Positions 1-52,630 of a stretch of DNA of 52,630 nucleotides are shown here, piece after piece. The stretch lies in NCBI RefSeq assembly GCF_027319265.1, contig NZ_DAHVNP010000024.1, forward strand, positions 1 to 52,630. The letters run 5' to 3'. The translations under genes were made by a program, and so were the position numbers. This DNA is from Ferrimicrobium sp. (GTDB taxonomy: Bacteria; Actinomycetota; Acidimicrobiia; Acidimicrobiales; Acidimicrobiaceae). The notes beneath the pieces were generated by a model. That model did no database searches. It was not told where the DNA came from and saw nothing but the letters and a program-made list of their open reading frames with translations. Each line of letters begins with the position of its first letter. Within the stretch, counting starts at the first letter, position 1.

Positions 1-68
1 CCCCAGTGAATGTAATGATCAGGATGATTAAGGTTAACAATCGCCCCGATGACTGGATGACCGTTCAT
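1..68 (-). CDS. N-terminal fragment of a small, probably membrane, protein (cut by window edge)
   Basis: Reading the minus strand from an ATG at 68, an open frame runs without a stop to the edge of the window. The first 22 residues start MNGHPVIGAIVNL and continue with a His/Asp-rich stretch and a Trp. A GAAAGGA-like ribosome binding site lies 6-7 nt before the ATG, which supports a real start. The residues recall the start of short actinobacterial membrane proteins, but too little is visible to name a family. The 264 nt between this start and the acyl-CoA dehydrogenase stop at 333 must hold its promoter; I recognised no clear hexamers there. Confidence 0.5.
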   Translation of the reverse strand, partial: MNGHPVIGAIVNLNHPDHYIHW

Positions 69-332
69 GGCGGTATCCTTTCTAACGCTTGCGCGTAAAT
101 GACACACCCAACAACCGAGCTATCCACGGTGGAACAACTCCAACAACTATCCTATGGAGTCACGACAAACGATGTTAGGGACTTTGGTCACACAAGGATT
201 GGGCGTTCAGACATTTCACAGATCCAAAGATACCAGGCGCATCTCTACCGCCATTCTGCGAAGTGCAGCCACCGGCCAACCCACCCACTGGGACGGTGGG
301 AAACCGACTCCGGCATGTTCACGACATGGTGT

Positions 333-1523
333 TCATCGTGGAATCTGCGACCAGGGCAACTCCTTGTCGGAACGTGGTTCACCAGGGAGCCCGAGCACGC
401 GCTCGCCCAAGATATTTCGCATCACCTCCGAGGTGCCACCTTCGATCGTATTGGCACGGGATCGCAAAAATGCCTGTGCCATCGACCGCGAGGAGGTATC
501 GCCGTGCACACCCGCAAACTCAGGGCGTCGCATGGTGTAGTCCGGATACAACAGTGAGGCGTCTTGCTGGATATCTATGCAATATTCGTAGATTTTCTGG
601 TTCAGCTCTGCATTCGCGAGCTTCACCACTGATCCTTCAGGACCCGGATTACCCTGCTGCCGCTGCGCGGCGGCCCGCAAGGAGGTCAATCGGAGGGCCT
701 CTGTGCTGCACCATAGTTGCATCAACTGATCGAGTCCGCTACTCGGACTCCCCATGGTCCGAAAAGCTCCGATCGCCTCGGCGATAGCGCCGCTACTCCT
801 TGGCATTACCACACCACCGATCGAAGCTCGCTCGTTCATCAATGTGGTAATCGCGACCGACCACCCCCTGCCGATATCACCAAGGCGCATCGTGTCGGGG
901 ATACGCACATCAGTGAGGTACACCTCATTGAACTCTGCCTCACCAGTGATCTGTCGCAATGGCCGCACCTCAACACCCACTGCTCGCATATCCAAAACAA
1001 AATAGGTCAGCCCTCGGTGCTTAGGTGCTTCGGGATCGCTCCGTGCGACAAGCATCCCCCAACGAGCAACATGAGCGAGGGTGGTCCACACTTTCTGTCC
1101 GTTCAGGATCCATTCATCCCCATCACGAATCGCCCTCGTCGCCAGGGAAGCGACATCTGACCCAGCTCCAGGCTCAGAGAAGAGCTGGCACCAGATCTCT
1201 TCACCGGTAAAGAGCGGGCGTAGCAGCCGTTGCTGAAGATCGACGGATCCATAGGTCATCACCGTCGGAGCTCCCATTCCCACGCCGATTGGGTTACTCG
1301 CAAAGGCGGGAGGGATATTCGCATTCGCCAGCAGCTCATCGATCACCCCTTGCAGGGCAGGACTCGCTGCAAGACCACCGAGACCAACCGGATGATGCAC
1401 AAAGGCGAGACCGCGATCGTATTGTTCGCCACGGAATGCGACCCCCCCAACCTTCTCGAAATCGACCTCCTCGAGAAGCCGAAGCGTCGCCTGGCGTACC
1501 TCTTGCTCATCCGTCATCATCAT
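333..1523 (-). CDS. Acyl-CoA dehydrogenase (FadE-like)
   Basis: A flavoprotein of about 396 residues that would introduce the alpha-beta double bond into an acyl-CoA and pass electrons to ETF. Family motifs are intact: SEPGAGSDVASL in the middle domain (flavin and substrate contact), NGQKVWTT, and the C-terminal stretch TIEGGTSEVMRNILGERVLG, where the Glu of the IEGGT segment is in the place of the catalytic base in many members. The frame can be read further upstream, but AGGAGGGCGA lies directly before three consecutive ATG codons (1523, 1520, 1517), so the start is one of these. The chain-length substrate cannot be read from sequence. The nearest gene upstream on this strand is the c-di-GMP protein, whose stop is at 1599; no functional link is evident. 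Confidence 0.88.
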   Translation of the reverse strand: MMMTDEQEVRQATLRLLEEVDFEKVGGVAFRGEQYDRGLAFVHHPVGLGGLAASPALQGVIDELLANANIPPAFASNPIGVGMGAPTVMTYGSVDLQQRLLRPLFTGEEIWCQLFSEPGAGSDVASLATRAIRDGDEWILNGQKVWTTLAHVARWGMLVARSDPEAPKHRGLTYFVLDMRAVGVEVRPLRQITGEAEFNEVYLTDVRIPDTMRLGDIGRGWSVAITTLMNERASIGGVVMPRSSGAIAEAIGAFRTMGSPSSGLDQLMQLWCSTEALRLTSLRAAAQRQQGNPGPEGSVVKLANAELNQKIYEYCIDIQQDASLLYPDYTMRRPEFAGVHGDTSSRSMAQAFLRSRANTIEGGTSEVMRNILGERVLGLPGEPRSDKELPWSQIPR

Positions 1524-1598
1524 TCGCCCTCCTGGCAGCCAGCCTAGCAAAGCGTAGGTGTTCTAGCAGAGCACTCGGATCAAACCAAGTGTCGTAGC

Positions 1599-4500
1599 TC
1601 AACGCAGACAGTTTGCGATGTCATCACGGAGGGCCTTGACATGGCTGGCCCAGTGTGAGGCCAACGCATGGTAGCTCTCCTCGGTTGCGGAATGACGGTG
1701 GATCTCTTCATGCATTGCCGCCGACGTGGCAAAGCTCGCAAGTTCTCCCCAACGGCCACTGCGCGTAGCGAACCAATCGAAAAAGGCACAGACCTGCGAA
1801 GACTTCTCACGCCGTTGATCGAGGTGCTCAATCACCAAGGCATCATTGAGCAGGAGGAAATCCTCGACAGCGAAGACCCGTCCGGGGAAGTGCAACAACT
1901 CGCCTCGACCGAGAACTCCAAGCAATGCCTCAAAGTCAACTGGGCGCGAATAGAGGTACCCCTGCACCAACTGGCCACCCAAGTGAATCCAACGCGACAG
2001 TTCGTCAATCGTCTCGACACCCTCTGCGACGATATGGATTCCCGCTATTCTCGCGAGAAAACTCAGTGAGCTCACGATCGCAAATGAGTTGACATCCATG
2101 CCAAAACGCGAGATGAAGGACCGATCGATCTTGAGTTCATCAACATCGAGTAGGGCGACATTGCTCAGCGAAGCATAGCCAGTCCCGAAATCGTCGACGG
2201 AGACTGCGACACCCACCGAGTGCAGCATACCGATGGTGGAACGCGCAGCCGCTAAGTCGTCGAGTGCGACATCTTCAGTGATCTCAACCGTAAAGTGCCA
2301 TGGCTCCTCAGCCGCAAAGAGCGCTACATCCTGGGAAAACTGTCTGGAGAGGAAGTGCGACGGTGTCACATTAAGTGATACGTTGAGATCGGGGTATCCA
2401 TCGGCAGCAAGCCGGTGATGCGTGGCGAGAGCAGCTTGGATCGCATGATTACCAAGCATGCGTGCCAGTACTGGATCGCTCTTCACCTCGTTCAGCACCG
2501 ATTCGAGCGGCACTCCGTCCCATCGCATCAATAACTCGACACCGTTGATCAAGCCGGTCGTGCCGTTGACTTTGGGTTGCAGTAAAAAATACAGTTCGCC
2601 ACTCTCGATAGCGGCTGGAAGCCGATCGCGAACCTGGCGGCGTAACGCGATAGAACGTGCCACCATGCCTCCAAAAAGGTAGGAGCGTGCTTTGCCGGCC
2701 CCCTTTGCCGCATAAAGGGCTTCGTCTGCATGAGCAAGCAAGCTTGGATAGTCACGTCCATCCGTCACCGACATCGCCCATCCCAAGGATCCAGTGATGC
2801 GGAATTTCTCACCCGTGGTCGTTACGAGCCCCATGACTCGTTCCACAAGATCATCGACTGTGTGTAACTCAGCATCGGCGACGCAGAAACCAAACTCATC
2901 ACCGCCAAGGCGGGAGACGAAGTCGTCACCGGTGATGAGTGACCGTAAACCTGCACCGAGCGCTTCCAAAAACTTGTCGCCAGCCCAGTGCCCCGCTGTG
3001 TCATTCAACTCTTTGAAACCATCGAGATCAAGGATCCCAATGGCGACCTCGCGACCTGCAACTAGTAGATGGCGAACTTTTTCCTCGAATGCGAGCCGGT
3101 TATCTAGGCCGGTGAGCATGTCGGTTCGCGCCGCGATACGTTGGACGTTTCGCTCCCGTTCAAGTGCCTGCTTGAGGTTTAAATCAGCGATCCCTTGCTC
3201 AATCATCTTGACCACCGTCTCAAGCAGTGAGAGAACTGCGGGAGTCACGGTGTTGGTGACCTGCGACATGACCGTGATGGCGGCAAAAACTTTGCCGTCG
3301 CGATGGATGGGGAGCGAGACCCCACAATTCCAACCAAAGGTTCGGAGAAAGTCGATCCACGGGCTTACCGTAACATCACCGAGTTCATCTTGGTTCCACA
3401 CAACCGCATCACTTCGGATCGCACGCAGCGCCAACGGTCCGCCATCGCCGACGAGATCCAATGGCACCATGAGAGCGCCGACCTCCTCAGCCCCACGTCC
3501 TGCACTGGCCATAGGGACAAGTCGATTCATGTCTGGGTTCGGGACGGCGACCCATGAGGAGGTAAAGACACTCTCGGTCACCAACACATCACAGAAGGAC
3601 TGCAACAGCTCGACCTCCGTGCGAGCAGATACCATAATCGAGGCGCTCTGGAGGACGGTTAGGGTCAGATTGTTGAGCCAACGGTTCTCCCACTCAGAAC
3701 GATTGTGTTCCACCCGAGCGATGGCTTGTCGGATCAGCTCGTCGATCGAGTGCACGACATCTTCACCAATACCCTGATCAGCCTGATCATCGATAGCGAA
3801 GATGATCACACCTTGACTCCGACCACTCATCACGATTGGAAGCCGCAGCACAGCACTGCCATGAGCCAACAGGGCCGCCATCTCGTTGAGCTCGTAACTT
3901 TGGGAACGGCCGATGAGGCCGTTGGTCACGATCTCGCGCTGCAATCGAAAACACGTTGCAGAGGGACCAGGCGGGCAGGTCTCGTCGGATACCGACACCT
4001 CAAGAGCAAGGAGCTCATCGCGAGCAGAGTCACTGAGTTCACCCCAAACTCCCGCGCAACGCAGCATCCCCGATTGCGTATCCAAGCAGAGAAGAGCAGC
4101 CTGGCTAATCGAGGTCTCCCCCACGATGCTTTGGGCAACCTCTCCCATCGCCGTTACCCAATCGGTCGTCATGGACAGCTGCAAGGCAACCTTGGTGTCC
4201 ATGATGCGATCGAGCAACCGTCCATGAGCGAAGGCCGTTCTTGCCTCAAAAAGACGGCCCAACTCCGATCCAAGGGCACCCATCATGTCCTCGATATCGA
4301 CGGGCATCGGATCTGACTCTCTCCGGTACAAAGCCAGGGCAGCGCTTCTGTTCAACGAGAGCGGGAAGGGAACAACAATGGCGGAGCCTAACTCGTAACG
4401 TTTGAGTTTGTCGATCCAAGGCCCAAAACGACTCTCGACGTCGCGAGAGCTCAAGCTGACGTTGCCAGTGCGCAAAGCGATACCCACAGGGCCCTGACCA

Positions 4501-5201
4501 CGTAGATCATTTGGATCGGTTCGCAGATCAAGATCAGCTACATACTCGCGCCCATCACCAACCGCTGCCACAATGGAGATCTTTTCGTCGAGCCCCGTCA
4601 CGGGGGTGCCGAGAGCGGTGGCAAAATAGACTAGGGGTGCCTGCGTGGCCCGCTGCACCATCTCCACCAGCTGTTCTATTAACAATGACTCCGGCATCTG
4701 CACATACCGATCAAACAGATTCGCAACCTCAACGATGGTCTGTTGGAGCGCCTCTCGGGCACTCCAAAGGCGCATACTCGCCTCGCTGGTGCACGCAAGG
4801 AGTTCCTTTTCGTGTAGCAAAAGTAGTGTCTGTTCCGACTCGTCGAGGACTCCAGCCAAGTCGGTACGATACAGCGAGTAGATGAGATCAATCCATGTTG
4901 GGCGGATATTCATACGGAGATGCACATCACCAATGCGAGCAATCACCTCGTAGTCGATGCGATGCTCGGAGAAGAGCCGGATGAACTCCTCAGTGATCAG
5001 CTGAGCGATCCGATCCACCTCCGAGGCGTCACGCTCATGAAAACTTCCAAGGTCAGCCTCGAGGAGTTCGCGAAGCTTAGGCAGGAGCTGTCGCAACGCC
5101 TTAATCACTCTTCCGGGAACTCTGCGAGTCTCCAACCTTGACCCCTCAGAACTCTGGTGCGCTGCTATCAGATCTGAACCGGACTCTGAATTTACCTCCA
5201 T
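1599..5201 (-). CDS. Globin-sensor-like, GAF, GGDEF and EAL protein (c-di-GMP turnover)
   Basis: A 1200-residue soluble signalling protein. Residues ~30-150 look like a divergent globin-coupled-sensor domain: His94 in VHLRMNIRPTW sits where the proximal haem ligand lies in the H-x-RIGLPP-x-W pattern. Three GAF-like segments follow (~165-320, ~330-490, ~510-670). The diguanylate cyclase domain has an intact GGDEF near residue 766. The EAL domain (~870-1110) carries ELL in place of EAL but keeps DDFGTGYASL, KIDRSF, VAEGVET and QGYLYSRP, so phosphodiesterase activity is plausible. The C-terminal ~70 residues hold C-x-F-x-x-W (near 1137) and, 20 residues after that Trp, HEEIH (near 1163), resembling a CZB zinc-binding domain. 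No membrane segment was seen. The domain order suggests gas or redox control of c-di-GMP; haem binding is inference. Confidence 0.85.
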   Translation of the reverse strand: MEVNSESGSDLIAAHQSSEGSRLETRRVPGRVIKALRQLLPKLRELLEADLGSFHERDASEVDRIAQLITEEFIRLFSEHRIDYEVIARIGDVHLRMNIRPTWIDLIYSLYRTDLAGVLDESEQTLLLLHEKELLACTSEASMRLWSAREALQQTIVEVANLFDRYVQMPESLLIEQLVEMVQRATQAPLVYFATALGTPVTGLDEKISIVAAVGDGREYVADLDLRTDPNDLRGQGPVGIALRTGNVSLSSRDVESRFGPWIDKLKRYELGSAIVVPFPLSLNRSAALALYRRESDPMPVDIEDMMGALGSELGRLFEARTAFAHGRLLDRIMDTKVALQLSMTTDWVTAMGEVAQSIVGETSISQAALLCLDTQSGMLRCAGVWGELSDSARDELLALEVSVSDETCPPGPSATCFRLQREIVTNGLIGRSQSYELNEMAALLAHGSAVLRLPIVMSGRSQGVIIFAIDDQADQGIGEDVVHSIDELIRQAIARVEHNRSEWENRWLNNLTLTVLQSASIMVSARTEVELLQSFCDVLVTESVFTSSWVAVPNPDMNRLVPMASAGRGAEEVGALMVPLDLVGDGGPLALRAIRSDAVVWNQDELGDVTVSPWIDFLRTFGWNCGVSLPIHRDGKVFAAITVMSQVTNTVTPAVLSLLETVVKMIEQGIADLNLKQALERERNVQRIAARTDMLTGLDNRLAFEEKVRHLLVAGREVAIGILDLDGFKELNDTAGHWAGDKFLEALGAGLRSLITGDDFVSRLGGDEFGFCVADAELHTVDDLVERVMGLVTTTGEKFRITGSLGWAMSVTDGRDYPSLLAHADEALYAAKGAGKARSYLFGGMVARSIALRRQVRDRLPAAIESGELYFLLQPKVNGTTGLINGVELLMRWDGVPLESVLNEVKSDPVLARMLGNHAIQAALATHHRLAADGYPDLNVSLNVTPSHFLSRQFSQDVALFAAEEPWHFTVEITEDVALDDLAAARSTIGMLHSVGVAVSVDDFGTGYASLSNVALLDVDELKIDRSFISRFGMDVNSFAIVSSLSFLARIAGIHIVAEGVETIDELSRWIHLGGQLVQGYLYSRPVDFEALLGVLGRGELLHFPGRVFAVEDFLLLNDALVIEHLDQRREKSSQVCAFFDWFATRSGRWGELASFATSAAMHEEIHRHSATEESYHALASHWASHVKALRDDIANCLR

Positions 5202-5349
5202 ACCTCAGCCCCTCGGCAGCGCACACCATCTAAAACACCATAGGACACACGCAACTTCTTGCGTACATTTTTTATCGGCGCCGTTCGCCCGAACCTAAGG
5301 CATCGTCTCAAAACTGGCAGAAGTTGTCGCGAGGGTGCACAATAGAGGA

Positions 5350-6498
5350 ATGACTAACTTTGCACTCAATGAGGAGCACAAACAATTTCGCTCGGTCCTC
5401 CGATCCTTTGCCGAGAACCGTATCGCACCTCACGCGCAAGAGGTCGACGAGTCCGCAAGCTTTCCATGGACGAGCTTTGAGGCATGCAAAGAGATGGAGC
5501 TACCTGCGCTCGGCATCCCTGAGGCCTACGGGGGGGCAGGAGCGGACGGCATCACCAACGCCATCATGGTTGAGGAACTCGCTCGCGTCTGTGCGTCAAC
5601 TTCACTCACGATGCTGATCTCCAAGTTGGGTATGACGCCGGTCATCTACTGGGGATCAGAGGAGCTCAAACGCAAATATCTGCCGCGAGTCGCCTCCGGA
5701 GATGCCCAGGCCTCCTATTGCCTCTCAGAACCAGATGCAGGCAGCGACGTGGCCGCGATGACGACACGGGCCGTACGCGATGGCGACGACTACGTCTTGA
5801 CTGGTACCAAGTACTGGATCACCAACGCGGGCATCTCCGATACGTACACTGTCTTCGCGAAGACTGATCCAAAGGCTGGCCATCGAGGCATTACCGCCTT
5901 CCTCGTTGAGGCCGATTGGGGCGTCAAGGTGGCCAAACTCGAGAAGAAACTCGGCGTCCGAGGTTCCCCCACCGGTGAGATAACCTTCGACGAGGTACGC
6001 GTACCAGTTGCGAATCGTATCGGGGAAGAGGGGCAGGGCTTCTACATCGCGATGGGCACATTGGATCGATCACGGCCAACCATCGGCGCCCAAGCCGTCG
6101 GGATCGCCACAGGGGCTATTGACTATGCCGCTGACTACATCAAAAATCGACAGCAATTCGGACGCCCGATCGCGGATAATCAAGGCATTCAATTCATGCT
6201 CGCCGATATGGCAACGCGGGTGGAAGCGGCACGGGGACTGGTCTATCAGGCGTGCCAGCTCATCGACAACGACCCCGATGGGCAGTTGACCAAATACGGG
6301 GCAATGGCCAAGATGTTCGCTTCGGATGTGGCCATGTCCACCACCATCGACGCTCTCCAGCTCCTTGGCGGCTATGGCTACACCAAGGACTTTCCACTTG
6401 AGAGGATGATGCGCGACGCCAAGATCACCCAGATCTATGAGGGAACCAACCAGGTCCAACGCATCGTCATCGCCCGCCAGGTCCTAGGAGGTAAGTAA
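5350..6498 (+). CDS. Short-chain (butyryl-type) acyl-CoA dehydrogenase
   Basis: About 382 residues. It would oxidise a short acyl-CoA to the 2-enoyl-CoA. Visible motifs are YCLSEPDAGSDVAAMTTRA, GTKYWITNAG and, near the C terminus, QIYEGTNQVQRIVIARQVL, whose Glu is the usual catalytic base of butyryl-CoA dehydrogenases. The start is placed at the ATG in front of TNFALNEEHKQFR because family members begin there. An upstream GTG at 5335 is possible. AGAGGA abuts the ATG, so the spacing is unusual. The stop codon overlaps the ATG of the following 3-hydroxybutyryl-CoA dehydrogenase (TAATG), which implies translational coupling and a joint role in beta-oxidation or butyryl-CoA metabolism. Confidence 0.9.
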   Translation: MTNFALNEEHKQFRSVLRSFAENRIAPHAQEVDESASFPWTSFEACKEMELPALGIPEAYGGAGADGITNAIMVEELARVCASTSLTMLISKLGMTPVIYWGSEELKRKYLPRVASGDAQASYCLSEPDAGSDVAAMTTRAVRDGDDYVLTGTKYWITNAGISDTYTVFAKTDPKAGHRGITAFLVEADWGVKVAKLEKKLGVRGSPTGEITFDEVRVPVANRIGEEGQGFYIAMGTLDRSRPTIGAQAVGIATGAIDYAADYIKNRQQFGRPIADNQGIQFMLADMATRVEAARGLVYQACQLIDNDPDGQLTKYGAMAKMFASDVAMSTTIDALQLLGGYGYTKDFPLERMMRDAKITQIYEGTNQVQRIVIARQVLGGK

Positions 6499-7352
6499 TG
6501 ATTCAGCGACTCGGTGTCATTGGAGCGGGCCTGATGGGATCAGGCATTGCAGAGGTTGCATCCCGACGGGGCATTGATGTGATCGTCATTGAGGCCGACG
6601 ATGGTGCCGCGCAGGCAGGATTGGCTCGGATCACGAAGTCCCTCGATCGTGGCGTCCGCTCCGGAAAACTCGACGAAAAGAGCCGAGAGGAGGCTCTCAG
6701 CCACGTCTTGGTAACCACGGACATGGAACAGCTAGGCGACAGGGAACTGGTGATCGAGGCGGTGATCGAAGATGAGACTACCAAACTCGCCATCTTCAAA
6801 CGTATCGACGGCATCGTGGAGGATCCGACCGCCGTCCTCGCCTCCAACACCTCGTCAATCCCGATCATGAAACTGGCGATGGCGACACGGCGCCCCGAGC
6901 AGGTGGTTGGCATTCATTTCTTCAATCCGGTGCCAGTCATGCCTCTTGTCGAGGTCGTCACTTCATTGATGACCAATGCCAAGGTGGAACAGCAGGCCAA
7001 CGAATTTGCTGCCGGGCAGCTAGGCAAACATGTGATCAAGTCCAAAGACCGCGCTGGCTTCATTGTGAATGCACTGCTCATCCCTTACTTGCTCTCTGCG
7101 GTGCGAATGTTCGAATCCGGTTTTGCAACCGCCGAGGACATCGATACCGGTATGGTGGACGGTTGTGCTCATCCAATGGGACCCCTTGCACTCGCCGACC
7201 TCATCGGCCTCGATACCACCATGGCAGTTGCGCAATCTCTCTACGAAGAGTTCAAAGAGCCGCTGTATGCTCCACCGCCACTCCTATCGCGCATGTGCGA
7301 AGCTGGGTTGCTGGGGCGTAAAGCAGGACGTGGGTTTTACCAGTACAACTAG
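6498..7352 (+). CDS. 3-hydroxybutyryl-CoA dehydrogenase
   Basis: A protein of 284 residues, the usual length for the single-function enzyme. The N-terminal Rossmann fold shows GVIGAGLMGSGIA and binds NAD(P). The active-site segment HFFNPVPVMPLVEVV supplies the catalytic His and nearby residues, and the C-terminal dimerisation domain contains SKDRAGFIVNALL and HPMGPLALADLIGLD. It interconverts 3-hydroxyacyl-CoA and acetoacetyl-CoA. It is translationally coupled to the acyl-CoA dehydrogenase before it, with a strong AGGAGG at 6486-6491. No hydratase or thiolase lies beside the pair, so the remaining steps must be encoded elsewhere. The name could equally be hbd or fadB2; substrate range is not evident. 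Confidence 0.92.
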   Translation: MIQRLGVIGAGLMGSGIAEVASRRGIDVIVIEADDGAAQAGLARITKSLDRGVRSGKLDEKSREEALSHVLVTTDMEQLGDRELVIEAVIEDETTKLAIFKRIDGIVEDPTAVLASNTSSIPIMKLAMATRRPEQVVGIHFFNPVPVMPLVEVVTSLMTNAKVEQQANEFAAGQLGKHVIKSKDRAGFIVNALLIPYLLSAVRMFESGFATAEDIDTGMVDGCAHPMGPLALADLIGLDTTMAVAQSLYEEFKEPLYAPPPLLSRMCEAGLLGRKAGRGFYQYN

Positions 7353-7423
7353 TGTCGACAAGCACCTCCCCTGCGAGGCGAGGCTAGGATGATCCTCTGA
7401 CCCAAAACCCTAAGGAGGAGCTG

Positions 7424-8824
7424 TTGCATCCGTCCCGCCCAGAGAAGGTTCGGTTCGCTCCATCGCCGACCGGCTTCTTCCATGTTGGAAGTGCTCGAAC
7501 AATTCTCTACAACTGGCTCATCGCACGCCAAACACATGGATCACTAGTTCTGAGGATTGACGACACTGATACTGAACGCAACCGCGAGGAATGGGTTGAC
7601 GGGATCTATCGTGCTATCCAGTGGCTTAGCCTTGACTGGGACGAGGGCCCAATTCGTCAATCGAGCAGGATCGAACACTACCAATCAGTTGCCTTCGACC
7701 TCCTAGAGAGCGGCCATGCATACTGGTGCGACTGCACACGTGATGCTGTTGAAGCTCGGAAAGCGCCCGGAACGCCGCCTGGTTACGACGGCTTCTGTCG
7801 TGATCGAGGGCTCGAGCAGGGCGCTGGCAGGGCGCTGCGCTTTCGCGTTCCCGACGCTGAGGTCATCGTCTCCGATCTGATTCGGGGTGAGGTCACTTTC
7901 CCGAGAGGATCCATCGAGGACTTCATTATCCTCAAGTCCTCACTGGCTCCACTCTATGTCTTGGCAAATGTCATCGATGATATCGACTTCGCCATTACGA
8001 CAGTTTTACGCGCGGAAGAACACCTACCCACCACACCCAAGGCAGTCCTCATTCACCAGGCCTTAGGCGCACCTATCCCTCAATTCGGCCATCTTCCCGT
8101 TCTCGTCAACGAGCAACGTCGTAAACTCTCGAAACGTCGCGATCGCGTGGCAGTCGAAGACTACCGCCAGCTCGGCTACCTGCCTGAGCCGATGATCAAC
8201 TACCTCGCGCTGCTCGGCTGGAATCCCGGGGATGATCGTGAGTTCTTCACCCTGGCGGAGCTCGTTCAAGCCTTTTCGCTCGACCGTGTAGGCCATTCAC
8301 CCGCCTTCTTTGACGAACAGCGCCTATTACACTTCAACAAGTCCTATCTTGCCTCCCTCCCTCTGGCGTCCTTCGCAACAGTCGCCCGTCCATTTGTTGC
8401 AGCACTCATCACCATGCACCCAGAGGGAGAAGAACGCTTTGCTCGCATTGCACCTGAGGTCCAGACGCGAATCGGCACACTCTCCGAGCTGCCCAAGATG
8501 ATTGGGTTTCTCTTTACTTTTTCCCCAGATTACGTAGAGCTCGTTGGGAAGCTACGCGCCGACGACCTCAGTTACCTCACCCAGGCCAGCAGGACATTAC
8601 TGGATCTGAAAGACTTCACTGCGAGCGAAATCGAGACCTGTCTGCGAGCCTGTGCCGACAGCCTTGGCACCAATCTTCGTAAGCTGCAGGCACCCATTCG
8701 TCTCGCCATAACCGGTGCTCCCGTTGGTCCTCCCCTCTTTAGCTCCATGGCGATTCTTGGACAGGACGAATGTGTTGCTAGAATCAATACGCTTGCTCAG
8801 GCTGCGGAGAATGAACACCCCTGA
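7424..8824 (+). CDS. gltX: Glutamyl-tRNA synthetase (TTG start)
   Basis: A class I aminoacyl-tRNA synthetase of 466 residues that charges tRNA-Glu. The HIGH signature is HVGS (residues 20-23) in APSPTGFFHVGS, and KMSKS is KLSKR (from about residue 233). A zinc-binding pattern C-x-C ... Y-x-x-x-C is present in WCDCT...YDGFC. The start is a TTG, decided by AAGGAGG at 7412-7418, which lies 5 nt before it; no ATG lies near. A tRNA-Gln gene follows and gatCAB lies in the same window, so this enzyme probably also mischarges tRNA-Gln (non-discriminating type), though discrimination cannot be judged from these motifs alone. Confidence 0.93.
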   Translation: MHPSRPEKVRFAPSPTGFFHVGSARTILYNWLIARQTHGSLVLRIDDTDTERNREEWVDGIYRAIQWLSLDWDEGPIRQSSRIEHYQSVAFDLLESGHAYWCDCTRDAVEARKAPGTPPGYDGFCRDRGLEQGAGRALRFRVPDAEVIVSDLIRGEVTFPRGSIEDFIILKSSLAPLYVLANVIDDIDFAITTVLRAEEHLPTTPKAVLIHQALGAPIPQFGHLPVLVNEQRRKLSKRRDRVAVEDYRQLGYLPEPMINYLALLGWNPGDDREFFTLAELVQAFSLDRVGHSPAFFDEQRLLHFNKSYLASLPLASFATVARPFVAALITMHPEGEERFARIAPEVQTRIGTLSELPKMIGFLFTFSPDYVELVGKLRADDLSYLTQASRTLLDLKDFTASEIETCLRACADSLGTNLRKLQAPIRLAITGAPVGPPLFSSMAILGQDECVARINTLAQAAENEHP

Positions 8825-8895
8825 AATGAGAGAAAAAGAGCCCGTTCTCTCGGATGAACCGATCCAGACTGGACGGTGAGCTGGGCAACAACTGC

Positions 8896-8901
8896 TAGGA
8901 T
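8896..8901 (+). promoter_or_regulatory. Candidate -10 box of the tRNA-Gln promoter
   Basis: TAGGAT ends 11 nt before the mature tRNA 5' end, a plausible distance for transcription to begin just ahead of the tRNA. No convincing -35 hexamer was found at 16-18 nt upstream, so the call is tentative. Confidence 0.35.
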
Positions 8902-8912
8902 CAGAGGGACCT

Positions 8913-8984
8913 TCGGGGGTGGTGTAATTGGCAACACTGCAGATTCTGGCTCTGCCATTGGGGGTTCGAGTCCTCCCCCCCGAG
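8913..8984 (+). tRNA. tRNA-Gln(CTG)
   Basis: A full cloverleaf can be folded by hand: acceptor 8913-8919 with 8977-8983, D stem 8922-8925 with 8934-8937, anticodon stem 8939-8943 with 8951-8955 around the loop TTCTGGC (anticodon CTG at 8946-8948), and T stem 8960-8964 with 8972-8976 around TTCGAGT. The first pair is U1-A72, the form typical of bacterial tRNA-Gln and a known identity element for GatCAB. The 3' CCA is not encoded. Its place behind gltX fits the indirect route to Gln-tRNA. Confidence 0.95.
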
Positions 8985-9354
8985 CTTTTCCTGTGACAAG
9001 ATCGTCAGGGTTATCCTTCATCAGCAAGATGGTTCAGCTCACCTCGTGACCACGTAGCGCAGGCAACGTCGTTATGGGTTGCCCTAGCGACAGGACGCCC
9101 GGATTGCCTGCACCATGCGCCTCTTCACTGACACAAGGAGCTTTCTGTAGCGCACCAATCGCGTCGAAGCGTCATGTCACCGACCGCCAGGCTTGACGAG
9201 TCTGGCCATCACGCATCCCAAGACGCTGGATCCTTGTTCCACCCTGATCCTCTCTGAAGACCCTCATTACCCTCGTGACATCCCAACACGCCGTGCAACA
9301 GTGAGCTCATCTCCCGGATCTGCGGGTCACGGCAACACTAGGGTAACGGCAACA
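8985..9354. other. 370-nt gap without a recognised gene
   Basis: No convincing reading frame or RNA gene was seen between tRNA-Gln and the end of leuA. The stretch holds a weak inverted repeat (GGCAAC ... GTTGCC near 9062-9085) and, at its right end, the first copy of a short direct repeat. It is probably the 3' flank of leuA and the tRNA. Confidence 0.5.
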
Positions 9355-9360
9355 CTAGGG
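9329..9360. repeat. 15-bp direct repeat, two copies
   Basis: ACGGCAACACTAGGG occurs at 9329-9343 and again at 9346-9360, a 17-bp period. The second copy runs into the last codons of leuA. No function is apparent; it may be a small local duplication. Confidence 0.7.
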
Positions 9361-10890
9361 GGTCTCGTTATTTGATGCCTTTTCTCTTGCCCGCAGTAAC
9401 CGATTCAGGCCATTGAGATACGCCCGAGCCGATGCCTCCACAATGTCCGTCGAGATGCCTCTACCGGTGACTTCAGCATCTGAAGTCCGCAAGGTAACGA
9501 CGACATCACCAAGGGCATCCACCCCGCCGGTTACCGAGGTGACGGTAAAACCGGTCAGCTTGGCACTCACGCCAGTCGCCTCCGACAGCGCCTTACCAAT
9601 CGCGTCAACCATTCCGTTCCCAACGGCATCGGCCATCACCGCTTCGCCGTCGATTTTGACGACCACGCTCGCCTTCGCTGCCTCACCCGAAATGGAGGCA
9701 ACCGACAGACTGATGAGCTCGAACCGGTCTGCGATCACAACACCGAGTTCATCGGTAACGATCGCCTCAAGATCGGCCTCGGTGATCTCACTCTTACGAT
9801 CTGCCATGTCTTTGAAGCGTTCAAATGCGGCGTTGAGTGCATCTCCCGACAGATCAAATCCCATATCGTGCAGGGTTGAAGTGAACGCATGACGCCCAGA
9901 ATGTTTCCCTAGGACGATCTGAGATCCTTGCTGCCCGACCGCACTGGCGTCGATCACCTCATAGGTGCTGCGATCAGCGAGCACGCCGTGCTGGTGAATG
10001 CCTGACTCATGCGCAAATGCATTACGCCCGACGACTGACTTGTTGTACTGCACTGGATAGCCGGTCAGACGCGACACGAGACGTGAGGCCTTGGCCAACT
10101 CCTCTGTACGAATCTGTGTTCCAAGGCCTTCGAACAGATCAGAGCGCACACGTAAGGCCATGACCACCTCTTCTAGCGCCGCATTACCAGCGCGTTCCCC
10201 GATACCGTTGATGCAACACTCCACTTGCCGCGCCCCGCCGGCTACCGCAGCAAGTGAGTTCGCCGTCGCCAACCCAAGATCGTTATGGCAATGACTTGAG
10301 ATCACATACGTTCCCTGGACATTGCGCCGGACCTCCTCAACCATTCGGCCAAACTCGGCAGGGATACCATACCCCACCGTGTCCGGAATATTGATGGTCC
10401 CAGCTCCATGGTCGACCGCCACCTGGATGACCTCATAGAGGAACTCCAGTGGCGTACGAGTAGCATCCTGTGGGGAAAACTCGACATCATCGGTAAAGTT
10501 ACGCGCATGCGCCACCGATGCCCTCACCTCTTCGAGAACCATCTCGTTCGTCATCTTGAGCATGTGGGTAAGATGCGATGGAGAGGTCGAGATAAAGATA
10601 TGGATCCGAGCTCGTTCTGCATCGCGCAAGGCCTCCCAACAACGGTCCACATCACGCAGTTGCGTCCGCGATAAGGCGGCGATAACTGGCCCTTCGACTC
10701 GACGAGCAATCGCCTGCACCGCCTCGAAGTCGCCTTGCGAAGCAACTGGAAAGCCGGCCTCAATGTAGTCCACGTTCAAACGCGCCAGCTGCTCAGCGAT
10801 CTCCAACTTCTCCAGCACATCCAGGGAGATACCGGGAGACTGCTCACCATCTCGAAGTGTGGTGTCGAAAATAATAACCTGTTCGTCCAT
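9355..10890 (-). CDS. leuA: 2-isopropylmalate synthase
   Basis: First committed step of leucine synthesis: condensation of 2-oxoisovalerate with acetyl-CoA. The protein has 511 residues. The catalytic TIM barrel begins with DTTLRDGEQSPG (residues 9-20), keeps HCHNDLG and NGIGERAGN, and is followed by the C-terminal leucine-sensing LeuA dimer domain (TSDAEVTGRGISTDIVEASARAY as separate motifs). The frame extends to 10920, but GGAGG lies 5 nt before the ATG at 10890, which is taken as start. A leader peptide rich in Leu codons and two hairpins lie upstream (11024-11117), so expression is probably controlled by attenuation as well as by feedback inhibition. Confidence 0.95.
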   Translation of the reverse strand: MDEQVIIFDTTLRDGEQSPGISLDVLEKLEIAEQLARLNVDYIEAGFPVASQGDFEAVQAIARRVEGPVIAALSRTQLRDVDRCWEALRDAERARIHIFISTSPSHLTHMLKMTNEMVLEEVRASVAHARNFTDDVEFSPQDATRTPLEFLYEVIQVAVDHGAGTINIPDTVGYGIPAEFGRMVEEVRRNVQGTYVISSHCHNDLGLATANSLAAVAGGARQVECCINGIGERAGNAALEEVVMALRVRSDLFEGLGTQIRTEELAKASRLVSRLTGYPVQYNKSVVGRNAFAHESGIHQHGVLADRSTYEVIDASAVGQQGSQIVLGKHSGRHAFTSTLHDMGFDLSGDALNAAFERFKDMADRKSEITEADLEAIVTDELGVVIADRFELISLSVASISGEAAKASVVVKIDGEAVMADAVGNGMVDAIGKALSEATGVSAKLTGFTVTSVTGGVDALGDVVVTLRTSDAEVTGRGISTDIVEASARAYLNGLNRLLRAREKASNNETP

Positions 10891-11023
10891 TTTTCCTCCA
10901 AATTCAACAACAACGCTCACGACTCACATTTGTGTGACTCTTCTCCAACCGGTCATCGCCATCGTTCCCTATCCACGCACGACCACAGAGTGTTGACTCG
11001 GCTTTCTTTGCCGGGAAATAAAA

Positions 11024-11053
11024 AGACCCTCTGATCAACGATCAAGAGGGTCT
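11024..11053 (-). terminator. Attenuator terminator hairpin upstream of leuA
   Basis: On the minus strand an 8-bp stem AGACCCTC/GAGGGTCT encloses a further 5-bp stem (GATCA pairs) and is followed at once by a T-rich tract (TTTTTATTT). This is the form of an intrinsic terminator. It lies 133 nt before the leuA start and after the Leu-rich leader, so it would stop transcription before leuA when leucine is plentiful. It could also serve as the end of serA transcripts. Confidence 0.85.
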
Positions 11054-11081
11054 AGGGCGATCACCGTCGGTGATCGCCCTA
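11053..11081 (-). promoter_or_regulatory. Leader hairpin 1 of leuA attenuator
   Basis: A perfect 13-bp inverted repeat, TAGGGCGATCACC with GGTGATCGCCCTA, with a 3-nt loop. Its 5' arm starts inside the TAG stop of the leader peptide, so the position of a ribosome on the leader would decide whether it can fold. The terminator hairpin follows without a gap. Confidence 0.8.
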
Positions 11082-11117
11082 AATAAGAAGAAGTCGCTTA
11101 CTTGCCAAAGTACTCAT
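11079..11117 (-). CDS. leuA leader peptide MSTLASKRLLLI
   Basis: A 12-codon frame, ATG to TAG, 12 nt after the serA stop. It contains four Leu codons, three of them consecutive CTT, then Ile and stop; the stop touches hairpin 1. Slow decoding of the Leu codons would stall a ribosome right next to the hairpin, as in the classical leucine attenuators. No good Shine-Dalgarno is seen. A TANNNT hexamer (TAGGTT at 11127-11132) ends 9 nt before the ATG, so the leader may be translated from a leaderless or nearly leaderless RNA. Role is inferred from codon content and position. Confidence 0.78.
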   Translation of the reverse strand: MSTLASKRLLLI

Positions 11118-11129
11118 ATGCGGTAGAAC

Positions 11130-12713
11130 CTAATCGACCTCTAACGCAGATCCGACCGACTTCGCATAAATGATCCCCGCATTGGCCTCTAGCAGCTGAA
11201 TAATCTCCGGATCCACTGGGCGTGAGACACTGAGCAACATCAACGCAGTTCCATCATCTACACGCGGAGAGACCGCCATCGAGTCGATAGAGTACCCACC
11301 ATCGCCAAGCACTTTACCCACGACACCAATCATGCCTGGCTGGTCAAAATTACGGACAGCCAGCATAGAGACTGAGGGTGGCACCTCGACCCAGTGGCCA
11401 TCGACAAGCACAATCCTCGGCTCAGCGCCACTGGCCCCAGCGAGCGTTCCACCAACCAGATGTTCTGGCGTGCGCAAGACGACCAGGTTTCGGAAGTTCA
11501 GGCTATTCGCAACCGTCGTCTCACGAATCTCCAGCCCTCGTTCTGAGGCGAGCTGCGGCGCGTTCACGTAGGAGACGGGCTCGTTCAGGCCAACCGAAAA
11601 AATCCCTTTGAGGATCGACAGCGTCAAGAGTCGGGTGTCCTCGTGGGCAAGCTCGCCCTGATACTCAATCTCGAGCGATCCGGGCAGACCGCCAGTCAAG
11701 GAGGAGATGAACTGGCCGAGGAACTCCACCAGACCCAAATATGGACGTACCTGCGCCGAAGCCTCAGCCGCATTCACATTCACTGCAAACGGAACAAACT
11801 CGTTGGCCAGCGCTAGCTGCACCTGCTCGGCGATGGTGATGCCTGCTTTATTCTGCGCCTCCTCGGTACTTGCACCGAGATGGGGAGTGGCCACCACTGT
11901 ATCGAGGCCGAGCAGAGGTGATCCCGTGGGCGGCTCTGTTGCAAACACGTCTAAAGCGGCCCCGGCGACCGTTCCCTCTACAAGAGCTGCATAGAGCGCA
12001 TCCTCATCGATGATTCCACCCCTGGCGGCGTTCACAAAGCGTATACCTGGCTTCGCATGCGCAAGCAGTTCCTTGCCGATGAGCCCCTTTGTCTCCTTGG
12101 ATTTGGGTAGATGGATCGTGACAAAGTCAGCCCGTTGCACAAGATCGACAAGCGAGGTCAGCTCTACTCCCATTTTCTTGGCTCGTTCCTGGGATATGTA
12201 CGGGTCGTAAGCGATGAGTGTCATGCCAAAAGCCAGCGCTCGCTGGGCCACAAGTGCGCCAATCCGTCCAAGACCAACGATACCAAGCGTTTTTCCATAG
12301 AGTTCGACACCTTCGAACTTAGACCGGGCCCAAGTGCCAGAGGCCAAGCTGGCATGTGCTTGTGGAATCTGTCGTGAAAGCGCCAGCAACAATGCCATGG
12401 TGTGTTCGGCCGCAGAGATAATGTTGGATTGAGGTGCATTCACCACCATCACGCCTGCCTGAGTGGCAGCCTCCACATCAACGTTGTCCAGGCCGATGCC
12501 AGCCCGCCCCACCACGATCAGATGCGGTGCGTTGGCGATGACCTCAGCCGTCACCTTGGTGGCCGACCGAATGATGATCGCATGCACGTCTTGTACCGCC
12601 TCAAGGAGTTGCTCCGGCGAGAGATCGAGCGCGACGCGAACCTCATGCCCAGCCCCTCGAAGGATATCAAGCCCGCGATCTGCAATAACCTCGCTCACTA
12701 AGATGGTAGCCAC
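11130..12713 (-). CDS. serA: D-3-phosphoglycerate dehydrogenase (GTG start)
   Basis: Oxidises 3-phosphoglycerate to 3-phosphohydroxypyruvate, the first step of serine synthesis. The protein has 527 residues and is of the long type: catalytic and NAD-binding domains (GLGRIG at 147-152; NAARGGIIDEDAL; catalytic His in ATPHLGAST), an intervening ASB domain, and a C-terminal ACT domain (SMLAVRNFDQPGMIGVVG) for serine feedback. The start is a GTG preceded by GGGAG at a 5-6 nt distance. Its upstream region carries a tandem 13-bp repeat. The leuA leader begins 12 nt after its stop, so leuA may in part be transcribed by read-through from serA. Confidence 0.95.
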   Translation of the reverse strand: MATILVSEVIADRGLDILRGAGHEVRVALDLSPEQLLEAVQDVHAIIIRSATKVTAEVIANAPHLIVVGRAGIGLDNVDVEAATQAGVMVVNAPQSNIISAAEHTMALLLALSRQIPQAHASLASGTWARSKFEGVELYGKTLGIVGLGRIGALVAQRALAFGMTLIAYDPYISQERAKKMGVELTSLVDLVQRADFVTIHLPKSKETKGLIGKELLAHAKPGIRFVNAARGGIIDEDALYAALVEGTVAGAALDVFATEPPTGSPLLGLDTVVATPHLGASTEEAQNKAGITIAEQVQLALANEFVPFAVNVNAAEASAQVRPYLGLVEFLGQFISSLTGGLPGSLEIEYQGELAHEDTRLLTLSILKGIFSVGLNEPVSYVNAPQLASERGLEIRETTVANSLNFRNLVVLRTPEHLVGGTLAGASGAEPRIVLVDGHWVEVPPSVSMLAVRNFDQPGMIGVVGKVLGDGGYSIDSMAVSPRVDDGTALMLLSVSRPVDPEIIQLLEANAGIIYAKSVGSALEVD

Positions 12714-12727
12714 ATCTACTCCCCACT

Positions 12728-12753
12728 GTATTACGACATCATATTACGATATC
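12728..12753 (-). promoter_or_regulatory. Tandem 13-bp repeat upstream of serA (candidate operator)
   Basis: GTATTACGACATC and ATATTACGATATC stand head to tail, differing only at two positions, 15 nt upstream of the serA GTG. The AT-rich repeats overlap where a promoter would be expected. Two copies in phase at just over one helical turn suggest binding of a regulator dimer or pair; no known motif was recognised. Confidence 0.5.
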
Positions 12754-12872
12754 GTGTTTTGATACCTGCAACCATAGGCACCCTTGCCCGCGCCACTGCT
12801 ACCAGCGACCAACCGCTACCCCTAGCTGCCCAGCCCACATAGCTGGTCAGCAGCAAAAAGGCTTACGTTCGC

Positions 12873-14078
12873 TTAAAGTCTAGTGACGAAGTCAGCAATC
12901 CGACCAATCCCGTCGACAATACCTTCATCAGACAATGCGTAGGAAAGACGTAGATAACCAGGGGCGTCGAACGCCTCACCAGGAATGACTGCAACTTTGG
13001 CGTGTTGCAGCAGCAACTCTGCCAAGCGATAGCTCGATCCAATCGGCGATCCCTCGAACTGCCGTTCAAGCACACCCTGCACCGAAGGGAAGACATAGAA
13101 GGCACCCTGTGGCCACATCACATCAATTCCGTCGATAGCGGCGAGAAGGCTGACGATGCTCTCTCGTCGACGAGCAAACGCCTCGCGCATGTAGCTTGTC
13201 GCGTCCGCATCAGCAGCGAGCGCCGCAACCGCCGCCCGCTGCGAGACGTTGGAGACGTTCGAACACAGCTGCGACTGGAGCTTGACCACTCCCTTCGCAA
13301 TATCACCCGGTGCAATCACCCACCCGACGCGCCAGCCGGTCATGGCAAAAGTCTTCGCGACCCCATTGACTAGGATCAAACGTTGCGTCAGCTCTTGGCT
13401 CGCAAAACTCCCAATGGCCGGAGCACTCTCCATCCCATAGGTCAGCTGCTGATAGATCTCATCGCTGACGACATAGAGACCACGACGATCGGCAAATTCC
13501 GCTAGGGCAGCGCTCTCTTCGTCGGAGTAGACCGCACCGGTAGGATTCGACGGGGAGACGTGAATCAACATCTTGGTGCGCGGTGTGCAGTAGCGTTCGA
13601 GTAACTCAGGGGTAACCTTGAAGGCAGTGGAGAGGTCGGTCGGGACCGCAACGGGGACTCCACCAGCAAGACGCACTACCTCCGGATAGGTCACCCAATA
13701 GGGAGCTGGGATGAGCACCTCGTCACCGTCGTCCAGCAGCGTCATCATCGCCGAATAGACCGCATGCTTTCCTCCATTGGTGACGACGACTTGGTTCGGA
13801 TCCACAAAGAGTCCGCTCAATTGCTCGGTGCGCTTGGCGATGACCTCACGTAGTTCGGCAAGCCCAGCAGCGGGTGTGTAGTGGTGATTGCGTGGATCAC
13901 GCGCAGCCTCAACAGCAGCCTCAACAATAAAAGATGGTGTTGCAAAGTCAGGTTCTCCCGCCGCAAAGCTCACGAGGTCGACTCCACGGGCTAGCATCGA
14001 CTTTGCCGTCGCATCGATCGCGAGCGTCGCAGATTCGTTGAGCTGTTCGATTCGTGTTGCGATACGGCGAGGAGACAT
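12873..14078 (-). CDS. Aspartate aminotransferase (class I PLP enzyme)
   Basis: A 401-residue type I aminotransferase of the 1-beta subgroup. It would exchange amino groups between aspartate and 2-oxoglutarate. Key residues are visible: Asn178 in SPSNPTG, Asp206 in SDEIY, the PLP lysine Lys242 and Arg250 in VAKTFAMTGWR, and the substrate carboxylate Arg in YLRLSYALS. A ribosome site AAAGG lies 9 nt before the ATG. Its start is only 29 nt from the divergent serC start. Aspartate or a prephenate-type substrate cannot be told apart by eye, so no gene symbol is given. Confidence 0.88.
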   Translation of the reverse strand: MSPRRIATRIEQLNESATLAIDATAKSMLARGVDLVSFAAGEPDFATPSFIVEAAVEAARDPRNHHYTPAAGLAELREVIAKRTEQLSGLFVDPNQVVVTNGGKHAVYSAMMTLLDDGDEVLIPAPYWVTYPEVVRLAGGVPVAVPTDLSTAFKVTPELLERYCTPRTKMLIHVSPSNPTGAVYSDEESAALAEFADRRGLYVVSDEIYQQLTYGMESAPAIGSFASQELTQRLILVNGVAKTFAMTGWRVGWVIAPGDIAKGVVKLQSQLCSNVSNVSQRAAVAALAADADATSYMREAFARRRESIVSLLAAIDGIDVMWPQGAFYVFPSVQGVLERQFEGSPIGSSYRLAELLLQHAKVAVIPGEAFDAPGYLRLSYALSDEGIVDGIGRIADFVTRL

Positions 14079-14107
14079 TTGGGTTCACCTTTCGAATTGG
14101 AGCGACT

Positions 14108-15229
14108 ATGAGTGCGAATTCATCCATCACCCTACCCGCGGAGATACTGCCCTCCGACGGCCGATTTGGCTCCGGCCCATCGAAGATCCCCACCTTCTTC
14201 CTCGATGGTCTAGCAGCGACCCAGGACACCCTTCTTGGCACCTCTCATCGCCGACCAGCGGTCAAGGATCTGGTCCGGGTCATCCGAGAAAGGATGTCCG
14301 AACTGTTCAAGCTCCCCGACGGTTACGAGGTCGTCCTCGGGAACGGTGGAGCCACCCTCTTCTGGGACATGGCCGTCCATTCCCTGATCAGGTCCTCAAG
14401 TGAACATCTCGTCTTCGGGGAGTTCTCATCAAAATTCGCCGCCGCAGCGCGACAGGCGCCCTTCATTGACTCGGTCAAGGAGGTGAAGGCAGAGTATGGA
14501 TCGTGCCCCACGCTTGAGGAGGTCGAGGGGATCGACACCTACGCCCTCACGCACAACGAAACCTCGACCGGCGTTCTCGCCCCGCTCCAGCGACCACAGT
14601 CGTCGGATGCCTTAGTCCTCGTCGATGCTACCTCCGCAGCTGGAGCGGTCCCAGTAGACCCTTCCGTCTTTGATGCCTACTACTTCTCTCCTCAGAAAGC
14701 CTTCGCCTCTGAGGGCGGGCTCTGGATCGCACTGCTCTCGCCCCAAGCGATATCGCGCGCCGTCGAGACTGTCGCTCTTGGCCGTTACATCCCCACCATG
14801 CTCGACCTCTCCGTCGCCATCGATAACTCCCGGGAGAACCAAACCTACAACACGCCAGCAATCGCTACCCTCTACCTCATCAACGCACAGCTTGAATGGT
14901 TGCTATCGCACGGCGGGCTCTCGTATGCCGCTAAACGTTCGGCAGATTCAGCCGCCATCCTGTATCAGTGGGCCGACAATGCGGCGTATGCGCAGCCTTT
15001 TGTCAGTGACCCCACACTCCGGTCGCCGGTGATTGGAACGATCGACTTCGACGATACAGTGGACGCAACGGCGGTCGCAGCCACTCTCCGCGCCAATGGT
15101 ATCGTCGACACCGAGCCGTACCGTAAGCTTGGCCGCAACCAACTACGCATCGCGCTCTTTCCCTCAATCAACCCCGATGACGTCGAAGCCCTTACCCAGT
15201 GCATCGACTTCATTGTGGGCCGACGCTAG
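14108..15229 (+). CDS. serC: Phosphoserine aminotransferase
   Basis: Second step of serine synthesis: 3-phosphohydroxypyruvate plus glutamate to phosphoserine. 373 residues, class V PLP fold, of the actinobacterial SerC type. The PLP lysine is Lys197 in YYFSPQKAFASEGG; GSGPSKIP near the N terminus and GNGGATLFWD are conserved. The frame can be read from 14054, but that would overlap the divergent aminotransferase; GGAG 7 nt before the ATG at 14108 and the family's usual N terminus favour the later start. Lying close to serA it completes two of the three steps; serB was not seen. Confidence 0.92.
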   Translation: MSANSSITLPAEILPSDGRFGSGPSKIPTFFLDGLAATQDTLLGTSHRRPAVKDLVRVIRERMSELFKLPDGYEVVLGNGGATLFWDMAVHSLIRSSSEHLVFGEFSSKFAAAARQAPFIDSVKEVKAEYGSCPTLEEVEGIDTYALTHNETSTGVLAPLQRPQSSDALVLVDATSAAGAVPVDPSVFDAYYFSPQKAFASEGGLWIALLSPQAISRAVETVALGRYIPTMLDLSVAIDNSRENQTYNTPAIATLYLINAQLEWLLSHGGLSYAAKRSADSAAILYQWADNAAYAQPFVSDPTLRSPVIGTIDFDDTVDATAVAATLRANGIVDTEPYRKLGRNQLRIALFPSINPDDVEALTQCIDFIVGRR

Positions 15230-15321
15230 CGCCGCCGACTGTTACCCCGGGACGACCCAACCCTCACTCGGGCTACCTCCCAGAACGGCTAATGCTTGCC
15301 CCCAAAATACCGATACATCGC

Positions 15322-15921
15322 TCAGCTGACCGAAAGACTTGGCATCCACGACGGACGGCGCTTTTCGTAGTCAAGTATTTTCGCCTCTTTGGTCAAGCTG
15401 ATCCCGATCTCGTCGAGACCGGCAAGTAACCGCGCCTTCGCAGTCGGGTCGATCGCGAATCCGAACTCTAACGAGGCACCTGGTACACTCACGCGCTGGC
15501 TCTCTAGGTCCACCAGGATCTCCGTCGCGGGCTCCTTGACAACGAGCTCAAGCAGCGTTTGCACCTCTTGCTGGCTCAACTCCACTGGCAACAGCCCAAC
15601 TTTCAACGAGTTGTTACGAAAAATATCGCCAAACCGTGGCGATATCACTACCCGGAAACCATAGTCCATCAACGCCCATACCGCATGCTCGCGCGAGGAG
15701 CCAACCCCGAAGTTCTCCCGTGCGATCAGGATCGTCGATCCCACAAACTGTTGCTTGTTCAGAACGAATTCAGGGTCCTGGCGCCATTCGGAGAACAATC
15801 CTTCACCAAAACCAGTACGTTCGACGCGCTTGAGCCACTCACTCGGAATGATCTGATCGGTGTCGACATCTGATATCGCCAACGGTACCGCATGGCCGCG
15901 TAGTTCGGTTATAGGTTCCAT
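15322..15921 (-). CDS. leuD: 3-isopropylmalate dehydratase small subunit
   Basis: A 199-residue small (swivel domain) subunit of isopropylmalate isomerase, which moves the hydroxyl group of isopropylmalate and, in citramalate-using organisms, also converts citramalate to 3-methylmalate. Motifs: DVDTDQIIPSEWLKR near the N terminus and ENFGVGSSREHAVWAL for substrate binding. A purine-rich site (GAGGGAGAGGGA) precedes the ATG. It lies 32 nt after leuC and forms an operon with it. Confidence 0.95.
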   Translation of the reverse strand: MEPITELRGHAVPLAISDVDTDQIIPSEWLKRVERTGFGEGLFSEWRQDPEFVLNKQQFVGSTILIARENFGVGSSREHAVWALMDYGFRVVISPRFGDIFRNNSLKVGLLPVELSQQEVQTLLELVVKEPATEILVDLESQRVSVPGASLEFGFAIDPTAKARLLAGLDEIGISLTKEAKILDYEKRRPSWMPSLSVS

Positions 15922-15953
15922 TCCCTCTCCCTCTTTCTCGATCGTTGTTGTAA

Positions 15954-17363
15954 CTAGTCCAGATCGCTTGGCGAACTAAAGGTGCCGCGCAGTGCCGTTG
16001 CAGCTGCGATCGCTGGCGAGACCAGGTGGGTGCGCCCTCCCCGACCCTGTCGTCCCTCAAAGTTGCGATTCGAGGTTGAAGCCGCCCGCTGACCAGGTTT
16101 GAGCTGATCCGGGTTCATGCCCAAACACATGGAGCAGCCAGGCTCCCTCCACTCCGCTCCGGCAGCACGAAAAATCCGATCCAGGCCCTCGGCTTCGGCT
16201 TGCTGCATCACACGACGTGAACCAGGCACCACCAAGGTGCGCACGGAAGGGTTAACATGTCGACCCTCCAGGACCGCAGCGGCAATCCGGAGGTCTTCAA
16301 TGCGCGAATTCGTGCATGATCCGATGAACACAACATCGACTCCGATAGCGCGGACCGCTGTCCCTGGACGGAGATCCATATAGCGTAAGGCACGATGAGC
16401 AGCCTCGCGTTGCGGCGCGAGTGCAAACTGATCCGGATCGGGGATCGCGCCATCGATATCGACGACCTGCGAGGGATTCGTTCCCCAACTGACCTGCGGC
16501 CTCAGCGTAGAAGCTTGGATCCGGACCTCTGTGTCAAATGCCGCATCTCGATCACTTGCAAGCTCAGTCCAAGCCTTTGTCGCCTGTCCAAAGAGTTCAC
16601 CTTGAGGAGCAAATTCGCGACCCGTAAGATAAGCAAAGGTCGTGGCATCGGGCGCAATCATGCCCGCACGAGCGCCAGCTTCGATGCTCATATTGCAGAC
16701 CGTCATACGAGCCTCCATCGACAGATTGGTAATGGCCTCACCGCGATATTCAATCACATGGCCAATGCCTCCACCCGTCCCGATCTGCCCGATGATGGCC
16801 AGAATGAGGTCTTTGGCGAAGGTCCCCTCTGGGAGTGCGCCATCAACTGTCACCGCCATCGTCTTCGGTCGGACCTGGGCCAGCGTCTGCGTGGCCAAAA
16901 CATGCTCTACCTCGGAGGTACCAATTCCAAAAGCAAGAGCGCCAAACGCTCCATGGGTTGCGGTATGCGAGTCGCCGCAGACGATCGTCAAACCCGGCTG
17001 GGTGAGTCCCTGCTCCGGACCAATCACATGTACGATTCCCTGGCCCTGTGAGCCCATGGGATAGTACCTGATCCCATACTCATCACAGTTGCGCGCCAAT
17101 ACTTCCAGCTGTTTTGCGCTGATAGGGTCGGCAATTGGGCGGTCGATATGCTCGGTGGGAACATTATGATCGGCCGTTGCAACGGTGAGGTCTGGACGAC
17201 GAACTCGGCGATTCGCCAGCCGCAACCCATCGAAGGCCTGCGGAGAGGTCACCTCATGGACAAGATGTAAGTCGATATAGATCAGGTCTGCCTCTCCCGG
17301 TCCTCCTCGATCGACCAGGTGAGACTCCCACACCTTCTCGGCGAGCGTCTTTCCGTTGACCAC
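15954..17363 (-). CDS. leuC: 3-isopropylmalate dehydratase large subunit (GTG start)
   Basis: A 469-residue aconitase-family subunit carrying the [4Fe-4S] cluster. The three cysteine ligands are visible in FIGSCTNSR and [19 protein letters not shown] near the N terminus and [13 protein letters not shown] are conserved. It works with LeuD in leucine synthesis and very probably in the citramalate route to isoleucine, given cimA nearby. The start is GTG, with AAAGGGGGAG about 8 nt before it. A 12-codon frame with three Val codons ends 3 nt before the start, but I see no attenuator behind it. Confidence 0.95.
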
Positions 17364-17507
17364 TGGTCACTCCCCCTTTCCATGGTTCACCCGAACCACC
17401 TCCATCACCCACGACAATGCAGGCCACCCACCAACAGCGCACACACGCAACCCTATGGCAGGTAGGCGCGCACCCGTTTAACGCTTGCGTTGACCAGCGC
17501 GGTCGAA

Positions 17508-17981
17508 CTACGCCCGGCGAATCGCTACTACCTCGACCTTGAGCCGTCCACCTGGCGCCTGGTACTCCACTAAATCACCAGCGGCTGCACCTATCAGTGC
17601 CTGACCAAGAGGTGATGTCGGCGATACGACCTCTACTCCGGCGAGTCGTTCCTCAATCGAACCGAGGAAGTACTCACTCACCTCATCGTCATCCTCATAG
17701 CGCAGGGCCACCACCAACCCTGGACGCACACTGTCGACGTCCGCCCCCTCGTCGGTGACGACGACGGCATTTTCAAGCAACGACTGAAGCTGGCGTACTC
17801 GTGCCTCCATCTTGCCCTGAGCATCCTTGGCCGCGTGGTAATCACCGTTTTCGCTGAGATCGCCGAGTGCACGGGCAGACTCGATAGCCTTGGCGATCTC
17901 GATTCTGCCTGTGGTGGTGAGTTCATGGAGCTCAGCGACCAGTGCGTCATAGGTAGCTTGGGAGATCGTAGTATCCGTCAT
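17508..17981 (-). CDS. greA: Transcript cleavage/elongation factor GreA
   Basis: 157 residues. GreA enters the secondary channel of RNA polymerase and stimulates cleavage of backtracked RNA. The N-terminal coiled coil carries the acidic tip in ALGDLSENGDYHAAKDAQ, which holds the essential Asp and Glu; the C-terminal FKBP-like domain ends with SPLGQALIGAAAGDLVEYQ. A GTG at 17990 could extend it by three residues; the ATG at 17981 has AGAG at 8-9 nt and is preferred. Divergent from leuB across about 270 nt. Confidence 0.95.
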   Translation of the reverse strand: MTDTTISQATYDALVAELHELTTTGRIEIAKAIESARALGDLSENGDYHAAKDAQGKMEARVRQLQSLLENAVVVTDEGADVDSVRPGLVVALRYEDDDEVSEYFLGSIEERLAGVEVVSPTSPLGQALIGAAAGDLVEYQAPGGRLKVEVVAIRRA

Positions 17982-18199
17982 GACAGACACTCTAGCGCCT
18001 CACCCACCATAGCACTTGCCCATCAAAATGGTCCTTCCTTCGGTACCTCCGACGAGTTCCAACCCCGAACTAGCAAGCAACAGATGCGAGAACGCCCCTA
18101 GCAACGCGGTACTCGACATATCACCAAGCGCAATCACCCACCAGTTTCGGATTTTTGCGAAGACGGCCTACAATAGTCGAGTACACAGATTTATTGAGC

Positions 18200-18230
18200 C
18201 AAAGTTGTATTAAGACAAAGTTGTATTAAG
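18200..18230 (+). repeat. Tandem 15-bp direct repeat upstream of leuB
   Basis: CAAAGTTGTATTAAG occurs twice (18200-18214 and 18216-18230) with a period of 16 bp, ending 23 nt before the leuB start. A -10-like TACAAT lies upstream (near 18169-18174), so the repeats would fall in the 5' untranslated region or just behind the start of transcription. A candidate operator or RNA element for the leuB-ilvE-cimA operon. Confidence 0.6.
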
Positions 18231-18253
18231 CCATAGTGACAAGGGTGGAATAG

Positions 18254-19273
18254 GTGAAGTATCGTATTGCCGTGGTCGGCGGAGACGGCATTGGACCAGA
18301 GGTGACCCGAGAAGCCTTGAAGGTCGCCCGGTCGGCCGGTGCAGTCTTGGAGACCCAGGAATTTGAACTCGGCGCGGCTCACTACGAGCACACCGGTGAG
18401 GTGCTGGGTGACGAGACGCTAGCGGAGCTCATGAGCTTTGATGCCATCCTGCTCGGAGCTATCGGCCCTGCCATCGGTTCAACCACAGTCCCCTCGGGCA
18501 TACTCGAGCGAGGTCTGCTGTTGCGTCTCCGCTTCGCTCTCGATCTCTACATCAACCAACGCCCCTTCCTTACCCTCGATCCGAGCGTTACCATCACCCA
18601 CAAACCCGTTGATATGGTGGTTATTCGTGAGAATACGGAGGGTGCCTACACTGGCGAAGGCGGGCTCCTGCGCAAGGGAACCGCCTACGAAGTGGCCACC
18701 CAGGGCTCAGTAAACACCCGCAACGGAGTCGAGCGAGCGATTCGCTTTGCCTTCGATCTCGCCCAAACAAGAGAGCGCAAGTTGCTCACGCTCGTACATA
18801 AGACGAACGTCCTCACGTACTCCGGGGATTTGTGGTATCGAACCTTTCTTGAGGTCGCGGCGGAATATCCGGCCGTAACGACCAGCTATAACCACGTTGA
18901 TGCTGCTTGCATCTATCTTGTCGAGGCGCCAGAACGTTACGACGTGGTGGTCACCGACAACCTCTTTGGCGACATACTGACCGACTTAGCCGCCGCGGTC
19001 TCCCAAGGTATTGGTTATGCGGCCTCGGCGAATATCAACCCCGCACGCACAGGCCCCTCGCTCTTTGAACCGGTGCACGGTGCAGCACACGACCGCGTCG
19101 GGACGGGTCAGGCAAACCCCTACGCGGCCATCAGGTCGGCAGCGATGATGCTCGCCTTCCTTGGAGAGACAGCAATCGCCACAAAAATCGAACACGCACT
19201 GACGGTTTTGCCCCCTTCGGGTGCAACGACCGCCGAAATAGGTGATTTCTACGGAGAAAGGGTAGCGCACTAA
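18254..19273 (+). CDS. leuB: 3-isopropylmalate dehydrogenase (GTG start)
   Basis: 339 residues of the beta-decarboxylating dehydrogenase family. It oxidises 3-isopropylmalate to 2-oxoisocaproate and, with cimA present, probably also 3-methylmalate to 2-oxobutyrate. Motifs: GGDGIGPEV at the N terminus, LERGLLLRLRF with the substrate Arg residues, VTDNLFGDILTDLAA with the metal-binding Asp residues, and LFEPVHGAAHD. The overall pattern matches actinobacterial LeuB. The GTG start follows a GGTGGA stretch. Its stop codon overlaps the ilvE ATG (TAATG), and cimA follows, so the operon joins leucine and isoleucine steps. Confidence 0.93.
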   Translation: MKYRIAVVGGDGIGPEVTREALKVARSAGAVLETQEFELGAAHYEHTGEVLGDETLAELMSFDAILLGAIGPAIGSTTVPSGILERGLLLRLRFALDLYINQRPFLTLDPSVTITHKPVDMVVIRENTEGAYTGEGGLLRKGTAYEVATQGSVNTRNGVERAIRFAFDLAQTRERKLLTLVHKTNVLTYSGDLWYRTFLEVAAEYPAVTTSYNHVDAACIYLVEAPERYDVVVTDNLFGDILTDLAAAVSQGIGYAASANINPARTGPSLFEPVHGAAHDRVGTGQANPYAAIRSAAMMLAFLGETAIATKIEHALTVLPPSGATTAEIGDFYGERVAH

Positions 19274-20199
19274 TGCCAATACAAGCAATGAAATACGTCT
19301 GGATGAATGGCGAACAGGTTCCTTTTGAGGATGCCAAGGTTCATGTTCTCACACATGCACTCCACTATGGTTATGGAGTCTTCGAAGGTATCCGCGCCTA
19401 TGAGACTCCACGAGGCTCGGCGATCTTTCGACTCACCGACCATATCAACCGCTTCTATGAGTCGGCCAAGATTCTGATGATGGAGATCCCTTACGCACCC
19501 GCCGAGCTCGTGGAAGCCACCAAGCGACTTGTCGGAGACAACGAATTCGCATCGTGCTACATCCGTCCCATCGCCTATCTCGGCTACGGCGAGATGGGCC
19601 TCAACCCACTGACCGGTACGACTGATGTCGCGATCGCTACCTGGCCGTGGGGTGCTTACCTTGGCGATGAGGGCCTCACCAAAGGCATTCGAGCGAAGAT
19701 CTCCTCCTTTAAGCGTCATGACCCCAACATTATTCCACCAGCTGCCAAGACGACCGGTGGATACATCAACTCGGCGCTCGCCAAAGCAGAGGCCATCAAA
19801 GCAGGCTACGATGAGGCCATCATGCTCTCTGGTCAGGGAAATGTTAGTGAGTGCACGGGCGAAAACATCTTCATCGTTAAGGACGGCACGCTCTTCACCC
19901 CATCTGACGCCTCGGGAGCGCTTTCAGGCATCACCCGCAAGACCATCACCCAGGTCGCCAAGGATATGGGTATCGAGACACGCGAAGCCCAGCTCCTTCG
20001 AACCGACCTCTATCTTGCTGATGAGATGTTCATTACTGGCACCGCCGCCGAGGTAGTGCCGGTGAGTTCGGTCGACGATCGCTTGATCGGAACAGGCGAG
20101 CCTGGCAAGATCTCCAAGGAACTCCAGCGTCGTTACTTCCAGATCGTCACTGGTAACGAACCTGCCTACGATCACTGGCTTGAGTACGTGAAGGGTTAA
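19273..20199 (+). CDS. ilvE: Branched-chain amino acid aminotransferase
   Basis: 308 residues, class IV PLP aminotransferase. It adds the amino group to the 2-oxo acids of valine, leucine and isoleucine. Conserved stretches are HALHYGYGVFEGIRAY, the segment AAKTTGGYINSALAKAEA whose first Lys is the PLP lysine, and SGQGNVSECTGENIF with the phosphate-binding residues, plus TGTAAEVVPV. Translation is coupled to leuB by a TAATG overlap. Only 4 nt separate it from the predicted cimA start. Confidence 0.95.
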   Translation: MPIQAMKYVWMNGEQVPFEDAKVHVLTHALHYGYGVFEGIRAYETPRGSAIFRLTDHINRFYESAKILMMEIPYAPAELVEATKRLVGDNEFASCYIRPIAYLGYGEMGLNPLTGTTDVAIATWPWGAYLGDEGLTKGIRAKISSFKRHDPNIIPPAAKTTGGYINSALAKAEAIKAGYDEAIMLSGQGNVSECTGENIFIVKDGTLFTPSDASGALSGITRKTITQVAKDMGIETREAQLLRTDLYLADEMFITGTAAEVVPVSSVDDRLIGTGEPGKISKELQRRYFQIVTGNEPAYDHWLEYVKG

Positions 20200-20203
20200 C
20201 GTT

Positions 20204-21784
20204 CTGCGTCACGTTGCTATCTACGATACGACCCTACGAGATGGGTCCCAACAGGAGGGCATCGCCCTCACCGTTGAGGACAAGCTGCGTGTTGCCCGCC
20301 AGCTCGACATTCTTGGGGTACAGTTCATCGAGGGGGGTTGGCCGGGGGCCAATCCGAAGGATGCGGCGTTCTTTACCCGAGCATCCGATGAGCTGAACCT
20401 CCACACTGCCCAGCTGGTAGCCTTTGGCTCAACCCGCCGCGCAAATGGGGATGTCAACAGTGACCCTAATCTCCAGGCTCTCGTAGATAGTGGCGTCACT
20501 CACGTCTGCATCGTCGCCAAGGCCTGGGATTACCATGTAGTGCACGCACTTCGCACCTCCCTCGAAGAGGCACTTGCCATGGTGCGAGATTCGGTCTCCT
20601 TTTTGACCAACCATGGTTGCCACGTGCTGCTCGACGCTGAGCACTTCTTTGACGGATTCAAGGACAATCCGACCTTTGCGCTCTCGGTCCTTGATGCTGC
20701 CGAGGAGGCCGGAGCAACAACACTAGTACTCTGCGACACCAATGGCGGAACCCTGCCATCAGAGGTTCCCGCGATCATGAGCAGTGTCAACGAACGTGTG
20801 GGGCTTCCCATCGGAGTCCATTTTCACAACGACTCCGGCTGCGCCATAGCGAACTCCCTCATAGCCGTTGATCTCGGAGCCAGCCAGGTGCAAGGGTGTG
20901 TCAACGGCTACGGAGAGAGGACGGGTAATGCCAACCTTGTCCCCATCATCGCGGCACTCTCGCTCAAACAGGAGATCGTCACCATCCCACCCCACAATCT
21001 TGAACTCCTCACCTCCACCGCCCGTCACATTGCAGAGATCACCAATCTTCCACTCGCTCCACAATCTCCCTATGTGGGCGCGTCTGCCTTCACCCACAAA
21101 GCCGGCCTCCATGTCAGCGCCATCGCAAGGCGCAGTGACGCCTATGAACACATCAATCCCGAACTCGTCGGCAACCATAGTCGCTTTGTCGTGTCAGAGA
21201 TGGCGGGTCGTCAAACCCTCCTGATCAAAGCTGGGGAACTCGGGCTCGAACTCACCGACGACGCGACTACCTCGCTGCTCCAGCGCCTGAAGGATCTCGA
21301 ACATCAGGGATATCACTTTGAAGTCGCAGATGGCTCACTGGAACTGCTGATGCGCCATGCTCTCGGCTGGACCCAGCCCTATTTTCATGTGGAGTCCTAT
21401 CGGGTGACGACCGACGGCTATCACGGACCTGAGCTGCTCACCGAAGCGACCGTGAAGGTGCAGGTACGCGGCCAACGCATCATCGCTACCGCTGAGGGGA
21501 ATGGACCTGTCCACGCACTCGATCAGGCGCTGCGACAGGCGTTGCAGACGACCTACCCCTCCCTCGCCACCATGGGGCTTGATGACTACAAGGTGCGCGT
21601 GCTTGACACCTCAAGCGGCACCGATGCCGTTGTCCGGGTCCTCATCGACTTCTCCGACACTGAGACACAGTGGACGACCACGGGAGTCTCCACCAACATC
21701 ATCGAGGCGTCGTTTTCAGCACTGACTGAAGGCTTCGTACTCGCACTCGTGAAAACTAGCACAACTGAAGGGAGCGCACCATGA
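20204..21784 (+). CDS. cimA: Citramalate synthase (probable CTG start)
   Basis: About 526 residues. It condenses pyruvate with acetyl-CoA to (R)-citramalate, opening the threonine-independent route to isoleucine. DTTLRDGSQQEG (residues 8-19) is the cimA/LeuA2 form of the motif; HFHNDSGCAIANS and NGYGERTGNANL follow, and the C terminus is a LeuA-type regulatory domain. The conserved N terminus begins upstream of the first ATG (20540). In that frame, between the last upstream stop (20189) and the DTTLRDG motif, there is no ATG, GTG or TTG. CTG at 20204 lies 8 nt behind AAGGG and is the best candidate. Confidence is high for function, moderate for the start. Confidence 0.88.
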   Translation: MRHVAIYDTTLRDGSQQEGIALTVEDKLRVARQLDILGVQFIEGGWPGANPKDAAFFTRASDELNLHTAQLVAFGSTRRANGDVNSDPNLQALVDSGVTHVCIVAKAWDYHVVHALRTSLEEALAMVRDSVSFLTNHGCHVLLDAEHFFDGFKDNPTFALSVLDAAEEAGATTLVLCDTNGGTLPSEVPAIMSSVNERVGLPIGVHFHNDSGCAIANSLIAVDLGASQVQGCVNGYGERTGNANLVPIIAALSLKQEIVTIPPHNLELLTSTARHIAEITNLPLAPQSPYVGASAFTHKAGLHVSAIARRSDAYEHINPELVGNHSRFVVSEMAGRQTLLIKAGELGLELTDDATTSLLQRLKDLEHQGYHFEVADGSLELLMRHALGWTQPYFHVESYRVTTDGYHGPELLTEATVKVQVRGQRIIATAEGNGPVHALDQALRQALQTTYPSLATMGLDDYKVRVLDTSSGTDAVVRVLIDFSDTETQWTTTGVSTNIIEASFSALTEGFVLALVKTSTTEGSAP

Positions 21785-22242
21785 GTCAGCCAGACATGGT
21801 CGAGATTAGTAAGGGTGAACGTGCACCGTTGTTCTGGGCCGAACCCGTCAACCCAGTCGAGTTGGCGCTTGATCGACCCGCAGAGCTGACCGGCCGCAAG
21901 CTTGCCCAGGGGCAGCTGAACGGGCGCCCGGGACCGGATCAAGGCTACGCACTCACGCTCTACGGACACCTAACGGACCAGCTCCAAACCCTACCCGGGG
22001 AACAGCGCTCCGATATCCAGGCCGGCGTAGTCGCGATCGCTATGGCGATCGCAGGACGACTGGGACGCGCCCCTGTTCTGGCCGATCTCAAAGTAGTCCT
22101 CGAACACTTCGGTTACCTCGGGGGTGCCACCTCAGAGCAGATCCGTATCCGCCAAGACCGCTTCAAGGGGATCGCCCACAACTACCAAGCGTTACGGCGC
22201 ATGGTTGCTTTTACCGAGATGGAGCTCAACCTCCAAGAATAA
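21781..22242 (+). CDS. Conserved-looking protein of unknown function, last gene of leuB-ilvE-cimA operon
   Basis: 153 residues, no signal peptide, membrane segment or motif that I can assign. It is mixed alpha/beta in character with a helical C-terminal half and ends MVAFTEMELNLQE. Its ATG overlaps the cimA stop (ATGA), so it is translationally coupled and likely made in step with citramalate synthase. It might be a helper or regulator of that pathway, but nothing in the sequence proves it. Its last 17 nt overlap the 3' end of the converging NADH dehydrogenase gene. Confidence 0.75.
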   Translation: MSQPDMVEISKGERAPLFWAEPVNPVELALDRPAELTGRKLAQGQLNGRPGPDQGYALTLYGHLTDQLQTLPGEQRSDIQAGVVAIAMAIAGRLGRAPVLADLKVVLEHFGYLGGATSEQIRIRQDRFKGIAHNYQALRRMVAFTEMELNLQE

Positions 22243-23521
22243 CTCGTGGACCCTTGCCCCACGAGAGGTAGTGCCAAGTCCAGTTGATCATCACTGAAGC
22301 CTTGTTCCGCGAGCCCAACAGGGTGACCACGTGCAGACCAAGCCAAGCCAACCAGGCGGTGGTTCCGCTCAAGCGTATGCCACGACCCACCTCCGCAACG
22401 GCGGCGCGCCGGCCAATAGTCGCCATCGTCCCCTTGTCGCGATAGCGGAAGGGATAGGTCGCCTCCCCCTTGACCAAGACACCGATTTGGCGAGCGGCAT
22501 GGCGCCCTCCTTGAATAGCTGGCTGGGCAAGCTGGGGCAAGGGGTTGCCGGTTGGATCAGAGGCGAGCGCAACGTCCCCGATAGCAAAGATCGACTCCGA
22601 GCCCAGTACACGCAAGTCGCCTCCGACCATGAGACGTCCACTTCGACCGGTGGGTAGGCCCAGCCGCCCGATCACCGACGGCACTGCCACGCCGGCCGCC
22701 CAGAGAACGAGACCATTCTGGATTTCACGGCCACTATGCAACAGGATGACCCCCGGCTCCACCGCCTGTACCGCCTCCTGAAGCAGAACGGTGACACCAC
22801 GGGTGCGCAACTCCCGTCGCGCGTACTCCGAGAGCCCCTCATTGAAAGCCTCCAAGAGGCGGGACTGTTGCTCGATGAGGATCACCTTCACATCATCGGG
22901 ATTCAGACTGGTGTAGTCGGTATAGAGGGCCTTGTGGGCGAGTTCAGCGATGGCACCCGCAAGCTCGACCCCCGTCGCACCGCCACCGACAACCACGAAA
23001 GTGAGCGCACCATCACGGACCCCATGAGCAACGGCTTGCTCAAACTGATGAAAGAGATGGTTTCTCACGTCAAGCGCCTCGTCGAGCGTATAGATGGCAT
23101 GCGAATACTCACGAGCACCCTCAATGCCGAAGTAGTTTGCGGTAGCACCCAGCGCGAGGATGAGGTAGTCGTAGTCGATGGTACGTCCGTCCTCAAGCAC
23201 GATGAACTTGCGCTCAGCATCCACCGACGCCAACTCACCCTGTTGGAACTTGGTCCGGGCCATGCTCCGGATCACCGTCCGAATAGGAAAGGCAACATCG
23301 CCAGGGTTGAGTCCAGCCGTCGCCACCTGGTAGAGCAATGGTTGAAAAGTAGCGAAGTTATGACGATCGACCAGGGTGACGTCGGCAGACAGCTTCGAGA
23401 GTTCCTCCACCGCCGCCAGACCAGCAAAACCAGCACCAACGACGACCACCTTTGGACGACTCGGGGCTCCAGGGGCATCGGCCGCTGCTGTCTTGCGCTG
23501 ACGCATTCGTGTCGCAATCAT
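22226..23521 (-). CDS. Type II NADH dehydrogenase (NDH-2)
   Basis: 431 residues. A single-subunit flavoprotein that passes electrons from NADH to quinone at the membrane without pumping protons. Two Rossmann motifs are visible: VVVVGAGFAGLAAVEEL for FAD near the N terminus and FVVVGGGATGVELAGAIAEL for NADH in the middle; IFAIGDVA and PQLAQPAIQGG are typical of the family. The C terminus lacks a clear transmembrane helix but is amphipathic. The frame extends to 23638, but GAGGAGG 5 nt before the ATG at 23521 sets the start. It is the last gene of the ilv strand and overlaps the preceding convergent gene tail to tail by 17 nt. Confidence 0.9.
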   Translation of the reverse strand: MIATRMRQRKTAAADAPGAPSRPKVVVVGAGFAGLAAVEELSKLSADVTLVDRHNFATFQPLLYQVATAGLNPGDVAFPIRTVIRSMARTKFQQGELASVDAERKFIVLEDGRTIDYDYLILALGATANYFGIEGAREYSHAIYTLDEALDVRNHLFHQFEQAVAHGVRDGALTFVVVGGGATGVELAGAIAELAHKALYTDYTSLNPDDVKVILIEQQSRLLEAFNEGLSEYARRELRTRGVTVLLQEAVQAVEPGVILLHSGREIQNGLVLWAAGVAVPSVIGRLGLPTGRSGRLMVGGDLRVLGSESIFAIGDVALASDPTGNPLPQLAQPAIQGGRHAARQIGVLVKGEATYPFRYRDKGTMATIGRRAAVAEVGRGIRLSGTTAWLAWLGLHVVTLLGSRNKASVMINWTWHYLSWGKGPRVILGG

Positions 23522-23591
23522 CCTTACCTCCTCATACTTTCGATCGAGCCTAGTAGACACGACGCCCGCCATGGTTGTCCGTAACGATCCC

Positions 23592-24203
23592 TTAATCTTG
23601 TGCGGTCTTGGTCCCCAATCGACGTGTCTGATGCGCAAGGAGCTGCAGTGACTCAGCGTCTGAATGCATGACGATCCCTACACCAACCACACGAGCCTGC
23701 TTCAGGCGCTCCACCACCGATGGGGAGGGCACAAACCCTGGCGGAGTCACGACAACCCAAACCGGCAATAATCGAACGAGCATGATCGCCAGCGAGAGTT
23801 GAAATCGACCGTTAGCGTCGAGGCGACCGGCGGGTTCATTCGCCAAAGGGAGCAGACCAACCTCCTCAAGAACCGCTCGAAACGACGGCACCTTTCCGAG
23901 CCGAGGGGGCCCTATCCGCACCGCTAGCGCGAGATGCTCGAGCACCTTGAGCGAGGGCATAGGCACAAAGCCCGCAAAGGCAATACCGAGCACGGAGCGC
24001 GCCTCCCGACTGCCAACTCGAGCACCAAGGACACTGATCTCAGCGTGGGGATCCAAGCCAAGAAAAGCCCGAACAACCGGCTCCGGTGGAGCACCAGTCA
24101 AGAGCATCGTCTCACCCTCAACGAGCTTCCATGTCCCTAAGCGTAGCGTGCCATCGCCATAGGCTACCGAACCCTGCACTTCAAGCACCGTCTTAGGTGT
24201 CAC
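23592..24203 (-). CDS. Degenerate ABC-type ATPase-like protein
   Basis: 203 residues with the outline of an ABC transporter nucleotide-binding domain but without its catalytic motifs. At the Walker A place (residues 37-44) stands GAPPEPVV with no Lys; the Q-loop Gln is missing (FAGFVPMPSL); the LSGGQ place reads LDANG (128-132); the Walker B place reads LPVWVVVTPP without the Asp-Glu pair. The H-loop His is retained (IVMHSD, His180). It probably cannot hydrolyse ATP. Start is GTG at 24203 with GGGAGAGG close before it; the start overlaps the end of the membrane-protein gene by 11 nt, so the two are coupled and likely form a complex. ABC ancestry is inferred by eye. Confidence 0.6.
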   Translation of the reverse strand: MTPKTVLEVQGSVAYGDGTLRLGTWKLVEGETMLLTGAPPEPVVRAFLGLDPHAEISVLGARVGSREARSVLGIAFAGFVPMPSLKVLEHLALAVRIGPPRLGKVPSFRAVLEEVGLLPLANEPAGRLDANGRFQLSLAIMLVRLLPVWVVVTPPGFVPSPSVVERLKQARVVGVGIVMHSDAESLQLLAHQTRRLGTKTAQD

Positions 24204-25443
24204 GAACCTCTCCCTGCCACCAACTGACCAGCGAAATACCAACGATTCCCATGATGACCGAAAAACTCGTTCCCGTGATCACGTACTCGAGGAAGAGCCC
24301 GTGGGCCCCAAAGGCGTTGTTCAGTTGCACCAAGGGGGCAAGGGCACACCCAGCGAGCGCGACGGCGAGGACCCCACTCACCCATCGCTCCTGAGCGAGA
24401 TGGACATCTGTGGCCATCACCCGAAGCGCGACTCCCGCGCCGAGGAAGCCCACGCCACAACCAAGTGCGACGACCATAGCGGTCCCAAAACCAATGAGAA
24501 AGCTCACCCGCCAGGCAATACCGATCGCTAGCACAACGAGTGCACTCGACAACAACGCTGGCACCACCGACCCACGCCGCCCATAGGATCCGCGCGTCCG
24601 CGGCAGAACCCCGAGGAGTCCCTCCGGCGACACGAGTGTCGCAGCGATTGGACTCAACTCCCAACCAAGCCAACAACCGATGGCCGCCACAAGCGGTCCG
24701 AGCACCAGCAGCCCTTCGGCAAGACCGATACCCAACGGCACGAGTGCCAGTGTCACGAGCAGTACCCGTAACCAAGTCCTTGTCTCTAGTCGAACAACGC
24801 TGATCGCGCCCAGGGTCAACCCAGGATAACGCAACAACGACGATAGACTCAACGACTGGTCAGCAAAACCTCCGTCGGGAACATGTGCCCGTTGCACCTG
24901 CGGCGCCCACCGGGACCCGACCACGACAACGATCCCGATGAGTAGCGCGAACACCGATCGCTCCAGGGCACCGTCGCCAATGAGCAGGTGGGACACGCCG
25001 CGTTGAATGACCAGCGCAGCGCCACTTGCCACTCCGACGATCCAGAGTAGCACCCCAAGCCCTAGACCCAGATCGATCCAGATACCCGCCACCGTCCAAC
25101 GGTTCAGGCCAACCAGCCAGAGGGCGAGCGCACCCGCCAGCAGCAACCAAGGTGCCACGCCTTGGTGGATGAGGCCCTGGTGGCGCAGTGCGTACCAGGC
25201 AACCGCTGCGTAAGCGATCGTGACCACCACGACCACTGCCGCCACCACACGACTCCAGCGCTGCCCAAGGCTGACAGCACTCGCGACGAAGAAGGCTGCG
25301 AGCAGACCGCCTCCGAGCGCAGCTCCAGGCAGCGAATGCACGACCTTGTCGAGATCACGATCAAGAGCGGCCACGAGAACGATCAGACTGACAACCCCCC
25401 ACAGTACTGGTTTACGCCAGACACGCAGGGCAAGAGGAGTCAC
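24193..25443 (-). CDS. Polytopic membrane protein, partner of the degenerate ABC-like ATPase
   Basis: 416 residues with roughly ten to twelve hydrophobic segments, from RVWRKPVLWGVVSLIVLVAA at the N terminus to YVITGTSFSVIMGIVGISLV at the end. No family motif is recognised; the layout resembles the permease part of an ABC exporter of the kind with a separate ATPase. A soluble loop sits near residues 190-210 (SRWAPQVQRAHVPDGGFADQ). The GTG start lies 1 nt after the ilvC stop, so it is read by translational coupling from ilvC. A role in export or sensing linked to branched-chain amino acids is only a guess from position. Confidence 0.7.
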   Translation of the reverse strand: MTPLALRVWRKPVLWGVVSLIVLVAALDRDLDKVVHSLPGAALGGGLLAAFFVASAVSLGQRWSRVVAAVVVVVTIAYAAVAWYALRHQGLIHQGVAPWLLLAGALALWLVGLNRWTVAGIWIDLGLGLGVLLWIVGVASGAALVIQRGVSHLLIGDGALERSVFALLIGIVVVVGSRWAPQVQRAHVPDGGFADQSLSLSSLLRYPGLTLGAISVVRLETRTWLRVLLVTLALVPLGIGLAEGLLVLGPLVAAIGCWLGWELSPIAATLVSPEGLLGVLPRTRGSYGRRGSVVPALLSSALVVLAIGIAWRVSFLIGFGTAMVVALGCGVGFLGAGVALRVMATDVHLAQERWVSGVLAVALAGCALAPLVQLNNAFGAHGLFLEYVITGTSFSVIMGIVGISLVSWWQGEVRDT

Positions 25444-25444
25444 G

Positions 25445-26467
25445 TCAGCCGCCAGACACCTCGGTGATCTTCGACTTCGTCGACAGGAAGGGCATCATCG
25501 CACGTAGCGTGGCCCCAACTTGCTCAACCGGTTGGTCTCTTGCCTGTTGGCGGAGTTGATTGAAGTGAGGACGTCCAGCCGCCATCTCGTCGATGAGTTC
25601 CCGTGCGAAGGTCCCATCCTGAATCTCGCCAAGAATCCGTCGCATCTCTGCCCGTGTCGCCTCATTGACCACCCGTGGCCCACGAGTGAGTCCTCCGTAC
25701 TCCGCAGTCTCTGAGACCGAGAACCACATACCCGCTAATCCATTTTCGTAGAGCAGGTCGACAATGAGCTTCATCTCATGCAGGCACTCGAAATAGGCGG
25801 ACTCCGGCTGATAACCAGCCTCGACCAAGGTGGTGAAACCAGCGACGATGAGCTCGCTCAGGCCACCACAGAGCACCACCTGCTCGCCAAAGAGATCCGT
25901 CTCCGTCTCTTCGGCAAAGGTCGTGTCAAGTACCCCGGCCTTAGTGGAGCCGATACCCCATGCATAGGAGAGGGCGAGCGCATGACCGGTCCCCTGTGGG
26001 TCATTTGCGACAGCGATCAGCGACGGAACGCCGCCGCCCTCTTCGTAGGTGCGGCGCACAAGGTGTCCAGGGCCCTTTGGGGCTACCATCATCACCGTTA
26101 CGTCCTCAGGTGGAACGATCTCCCCGAAGCGGATGTTAAAGCCATGGGCAAAGCCCAGCGTTTGACCTGGGCGAAGGTGTGGAGCCACCTCGTTGTCATA
26201 GATCTCTTTTTGCACCGTGTCTGGGGCAAGAAACATGATAAGGTCCGCCCAAGCGACCGCTTCTGGCACCGACAGAACCTCGAGCCCACTCGCCCACGCC
26301 TTATCACCAGAGGCCGACCCCGGGCGAAGCGCAACGCGAACCTTGACGCCAGAGTCGGACAGGTTCAGTGCGTGGGCATGCCCTTGCGAACCGTAGCCGA
26401 TGATGGCGACACGGGTGCCGTTAATGATGGATGGGTCTGCGTCCTTGTCGTAGTACATGTGAGCCAT
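25445..26467 (-). CDS. ilvC: Ketol-acid reductoisomerase
   Basis: 340 residues, class I (short) form. Rearranges and reduces acetolactate or acetohydroxybutyrate with NAD(P)H and magnesium. The nucleotide motif is [13 protein letters not shown]; the loop VALRPGSAS has the Arg and Ser residues usual for NADPH binding; metal ligands lie in [12 protein letters not shown] and [14 protein letters not shown]. The ATG directly follows the ilvN stop (TAAATG). It stands third in ilvB-ilvN-ilvC, behind the attenuator at 28828-28920. Confidence 0.96.
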
Positions 26468-27043
26468 TTACGATACTCTTCCCTTTCTCGGTCGACGTGT
26501 CGGTTTTGGTAGCTTGCTAAGAGCAATCCTACCGGTTCGTTGCAGCTCAATCAGACCAAACTCAGCTAGGAATGCCTCGACGTCGTCAAGCTTCTCTGGA
26601 GAGAGCGCGAAGACCACGGTCAATCGATCCATCGAGACGTCGATGATCTCACCATGGAAAATCTCTACCAGCTCCATCACCTTCGCGCGGGCACCCGCCT
26701 CCGCATTAATCGTTGCGAGCATACACTCATATTCGAGTGCATCCACTGGGTCAATCTCGGTAATTTTGATGACATTGATCAACTTATGCAGTTGCTTCGT
26801 AATCTGCTCAAGTGGCACTGTCTCGACGTCGACCACAATGGTGAGACGCGAAAAGCGCTCGTCGTCAGTAGGTGCCACGGCTAGCGAGTAGATGTTAAAG
26901 CCGCGTCGGGAGAAGAGCAACGCCACCCTAGCAAGCACGCCCGCCCGGTTCTCTACCAACACACTCAGGATATGATGGCGGCCCTCCACTGGGGGACGAA
27001 TCGATCCAATTGGGACGAGGTTCGATGATCGCTCCGCCATCAT
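26468..27043 (-). CDS. ilvN: Acetolactate synthase small (regulatory) subunit
   Basis: 191 residues. The N-terminal ACT domain (HILSVLVENRAGVLARVALLFSRRGFNI in two parts) binds valine and gives feedback control; the C-terminal half is the ALS_ss_C domain. The ATG overlaps the ilvB stop (ATGA), so the subunits are made in step, and the stop directly abuts the ilvC ATG. A second ATG three bases further on could also be used. Confidence 0.95.
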   Translation of the reverse strand: MMAERSSNLVPIGSIRPPVEGRHHILSVLVENRAGVLARVALLFSRRGFNIYSLAVAPTDDERFSRLTIVVDVETVPLEQITKQLHKLINVIKITEIDPVDALEYECMLATINAEAGARAKVMELVEIFHGEIIDVSMDRLTVVFALSPEKLDDVEAFLAEFGLIELQRTGRIALSKLPKPTRRPRKGRVS

Positions 27044-28746
27044 CGACTCCGCTGCTGGTGTGGGGGCAACACGATGTCATCATTTGGTGCGCCGGCCGGC
27101 ACCATCGGATAGACCTTTTCGAAGGTGTCAACCCGAAAGTCGATCACTACCGGTCGGTCATCGATCTGGTTCGCCTTCTCAATGACCGGGTCAACTTCAC
27201 TGACCTGATCGACACGGAAACCAACCGCACCCATCGCCTCAGCCCACTTGACATAGTCAGGCAGATCGGGTGAGAGAAACACCTCGGAGTAACGCTCCTC
27301 GTAGAACATCTCCTGCCACTGGCGTACCATGCCAAGATAACCGTTGTTCAAGATAGCAACCTTGATTGGGATGCGTTCCGCCGTCGCCGTCACTAACTCC
27401 TGCGCCGTCATCTGGAAACATCCATCCCCATCGATGGCCCAGACCGTACTCTGAGGACGGCCGGCTTTTGCGCCGATCGCCGCCGGCACAGCAAAACCCA
27501 TCGTTCCGAGCCCTCCGGAGTTGATCCAGGAGTTCGGCGACGCAAACTGGAAGTACTGTGAAGCCCACATCTGGTGCTGTCCAACACCCGAAGCCACGAC
27601 GGTGTCGGCCGGTGCGAGCGCCGAGATTCGTTCAACGACATACTGAGGTTTGATAGCCGCACCGGGCAACGAGGGTTCATAGGAGTAGGGATACTGCTCC
27701 TGCCAGGCGTGCAGTTGGGCGACCCAGGCTGAGAGATCCGCCCCTTTGGCGGGCAGGTGCCGCGTAATCTCTGGAATCACCGACTTTACATCCCCGACAA
27801 TTGGAACATCGGGACGACGCACCTTACCCAGTTCAGCCGGATCGATATCGACGTGGATAATGCGCGCCTTAGCCGCAAAGGCATCCACCTTTCCAGTCAC
27901 ACGGTCATCAAAACGAGCTCCGAGTGCGATCACCAAATCAGCCTGTTGCAGCGCCGTCACCGCAGTGAAGTTGCCATGCATGCCGGGCATACCAAGGCAG
28001 AGCGGATCGGAGTCAGGCAGCACTCCCCTCGCCATCAACGTCGTCACCACTGGGATACCGGATCGATCGACCAGCGCCCGCAGCTCCGCTGCAGCCTTGC
28101 CACGGATCAACCCGCCACCTGCATAGATAATCGGCCGTGTGGCCCCCGCAATCATGGCAGCCGCCTGCTCAATCATCTTGGCGTGCCCCTTGACCGTCGG
28201 CTGGTAGCCGGGCAGATCGAGCCGGCGCGGCCAGTACCACTCCATCGTATCGTTCGCCACGTCTTTGGGGAGGTCGACCACGACTGGTCCAGGTCGACCT
28301 GTCGTCGCGACATGGAAAGCCTCAGCAATCACACGCGGGATATCGCTAGCCTTGGTAATCAACCAGTTGTGCTTGGTCACCGACATCGTAATCCCTGTGG
28401 TATCAGTCTCTTGAAAAGCATCGGTACCGATCGAAGTTGTCGCCACCTGCCCAGTGATCACCACAATCGGTATCGAGTCAACGTAGGCGTCGGCGACGGC
28501 GGTGACGATATTGGTGGCCGCTGGACCACTTGTCACAATAGCCACACCTGGCTTCCCAGTCGCCTGTGCAAACCCTTCCGCAGCATGGCCGGCACCCTGT
28601 TCATGACGAACCAGAATATGCCGGATCGGCGACTCCAAAAGGGGATCATAGACAGGGAGAATCGCCCCACCAGGGAGGCCAAATACCGTCTCTACCCCTT
28701 GCATCTCAAGGGATTTAATCAACGCCTGTGCTCCGGTTAACTTCAT
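27040..28746 (-). CDS. ilvB: Acetolactate synthase large (catalytic) subunit
   Basis: 568 residues, ThDP-dependent. It joins two pyruvates to acetolactate, or pyruvate and 2-oxobutyrate to acetohydroxybutyrate. GLPGGAILPVYDPL and the catalytic Glu in HEQGAGHAAEGFA lie in the first domain; the ThDP-Mg motif runs from GDGCFQM to NNGYLGMVRQW near the C terminus. An ATG at 28761 is in frame, but GGAGGAGACGATC before the ATG at 28746 identifies that start. The leader peptide MTIRRALVVLLR and two hairpins lie 82-174 nt upstream, so control by branched-chain attenuation is likely. Confidence 0.96.
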   Translation of the reverse strand: MKLTGAQALIKSLEMQGVETVFGLPGGAILPVYDPLLESPIRHILVRHEQGAGHAAEGFAQATGKPGVAIVTSGPAATNIVTAVADAYVDSIPIVVITGQVATTSIGTDAFQETDTTGITMSVTKHNWLITKASDIPRVIAEAFHVATTGRPGPVVVDLPKDVANDTMEWYWPRRLDLPGYQPTVKGHAKMIEQAAAMIAGATRPIIYAGGGLIRGKAAAELRALVDRSGIPVVTTLMARGVLPDSDPLCLGMPGMHGNFTAVTALQQADLVIALGARFDDRVTGKVDAFAAKARIIHVDIDPAELGKVRRPDVPIVGDVKSVIPEITRHLPAKGADLSAWVAQLHAWQEQYPYSYEPSLPGAAIKPQYVVERISALAPADTVVASGVGQHQMWASQYFQFASPNSWINSGGLGTMGFAVPAAIGAKAGRPQSTVWAIDGDGCFQMTAQELVTATAERIPIKVAILNNGYLGMVRQWQEMFYEERYSEVFLSPDLPDYVKWAEAMGAVGFRVDQVSEVDPVIEKANQIDDRPVVIDFRVDTFEKVYPMVPAGAPNDDIVLPPHQQRSR

Positions 28747-28827
28747 GATCGTCTCCTCCATGCATACGTACTAGCAACGCCAAAGCCAATAGTTCTCTGA
28801 GCGGGCATCCTCACGAGCGTAGATACG

Positions 28828-28854
28828 AAAAGACCTCCCGCGAAGGGAGGTCTT
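28828..28854 (-). terminator. Attenuator terminator hairpin upstream of ilvB
   Basis: A 10-bp stem, AAGACCTCCC with GGGAGGTCTT, loop of about 5 nt, then TTCG on the minus strand. The T tract is short, so the terminator may be of medium strength. It lies between the leader peptide and ilvB, 82 nt before the ilvB start. Confidence 0.8.
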
Positions 28855-28882
28855 GGGCACGACGCAGCGAAGAGCCGTGCCC
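28855..28882 (-). promoter_or_regulatory. Leader hairpin 1 of ilvB attenuator
   Basis: GGGCACG and CGTGCCC form a 7-bp stem with a long partly paired loop. The 5' arm begins within the TAG stop of the leader peptide, and the terminator hairpin follows with no gap. The layout equals that of the leuA leader. Confidence 0.75.
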
Positions 28883-28920
28883 TAACGAAGGAGTACTACC
28901 AGCGCGCGTCGAATAGTCAT
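28882..28920 (-). CDS. ilvB leader peptide MTIRRALVVLLR
   Basis: A 12-codon frame from ATG to TAG, 27 nt behind the ilvD stop. Five of its last six sense codons are Leu or Val (L-V-V-L-L), as expected of an ilvBN leader, and its stop touches hairpin 1. It has exactly the length of the leuA leader. There is no Shine-Dalgarno; a TANNNT hexamer (TATGCT, 28928-28933) ends 7 nt before the ATG, which would fit a leaderless RNA. CTACC stands before the ATG as in the leuA leader. Stalling at Val and Leu codons is inferred. Confidence 0.8.
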   Translation of the reverse strand: MTIRRALVVLLR

Positions 28921-28947
28921 AGAAGGTAGCATACCCAGTCTGAAGGG

Positions 28948-30633
28948 CTATCCGCCAGTTACCGCTCCAATATCTGCCCCTTTGACCAAAAGAGCATACT
29001 TCCCAAGCGCTCCCTCGGTATAGCGCGCGGGTGCCGGAACAAAAGCTTGCCGTCGGAGCTCCAGCTCTGTCTCATCCACCAGCAACTCGATCGAGTGGGT
29101 GGGAACATCGATCACGATTCGGTCACCATCACGGATCAGACCGATAGGTCCACCATCGGTGGCTTCAGGCGCAACATGGCCGATGCAGAACCCGTGTGTT
29201 CCACCAGAGAAGCGGCCATCAGTGATCAAAGCAGCATCGTGACCACGTCCAGCACCCTTCATCGCCCCTGTTACCGCCAACATCTCACGCATCCCAGGCC
29301 CCCCTTTGGGTCCCTCGTAGCGAATGACCACCACATCCCCAGACCGGATCTCCCCGGCGAGAATGGCATCAAGTGCAGCCTCTTCACGATCAAAGACCCG
29401 GGCAGTTCCGTCAAAATGCTCCTGATCAAGACCAGCCACCTTCACAACCGAACCTGCGGGGGCAAGCGATCCACGGAGTACAGCGATCCCTCCAACTTTA
29501 TGGATCGGCTGATCATGGCGGTGGACGACCTCACCATCTGGACGCGGCGGATCATAGGCTCGCAACTCCTCGGCGAGTGTTCGTCCGGTAACGGTCAAAC
29601 AATCACCATGCACAAGGCCAGCCTCAAGGAGTTCGCCGAGAACCACCGGGATCCCGCCGATACGATCCAGATCGGTCATGTGGTACTTGCCATGGGGTTT
29701 TGTGTCAGCGAGGTGAGGGACGCGAGTCCCGACTCGATTGAAGTCATCGAGGGTGAGTTCGACCTTGGCTTCATAGGCAATAGCCAGCAGATGGAGGACG
29801 GCGTTCGTCGACCCGCCAAGCGCCATCACGACAGCAATCGCATTCTCGAAAGCTGCCTTGGTCATGATTTGGCGAGGTGTGATCCCCAACTCCAACAGGT
29901 TCATCACCGCTCGACCAGCCTCAAACGCGATGTCCTCTCGGCGACGATCAACCGCCGGTGCCGAGGCAGAACCAATCTGGGCCATTCCCAGTGCCTCCGC
30001 CACGGACGCCATCGTGTTAGCGGTGTACATCCCTGCGCAGGAACCCTTGGTGGGGCACGCGTTGCGTTCAACATCGCCAAGTCGTTGCTCGTCGATGCTA
30101 CCGGCTGCATAGGCGCCAACCGCCTCGAAGACGCTCACAATATCGAGCGTCTCCCCACGGAAGCGACCAGGAAGAATACTCCCACCGTAGACAAAGACAG
30201 AGGGGAGGTCGAGGCGGGCCGCCGCCATCATCATTCCTGGGAGCGACTTATCACAACCAGCCAAGGTCACCATCGCGTCGAAGCGCTCAGCGTGCATCAT
30301 CAGCTCCACCGAATCCGCTATCACCTCACGAGAGACCAAGGAGGAATGCATGCCTTCGTGACCCATCGAGATCCCATCCGAAACGGCAATGGTGCCGAAC
30401 TCCAGCGGCACACCGCCGGCGGATCGCACGCCGGCCTTCGCACGCTGTGCAAGATCAGAGAGCACGAGATTACAGGGAGTCACCTCGTTCCAAGAGGATG
30501 CAATGCCGATCTGAGGCTTCGAGAAGTCCTCATCATTGAGGCCAACAGCCCGCAGCATCGCCCTTGCTGGTGCTCTCCTCGGCCCCTCAGTCACCTCTTG
30601 GCTACGAATGCGAATCGACTTGGTATCACTCAT
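28948..30633 (-). CDS. ilvD: Dihydroxy-acid dehydratase
   Basis: 561 residues. Dehydrates 2,3-dihydroxy-isovalerate and -methylvalerate to the 2-oxo acids. Three cysteines for the iron-sulphur cluster are in place: [18 protein letters not shown] and [12 protein letters not shown], the pattern of the [2Fe-2S] type. The C-terminal [16 protein letters not shown] is conserved. The frame extends to 30663, but the ATG in front of [10 protein letters not shown] fits the family and has GAGGGG upstream. TACAGT appears twice upstream (near 30672-30690), a possible -10 region. It lies outside the ilvB attenuator and so may be controlled separately. Confidence 0.95.
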
Positions 30634-30756
30634 CGTTTGGTTTCCCCTCTGGTCGTAGTGCAACTGTAAGCCACTGTAGCCTCACTCGACCCTGGACGAC
30701 GCCGCGCCAGCCACGCTCTCGAAATCTCGGGAACGGACGCCGCCGCGACGAGCAGA

Positions 30757-32220
30757 TCAGCCAGCGCCGGGCCGCGCCTCATCTGCCAGCTCGACTAAGG
30801 CCTGACGGGCGTCAGCACCCGAAACCTGGCGTCCGTGTTGGCGCATGACCTGCCCCAACAAAAAGCCGGCGACCTTTTCGTCACCGCCCAAATAACGACT
30901 CCATTCATCGGGAAACTGGGCAATGATCCCCTCCACAATCGCCCTGATCGCGTCCTCATCACGAGCTCCAAAGCCGAGCTTGGCCATCAACTCCGCGGCC
31001 GGAGCAGGATCCGTGCAGGCCTCACGCAGAAGGATCTTCACTTGCGAGGCGCCCAATTCCCCTCGATCCTCGATGGCGAGCACCGCTACAAAGCGTTCAG
31101 GAGTCAAGACACCGATATCAGCAAGCAATGCCGTTAACTCGTTGGCACACCGCGCAGCCGCGCGCGCTGGTGTGATGCCATGATCGATAGCAGCCCGGAA
31201 ATATGGCCAGCATTCGTCGGTAATGATGGTCTCACGAAGGTCATCACTCAACTCAGGCAGGATCGCCGCAACATCACCACGCCGCTTGCTCGGAAGTTCT
31301 GGGAGCTGCCCTCGACGCTCCTCAATCAAGGTGAGATCGGGGGCTACTGGCGGTAGATCGGGTTCGGGGAAGTAGCGATAGTCGTTTGCCTCCTCCTTCA
31401 GTCGTAAGGCTCCAGTCAACGAACGCTCCTCGTCCCAGAAGCGCGTCTGTTGGATCATCGCCTCCCCGTCCTCATAGAGCTGCACCTGCCGACGACCCTC
31501 AAACGCCAGCGCACGAACTAACGAACGAAGAGAGTTCAGGTTCTTGATCTCCGCTCGTGTCCTGAATTGAGCCTCGCCAATCGGACGTACTGAGACGTTG
31601 GCGTCGACTCGCAGGGACCCCTCCTCCATACGACCATCGCTTGCGCCAACCGCCACCAGGATGGCACGCAGTTCGGTCACGTACTCCTTGGCCTCCTCCG
31701 GATCACGAATATCGGGAGCGGAGACGATCTCAAGCAGTGGAACGCCTGACCGGTTGTAGTCGATGAGCGAGTACGCAGCGGACTCAATGCGTCCGTGTCC
31801 CCCCCGGTGGACCAACTTCCCGGTGTCCTCTTCAAGGTGGGCTCGTTCGATACCGATCACGCGCCCCGAGGGTAGTTCGAGATGCCCATTGGCATTGATG
31901 GGCACATCGTACTGCGAGATCTGGTAGTCCTTGGGCATGTCGGGGTAGAAGTAGTTCTTCCGATGAAACTGACTGCGTTGGATCGTCGCGTTCAGTGCTA
32001 AACCAACTCGAATGGCAAAGTCAACCGCCTGCGCATTCATGACCGGAAGACTCCCGGGCAACCCGAGGCAGACGGGACAGATCGACGTGTTGGGTTCCTC
32101 ACCGAAGGCGTTCGGACATCCACAAAATAACTTGCTCTTGGTCTTGAGCTCCGTGTGGACCTCTAGGCCGATCACATACTCCCAACCCTGAGCCGGGCCG
32201 GTTGTCGCTCGCTGGGTCAA
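30757..32220 (-). CDS. gatB: Asp/Glu-tRNA amidotransferase subunit B (TTG start)
   Basis: 487 residues. The tRNA-binding and kinase subunit of GatCAB, which turns Glu-tRNA-Gln (and often Asp-tRNA-Asn) into the amide. YVIGLEVHTELKTKSKLFC starts the cradle domain; the zinc cysteines are in FCGCPNAF and SICPVCLG; the helical and YqeY-like tail domains follow. The TTG start overlaps the gatA stop (TTGA), and GGAGGG lies 7 nt before it. Downstream, ilvD begins after 123 nt. Confidence 0.95.
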   Translation of the reverse strand: MTQRATTGPAQGWEYVIGLEVHTELKTKSKLFCGCPNAFGEEPNTSICPVCLGLPGSLPVMNAQAVDFAIRVGLALNATIQRSQFHRKNYFYPDMPKDYQISQYDVPINANGHLELPSGRVIGIERAHLEEDTGKLVHRGGHGRIESAAYSLIDYNRSGVPLLEIVSAPDIRDPEEAKEYVTELRAILVAVGASDGRMEEGSLRVDANVSVRPIGEAQFRTRAEIKNLNSLRSLVRALAFEGRRQVQLYEDGEAMIQQTRFWDEERSLTGALRLKEEANDYRYFPEPDLPPVAPDLTLIEERRGQLPELPSKRRGDVAAILPELSDDLRETIITDECWPYFRAAIDHGITPARAAARCANELTALLADIGVLTPERFVAVLAIEDRGELGASQVKILLREACTDPAPAAELMAKLGFGARDEDAIRAIVEGIIAQFPDEWSRYLGGDEKVAGFLLGQVMRQHGRQVSGADARQALVELADEARPGAG

Positions 32221-33653
32221 CGTAATCCCTCCTCGACGGCGTAGGCTCCACGAAACAGCAGCTGCTCTGAACGAGCAGGGCCAAGCAGTTGCACGCCGAT
32301 CGGTAGGCCATCGGAGTCGACCCCGGCAGGAATGGAGAGGGCGGGATCACCCGATAGGTTGGAAGGTATCGTGCAGATGTCTGATCGATACATCTCCACC
32401 GGATCCGCCGCACGCTCGCCGATCCGAAAGGCTGTGGTCGGCGAAGTAGGGCTTAAGAGTAGATCAACACTCGCATACGCACGATCAAATGCGGCGCGAA
32501 CCAGCGAACGTACCCGCTGGGCGGTGACGTAAAATGCGTCATAGTATCCGGCCGATAATGCATAGGTTCCCAACATGATTCGACGCTTGACCTCAGGTCC
32601 AAAACCCTTCGTCCGAGTCGCAATCATCATCTCCTCTACAGTGGCGCCGGGCTCACGGAGTCCATAACGGACACCGTCATAACGGGCCAGATTGGACGAG
32701 GCCTCAGCTGGAGCCACAACATAGTAGGCCGCAAGACCAAAGGCCAGCTCGTCAAGTCTGATCTCGGTGACCGTCGCACCCGCCTGTTGCAAGGCATCGA
32801 CCGCTCGTGCCAACGCTGTCTGGACACCCGGGCTTGCGATCTCTACAAGGTTCGTTACCACACCAATGCGCACGCCTCGTACCCCTTCGGCCAGCGAGGA
32901 CAGGAGTGTTGGCGGTACCTCTTGGAGCGAGGTCGCATCCCTTGGGTCATGACCCATGAGGCACTCAGCAACGAGCGCGGCATCCTCTACTGACGCGGTA
33001 AGCGGACCGATCTGATCGAGCGAGGAGGCAAAAGCGAGGAGACCGTACCGGGAGACTCGACCATAGGTCGGCTTGAACCCAACGATCCCAGTCAATGCGG
33101 CAGGTTGACGGATTGAGCCGCCGGTGTCCGACCCGAGTCCAACGAGCGCCATCCTGCTTGCAACAGCGGCAGCAGAGCCACCTGACGATCCACCAGGCAC
33201 CCGTTCAAGGTCATAGGGGTTCTTGGTGATCTTGTAGGCAGAGTTCTCCGTGGAAGAGCCCATGGCAAACTCGTCGAGGTTGGTCTTGCCAAGGACAATG
33301 CCATCCTGGTCGGTGATGCGGTCGACTACCGTTGCATTGTAGGGAGGAATCCAACCCTCGAGGATTTTCGACGCAGCCGTAGTCGGAAATGTCGTCGTAC
33401 ATAGGTTGTCCTTCAGCACGACCGGCACCCCCGCCAATCTGCCAAGTTTCTCCCCTCGCGCCCTCCGAGCATCCTGAACGGCGGCTCTGCTTCGCGCGGC
33501 ATCAAGGTCAAGTGAGAGAAAGGCATCGATCTCCGGTTCTTGGATCGCTATCTGTTCCTCATAGGCGTCAATCACCTCAACAGTGGTGACCTCGCGTCCG
33601 TCCAGCCGACGCTGGAGTTCAGCGATCCCCCAATCGAGAATCTCGTCGTTCAT
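32217..33653 (-). CDS. gatA: Asp/Glu-tRNA amidotransferase subunit A
   Basis: 478 residues, amidase-signature enzyme that releases ammonia from glutamine for GatB. The catalytic Lys lies in PVVLKDNLCTT, the cis-Ser in GSDTGGSIRQPA and the nucleophile Ser region in VPGGSSGGSAAAVA. The ATG overlaps the gatC stop (TAATG), and its own stop overlaps the gatB TTG, so the three subunits are translationally coupled. Confidence 0.96.
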   Translation of the reverse strand: MNDEILDWGIAELQRRLDGREVTTVEVIDAYEEQIAIQEPEIDAFLSLDLDAARSRAAVQDARRARGEKLGRLAGVPVVLKDNLCTTTFPTTAASKILEGWIPPYNATVVDRITDQDGIVLGKTNLDEFAMGSSTENSAYKITKNPYDLERVPGGSSGGSAAAVASRMALVGLGSDTGGSIRQPAALTGIVGFKPTYGRVSRYGLLAFASSLDQIGPLTASVEDAALVAECLMGHDPRDATSLQEVPPTLLSSLAEGVRGVRIGVVTNLVEIASPGVQTALARAVDALQQAGATVTEIRLDELAFGLAAYYVVAPAEASSNLARYDGVRYGLREPGATVEEMMIATRTKGFGPEVKRRIMLGTYALSAGYYDAFYVTAQRVRSLVRAAFDRAYASVDLLLSPTSPTTAFRIGERAADPVEMYRSDICTIPSNLSGDPALSIPAGVDSDGLPIGVQLLGPARSEQLLFRGAYAVEEGLR

Positions 33654-33949
33654 TATGCTCCTAAGATGCGAGGCACGCGAAAATAGTCCTCTTCGGCACT
33701 TGGAGCCATACCAAGGACGACCTCCCGATCGATCCCTGGCTGGACTACATCGTCTCGAAGGAGGTTGACCGTCTCCAATGGATGATCCATCGGAGGGTAC
33801 GCAGATAAGTCCTCTGCGTTCATCACCTCAATAACGTCGAGAATCCGGGAGAGCGTATCCTCATACTCCCGAAGTTCCTCATCGCTTAACGACAGCCGCG
33901 CCAGCTGCGCGATATGGGCGACATCCGCTTGGTCGATCCGTTTTGTCAT
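33653..33949 (-). CDS. gatC: Asp/Glu-tRNA amidotransferase subunit C
   Basis: 98 residues; the small subunit that wraps GatA and GatB together. DVAHIAQLARLSLSDEEL and the C-terminal LRDDVVQPG and YFRVPRIL are typical. The frame can be read from a TTG at 33988, but family members begin near TKRIDQADV. GGAGG lies directly against the ATG at 33949, an unusually short spacing, so the exact start is not certain. Confidence 0.9.
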   Translation of the reverse strand: MTKRIDQADVAHIAQLARLSLSDEELREYEDTLSRILDVIEVMNAEDLSAYPPMDHPLETVNLLRDDVVQPGIDREVVLGMAPSAEEDYFRVPRILGA

Positions 33950-34015
33950 CCTCCAGAGCCTAGACCTCGTCTTAGGCGAGTCAGCCAATCACAAGGCACC
34001 ATAAAGGAAAAGCAA

Positions 34016-34459
34016 CTAGCTCGTGATCGCCTTCATCAACGTCGACATCGGATCGTCATCCGTTCTCCCTGCAAAAACTTGTGTTAAGCCAAGGAGTTTC
34101 GTCATATCGCCCGTCACCAGTATTTTGCCAGCGATGAACGACTCGATGGCTCGCTGGGGATTGAACTCTACAAAAAGAGCCTTTGCCGTCTCGTAGTCGA
34201 GCGATACGGTAAGGTCCGCCTCCTCGAGCTCCCCTAGGTCGAGTTCGACCACCCCTGAAGACGTGTCGAGATATGCCTTCAAAGGCTCCTCCTGGAATGG
34301 ACAACCCGAGATAATTTGGTTCATTCTGAGTGTGACATCAACTCGCATCGGCTCGATACCGAGTCGCTCTGTGATCCCTCGAAACTCTTCAAGCCATTGG
34401 GGACTCAAGAACTCATACTGACTCAGCCCATCAAGCATCGAAATGTCGAAATCTGCCAT
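34016..34459 (-). CDS. SCP2 (sterol carrier protein 2) domain protein
   Basis: 147 residues. The C-terminal two thirds look like an SCP2 lipid-binding fold: ADLTVSLDYETAKALF, FNPQRAIESFIAGKILVTGDMTKLL. Such domains bind lipids or acyl-CoA in a hydrophobic tunnel; the ligand is unknown here. No signal peptide. AAAGGCGG lies upstream of the ATG. It lies between the PASTA kinase and gatC on the same strand, with 76 nt and 66 nt gaps, but no functional link is evident. Confidence 0.75.
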   Translation of the reverse strand: MADFDISMLDGLSQYEFLSPQWLEEFRGITERLGIEPMRVDVTLRMNQIISGCPFQEEPLKAYLDTSSGVVELDLGELEEADLTVSLDYETAKALFVEFNPQRAIESFIAGKILVTGDMTKLLGLTQVFAGRTDDDPMSTLMKAITS

Positions 34460-34535
34460 ACGTCAAACCGCCTTTTCTCTTCGTATCACTCTACAAGCTC
34501 GGAATGATCGAGAACATTCCAGCGATCCGATCTGC

Positions 34536-36560
34536 TCAAGGAATGACCAACAGATTGATACTCGCGCCATAGAGCACCGTCTGGCCAGCTCCAGGGCTCT
34601 GGTATTGGACGATAGAACCACCAAAGGGAGCAGACACGGTACCGATGGCAAAACCCTGGCTCTGTAGGGTCGACTCAGCCGATCCAAGGGCATCACCAAC
34701 GACGTTGGGCACCTGCACATAGTGCGGACCAAGTGACGAGACAATTGTCACGCTCGACCCAACCCCCAACACGGTCCCGGCGCTCACCGACTGCGATAGT
34801 ACGTCGCCGCTAGCCACCGAGTTCGAGTACTGCTTTTGGACTTGGTAGACGAAACCCTGGTTCGTGAGATCCCCCTCTGCAGTCGCAAGCGAGGCGCCAA
34901 CAACGTTCGGCACTGGTCTTGGTGCAGGACCCTTCGATACCACGAACCTCACGATGGAGTGGTAGGGAACCCGCTGATTGACGGGCGTCTCTCCCATCAC
35001 AACCCCGGCTGGAACGTCTGGGGAGTATTCATACTTGGGGTCAACCCGGAAACCCTTGGCCAACAACGCACGTTGCGCCATGGCGAACTGCGCCGATTGG
35101 TAGGAGGCTACGTAGACCGGAGCGTGGCCCTTGGATACGTAGAGCACGACATCGCCATCGGGGTGCACGTTCGCCCCTACGGACGGACTGGACCCAATCA
35201 CCCGTCCCGACGCTACGCCCGTCGAGTAACGGTCTTGGACGGTCACATGAGCAATTCCCTCACCGCGCAGGCGTTGGGTCGCAGCCACCGCCGTCAAGTT
35301 CGCAACATTATCGACCTTGATCTCCCGAAAGTGTTGGTACAGCACTGCCGCACCAAGCGCCGCAGCAACCAGAATCGGCAACAAGAAGAACAGGAGCCAC
35401 CAAGGGCGGCGACCACCCACCTCCTCGGTCTCGGGCGGGACGGACTCCACATGCATCGGCTTAGCCACCTCGAGCACTGAGGTTGGCTCATCGCCCTCGC
35501 CTCCCATTGGTGCAACAAGTACGGCGGTAGTACCATCGCCTCGATCCGAGGCAAGATGCTCCGTCAGGTCACCAGCGACCGTCGCCCCGTCACCAAGCCA
35601 CTGCAAACTGTCGTCCATCACCGCCTCAGGGGTCATGACAGTCAGTGCTTGCCCGCCGACGAAGAGCGGCTCGGGGTTCGTGAGATCCCGAGCAAAGGCG
35701 TTCCAAAGGTGTTCGATCTCCGCGGCACTTGGACGGCGGTCCGCTTCGCGGTCCAGCATCGAAACGATGGAACTCGCGACCGGATCCTCTGGGTTGGGAT
35801 TGACCACTGGTTCTCGAAGCCGCGCAAACGCTAGGGCCAGTTGGGTATCCCCCTGGAAAGGGATGGCACCAAAGAGCGCTTCATACAATACAAGCCCGAG
35901 CGAATAGACATCACTACCAGGAACCGAACGCTTCCCTTCGACCTGTTCTGGTGCCATGTATCGAGGGGTTCCCAGAATGCCGCCACCGGTCTCCGTTGCT
36001 GAACTCTCCGACAGGGCACGCACGAGTCCGAAGTCTGCAATTCTGACACGACCCCCATCGTCGAAGAGGAGGTTGGCAGGCTTGATATCTCGGTGTAAAA
36101 AGTTGCGATTGTGCGAGTACGCGAGTGCCGAGGCCGTCGCGGCGCCGATCTGCACCACCTGGGGTGTGGTGAGCTCAACGCCTCTGGCATAGAGCTCCCG
36201 CAGTGAGCCATTCGAGAGGTATTCCATCACCAGATACGGCTCACCCTCGTCAGAGCCCCAGTCAAAGACCTTCATGATGTTGGGATGGTTCAGCTGCGCG
36301 GCTGCCTGTGCCTCGTCACGGAATCTTCTCAGAAAAATAGGGTCGTCGGCGAGCCCACGCTGCAACAGCTTGATCGCCACGGTTCGCCCCAACCGATCAT
36401 CGACCGCCCGGTAGACAATACCAGCACCACCCGAACCTCTTCGAGCCACCACCCGATATCGGTTACTCAGGACTCGACCAATGTTCTCGTCCGTACCTGC
36501 CGCCTTCGCCAGCTCGTTACCTACCTTATGACGACCGCCTGACCTAGCGGTCAGCTCCAC
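34536..36560 (-). CDS. PknB-type Ser/Thr protein kinase with four PASTA domains (GTG start)
   Basis: 674 residues. The cytoplasmic kinase (about 35-290) has the glycine loop RGSGGAGIVY, Lys64 in VAIKLL, HRD at 156-158, DFG at 176-178 and MAPEQ. One membrane helix follows at about 390-410 (WWLLFFLLPILVAAALG). Outside the cell stand four PASTA repeats, recognisable by VPNVVG and by the final SKG or SSLGP turns; these bind muropeptides or lipid II in related kinases. Role in growth or cell-wall control is likely. The GTG at 36560 is the only normal start in frame, and its ribosome site is weak. No phosphatase or FtsZ-region genes lie near. Confidence 0.92.
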   Translation of the reverse strand: MELTARSGGRHKVGNELAKAAGTDENIGRVLSNRYRVVARRGSGGAGIVYRAVDDRLGRTVAIKLLQRGLADDPIFLRRFRDEAQAAAQLNHPNIMKVFDWGSDEGEPYLVMEYLSNGSLRELYARGVELTTPQVVQIGAATASALAYSHNRNFLHRDIKPANLLFDDGGRVRIADFGLVRALSESSATETGGGILGTPRYMAPEQVEGKRSVPGSDVYSLGLVLYEALFGAIPFQGDTQLALAFARLREPVVNPNPEDPVASSIVSMLDREADRRPSAAEIEHLWNAFARDLTNPEPLFVGGQALTVMTPEAVMDDSLQWLGDGATVAGDLTEHLASDRGDGTTAVLVAPMGGEGDEPTSVLEVAKPMHVESVPPETEEVGGRRPWWLLFFLLPILVAAALGAAVLYQHFREIKVDNVANLTAVAATQRLRGEGIAHVTVQDRYSTGVASGRVIGSSPSVGANVHPDGDVVLYVSKGHAPVYVASYQSAQFAMAQRALLAKGFRVDPKYEYSPDVPAGVVMGETPVNQRVPYHSIVRFVVSKGPAPRPVPNVVGASLATAEGDLTNQGFVYQVQKQYSNSVASGDVLSQSVSAGTVLGVGSSVTIVSSLGPHYVQVPNVVGDALGSAESTLQSQGFAIGTVSAPFGGSIVQYQSPGAGQTVLYGASINLLVIP

Positions 36561-36709
36561 AAATCCAGATACAGCCTACACCAAGGCGCGCTGAAGCATT
36601 CGCACCGCTCCTGCTGGGCTTCGCCGAAGTCTCAGCAAGATCGATCGCCCCGACGCGAGGACAGGATGGCGTGTCAAGTCCCATGGGATCGTTTCCCCTA
36701 GTAGTGTGG
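36561..36709. other. Intergenic region upstream of the kinase gene
   Basis: About 150 nt without a coding frame, bounded by the kinase start and the 26-bp tandem repeats. It must hold the promoter of the kinase gene if that is not co-transcribed with ligA; no clear hexamer pair was recognised. Confidence 0.4.
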
Positions 36710-36787
36710 GCGCGTTGTCGCGCTCCGTGTTACTAGCGCGTTGTCGCGCCGTGCGTTACAGGCGCGTTGTCGCGCCGTGCGCCATAC
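36710..36787. repeat. 26-bp tandem repeat, three copies, each with a palindrome
   Basis: Three adjacent units start at 36710, 36736 and 36762 with an exact 26-bp period. Each begins GCGCGTTGTCGCGC, a perfect inverted repeat with 5-bp arms (GCGCG/CGCGC) around TTGT, followed by a more variable half (CCGTGTTACTA, CGTGCGTTACAG, CGTGCGCCATAC). The array ends 15 nt from the ligA stop. Transcripts running out of ligA would carry three GC-rich hairpins in series. No T tract follows, so it is not a plain terminator. It may be a protein-binding array or an RNA-stabilising element. Confidence 0.85.
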
Positions 36788-36802
36788 TGTCTGCCATCTG
36801 AC

Positions 36803-39834
<3,032 letters not shown>

Positions 39835-39842
<8 letters not shown>

Positions 39843-40599
39843 GATAGAGCTCCAACGCCCTCGCTGGATAGTCGGTCACCACGACATCAATACCCATCGT
39901 TTGCACACGCCGTAGATCCTCCTCTTCGTTCACGGTCCAGACCCAAACCTCAAGTCCTTGCTGGTGCGCCCAGTCAACGAGTTGCGCAGTCAGATACTCG
40001 CTACCCATGAGGGTAAGCGGAAGCGAAAGCACCGCAAAGGCGGGTTCAGAGGTCACTTGATTATGGAAATCCTGATACCACCGAATGGCCTCAGCACTCG
40101 ATGCAGCGGTGCGTACTGCTGGGAAAAGTTGCCGAAATCGAGCGAGCGGAGGATCAAGAAACGAAGCCACTACCACCCTTTTGCCCGTTGCATGCTCTTG
40201 CAGAAGCTCCCCGACCGTCCCCTCCACCCATGAGTCGGCCCCTAGGTCCTCCTTGATGTCGATTGAGACCTCGACATCTCCACTGATGGCGAGTACCTCC
40301 TCGAGTGTTGCGATCCCGACGCGACTTGGAGCGCTACCATTGCTCAGATCAAGCGTGGCGCGCAGGGCCTTAAGCGAATAGTCATGAATGGCGCCAACGA
40401 GGTTCGTCGTGGCTTCAAGATGGTCGTCATGGAACACGACAAGTTCGTGGTCCTTCGTGGGATGAATATCGAGCTCTAGAGCGACACCCAGATCGATTGC
40501 AGCACGACGAAAGGCAGCCATCGATGACGCAACCTCCTCGCCCATACCCCCACGATGCGCGGCGATGTGTGGACACTGAAGCCTTGGTGCAGCGGTCAT
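39835..40599 (-). CDS. Glycerophosphodiester phosphodiesterase
   Basis: 254 residues, a GDPD-family TIM barrel. It would split glycerophosphodiesters into glycerol 3-phosphate and an alcohol. Active-site motifs are in place: AAHRGG at the N terminus, ELDIHPTKDHELVVFHDD with the metal ligands and second His, and SIDIKED further on; WVWTVNEEEDL and DVVVTDYP close the barrel. No signal peptide, so it is cytoplasmic (UgpQ-like). It starts the operon with mnmA and ligA; the divergent hypothetical gene begins 35 nt away. Confidence 0.9.
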
Positions 40600-40619
40600 G
40601 TCAACCCTCCTGGAGCGAC

Positions 40620-40625
40620 TACAAT
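40620..40625 (+). promoter_or_regulatory. Candidate -10 box for a leaderless transcript
   Basis: TACAAT ends 9 nt before the ATG at 40635, so transcription would begin within about 2-3 nt of the start codon. There is no ribosome binding site there. A -35 box was not recognised. Leaderless mRNAs are common in actinobacteria. Confidence 0.4.
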
Positions 40626-40634
40626 CGTAGGCGA

Positions 40635-41228
40635 ATGCTCGATCATCTTTTTCTTCGCTTCATAGCCTCGCTCAAAACCTCCCTCAGCTCTTCGATGCTT
40701 GAGCGCGCAGGTTTAGAAGAGCAGCTCCATAACGACCTCATGCTTGGAGATCTAACCTTCGAGACCTCCTACAGCCTACCGGGAGAGGCCTCCCCACCCC
40801 ACGTGCGTGCCGACCTAACGGTCGAGTGGCCCACCTGGAGTCAAGGCTCCTACCGCAGTTGGACACTCGGCGATGGTATTGAAGACCCGATTGAGATCGT
40901 CATTGAGGTAGCTCTTCGTTTCACTGGCCTCAGCGCCCTTCCGATGACGCCTCAACAGCTTCTGACCCACCTGCCGCGTCACTCATCGCAGAGCATTCTC
41001 AATGCACCGATGGAACTCCAACGCGTCACCATCGAGACGAGCTATGACATCACGACCGACGACACGGAACTCAGTGCTGAGGTCGTCTACGAAACAACGT
41101 GTGTCATCGATGAACAGATCATCGATGACGATGAACGGGTGCAGGTAGCGATCAGTCAGCTCACCGGGTGGATCGCCTCCGTCCTCGTACAGGCAAGCGA
41201 TATCCCTCTGACCTATCTGCAACTATGA
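40635..41228 (+). CDS. Hypothetical protein
   Basis: 197 residues, not assigned to a family. No membrane segment or signal peptide. It is acidic, with a repeated style of alternating Thr/Glu/Val in the C-terminal half (VTIETSYDITTDDTELS, AEVVYETTCVIDEQIIDDDE) that suggests beta-sheet. An upstream reading (from 40497) would overlap the divergent gene, so the ATG before LDHLFLRFIASL is preferred. The start lacks a Shine-Dalgarno and may be leaderless. It stands alone between a GDPD gene and an Lgt-like gene. Confidence 0.6.
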   Translation: MLDHLFLRFIASLKTSLSSSMLERAGLEEQLHNDLMLGDLTFETSYSLPGEASPPHVRADLTVEWPTWSQGSYRSWTLGDGIEDPIEIVIEVALRFTGLSALPMTPQQLLTHLPRHSSQSILNAPMELQRVTIETSYDITTDDTELSAEVVYETTCVIDEQIIDDDERVQVAISQLTGWIASVLVQASDIPLTYLQL

Positions 41229-41302
41229 GCACCATCATCTACGAATACCATCACGACTGGTTTAGAATGATGACTACCCAAAGCGATCGGAGGTAAAGCG
41301 CA

Positions 41303-42118
41303 GTGCGACCGATACCTGTTGCTTTCCACATCGGGCCACTTGTGCTCCACACCTATGGTTTCGGCCTTGGTATCACGTTTTGGTTCGCCTACTGGTACTT
41401 GAGCCGCCGGTTTCAGCACTACGGCCTATCGACAAAGTGGTTGGAAAAGTCCTTCATATGGATCATCGTCATGGCCGTGGTAGGTGCGCGAACGGTACAC
41501 TGCATCGCCAATATCAGCTACTATCTCGCTCACCCAATCCTGGTGTTCGCGGTCTGGCAGGGCGGTCTCTCCTCCTATGGGGGGATCGCAGGCGGTCTGA
41601 TCGTCGCTCTGTATGCACTACACAAGTACAACCCGGAAATATCCTTTCGGACAGCTGCTGACGTAACAGCTCCGGTGTTGTTGGCCGCCTGGGCCATGGG
41701 CCGATTGCTCGGTCCTCAGCTCATGTTCGCAGGTGGTGGCCATCCGACCACCGCTTGGTACGGCATGAAGTATGCCGGAGAGGTCGGCTATCGGATACCG
41801 GTGCCTATTTTTCAGTCCATCGAAACGATCATCACGTTTTCGATCGTACTTGGGCTGTCCCGGCTCTACCCACAATGGAAGATGCCAGCACTTTCACTCG
41901 CGGTTACCGCCTACGGCATCTGGTCGATCGGACGCTTCTTTGATGAGTACCTTTGGCTTGCGGTACCCCGTGTGTGGGATGCGGTCGAGGTCTTCGCACT
42001 GATCAGTCTGGCGGGGTCGATCATCGTGATGCTCGTGTTGCTTTCCAGAAGAGGCAAGGACACCACGGTGCTCGCGCCACCACCACAACCCCTTGCAGCC
42101 GCGGATGCACATGGCTGA
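41303..42118 (+). CDS. Lgt-like membrane protein (prolipoprotein diacylglyceryl transferase family)
   Basis: 271 residues with about seven membrane segments and an Lgt outline: Tyr18 in LVLHTYGFGLGI, the GGLSSYGGIAGG segment (87-98) and an Arg at 134. The usual catalytic features are altered. The His of GGMSFHGG is Tyr92, and the GRIGNFxNGE signature is replaced by GRLLGPQLMFAGGGH, so the Asn and Glu are absent. It may be a divergent Lgt or a family member with another substrate. Start is GTG, with GGAGG 9-10 nt before it. The following gene overlaps its end by 8 nt. Confidence 0.7.
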   Translation: MRPIPVAFHIGPLVLHTYGFGLGITFWFAYWYLSRRFQHYGLSTKWLEKSFIWIIVMAVVGARTVHCIANISYYLAHPILVFAVWQGGLSSYGGIAGGLIVALYALHKYNPEISFRTAADVTAPVLLAAWAMGRLLGPQLMFAGGGHPTTAWYGMKYAGEVGYRIPVPIFQSIETIITFSIVLGLSRLYPQWKMPALSLAVTAYGIWSIGRFFDEYLWLAVPRVWDAVEVFALISLAGSIIVMLVLLSRRGKDTTVLAPPPQPLAAADAHG

Positions 42119-43421
42119 ACATACCTCTCTCTTCACGGATAGGTATGAGCTCACCATGCTCGAAGCATCGCTCCAGAGTGGGATCGGTACAAAGCGAGCG
42201 ACCTTTGAGATTTTTGGACGTGGGCTAGGAGGGCGAGCCTATGGGGTCACCGCCGGCACCGCGCGAGTCGGCACGCTCCTCGAAGGGTTTACCTTTGACG
42301 AAGCTGATCTCGACTATCTCGGACGCAACTCCATCTGCTCCAGGGAGACGCTCGACTATCTAGCTAACTTCCGATTTGCGGGTTCAATCTACGCCTACCC
42401 TGATGGGGAGCTCTATTTCCCCTTCTCTCCCGTCTTGCGACTTGAGGCGAGCTTCGCCGAGGGACTGATACTCGAGACGCTCCTGCTCTCAGCGCTCAAC
42501 TTCGACTCGGCCATCGCTACTGCGGCCTCACGAATGGTACTCGCCGCTCGCGGGAGAACATTGATCGAGATGGGGACTCGGCGCACCAATGAGAATGCTG
42601 GTGTCGTAGCGGCGAGAGCCGCCTACATTGCGGGTTTTGCAGCGACCTCCAACCTCGCCGCTGGGCAACAATACGCGATTCCAACGGCCGGTACCATGGG
42701 GCACGCAATCGTCCTCGCTCATGACAGTGAGGCAGCCGCCTTTCGCGCCCAACGAACCATTGCGGGAGAAGCGACAACAGCACTCGTCGATACGTACGAT
42801 ACTCTCAATGGCATCCGTACGGCTATCGATGTTTTCGGACCCTCACTTGCCGCTATTCGCATCGATTCAGGCGATCCCTTTGCTACCTCGATCGCCGCTC
42901 GACAGTTACTCGATAGCCTTGGGGCCACAAAGACACAGATCCTCGTCTCGGGAGATCTCGACGAGGCAGCGATCCACCGGCTACACGATGCCCCCATCGA
43001 TGGCTTTGGCGTCGGCACCAAGCTTGTGACCGGTTCTGGCATCCCAACCGCGGGTTTTGTCTACAAGCTCGTCTCCATCGAGCGCGGAGGAGAACCGATT
43101 GCCGTCGCCAAACAGTCAGAGGCCAAGACCTCAGACGGCGGCGCCAAGGCCGCGTACCGACGTATACGTGCACAGCACGCTATCGACGAGTTCTCAATCG
43201 ATCCCGAGGCCACAATCTCCTCAACGTCTGCGGATGCGTTGCGGCCGTTGCAGGTTCCAGTGATCGTCAACGGCGAGAAGGTTATCGATGACGATCTTGA
43301 ACGCTGGCGACGACTCCATCAAGAGTCGCTCGAGGAGCTCGCATCCTGTAAAGATCTGCTCTCCGCCACAGCACCGCTGTTGCAATGCCACTATCTTGGC
43401 CCAGGAACGGTGAAGGTCTAA
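42111..43421 (+). CDS. pncB: Nicotinate phosphoribosyltransferase
   Basis: 436 residues. Converts nicotinate and PRPP to nicotinate mononucleotide in NAD salvage. FTDRYELTMLEASL at the N terminus is the family mark; GTMGHAIVLAH carries the phosphorylated His, and RIDSGDP plus the GFGVGTKLVT loop bind substrate and phosphate. Two ATG codons (42105, 42111) lie inside the end of the Lgt-like gene; the second is chosen. NAD made here would be used by ligA and others, but no regulatory link is seen. Confidence 0.93.
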   Translation: MAEHTSLFTDRYELTMLEASLQSGIGTKRATFEIFGRGLGGRAYGVTAGTARVGTLLEGFTFDEADLDYLGRNSICSRETLDYLANFRFAGSIYAYPDGELYFPFSPVLRLEASFAEGLILETLLLSALNFDSAIATAASRMVLAARGRTLIEMGTRRTNENAGVVAARAAYIAGFAATSNLAAGQQYAIPTAGTMGHAIVLAHDSEAAAFRAQRTIAGEATTALVDTYDTLNGIRTAIDVFGPSLAAIRIDSGDPFATSIAARQLLDSLGATKTQILVSGDLDEAAIHRLHDAPIDGFGVGTKLVTGSGIPTAGFVYKLVSIERGGEPIAVAKQSEAKTSDGGAKAAYRRIRAQHAIDEFSIDPEATISSTSADALRPLQVPVIVNGEKVIDDDLERWRRLHQESLEELASCKDLLSATAPLLQCHYLGPGTVKV

Positions 43422-43459
43422 CGTTCACGACTACTACTCCTATCTGAAAGGAATCTCTT

Positions 43460-44683
43460 ATGACCATCGAGATGACATCACTTGAGGAGGCCGGACTCCA
43501 TCGTCCCCAAGTCGAGGCCCTCCTACGGCATATGGAAGCCTACGTTGATGCCGGCAAAATCCCGGGGTTTGCCCTTCTCGTCGCTCGGGATGACGCGATT
43601 GCGCTCCGCCATTACTATGGGTTGGCTGATCCGGTTACCCAGACCCCAATCACCGATGCAACTCTTTATCGCATCTACTCGATGACCAAACCGATCACTT
43701 CGGCCGCGCTATTACAGCTTGCCGAGGCCGGATTGGTCGATCTCCAAGACCCCGTCGGTGACTACATCCCCTCGTTCCACAACATCCAGGTGCTCACCGG
43801 GGGGTCAACCTTGGAACCCGAGTATCGGCCTGCGATCGAACCTGTTCGGGTGTGGCATTTGCTCACCCACACCGCTGGGTTGACCTACGGCTTCCACAAT
43901 CAAACCATCCTCGATGCGCTCTATCGTCAGCATGCCTCTGAGCTGAACCTCCCCGACGACCTCACCCTTGGAGAGTTGGTGGATCGCTACGCGCAACTTG
44001 GGCTTCTCTTTGATCCAGGTCACGGCTGGAACTACTCGGTGGCAACCGACGTCGTCGGCCGCCTGATTGAGGTCATTAGCGGCAGGCGGCTCTCGGAGTA
44101 TCTTCGAGCCGAAATCTTCGAGCCGCTCGGAATGGTTGATACCACCTTCGAGGTCGATGCGGATCAACTTGGCAGGGTTGGTGGTCTATACCTACGGACT
44201 GAAGGCGATGGCATGCATCGTCTCGGTGGGCCAGTCCCTGAACGACGAGTCTTCCCCGTCGATATGGGCGGTGGCGGGCTCTACTCCACAATCGACGACT
44301 ACCTTCGCTTTGTATTGATGCTGCTACACCGGGGGTCCTTGGATGGTAGCAGAATTCTTGGACCTCGAACCGTCGATCTGATGACGACCAATCACCTGCC
44401 CGGAGGTGCCGACGCGATCGACCTGTGTCGCTATCATCCCCAGCCGATTGACGAACCAGGCAAAGGTTTTGGCCTCGGGGTCTCTGTGGTCACCAATGCG
44501 GCTGCGGCAAAGAACTTCAGCTTGGACGGCGAATTCGGATGGGGTGGGATGGCAAGTACCAACTTCTTTATCGCTCCTCACGACCAGCTCAGCGTCATTT
44601 TCATGACCCAGTTAATCCCGTCAAGCGCCTACGCTTTTGGGCACGAAATTCACCGAATGTTGATACCTGCTCTGACCAGCTAA
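43460..44683 (+). CDS. Serine hydrolase of the class C beta-lactamase/esterase family
   Basis: 407 residues, no signal peptide. The nucleophile motif SxxK is SMTK in YRIYSMTKPITSAALLQL; the second motif is a Tyr-Ser pair in GWNYSVATDVVGRLIE, the form seen in family VIII esterases rather than YxN of true beta-lactamases; HTAGLTYGF and GMVDTTFEV are conserved. AAAGGA is 7 nt before the ATG. The cytoplasmic location and motif form make an esterase or peptide-cleaving enzyme more likely than antibiotic resistance. Substrate unknown. Confidence 0.85.
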   Translation: MTIEMTSLEEAGLHRPQVEALLRHMEAYVDAGKIPGFALLVARDDAIALRHYYGLADPVTQTPITDATLYRIYSMTKPITSAALLQLAEAGLVDLQDPVGDYIPSFHNIQVLTGGSTLEPEYRPAIEPVRVWHLLTHTAGLTYGFHNQTILDALYRQHASELNLPDDLTLGELVDRYAQLGLLFDPGHGWNYSVATDVVGRLIEVISGRRLSEYLRAEIFEPLGMVDTTFEVDADQLGRVGGLYLRTEGDGMHRLGGPVPERRVFPVDMGGGGLYSTIDDYLRFVLMLLHRGSLDGSRILGPRTVDLMTTNHLPGGADAIDLCRYHPQPIDEPGKGFGLGVSVVTNAAAAKNFSLDGEFGWGGMASTNFFIAPHDQLSVIFMTQLIPSSAYAFGHEIHRMLIPALTS

Positions 44684-44964
44684 TCATTGCAACCCCGTGC
44701 GTGAGTTCTACGGCCCATGCCGCACCTCGCGCAAGGCTCTTCACCCATGGGCCGTCAGGTTCAGTTCTGGCCTCATCGCAACGGGCACCCACATAGGAAC
44801 AGCTCACTGCGTGGTCGACCTCGGTGACTGTAGCCAACGCCAACCTCGCCGGACAATCCTCCGGGCTCGATCCTCAGGCAATTACCCACACCACAGTGGC
44901 TTTGCACGCACGTTCTGAGTAGAGCTCCGAATCTGCACAAGCGCAACCACGATCCTCGCTGCAA
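44684..44964. other. Gap without a gene
   Basis: About 280 nt between the serine hydrolase and the transposase fossil. No gene can be supported. It may contain the worn 3' flank of the same element; I could not recognise tnpB sequence in it. Confidence 0.4.
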
Positions 44965-45514
44965 GGAAGTCGCAGGCCGCAACAGCTCCAACCTCGCTGT
45001 TCGCGCACCCGAGAGCCATGATCGCATAGCTCCGACTGCCTCGTTACCGCTGGACAGGCAAAAGAGCCCACTGCAACCTCTGTCGCATCGCAACGACACG
45101 GTCCTCATCCCACTCGCCAGGTTTACCACTACTAGCCGTTGGTCCTTCAGTCGACGGGCCGCCACGAGATTCGCGACGCCAAACTTTGCCAGCCGGTCCC
45201 GGTGTTCGACGATGGCGCGCGAAGTTGTCGGACCGGCGGCGGTATCTGCTAGAACTTCGCGTCGCCTGCTCATCCCAGATCCGACTTGCATGACCACTGC
45301 ACACACTGCCACCCACGATAGAGGTCGAGCCACCGGCTGATCCAGATCTGCCCATTGGTCATGGAATCGCACTCACGCAGGGAGTCGCGCTTCGAGCCTT
45401 CTTCGTCAAGACCGTTGACGAGGATGAGCTTCCCGACCCACGGAGCGGGAAGCGGCAGCTCTTCCTTCTCGCACCACCGGTAGACGGTGTACTTGCCCAC
45501 CCCGATAGATGCAT
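44965..45514 (-). pseudogene. Fossil of an IS607-type serine transposase (tnpA)
   Basis: The pieces lie in several frames. At 45514 an ATG begins MHLSGWA, like the start of IS607 TnpA; after a shift the MerR-like helix-turn-helix follows (IGVGKYTVYRWCEKEELPLP, then VGKLILVN). After another shift, the frame from 45372 reads DQWADLDQPVAR and VGSGMSRRREVLAD, then IVEHRDRLAKFGVANLVAA and RLVVVN, which match the resolvase domain in order. The region with the catalytic serine (ARVSS) is destroyed, so it is inactive. A further weak match runs to about 44967. tnpB is not present beside it. Identification is from memory of family patterns. Confidence 0.72.
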
Positions 45515-45642
45515 GACAACGTCTTCGACCACCCGTTCGTGCATTGGGGCCCACTGCCCGGACAGTAGGTGCGAATAACCCCGGCATGCCTAACCGCACG
45601 GGCGTGGTCGATACGTGGATGCCCGCAGAGCTAACTCTCGGG
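45515..45642. other. Gap between transposase fossil and regulator gene
   Basis: About 130 nt without a supported gene. Frames that read across it are extensions of the fossil or of antisense frames and show no family signature. Confidence 0.4.
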
Positions 45643-46257
45643 TCAGCCATCCCCATCAGGGGCATCAAGGGGAGAGACGAGCTTGGCGATATCCACCCTG
45701 CGTGCCTCCGCGGGAATCGCCTCATAGCCATGGGTGCGTGCCGCCGCCAGCGTAGCGAAGTGATCGAACGAGCGATCGAGTGCCCGTAACTCATCAACGG
45801 TTAGCCAGCCGGTGCCTTCGTGGATACCGCTAACCTCACGCCAATCCAGACTCAGCTTGCTGACAAATCTCCGATAGACCCTGAAGCGTTCGACGACGGT
45901 TGCAATCATCTGCTCTGCAAGCGCATTGAAGCCGCTCGTGAGCTCGCCAGCATCATCGGCAACGGTGATGCCAAGATACTTGAGACGCCAAGGGTGTTCC
46001 CGTCGACTGGGAACCTCAACCGCCTCCACAAAGTCATATTTTGCCAGCTGTCGAAGATGGAACGAGCAGTTGGCTGCCGTCGTTCCCAGGATGCGGGCAG
46101 CATCGGCCGCCGTGATACTCTCGTGCTGCCCAAGCAGATCGATCAGTGCCAGCCGTAGCGGATGCGCGAGAGCCTTGATTGAACCGACATCTGCGAGCAC
46201 TCGCGTCGGCATGGGCTCATGTTGCGTCGTTGGTGGGGTACTATCTTCGTTTGGCAT
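45643..46257 (-). CDS. ArsR-type winged-helix transcription regulator
   Basis: 204 residues. The N-terminal ~100 residues form a winged helix: IKALAHPLRLALIDLLGQHESITAADAARILGTTAANCSFHLRQLAKYDFVE (in overlapping parts), the HTH of the ArsR/HTH_20 group. No Cys cluster for metals is visible. The C-terminal half is helical and may bind a ligand or make a dimer. GGAGG lies 5 nt before the ATG. It lies 134 nt downstream of glutamate decarboxylase on the same strand and could regulate it; this is only positional inference. Confidence 0.8.
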   Translation of the reverse strand: MPNEDSTPPTTQHEPMPTRVLADVGSIKALAHPLRLALIDLLGQHESITAADAARILGTTAANCSFHLRQLAKYDFVEAVEVPSRREHPWRLKYLGITVADDAGELTSGFNALAEQMIATVVERFRVYRRFVSKLSLDWREVSGIHEGTGWLTVDELRALDRSFDHFATLAAARTHGYEAIPAEARRVDIAKLVSPLDAPDGDG

Positions 46258-46390
46258 ACATCCTCCATGAGGAGCGACAGGACTACACGATCACCATGCC
46301 CGATCACGATCCGCTGCCACTCCAGTATGACACAGCATCCTATGGGCAACGTCGTGCGTGCCCATCCTCCTTACGGTGCAATACAAAGCG

Positions 46391-47791
46391 CTAGTGATGG
46401 AAGCCGTTGACATGCGACGATGTGGGCATAGGAGCGTCAAGCTCCTCGAGTTCCTGGACGGCTCGCTTGATATCGTCGACAAACAACGCGGCCATGTCAC
46501 TTCGGAAGCCGTTGCGCAAGACCGCTCTCATGATCAGCTCATCCGACAAATTATCGGGCATTGGATAGACCGGTACCTGCCATCCACGCTCCCGCAGCTT
46601 CGAAGAGAGATGGTGGAGGTTCCAGTTGGGGTTTGCATCGGCGGTTTTGGTCCACGCAACCACCGGCAGTGCGTCACCCCGAGCGATGACCGACATCGAT
46701 GCGAGATCATCGAGTCCCGCAGCGATGATGGCGGCGGTATGTTGGGTCTCGCGTTGCACCCGCGTGTAACCCTCAAAACCTAAACGGATCAGGTTGTAGT
46801 ACTGGAGCAGCACTTGTGCGCCAGGACGAGAAAAATTGAGTCCGAAGGTTGGCATCTCCCCCCCAAGGTAGGAGACCTTGAAGATCAACTCGTCAGGCAA
46901 CAGATCTTTGGTCCGCCACAACACCCAGCCAAGACCGGGGTAAACCAAACCATACTTGTGACCCGAAGTGTTGATCGAGTGCACGCGTTCAAGGGAGAAA
47001 TCCCACACCAATTCCGGTTGGAGGAAAGGTGCAACAAAGCCACCCGATGCCGCGTCGACGTGGACCGGGATGTCGAGTTCTGTCCGGGCGGCGAGATCAT
47101 CCAGCGCTCGAGTGATCTCTGCGATAGGCTCGTAGATGCCGGTGTAGGTCACGCCGAGAATAGGAACGACGCCGATAGTTCGCTCATCGACCGCCTCAAG
47201 GACTCCACGGGCGGTGAGGTACGGCTCCTCATGGGTAATTGGGACGTAGCGCGGCTCGACCTCAAAGTAGTTCGCAAACTTCTCCCACACGACCTGCACC
47301 GATGAGCTAAAGACGATATTGGGTCGATCGACATCCTTACCTTGAGCTCGTCGTTTGGCCATCCACCTTCGTTTCAGGGCCAGCCCAGCAAGCATACATG
47401 CCTCAGATGAGCCGGTCGTTGAAGTTCCGATCACATTTTCTGGGTCTGGTGCATGCCATAGGTCGCCGATAATCGCGATGCACCGATCCTCAATCGCGGC
47501 AGTCTGCGGGTACTCATCCTTGTCGACAATATTCTTGTCGACTGCCTCAAGATAGAGCTGATCTGCTTCAGGCTCCATCCAGGTCGTGACAAACGTAGCA
47601 AGATTCAGTCGTGCGGAACCGTCGAGGTCGATCTCATCGCTGATCAACTGGTAAGCCGCCTGGGCGCTCATCCCAACAGGGGGAATTTGGTACTTAGGAA
47701 TTTCGTGATCAGGTCCGTCAGCATACACAGGGTTCACCCGTATGCCATCAGACGTCTCGTTGGAATCATGGCCGCCACTAAGTCGAGTCAT
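46391..47791 (-). CDS. Glutamate decarboxylase
   Basis: 466 residues, the same length as the well-known enteric enzyme. Converts glutamate and a proton to GABA and CO2, using PLP. The PLP lysine lies in NTSGHKYGLVYPGLGW, with HVDAASGGFVAPF holding the PLP Asp and TTGSSEACMLAGLA near the phosphate site. The frame runs on to 48169, but GGAGGAGG before the ATG at 47791 and the family N terminus mark the start. In acid-living organisms this consumes cytoplasmic protons. No GABA/glutamate antiporter gene is near, so export would rest on genes elsewhere. Confidence 0.93.
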   Translation of the reverse strand: MTRLSGGHDSNETSDGIRVNPVYADGPDHEIPKYQIPPVGMSAQAAYQLISDEIDLDGSARLNLATFVTTWMEPEADQLYLEAVDKNIVDKDEYPQTAAIEDRCIAIIGDLWHAPDPENVIGTSTTGSSEACMLAGLALKRRWMAKRRAQGKDVDRPNIVFSSSVQVVWEKFANYFEVEPRYVPITHEEPYLTARGVLEAVDERTIGVVPILGVTYTGIYEPIAEITRALDDLAARTELDIPVHVDAASGGFVAPFLQPELVWDFSLERVHSINTSGHKYGLVYPGLGWVLWRTKDLLPDELIFKVSYLGGEMPTFGLNFSRPGAQVLLQYYNLIRLGFEGYTRVQRETQHTAAIIAAGLDDLASMSVIARGDALPVVAWTKTADANPNWNLHHLSSKLRERGWQVPVYPMPDNLSDELIMRAVLRNGFRSDMAALFVDDIKRAVQELEELDAPMPTSSHVNGFHH

Positions 47792-47846
47792 CGTATCGTC
47801 CTCCTCCGGACAAGGATAGCAGACGCCCCTTGGCGAACACTGAGTG

Positions 47847-48740
47847 CTAGGAGGAGGCAAGCTCCTCGACGATGGCGTTATTGAGCACTGGCCACCGATT
47901 CTTTGCCCACCCACCAAAAGGTTTTGCGCCAAGAAAGACGGCGAAAAACCGCTGGGTGGGATCGATCCACAGAAAAGAGCCGCTCTGTCCAAAATGACCA
48001 TAGCTCTGCTCCGATACCGCCGATCCCATCCAATGTGGTGACTTCGTGCCCCGCACCTCGGGTCCAAGACCCCACGAGTTGGGGTCTTGACGACCAAAGC
48101 CTGGCAACACACCGACCAGTTCAGGGGCAAAGGGAGTGCGAAGAGCCATGAGGGTTTCGCTGGTAACAAGCGAAGGATAGCACAGCACCCTCACCAAACT
48201 GACGAGATCAGCGATTGTCCCAACGAGCCCAAAGGCGGCCCCTGTGACTGGTCCTGTAGCGAGTAGACCTGGAGGATAGCTAGCTTGAGTCATGCCAGCA
48301 GGCTCCAAGACGGCCTCCCTCGCATAGTGATTAAAGGGCATTGTGCAGTGCTGCGCGATTCCATAACCCAGCAGTTCATAGCCGAGGTTGGAGTACATGC
48401 GCCGTTCATGCGGCGCGCAAATCGGTCGAACCTGCCAAGGCGTGCTCATAGACACATCGGCTACCTCGCCAGTAGGAAGACCCGACGCATGCGCCAGGAG
48501 ATCCTCCACGATGAGTTGATAGTCACCCAGCGGCTCCCACCGCTGCAGGGAAGCCTCCTCAATAGCCACATGCACTGCGAGTGCGGTGACCAGCTTCGAG
48601 ACCGAGGCCCAAGGCCGCGCAATATTGCCTTGGCTCTGATACCGTACCACGAGTTCCTCAGCGCCGACGTACCCGTAGGCGAGATCCTCACCTGGGCGCA
48701 GCGCATCCCCTATGGCAGCACCCATCGCTACCCGACTCAA
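47847..48740 (-). CDS. Small beta-lactamase-family serine hydrolase (possible TTG start)
   Basis: 297 residues. SVSK in RPWASVSKLVTALAVHV is the nucleophile motif; YSN in RMYSNLGYELLGYG is the YxN motif; HFGQSGSFLWIDP near the end is in the place of the third motif. No signal peptide. Likely an esterase or peptidase of unknown substrate. A TTG at 48740 has TAAGG, which includes the trxA stop, 6 nt before it; an ATG at 48725 has a poor site. It follows trxA with an 8-nt gap. Confidence 0.82.
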   Translation of the reverse strand: MSRVAMGAAIGDALRPGEDLAYGYVGAEELVVRYQSQGNIARPWASVSKLVTALAVHVAIEEASLQRWEPLGDYQLIVEDLLAHASGLPTGEVADVSMSTPWQVRPICAPHERRMYSNLGYELLGYGIAQHCTMPFNHYAREAVLEPAGMTQASYPPGLLATGPVTGAAFGLVGTIADLVSLVRVLCYPSLVTSETLMALRTPFAPELVGVLPGFGRQDPNSWGLGPEVRGTKSPHWMGSAVSEQSYGHFGQSGSFLWIDPTQRFFAVFLGAKPFGGWAKNRWPVLNNAIVEELASS

Positions 48741-48748
48741 TGAAGGCC

Positions 48749-49120
48749 TTACTCGGCTGCTGCCTCTTGTTCGGCGATCTGTCGTCGAACCTCATCCATG
48801 TCGAGCGCCTCGATCTGGGAGATGATCTCGGCAAGAGCTTGGCGAGGCAATGCACCGGGCTGCGCGTAGAGCAATACCTGGTCACGAAAGGCCATCAACG
48901 TCGGAATCGACATGATCTGAAACGCCTGAGCAAGCTCTCGCTCTGCCTCTGTATCAACCTTGCCAAAGACGATATCTGGGTGTTCCTGAGAGAGTTCATC
49001 GTAGACCGGAGCGAACGCCCGACACGGCCCACACCAGGCTGCCCAAAAGTCGACCAGCACGATTCCGTTACTCTCGACCGTCTCGTTGAAGTCCGCTGCT
49101 GTCAAATTACGTGTTGCCAT
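48749..49120 (-). CDS. trxA: Thioredoxin
   Basis: 123 residues with the redox motif WCGPC in VDFWAAWCGPCRAFAPV and the cis-Pro in IMSIPTLMAF. Reduces disulphides in the cytoplasm. A C-terminal tail of about 15 residues (MDEVRRQIAEQEAAAE) is longer than in the shortest forms. A purine-rich site (GGAAGGAAAGAG) lies before the ATG. Confidence 0.93.
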   Translation of the reverse strand: MATRNLTAADFNETVESNGIVLVDFWAAWCGPCRAFAPVYDELSQEHPDIVFGKVDTEAERELAQAFQIMSIPTLMAFRDQVLLYAQPGALPRQALAEIISQIEALDMDEVRRQIAEQEAAAE

Positions 49121-49182
49121 CTCTTTCCTTCCTCGATAACGACTTTAACAATTATACCCCCACTGGTATTCCAGCGTTACCG

Positions 49183-49265
49183 TACCCGGAGCGGGAGTCG
49201 AACCCGCATGGCCCAAAGGCCCGGGGGGTTTAAGCCCCCTGCGTCTACCATTCCGCCATCCGGGC
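49183..49265 (-). tRNA. tRNA-Leu(TAA)
   Basis: Folded by hand on the minus strand: acceptor GCCCGGA with TCCGGGT (first pair G-U), anticodon loop CTTAAAC on a GGGGG/CCCCC stem (anticodon TAA), a long variable arm with GGCC pairs, and the T loop TTCGACT on GCGGG/CCCGC. 83 nt; the CCA end is not encoded. Class II form agrees with tRNA-Leu. Confidence 0.95.
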
Positions 49266-49270
49266 GCTCG

Positions 49271-49777
49271 TCACCTACTCGATGTCGCACCTAACAGGAG
49301 ACCCTCAAGTAGTTCACGATCGGACTGGTAGAGTCTCCACGTCGCCCATACCCCGACAGGAGTAAACCCTCCAGCCAAGTAAAAGGCGACATGTGCATGG
49401 AGACACTTTACACCCGCTCGGGCACCACCAACACCGCGACCCTGCATATGAGCAAGTGCTGGTCGGCCGCTTCGATAGCTCGTATTGGCCAGATCTAGCG
49501 CCTCCCGGCTCACCGAAGCGCCCGCCTGACGCACGCCACCATGTGATTCCAACCGCGAGACGGCAGCAACCAACGAACGGTCGACCAACCAGAACCAGTT
49601 GGACTGCGGAGTACCCTTGCGATCAAAGGGCGCAAGTTCGATGACGATCGGACGTCCAGTAGCGGACCTGAAGGCGGCACGAAACGGAATCTCTGCGATC
49701 CGACCAAGCTGTTCCTCTACCCAGAGGTGATCATCCGCATCGGAAACCCACGCCGACTCAGACGTGCTGGCGCCCAC
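49271..49777 (-). CDS. DUF501 family protein (GTG start)
   Basis: 168 residues. The family mark is GVKCLHAHVAFYLAGGFTPVG near the C terminus, with SRLESHGGVRQAG before it. DUF501 proteins are common in actinobacteria, and their function is not known; the Cys-His-His group in KCLHAH could bind a metal. The GTG at 49777 overlaps the coxG-like stop by 20 nt; no better start is visible. tRNA-Leu begins 5 nt after its stop. Confidence 0.85.
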   Translation of the reverse strand: MGASTSESAWVSDADDHLWVEEQLGRIAEIPFRAAFRSATGRPIVIELAPFDRKGTPQSNWFWLVDRSLVAAVSRLESHGGVRQAGASVSREALDLANTSYRSGRPALAHMQGRGVGGARAGVKCLHAHVAFYLAGGFTPVGVWATWRLYQSDRELLEGLLLGATSSR

Positions 49778-50393
49778 GCCTACGAACCAGAACCGCGGTG
49801 ACGATCAAAACGGCTGCCACCGGAGCAAGGCGCTTGATGATGGGCTTTGCCAAGACACGAAGGGCATTGAGTTCTTGGGGTTCCTCCTCGACACGGACCT
49901 CGTGCTCTTCTCCAGCGCTATCCACCTCCTCGACCTCCCCAGACTCGCTCTGGCCAATCAAGGCGGCGAGCCGTTGGGCAAACTCGCCCATGAGTTTCTC
50001 AGAGACTTCGTTCAGCACTCCACGTCCGAACTGCGCAACCCTGCCTGCGATCGTGAGATCCACGTCGACCGTCACCCGAGTCGTCTCGTCTCCCTCGGGA
50101 ATCAGACGGGCCGTAACGACCGCACTGGCGTTACCCTGGCCCTTGGTCTCTCGACCCTCTGCACGCAACACAGCGATGTGATGCTCTTGATCCTTGGACT
50201 CGAAACGTGCGACACCTGCGTAGTTCGCCGTGATGGGACCAACCTTGATCTTCACGGATCCTTTATGCTCATCACCCTCAACCGAGGAGAGTGATGCACC
50301 GGGGAGGCAGGGTGCGATCTGCTCGAGATCGGTCAGGATCTCCCATGCACGATCCACTCCGACTGGTACGATGAACTCGTTTACAATCTCCAT
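49758..50393 (-). CDS. coxG: CoxG-like SRPBCC protein with C-terminal membrane anchor
   Basis: 211 residues. The SRPBCC/CoxG domain fills about 1-145 (LTDLEQIAPCLPGASL, KVGPITANYAG, TIAGRVAQFGRGV), followed by an acidic linker (~150-180) and a C-terminal helix (LAPVAAVLIVTAVLV) with Arg-rich end. In CO-oxidising bacteria CoxG anchors CO dehydrogenase to the membrane. Here it follows MocA-like and XdhC/CoxI genes, so it belongs to the maturation set of a molybdenum hydroxylase. The structural subunits are not in the window. Confidence 0.88.
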   Translation of the reverse strand: MEIVNEFIVPVGVDRAWEILTDLEQIAPCLPGASLSSVEGDEHKGSVKIKVGPITANYAGVARFESKDQEHHIAVLRAEGRETKGQGNASAVVTARLIPEGDETTRVTVDVDLTIAGRVAQFGRGVLNEVSEKLMGEFAQRLAALIGQSESGEVEEVDSAGEEHEVRVEEEPQELNALRVLAKPIIKRLAPVAAVLIVTAVLVRRRGRQHV

Positions 50394-50394
50394 G

Positions 50395-50991
50395 TCAATT
50401 CCTCTCTACGGCTTGTACGTGCTCAAGATCCTGGCGAGTATCGACATCGAACGGATCTCCCGGACAAGGAACCTCTACGGCCTCGACACGATCAAAAATC
50501 GACCTCGCACCGACATCGCCAAAGCGCTCAAGCAGGCCAAAGACCGATAGTGTCAGCTTAACAGGGTTCGCCCTCACCCCCGCATAGGTCGCGATGGCCA
50601 CACCGTTCGTGCGAGCACATACTACCCTTCTCCACGCCTCCTGGGGGATGTATGGCTGATCACCAAGGCCCACCACCACGGCGCCCAACCCTACAGCCCT
50701 TGCCCGATCCAGGGCCAACGCCAGTGAACTCGCGAGACCATCCTGTGGTCGCGGATTTCGAAGCTCCACAAAGTTCCTTGGCGACAACGACGCGATGCTT
50801 GCATCCCGCGTGACCACGAAGTGCGCAGCGGCAGGGACCTCAGCGGCTGCATCGAGTACCCAACTCACCAACGGACGGCCGTGAAGGTCAACGAGCAACT
50901 TATGGACAGAGGAGTCAAAACGGCTCCCGAAACCGGCGGCAAGAACGACAATCCCCGTCGACCTCAGCTCCTGATCTGCCGTGTTTACCAA
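50395..50991 (-). CDS. MocA-like molybdenum cofactor nucleotidyltransferase (TTG start)
   Basis: 198 residues. LAAGFGSRF near the N terminus and KLLVDLHGRPLVSW are the nucleotide-binding marks of MobA/MocA; LGDQPYI carries the metal-binding Asp, and DVDTRQDLE ends the fold. It would attach CMP (or a like nucleotide) to molybdopterin for hydroxylases. The TTG start overlaps the XdhC stop and has GAAGGGG 7 nt before it. One base separates its stop from the coxG ATG. Confidence 0.85.
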   Translation of the reverse strand: MVNTADQELRSTGIVVLAAGFGSRFDSSVHKLLVDLHGRPLVSWVLDAAAEVPAAAHFVVTRDASIASLSPRNFVELRNPRPQDGLASSLALALDRARAVGLGAVVVGLGDQPYIPQEAWRRVVCARTNGVAIATYAGVRANPVKLTLSVFGLLERFGDVGARSIFDRVEAVEVPCPGDPFDVDTRQDLEHVQAVERN

Positions 50992-52196
50992 GTCATCGCC
51001 CCTTCGGCATGAATGGGACCTGCACTCTCCGAGAGCGAACCAGCAAGGCGACGCTCACGCCGAGCGATAATCTCAGCGAGTATCGAAACAGCGGTCTCCT
51101 GAGGAGTCCTCGCGCCGATATCGAGACCGATCGGACCGCAGACCCGTTGACGAATCTCCTCTACTGCGATTCCTTGGGTCACCAGTCGGCTGACTCGGTC
51201 AGCCTGGGTTCGTCGGGATCCCATTACGCCGATATAGCCTGCGCGAGTCGCGAGTGCCGCCTCGATAGCTGGTACGTCAAACTTTGGATCATGGGTGAGG
51301 ATGCAGATGGCATCACGCTCGCTGAGCGATGCGCCCCATGTAGTGAGGTAGTCATTCGGCCACGCCACCACGACCTCATCGGCCTTCGGGAAGCGTGCCT
51401 CAGTCGCAAAGACGGCCCGAGCGTCGACCACCACCACTCGATAACCAAGCAGTTTGGCCGCTTGCGCTAGTGCGTCACTGAAGTCCACAGCACCGAAAAT
51501 CAGCATGGTTGGCGGCGGCGCTGAAACCGCCATCACCACAGCAACCTCCCTGGAACGCGACTGACCCCTTCGACCATAGGAGCGTCTCGTTCCCTGGGCC
51601 TGTTGCAACACCCCGGCAGCATCCCTTGCCACCACACGATCGAGATCCGCGTTGCCAAGGCTACCTAGCACCTCGCCATCTCCAAGGATCAGCATCGATG
51701 CACCAACCGCCGGTGGGACAACCGCACGGTTTTCTTCGACAAAGTAGGAGTCCAAGTCCTCATTCACCGAGTAGACCGTAGCGATGACGAAGGGAGTATC
51801 CTCTTGCAAAGCCTCAGCAAGACGATCGAGATAGCCGGGGGGCTCCGGTTGTACCAAGATATGGAATGTGCCGCCACAGGTCAAACCAACGGCTACCGCC
51901 TCGTCATCCGAGAATCCAAAGGCCAAGGTGGTCGCCTCCTTGGGGGTCTCGGTCCCGAGAATACCAAAACTTCGCAGTATGGGCTCCGGAGCATCGAGTC
52001 GTAACAACGCCTCGGTGACAACGGCACCCTCAACACACCCTCCTGACACCGACCCAACGACTTCGCCATCCTCGTTCACCGCCATCAAGGCACCAGGCTC
52101 TCTCGGTCCCGAACCTTCAACCGCCACAACTGTGGCGAGGGAGCAACGTTTGCCCTGTGCCCTCCACTGCAGAACTCGTTCGACTACCTCGATCAT
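50985..52196 (-). CDS. XdhC/CoxI family maturation factor
   Basis: 403 residues. The N-terminal XdhC_CoxI domain shows GSGPREPGALMAV, GSVSGGCVEG and GLTCGGTFHILV; the C-terminal Rossmann domain shows MLIFGAVDFS, GVMGSRRTQADR and GPIGLDIGARTPQETAVSILAE. XdhC proteins bind the molybdenum cofactor, help its sulphuration and insert it into xanthine dehydrogenase- or CO dehydrogenase-type enzymes. It heads a three-gene run with MocA-like and coxG. The TnpB gene ends 40 nt before its ATG, leaving almost no room for a native promoter. Confidence 0.9.
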   Translation of the reverse strand: MIEVVERVLQWRAQGKRCSLATVVAVEGSGPREPGALMAVNEDGEVVGSVSGGCVEGAVVTEALLRLDAPEPILRSFGILGTETPKEATTLAFGFSDDEAVAVGLTCGGTFHILVQPEPPGYLDRLAEALQEDTPFVIATVYSVNEDLDSYFVEENRAVVPPAVGASMLILGDGEVLGSLGNADLDRVVARDAAGVLQQAQGTRRSYGRRGQSRSREVAVVMAVSAPPPTMLIFGAVDFSDALAQAAKLLGYRVVVVDARAVFATEARFPKADEVVVAWPNDYLTTWGASLSERDAICILTHDPKFDVPAIEAALATRAGYIGVMGSRRTQADRVSRLVTQGIAVEEIRQRVCGPIGLDIGARTPQETAVSILAEIIARRERRLAGSLSESAGPIHAEGAMTW

Positions 52197-52236
52197 CTAA
52201 GCACCGTTGCATCTAAGTGATTAATAGTGAGTCCAC

Positions 52237-52630
52237 TCATAATGATGCACCTCTTACAAGGTTCTCGTCTCGGACTTCATGCTCACTTGTCCAAGAGTCG
52301 TTCTTGCCTCTCCGAGCACGGCCAGTATTGCTACTGGTCTTACGCGCTCTCTCCAGGTGATAAGTCAACCCATCATCTGAACTGTCGTCTGTACCCGATA
52401 AGGGCCTGGGAACGAACAGGGCACTGGCCTCAACTAGGCCAGGACTGGTAGCCGACCAGTCACGGATATTGAGCCCAGCATTGGCATCGCGATCCACCTC
52501 AACGTCACAGGTCTCACAGGTCAGTCTCTTGGCGAGCTTTGCACCCATGAGTCTGCCAGAGCAGTCATGGTGGATCTGCGATGAAGGGAAGAAGCGATCA
52601 ACGACGACTACCGTTACTCCGGCTCGTTTG
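52237..52630 (-). mobile_element. C-terminal part of a TnpB protein (IS607/IS605 type), cut by window edge
   Basis: The frame is open to the window edge. It reads VVVVDRFFPSSQIHHDCSG, then LTCETCDVEVDRDANAGLNI: the C-terminal RuvC-like and zinc-ribbon part of TnpB, with the third catalytic Asp in DRDANAGLNI. The first zinc pair, normally CxxC in TCSxCG, reads HHDC, so a His stands for one Cys. TnpB proteins are RNA-guided nucleases, and their guide RNA is usually made from the end of the element, here about 52200-52330. A GTGAGT/ACTCA inverted repeat sits at 52226-52244. The N-terminal half and left end lie outside the window. Confidence 0.85.

Follow-up and report, generated by a model that had tools for sequence, protein, structure and literature searches.

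A probable branched-chain attenuator before ilvB of Ferrimicrobium, in which no antiterminator is detected by folding or covariation

The window, that is the whole stretch of 52,630 nucleotides that was analysed, carries on its minus strand the ilvB gene for the acetolactate synthase large subunit (27040..28746; NCBIfam NF005860, 906 bits against a cut-off of 881), which likely starts at the ATG at 28746 behind a GGAGG (28759-28755), with an alternative in-frame ATG at 28761. Upstream on the same strand lies an ORF named ilvD-like by reading (28948..30663), which ends 27 nt before the ATG of a short leader. The leader peptide ORF, MTIRRALVVLLR (28882..28920, minus strand, 12 codons), runs from the ATG at 28920 to a TAG at 28884-28882, has CTG GTA GTA CTC CTT as control codons and is preceded by a -10-like element, TATGCT (28928..28933, minus strand), 7 nt 5' of the ATG. 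It is followed on this strand by hairpin H1 (GGGCACG...CGTGCCC, 28855..28882), which takes the G of the TAG as its first paired base and whose last base lies immediately 5' of a terminator stem-loop of 10 bp, AAGACCTCCC-TTCGC-GGGAGGTCTT (28830..28854), both supported by folding and by covariation of their arms. A TTTT tract (28828..28831) completes the element, its first two bases being the last two of the stem. An earlier note on this DNA had described a 12-codon ORF with Leu or Val at five of its last six codons, ending at a hairpin and followed by a 10-bp terminator-like hairpin and then ilvB; all of these parts are indeed present on the minus strand in that arrangement, and the outer limit it gave, 28933, is the first base of TATGCT. 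Absent from that note are the start of the leader hairpin within the stop codon and its contact with the terminator, the probable leaderless start, and the kin of the element before leuA, cimA and leuB.

Folding of the leader RNA gives two hairpins directly next to each other, at -40.3 kcal/mol (z -2.8); one of 200 shuffles is equally stable. A terminator scanner found the stem, but it also returned about 1.0 match per shuffled region, so that its match is at chance level and by itself is no evidence for a terminator. Only one of the six terminator-like hairpins of the window, the one before ilvB, has a hairpin flush upstream of it, and at the level of sequence an intrinsic terminator does lie between the leader and the first gene. 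A scan of the leader region for a sigma-70 site returned none. At this locus no Rfam family reaches its gathering threshold, the nearest leader family being Phe_leader (17.5 bits against 55), and the likeness to the Rfam leader families consists in a leader peptide and a terminator before amino-acid genes.

The layout exceeds chance because it is conserved in relatives and the controls are near zero. From 60 genomes of the same genus, family and order (G047 is without the N-terminal part of ilvB, and L001 is a duplicate) we collected the DNA in front of ilvB at 59 distinct loci, and a script annotated leader, H1 and terminator there in 56 of them. Three loci were dropped by the script: L029, where the leader parts are visible by eye; L034, which is the same contig as L069 of the set of named loci; and L014 (genome G007), from a member of the family, which keeps the terminator stem, has no recognisable branched-chain leader and is perhaps a decayed attenuator. 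The named set comprises 80 loci from relatives that include Acidimicrobiales, Acidimicrobiaceae, Microthrixaceae, Ilumatobacteraceae and Aciditerrimonas; one is too short (L139) and two begin inside ilvB (L076 and L099), which leaves 77 with usable upstream DNA. Of these 77, from genomes partly shared with the 59-locus set, 69 were matched by a script that required a frame rich in ILV codons, a hairpin anchored at its stop and, no more than 6 nt further on, a terminator; it matched 1/79 reverse-complement, 0/79 shuffled and 0/79 gene-body controls. Its eight misses include L066 and L104, contigs on which parts had shown earlier, and L065, which is L014 again, the locus with no branched-chain leader. 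The 33 representatives that we used for comparison span 30 genera (g3 twice, g4 three times). When the short segment from stop codon to terminator is folded, H1 starts between -2 and +2 of the last stop-codon base and is separated from the terminator by 0-5 nt, each in 56 of 56 ilvB leaders; several named loci have a gap of 6 nt, the limit of that search. The terminator stem itself occurs in at least three sequence versions (the GACCTCCC, CGCCCCTCGC and GGTCCCC types, from L074, L075, L078, L081 and L084 and from L107, L115 and L125-L130), with a similar layout throughout. The ilvB matches in three genomes (G011, G017 and G029) contain one internal stop codon, TGA or TAA.

The leader is a short ORF rich in codons of the operon's own amino acids, and its frame, on whose conservation across relatives the earlier note had let its reading depend, is conserved. 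The last seven codons are ILV codons in 278 of 392 cases in frame, against 50, 60 and 11 in the +1, +2 and -1 frames; the ORF was picked by a score favouring ILV codons, yet its stop falls at H1 and the contrast is large. Valine is encoded by GTA in 111 of 148 leader cases (75%) compared with 8% in ilvB bodies; such rarity is what one would look for in a sensing codon. In 54 of 56 leaders the longest ILV run begins at least four codons ahead of the stop, and 98 of the 111 GTA codons sit 3-5 codons before it, so that H1 would be largely free during a stall and masked with the ribosome at the stop. The window leader holds Leu and Val codons, and the codons of the relatives' leaders suggest that these would sense Ile as well. 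In 49 of 56 relatives a hexamer of the A2/T6 type stands 6-8 nt ahead of the start codon, against a mean of 8.9 and a maximum of 17 in shuffles; the choice of start used a score that includes the -10 box, and a single in-frame ATG or GTG candidate, counted 8-30 codons before the stop, exists in 30 of 56. Words resembling a Shine-Dalgarno sequence stand before 4 of 56 leaders and, as aligned, before 22 of 56 ilvB starts, a modest contrast. With a -10 box 6-8 nt before the start and no Shine-Dalgarno sequence, the leader transcript is probably leaderless. Words resembling -35 (at least five of six matches) were found in 16 of 56 relatives against 1.7 expected, while the same search gave no good -35 in the window genome. 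These regularities bear on one dismissal of the element, namely that the terminator merely ends transcription of the upstream gene, or constitutively trims that of ilvB, and that the short ORF is fortuitous. The leader does lie only 27 nt past the upstream ORF in the window genome; however, among the relatives listed it stays with ilvB even where the sequence in front of it is not the same, it keeps a conserved frame rich in ILV codons, and sister leaders follow the pathway, all of which makes this explanation very improbable.

These sister leaders came from a covariance model, R1, which pairs the terminator only, so that its matches rest largely on sequence. With E 0.01 as the limit it matched 92 of 119 genomes from the class. 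Many genomes carry further matches, a few of which are merely the mirror image of a terminator. All of 20 hand-picked further matches (L239-L258; E 2.4e-9 to 0.0048) precede branched-chain genes: leuB in ten cases, leuA in five, cimA (citramalate synthase) in four and ilvB in one, with nine gene identities agreeing with NCBIfam and the rest assigned by positions or by reading of the N-terminus. A direct leader search at the best-scoring loci found leaders before 21 of 29 leuA (29 of 30 loci, the partial L288 being excluded), 4 of 30 cimA (30 of 54) and 8 of 30 leuB genes (30 of 58), with 0 in gene-body controls. The longest ILV runs sum to L81 V3 I1 at leuA, I15 at cimA and I22 V9 L2 at leuB; that is, leuA leaders have Leu runs, cimA leaders Ile and leuB leaders Ile/Val, all in the design of the pre-ilvB leader. 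That the control codon agrees with the pathway of the gene behind it is, to us, the best indication of a sensing role for the codons, and leaders with exchangeable control codons in the relatives read as an attenuator regulon. At these other genes the gap between H1 and terminator is 0-7 nt, with 6-7 nt in 3 of 21 leuA leaders. A search by script for a Trp-rich leader with a terminator found none at 30 trpE loci (41 of 45 genomes matched). In the window genome R1 matches only the ilvB copy at E 0.01. On its plus strand the window also contains leuB (18260-19264) and a gene for citramalate synthase (20213-21751), separated by an ORF that may encode a branched-chain aminotransferase; by reading, the window's own leuB has no attenuator before it, unlike that of some relatives.

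Where, then, is the antiterminator? The remark in the earlier note that none was clear by eye now extends to folding (56 sequences) and covariation (33), neither of which detected one. For folding we placed the ribosome at the stop or at the control codons, with an assumed footprint to +12, and took as cost the energy penalty when pairs between the left and right terminator arms are forbidden. On stalling this cost falls by up to 16.1 (thr), 10.3 (trp), 8.4 (leu) and 15.9 (ilv) kcal in E. coli leaders, and by only 1.6 kcal in hisL, which the test misses (four of five detected, T-run rule). For the ilvB leaders, 56 in number, the fall has a median of -1.6, i.e. the cost rises; a fall of at least 5 kcal was seen in 0/56 ilvB, 1/21 leuA, 1/4 cimA and 0/8 leuB leaders, and sequestration of the left arm goes up by more than 0.3 upon stalling in 4 of 56 ilvB leaders. 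Covariation was measured on matched against permuted duplexes for 28 region pairs in the 33 sequences, and only the arms of H1 (z -12.2) and of the terminator (z -9.2) covary, the next best pairing reaching z -1.9; the arms were delimited by folding, which favours these two. With the left arm set by the stop codon instead, H1 still has 7.36 pairs (maximum 8) against 6.42 in permutations (maximum 6.85), and in 32 of 33 sequences its stability relative to shuffles is at z -2 or lower. Two particular candidates were rejected: an antiterminator formed by the H1 loop and leader, whose complementarity to the terminator arms has z about 0 in the 33 sequences and does not covary, and boundary sharing of the C. 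glutamicum kind, since competition of at least 1.5 kcal over the first 2, 3, 4 or 5 bases occurs in 0, 2, 1 and 2 of 56. Because no antiterminator exclusive with the terminator and formed on stalling was found by folding or covariation, the element appears to work like an attenuator, and we do not file it as a classical one. A classical attenuator whose base-paired antiterminator, for instance in the form of a C. glutamicum boundary overlap or a pseudoknot, escaped these tests is nevertheless conceivable. It would have precedents in the C. glutamicum ilvBNC model, where adjacent hairpins share a GCC trinucleotide with support from mutants (PMC11857589, partial text), and in M. tuberculosis ilvB1, for which a mutually exclusive antiterminator was proposed (PMC13236596, partial text). 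Apart from the blind spot at hisL, forbidding the base of the terminator lets its first four bases find some upstream partners in 21 of 56; in the window, a bulged pairing of UU before H1 with AA at the base of the terminator can be drawn by eye; and losing the terminator costs less than 5 kcal in 1/56 ilvB, 4/21 leuA, 1/4 cimA and 4/8 leuB leaders. Set against the absence, in the ilvB leaders, of any stalling effect of the size seen in four of five E. coli leaders, the near absence of boundary competition and the lack of a third covarying pairing, this makes a hidden antiterminator unlikely in our view.

How could such an element switch? The architecture, the frame, the codon bias, the matching sister leaders and the absence of any other covarying pairing are shown by this analysis, and the branched-chain attenuator with leader peptide that the earlier note proposed gains its support from conservation over 30 genera, from the statistics of frame and codons and from the pathway-matched sister leaders. 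Feedback needs a ribosome at the stop codon to mean OFF and a stall upstream to mean ON, and since H1 is the only conserved structure that differs between these two ribosome states, it must carry the ON signal or recruit its carrier. The lowest pairs of an intrinsic terminator close within the RNA exit channel, where there is room for about five to six bases, and a rigid helix nearer than this to the 5' base of the terminator should hinder the closure. We therefore consider it fairly probable that the pre-ilvB element is a ribosome-mediated transcription attenuator, probably leaderless, which senses charged Val- and Leu-tRNA and uses contact by H1 as its switch. RNA polymerase would start at or beside the ATG and be followed by the ribosome. 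With branched-chain amino acids plentiful, the ribosome would reach the stop codon, cover about 12 nt downstream and keep H1 open, so that the terminator would fold on a free 5' flank and transcription would end. With these amino acids scarce, the ribosome would stall upstream in the Leu/Val run and H1 would close; lying 0-5 nt from the terminator base, it would hinder closure of the lower pairs in or near the exit channel, and the hindered terminator would let the polymerase read into ilvB. The leaderless start, the stalling and the direction of response would here be as in established attenuation, and H1, opened by the ribosome at the stop codon, is probably the switch itself; that it would act by contact and not by pairing is the least supported part of the model. 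By folding energy the terminator wins wherever the ribosome stands, so that there would be no switching if contact had no effect. The evidence for contact is weakened by gaps that reach 6-7 nt and, at one locus (L168), 10 nt, and we count against our best explanation the poor -35 of the window and the four leaders with increased left-arm sequestration. Adjacent hairpins described as termination sites also point against contact (PMC8355165, partial text), and we found no paper on a flush upstream hairpin blocking a terminator.

H1 could alternatively be a pause hairpin that synchronises polymerase and ribosome, with the decision left to coupling between the two or to a protein such as NusA, NusG or Rho. 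A polymerase stands 10-12 nt past a pause hairpin, and H1, which has the size and place of one, would thus halt it inside the left arm of the terminator. The loops, however, vary among relatives and pausing by itself selects no outcome, for which reasons we hold this version to be quite unlikely and prefer the contact switch. If the latter is true, it would be a simple way of coupling translation to termination. The exchange of control codons (Val/Leu, Leu or Ile) gives immediate predictions of specificity, and this two-hairpin module of about 100 nt is a case where covariation, and not the eye alone, allows the antiterminator to be called missing.

Ribosome-mediated branched-chain attenuators have been described in Corynebacterium, Mycobacterium and Streptomyces; our comparisons with Corynebacterium ilvB-II and M. 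tuberculosis rest on published descriptions. Corynebacterium was covered by Narunsky et al., 2023 (PMC10272879) and Ryabchenko et al., 2025 (PMC11857589), both cited here from partial texts. Its ilvBNC leader, the ilvB-II motif, is alike in having CUU and GUA control codons before ilvB and neighbouring hairpins of which the last is an intrinsic terminator; its start codon is one base from the transcription start, comparable to the leaderless start that we suppose here (PMC10272879, PMC11857589). In contrast, its ORF covers most of the first hairpin and its antiterminator and terminator share a boundary trinucleotide (same sources), whereas in the window and its relatives H1 begins at the stop codon and overlap with the terminator at shared bases was found in none of the 56 ilvB leaders. 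The ilvB-OMG motif, likened by description, has leader peptides rich in branched-chain and Thr codons (PMC10272879, in part). The M. tuberculosis ilvB1 leader shares LVVI codons with GUA, a Rho-independent terminator and codon mutants tested by reporter, and differs in its 166-nt length and mutually exclusive anti-terminator; in this 2026 study mutation of the LVVI codons abolished drug-induced upregulation (PMC13236596, available portion), a result that speaks in favour of our best explanation. Streptomyces has a leaderless MRTRILVLGKRVG before ilvBHC and Leu runs before leuA and leuS, the S. lividans leaders being treated in PMC8079986 (partial text; also PMC1262725). Unlike the leuA leaders of our relatives, which carry a terminator, that of Streptomyces leuA has a pseudoknot element and no typical terminator, as far as these sources extend. 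Codon changes in the S. coelicolor ilvB leader were without effect (cited in PMC1262725), which counts against our best explanation. Seliverstov et al., 2005 reported, for three genera, terminator-bearing ILV leaders upstream of ilvB and regarded their mode as unclear (PMC1262725), and actinobacterial branched-chain leaders were then described as attenuators with parts missing. A literature search found no description of an attenuator or leader peptide in Acidimicrobi, and the available parts of PMC2965389 and PMC11109978 do not mention an Acidimicrobium or Acidimicrobi leader. The regulator is thus of a familiar kind; the searches turned up no description of it from this lineage, and it is a variant of that kind in that a defining part, the antiterminator, was not found.

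A scan of the phylum gave 76 matches, of which 68 were read and 66 were usable; the script found no leader in 53 of the 66 and a leader in 13, two of them in the same order, two in the same class, eight outside the class and one (L201) a chance match inside a gene. Plasmid records contained nothing resembling the 291-base leader stretch. The eight loci outside the class have a stop-anchored hairpin with gaps to the terminator of 0, 4, 1, 4, 10, 0, 0 and 0 nt, the 10-nt gap being that of L168. Tentatively, and as something possible rather than probable, we propose a module without base-pair competition, in which H1, gated by the ribosome and separated from the terminator base by less than the length of the exit channel, would prevent termination by contact. 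With its codons exchanged it would serve four genes (ilvB, leuA, cimA and leuB) in Acidimicrobiales, and in other classes within the phylum it would serve ilvB of some members. At three ilvB loci outside the class (L170, L173 and L174) a stop-anchored hairpin of 11-12 bp is flush with a terminator-like hairpin that has a weak T tract, and termination there may differ.
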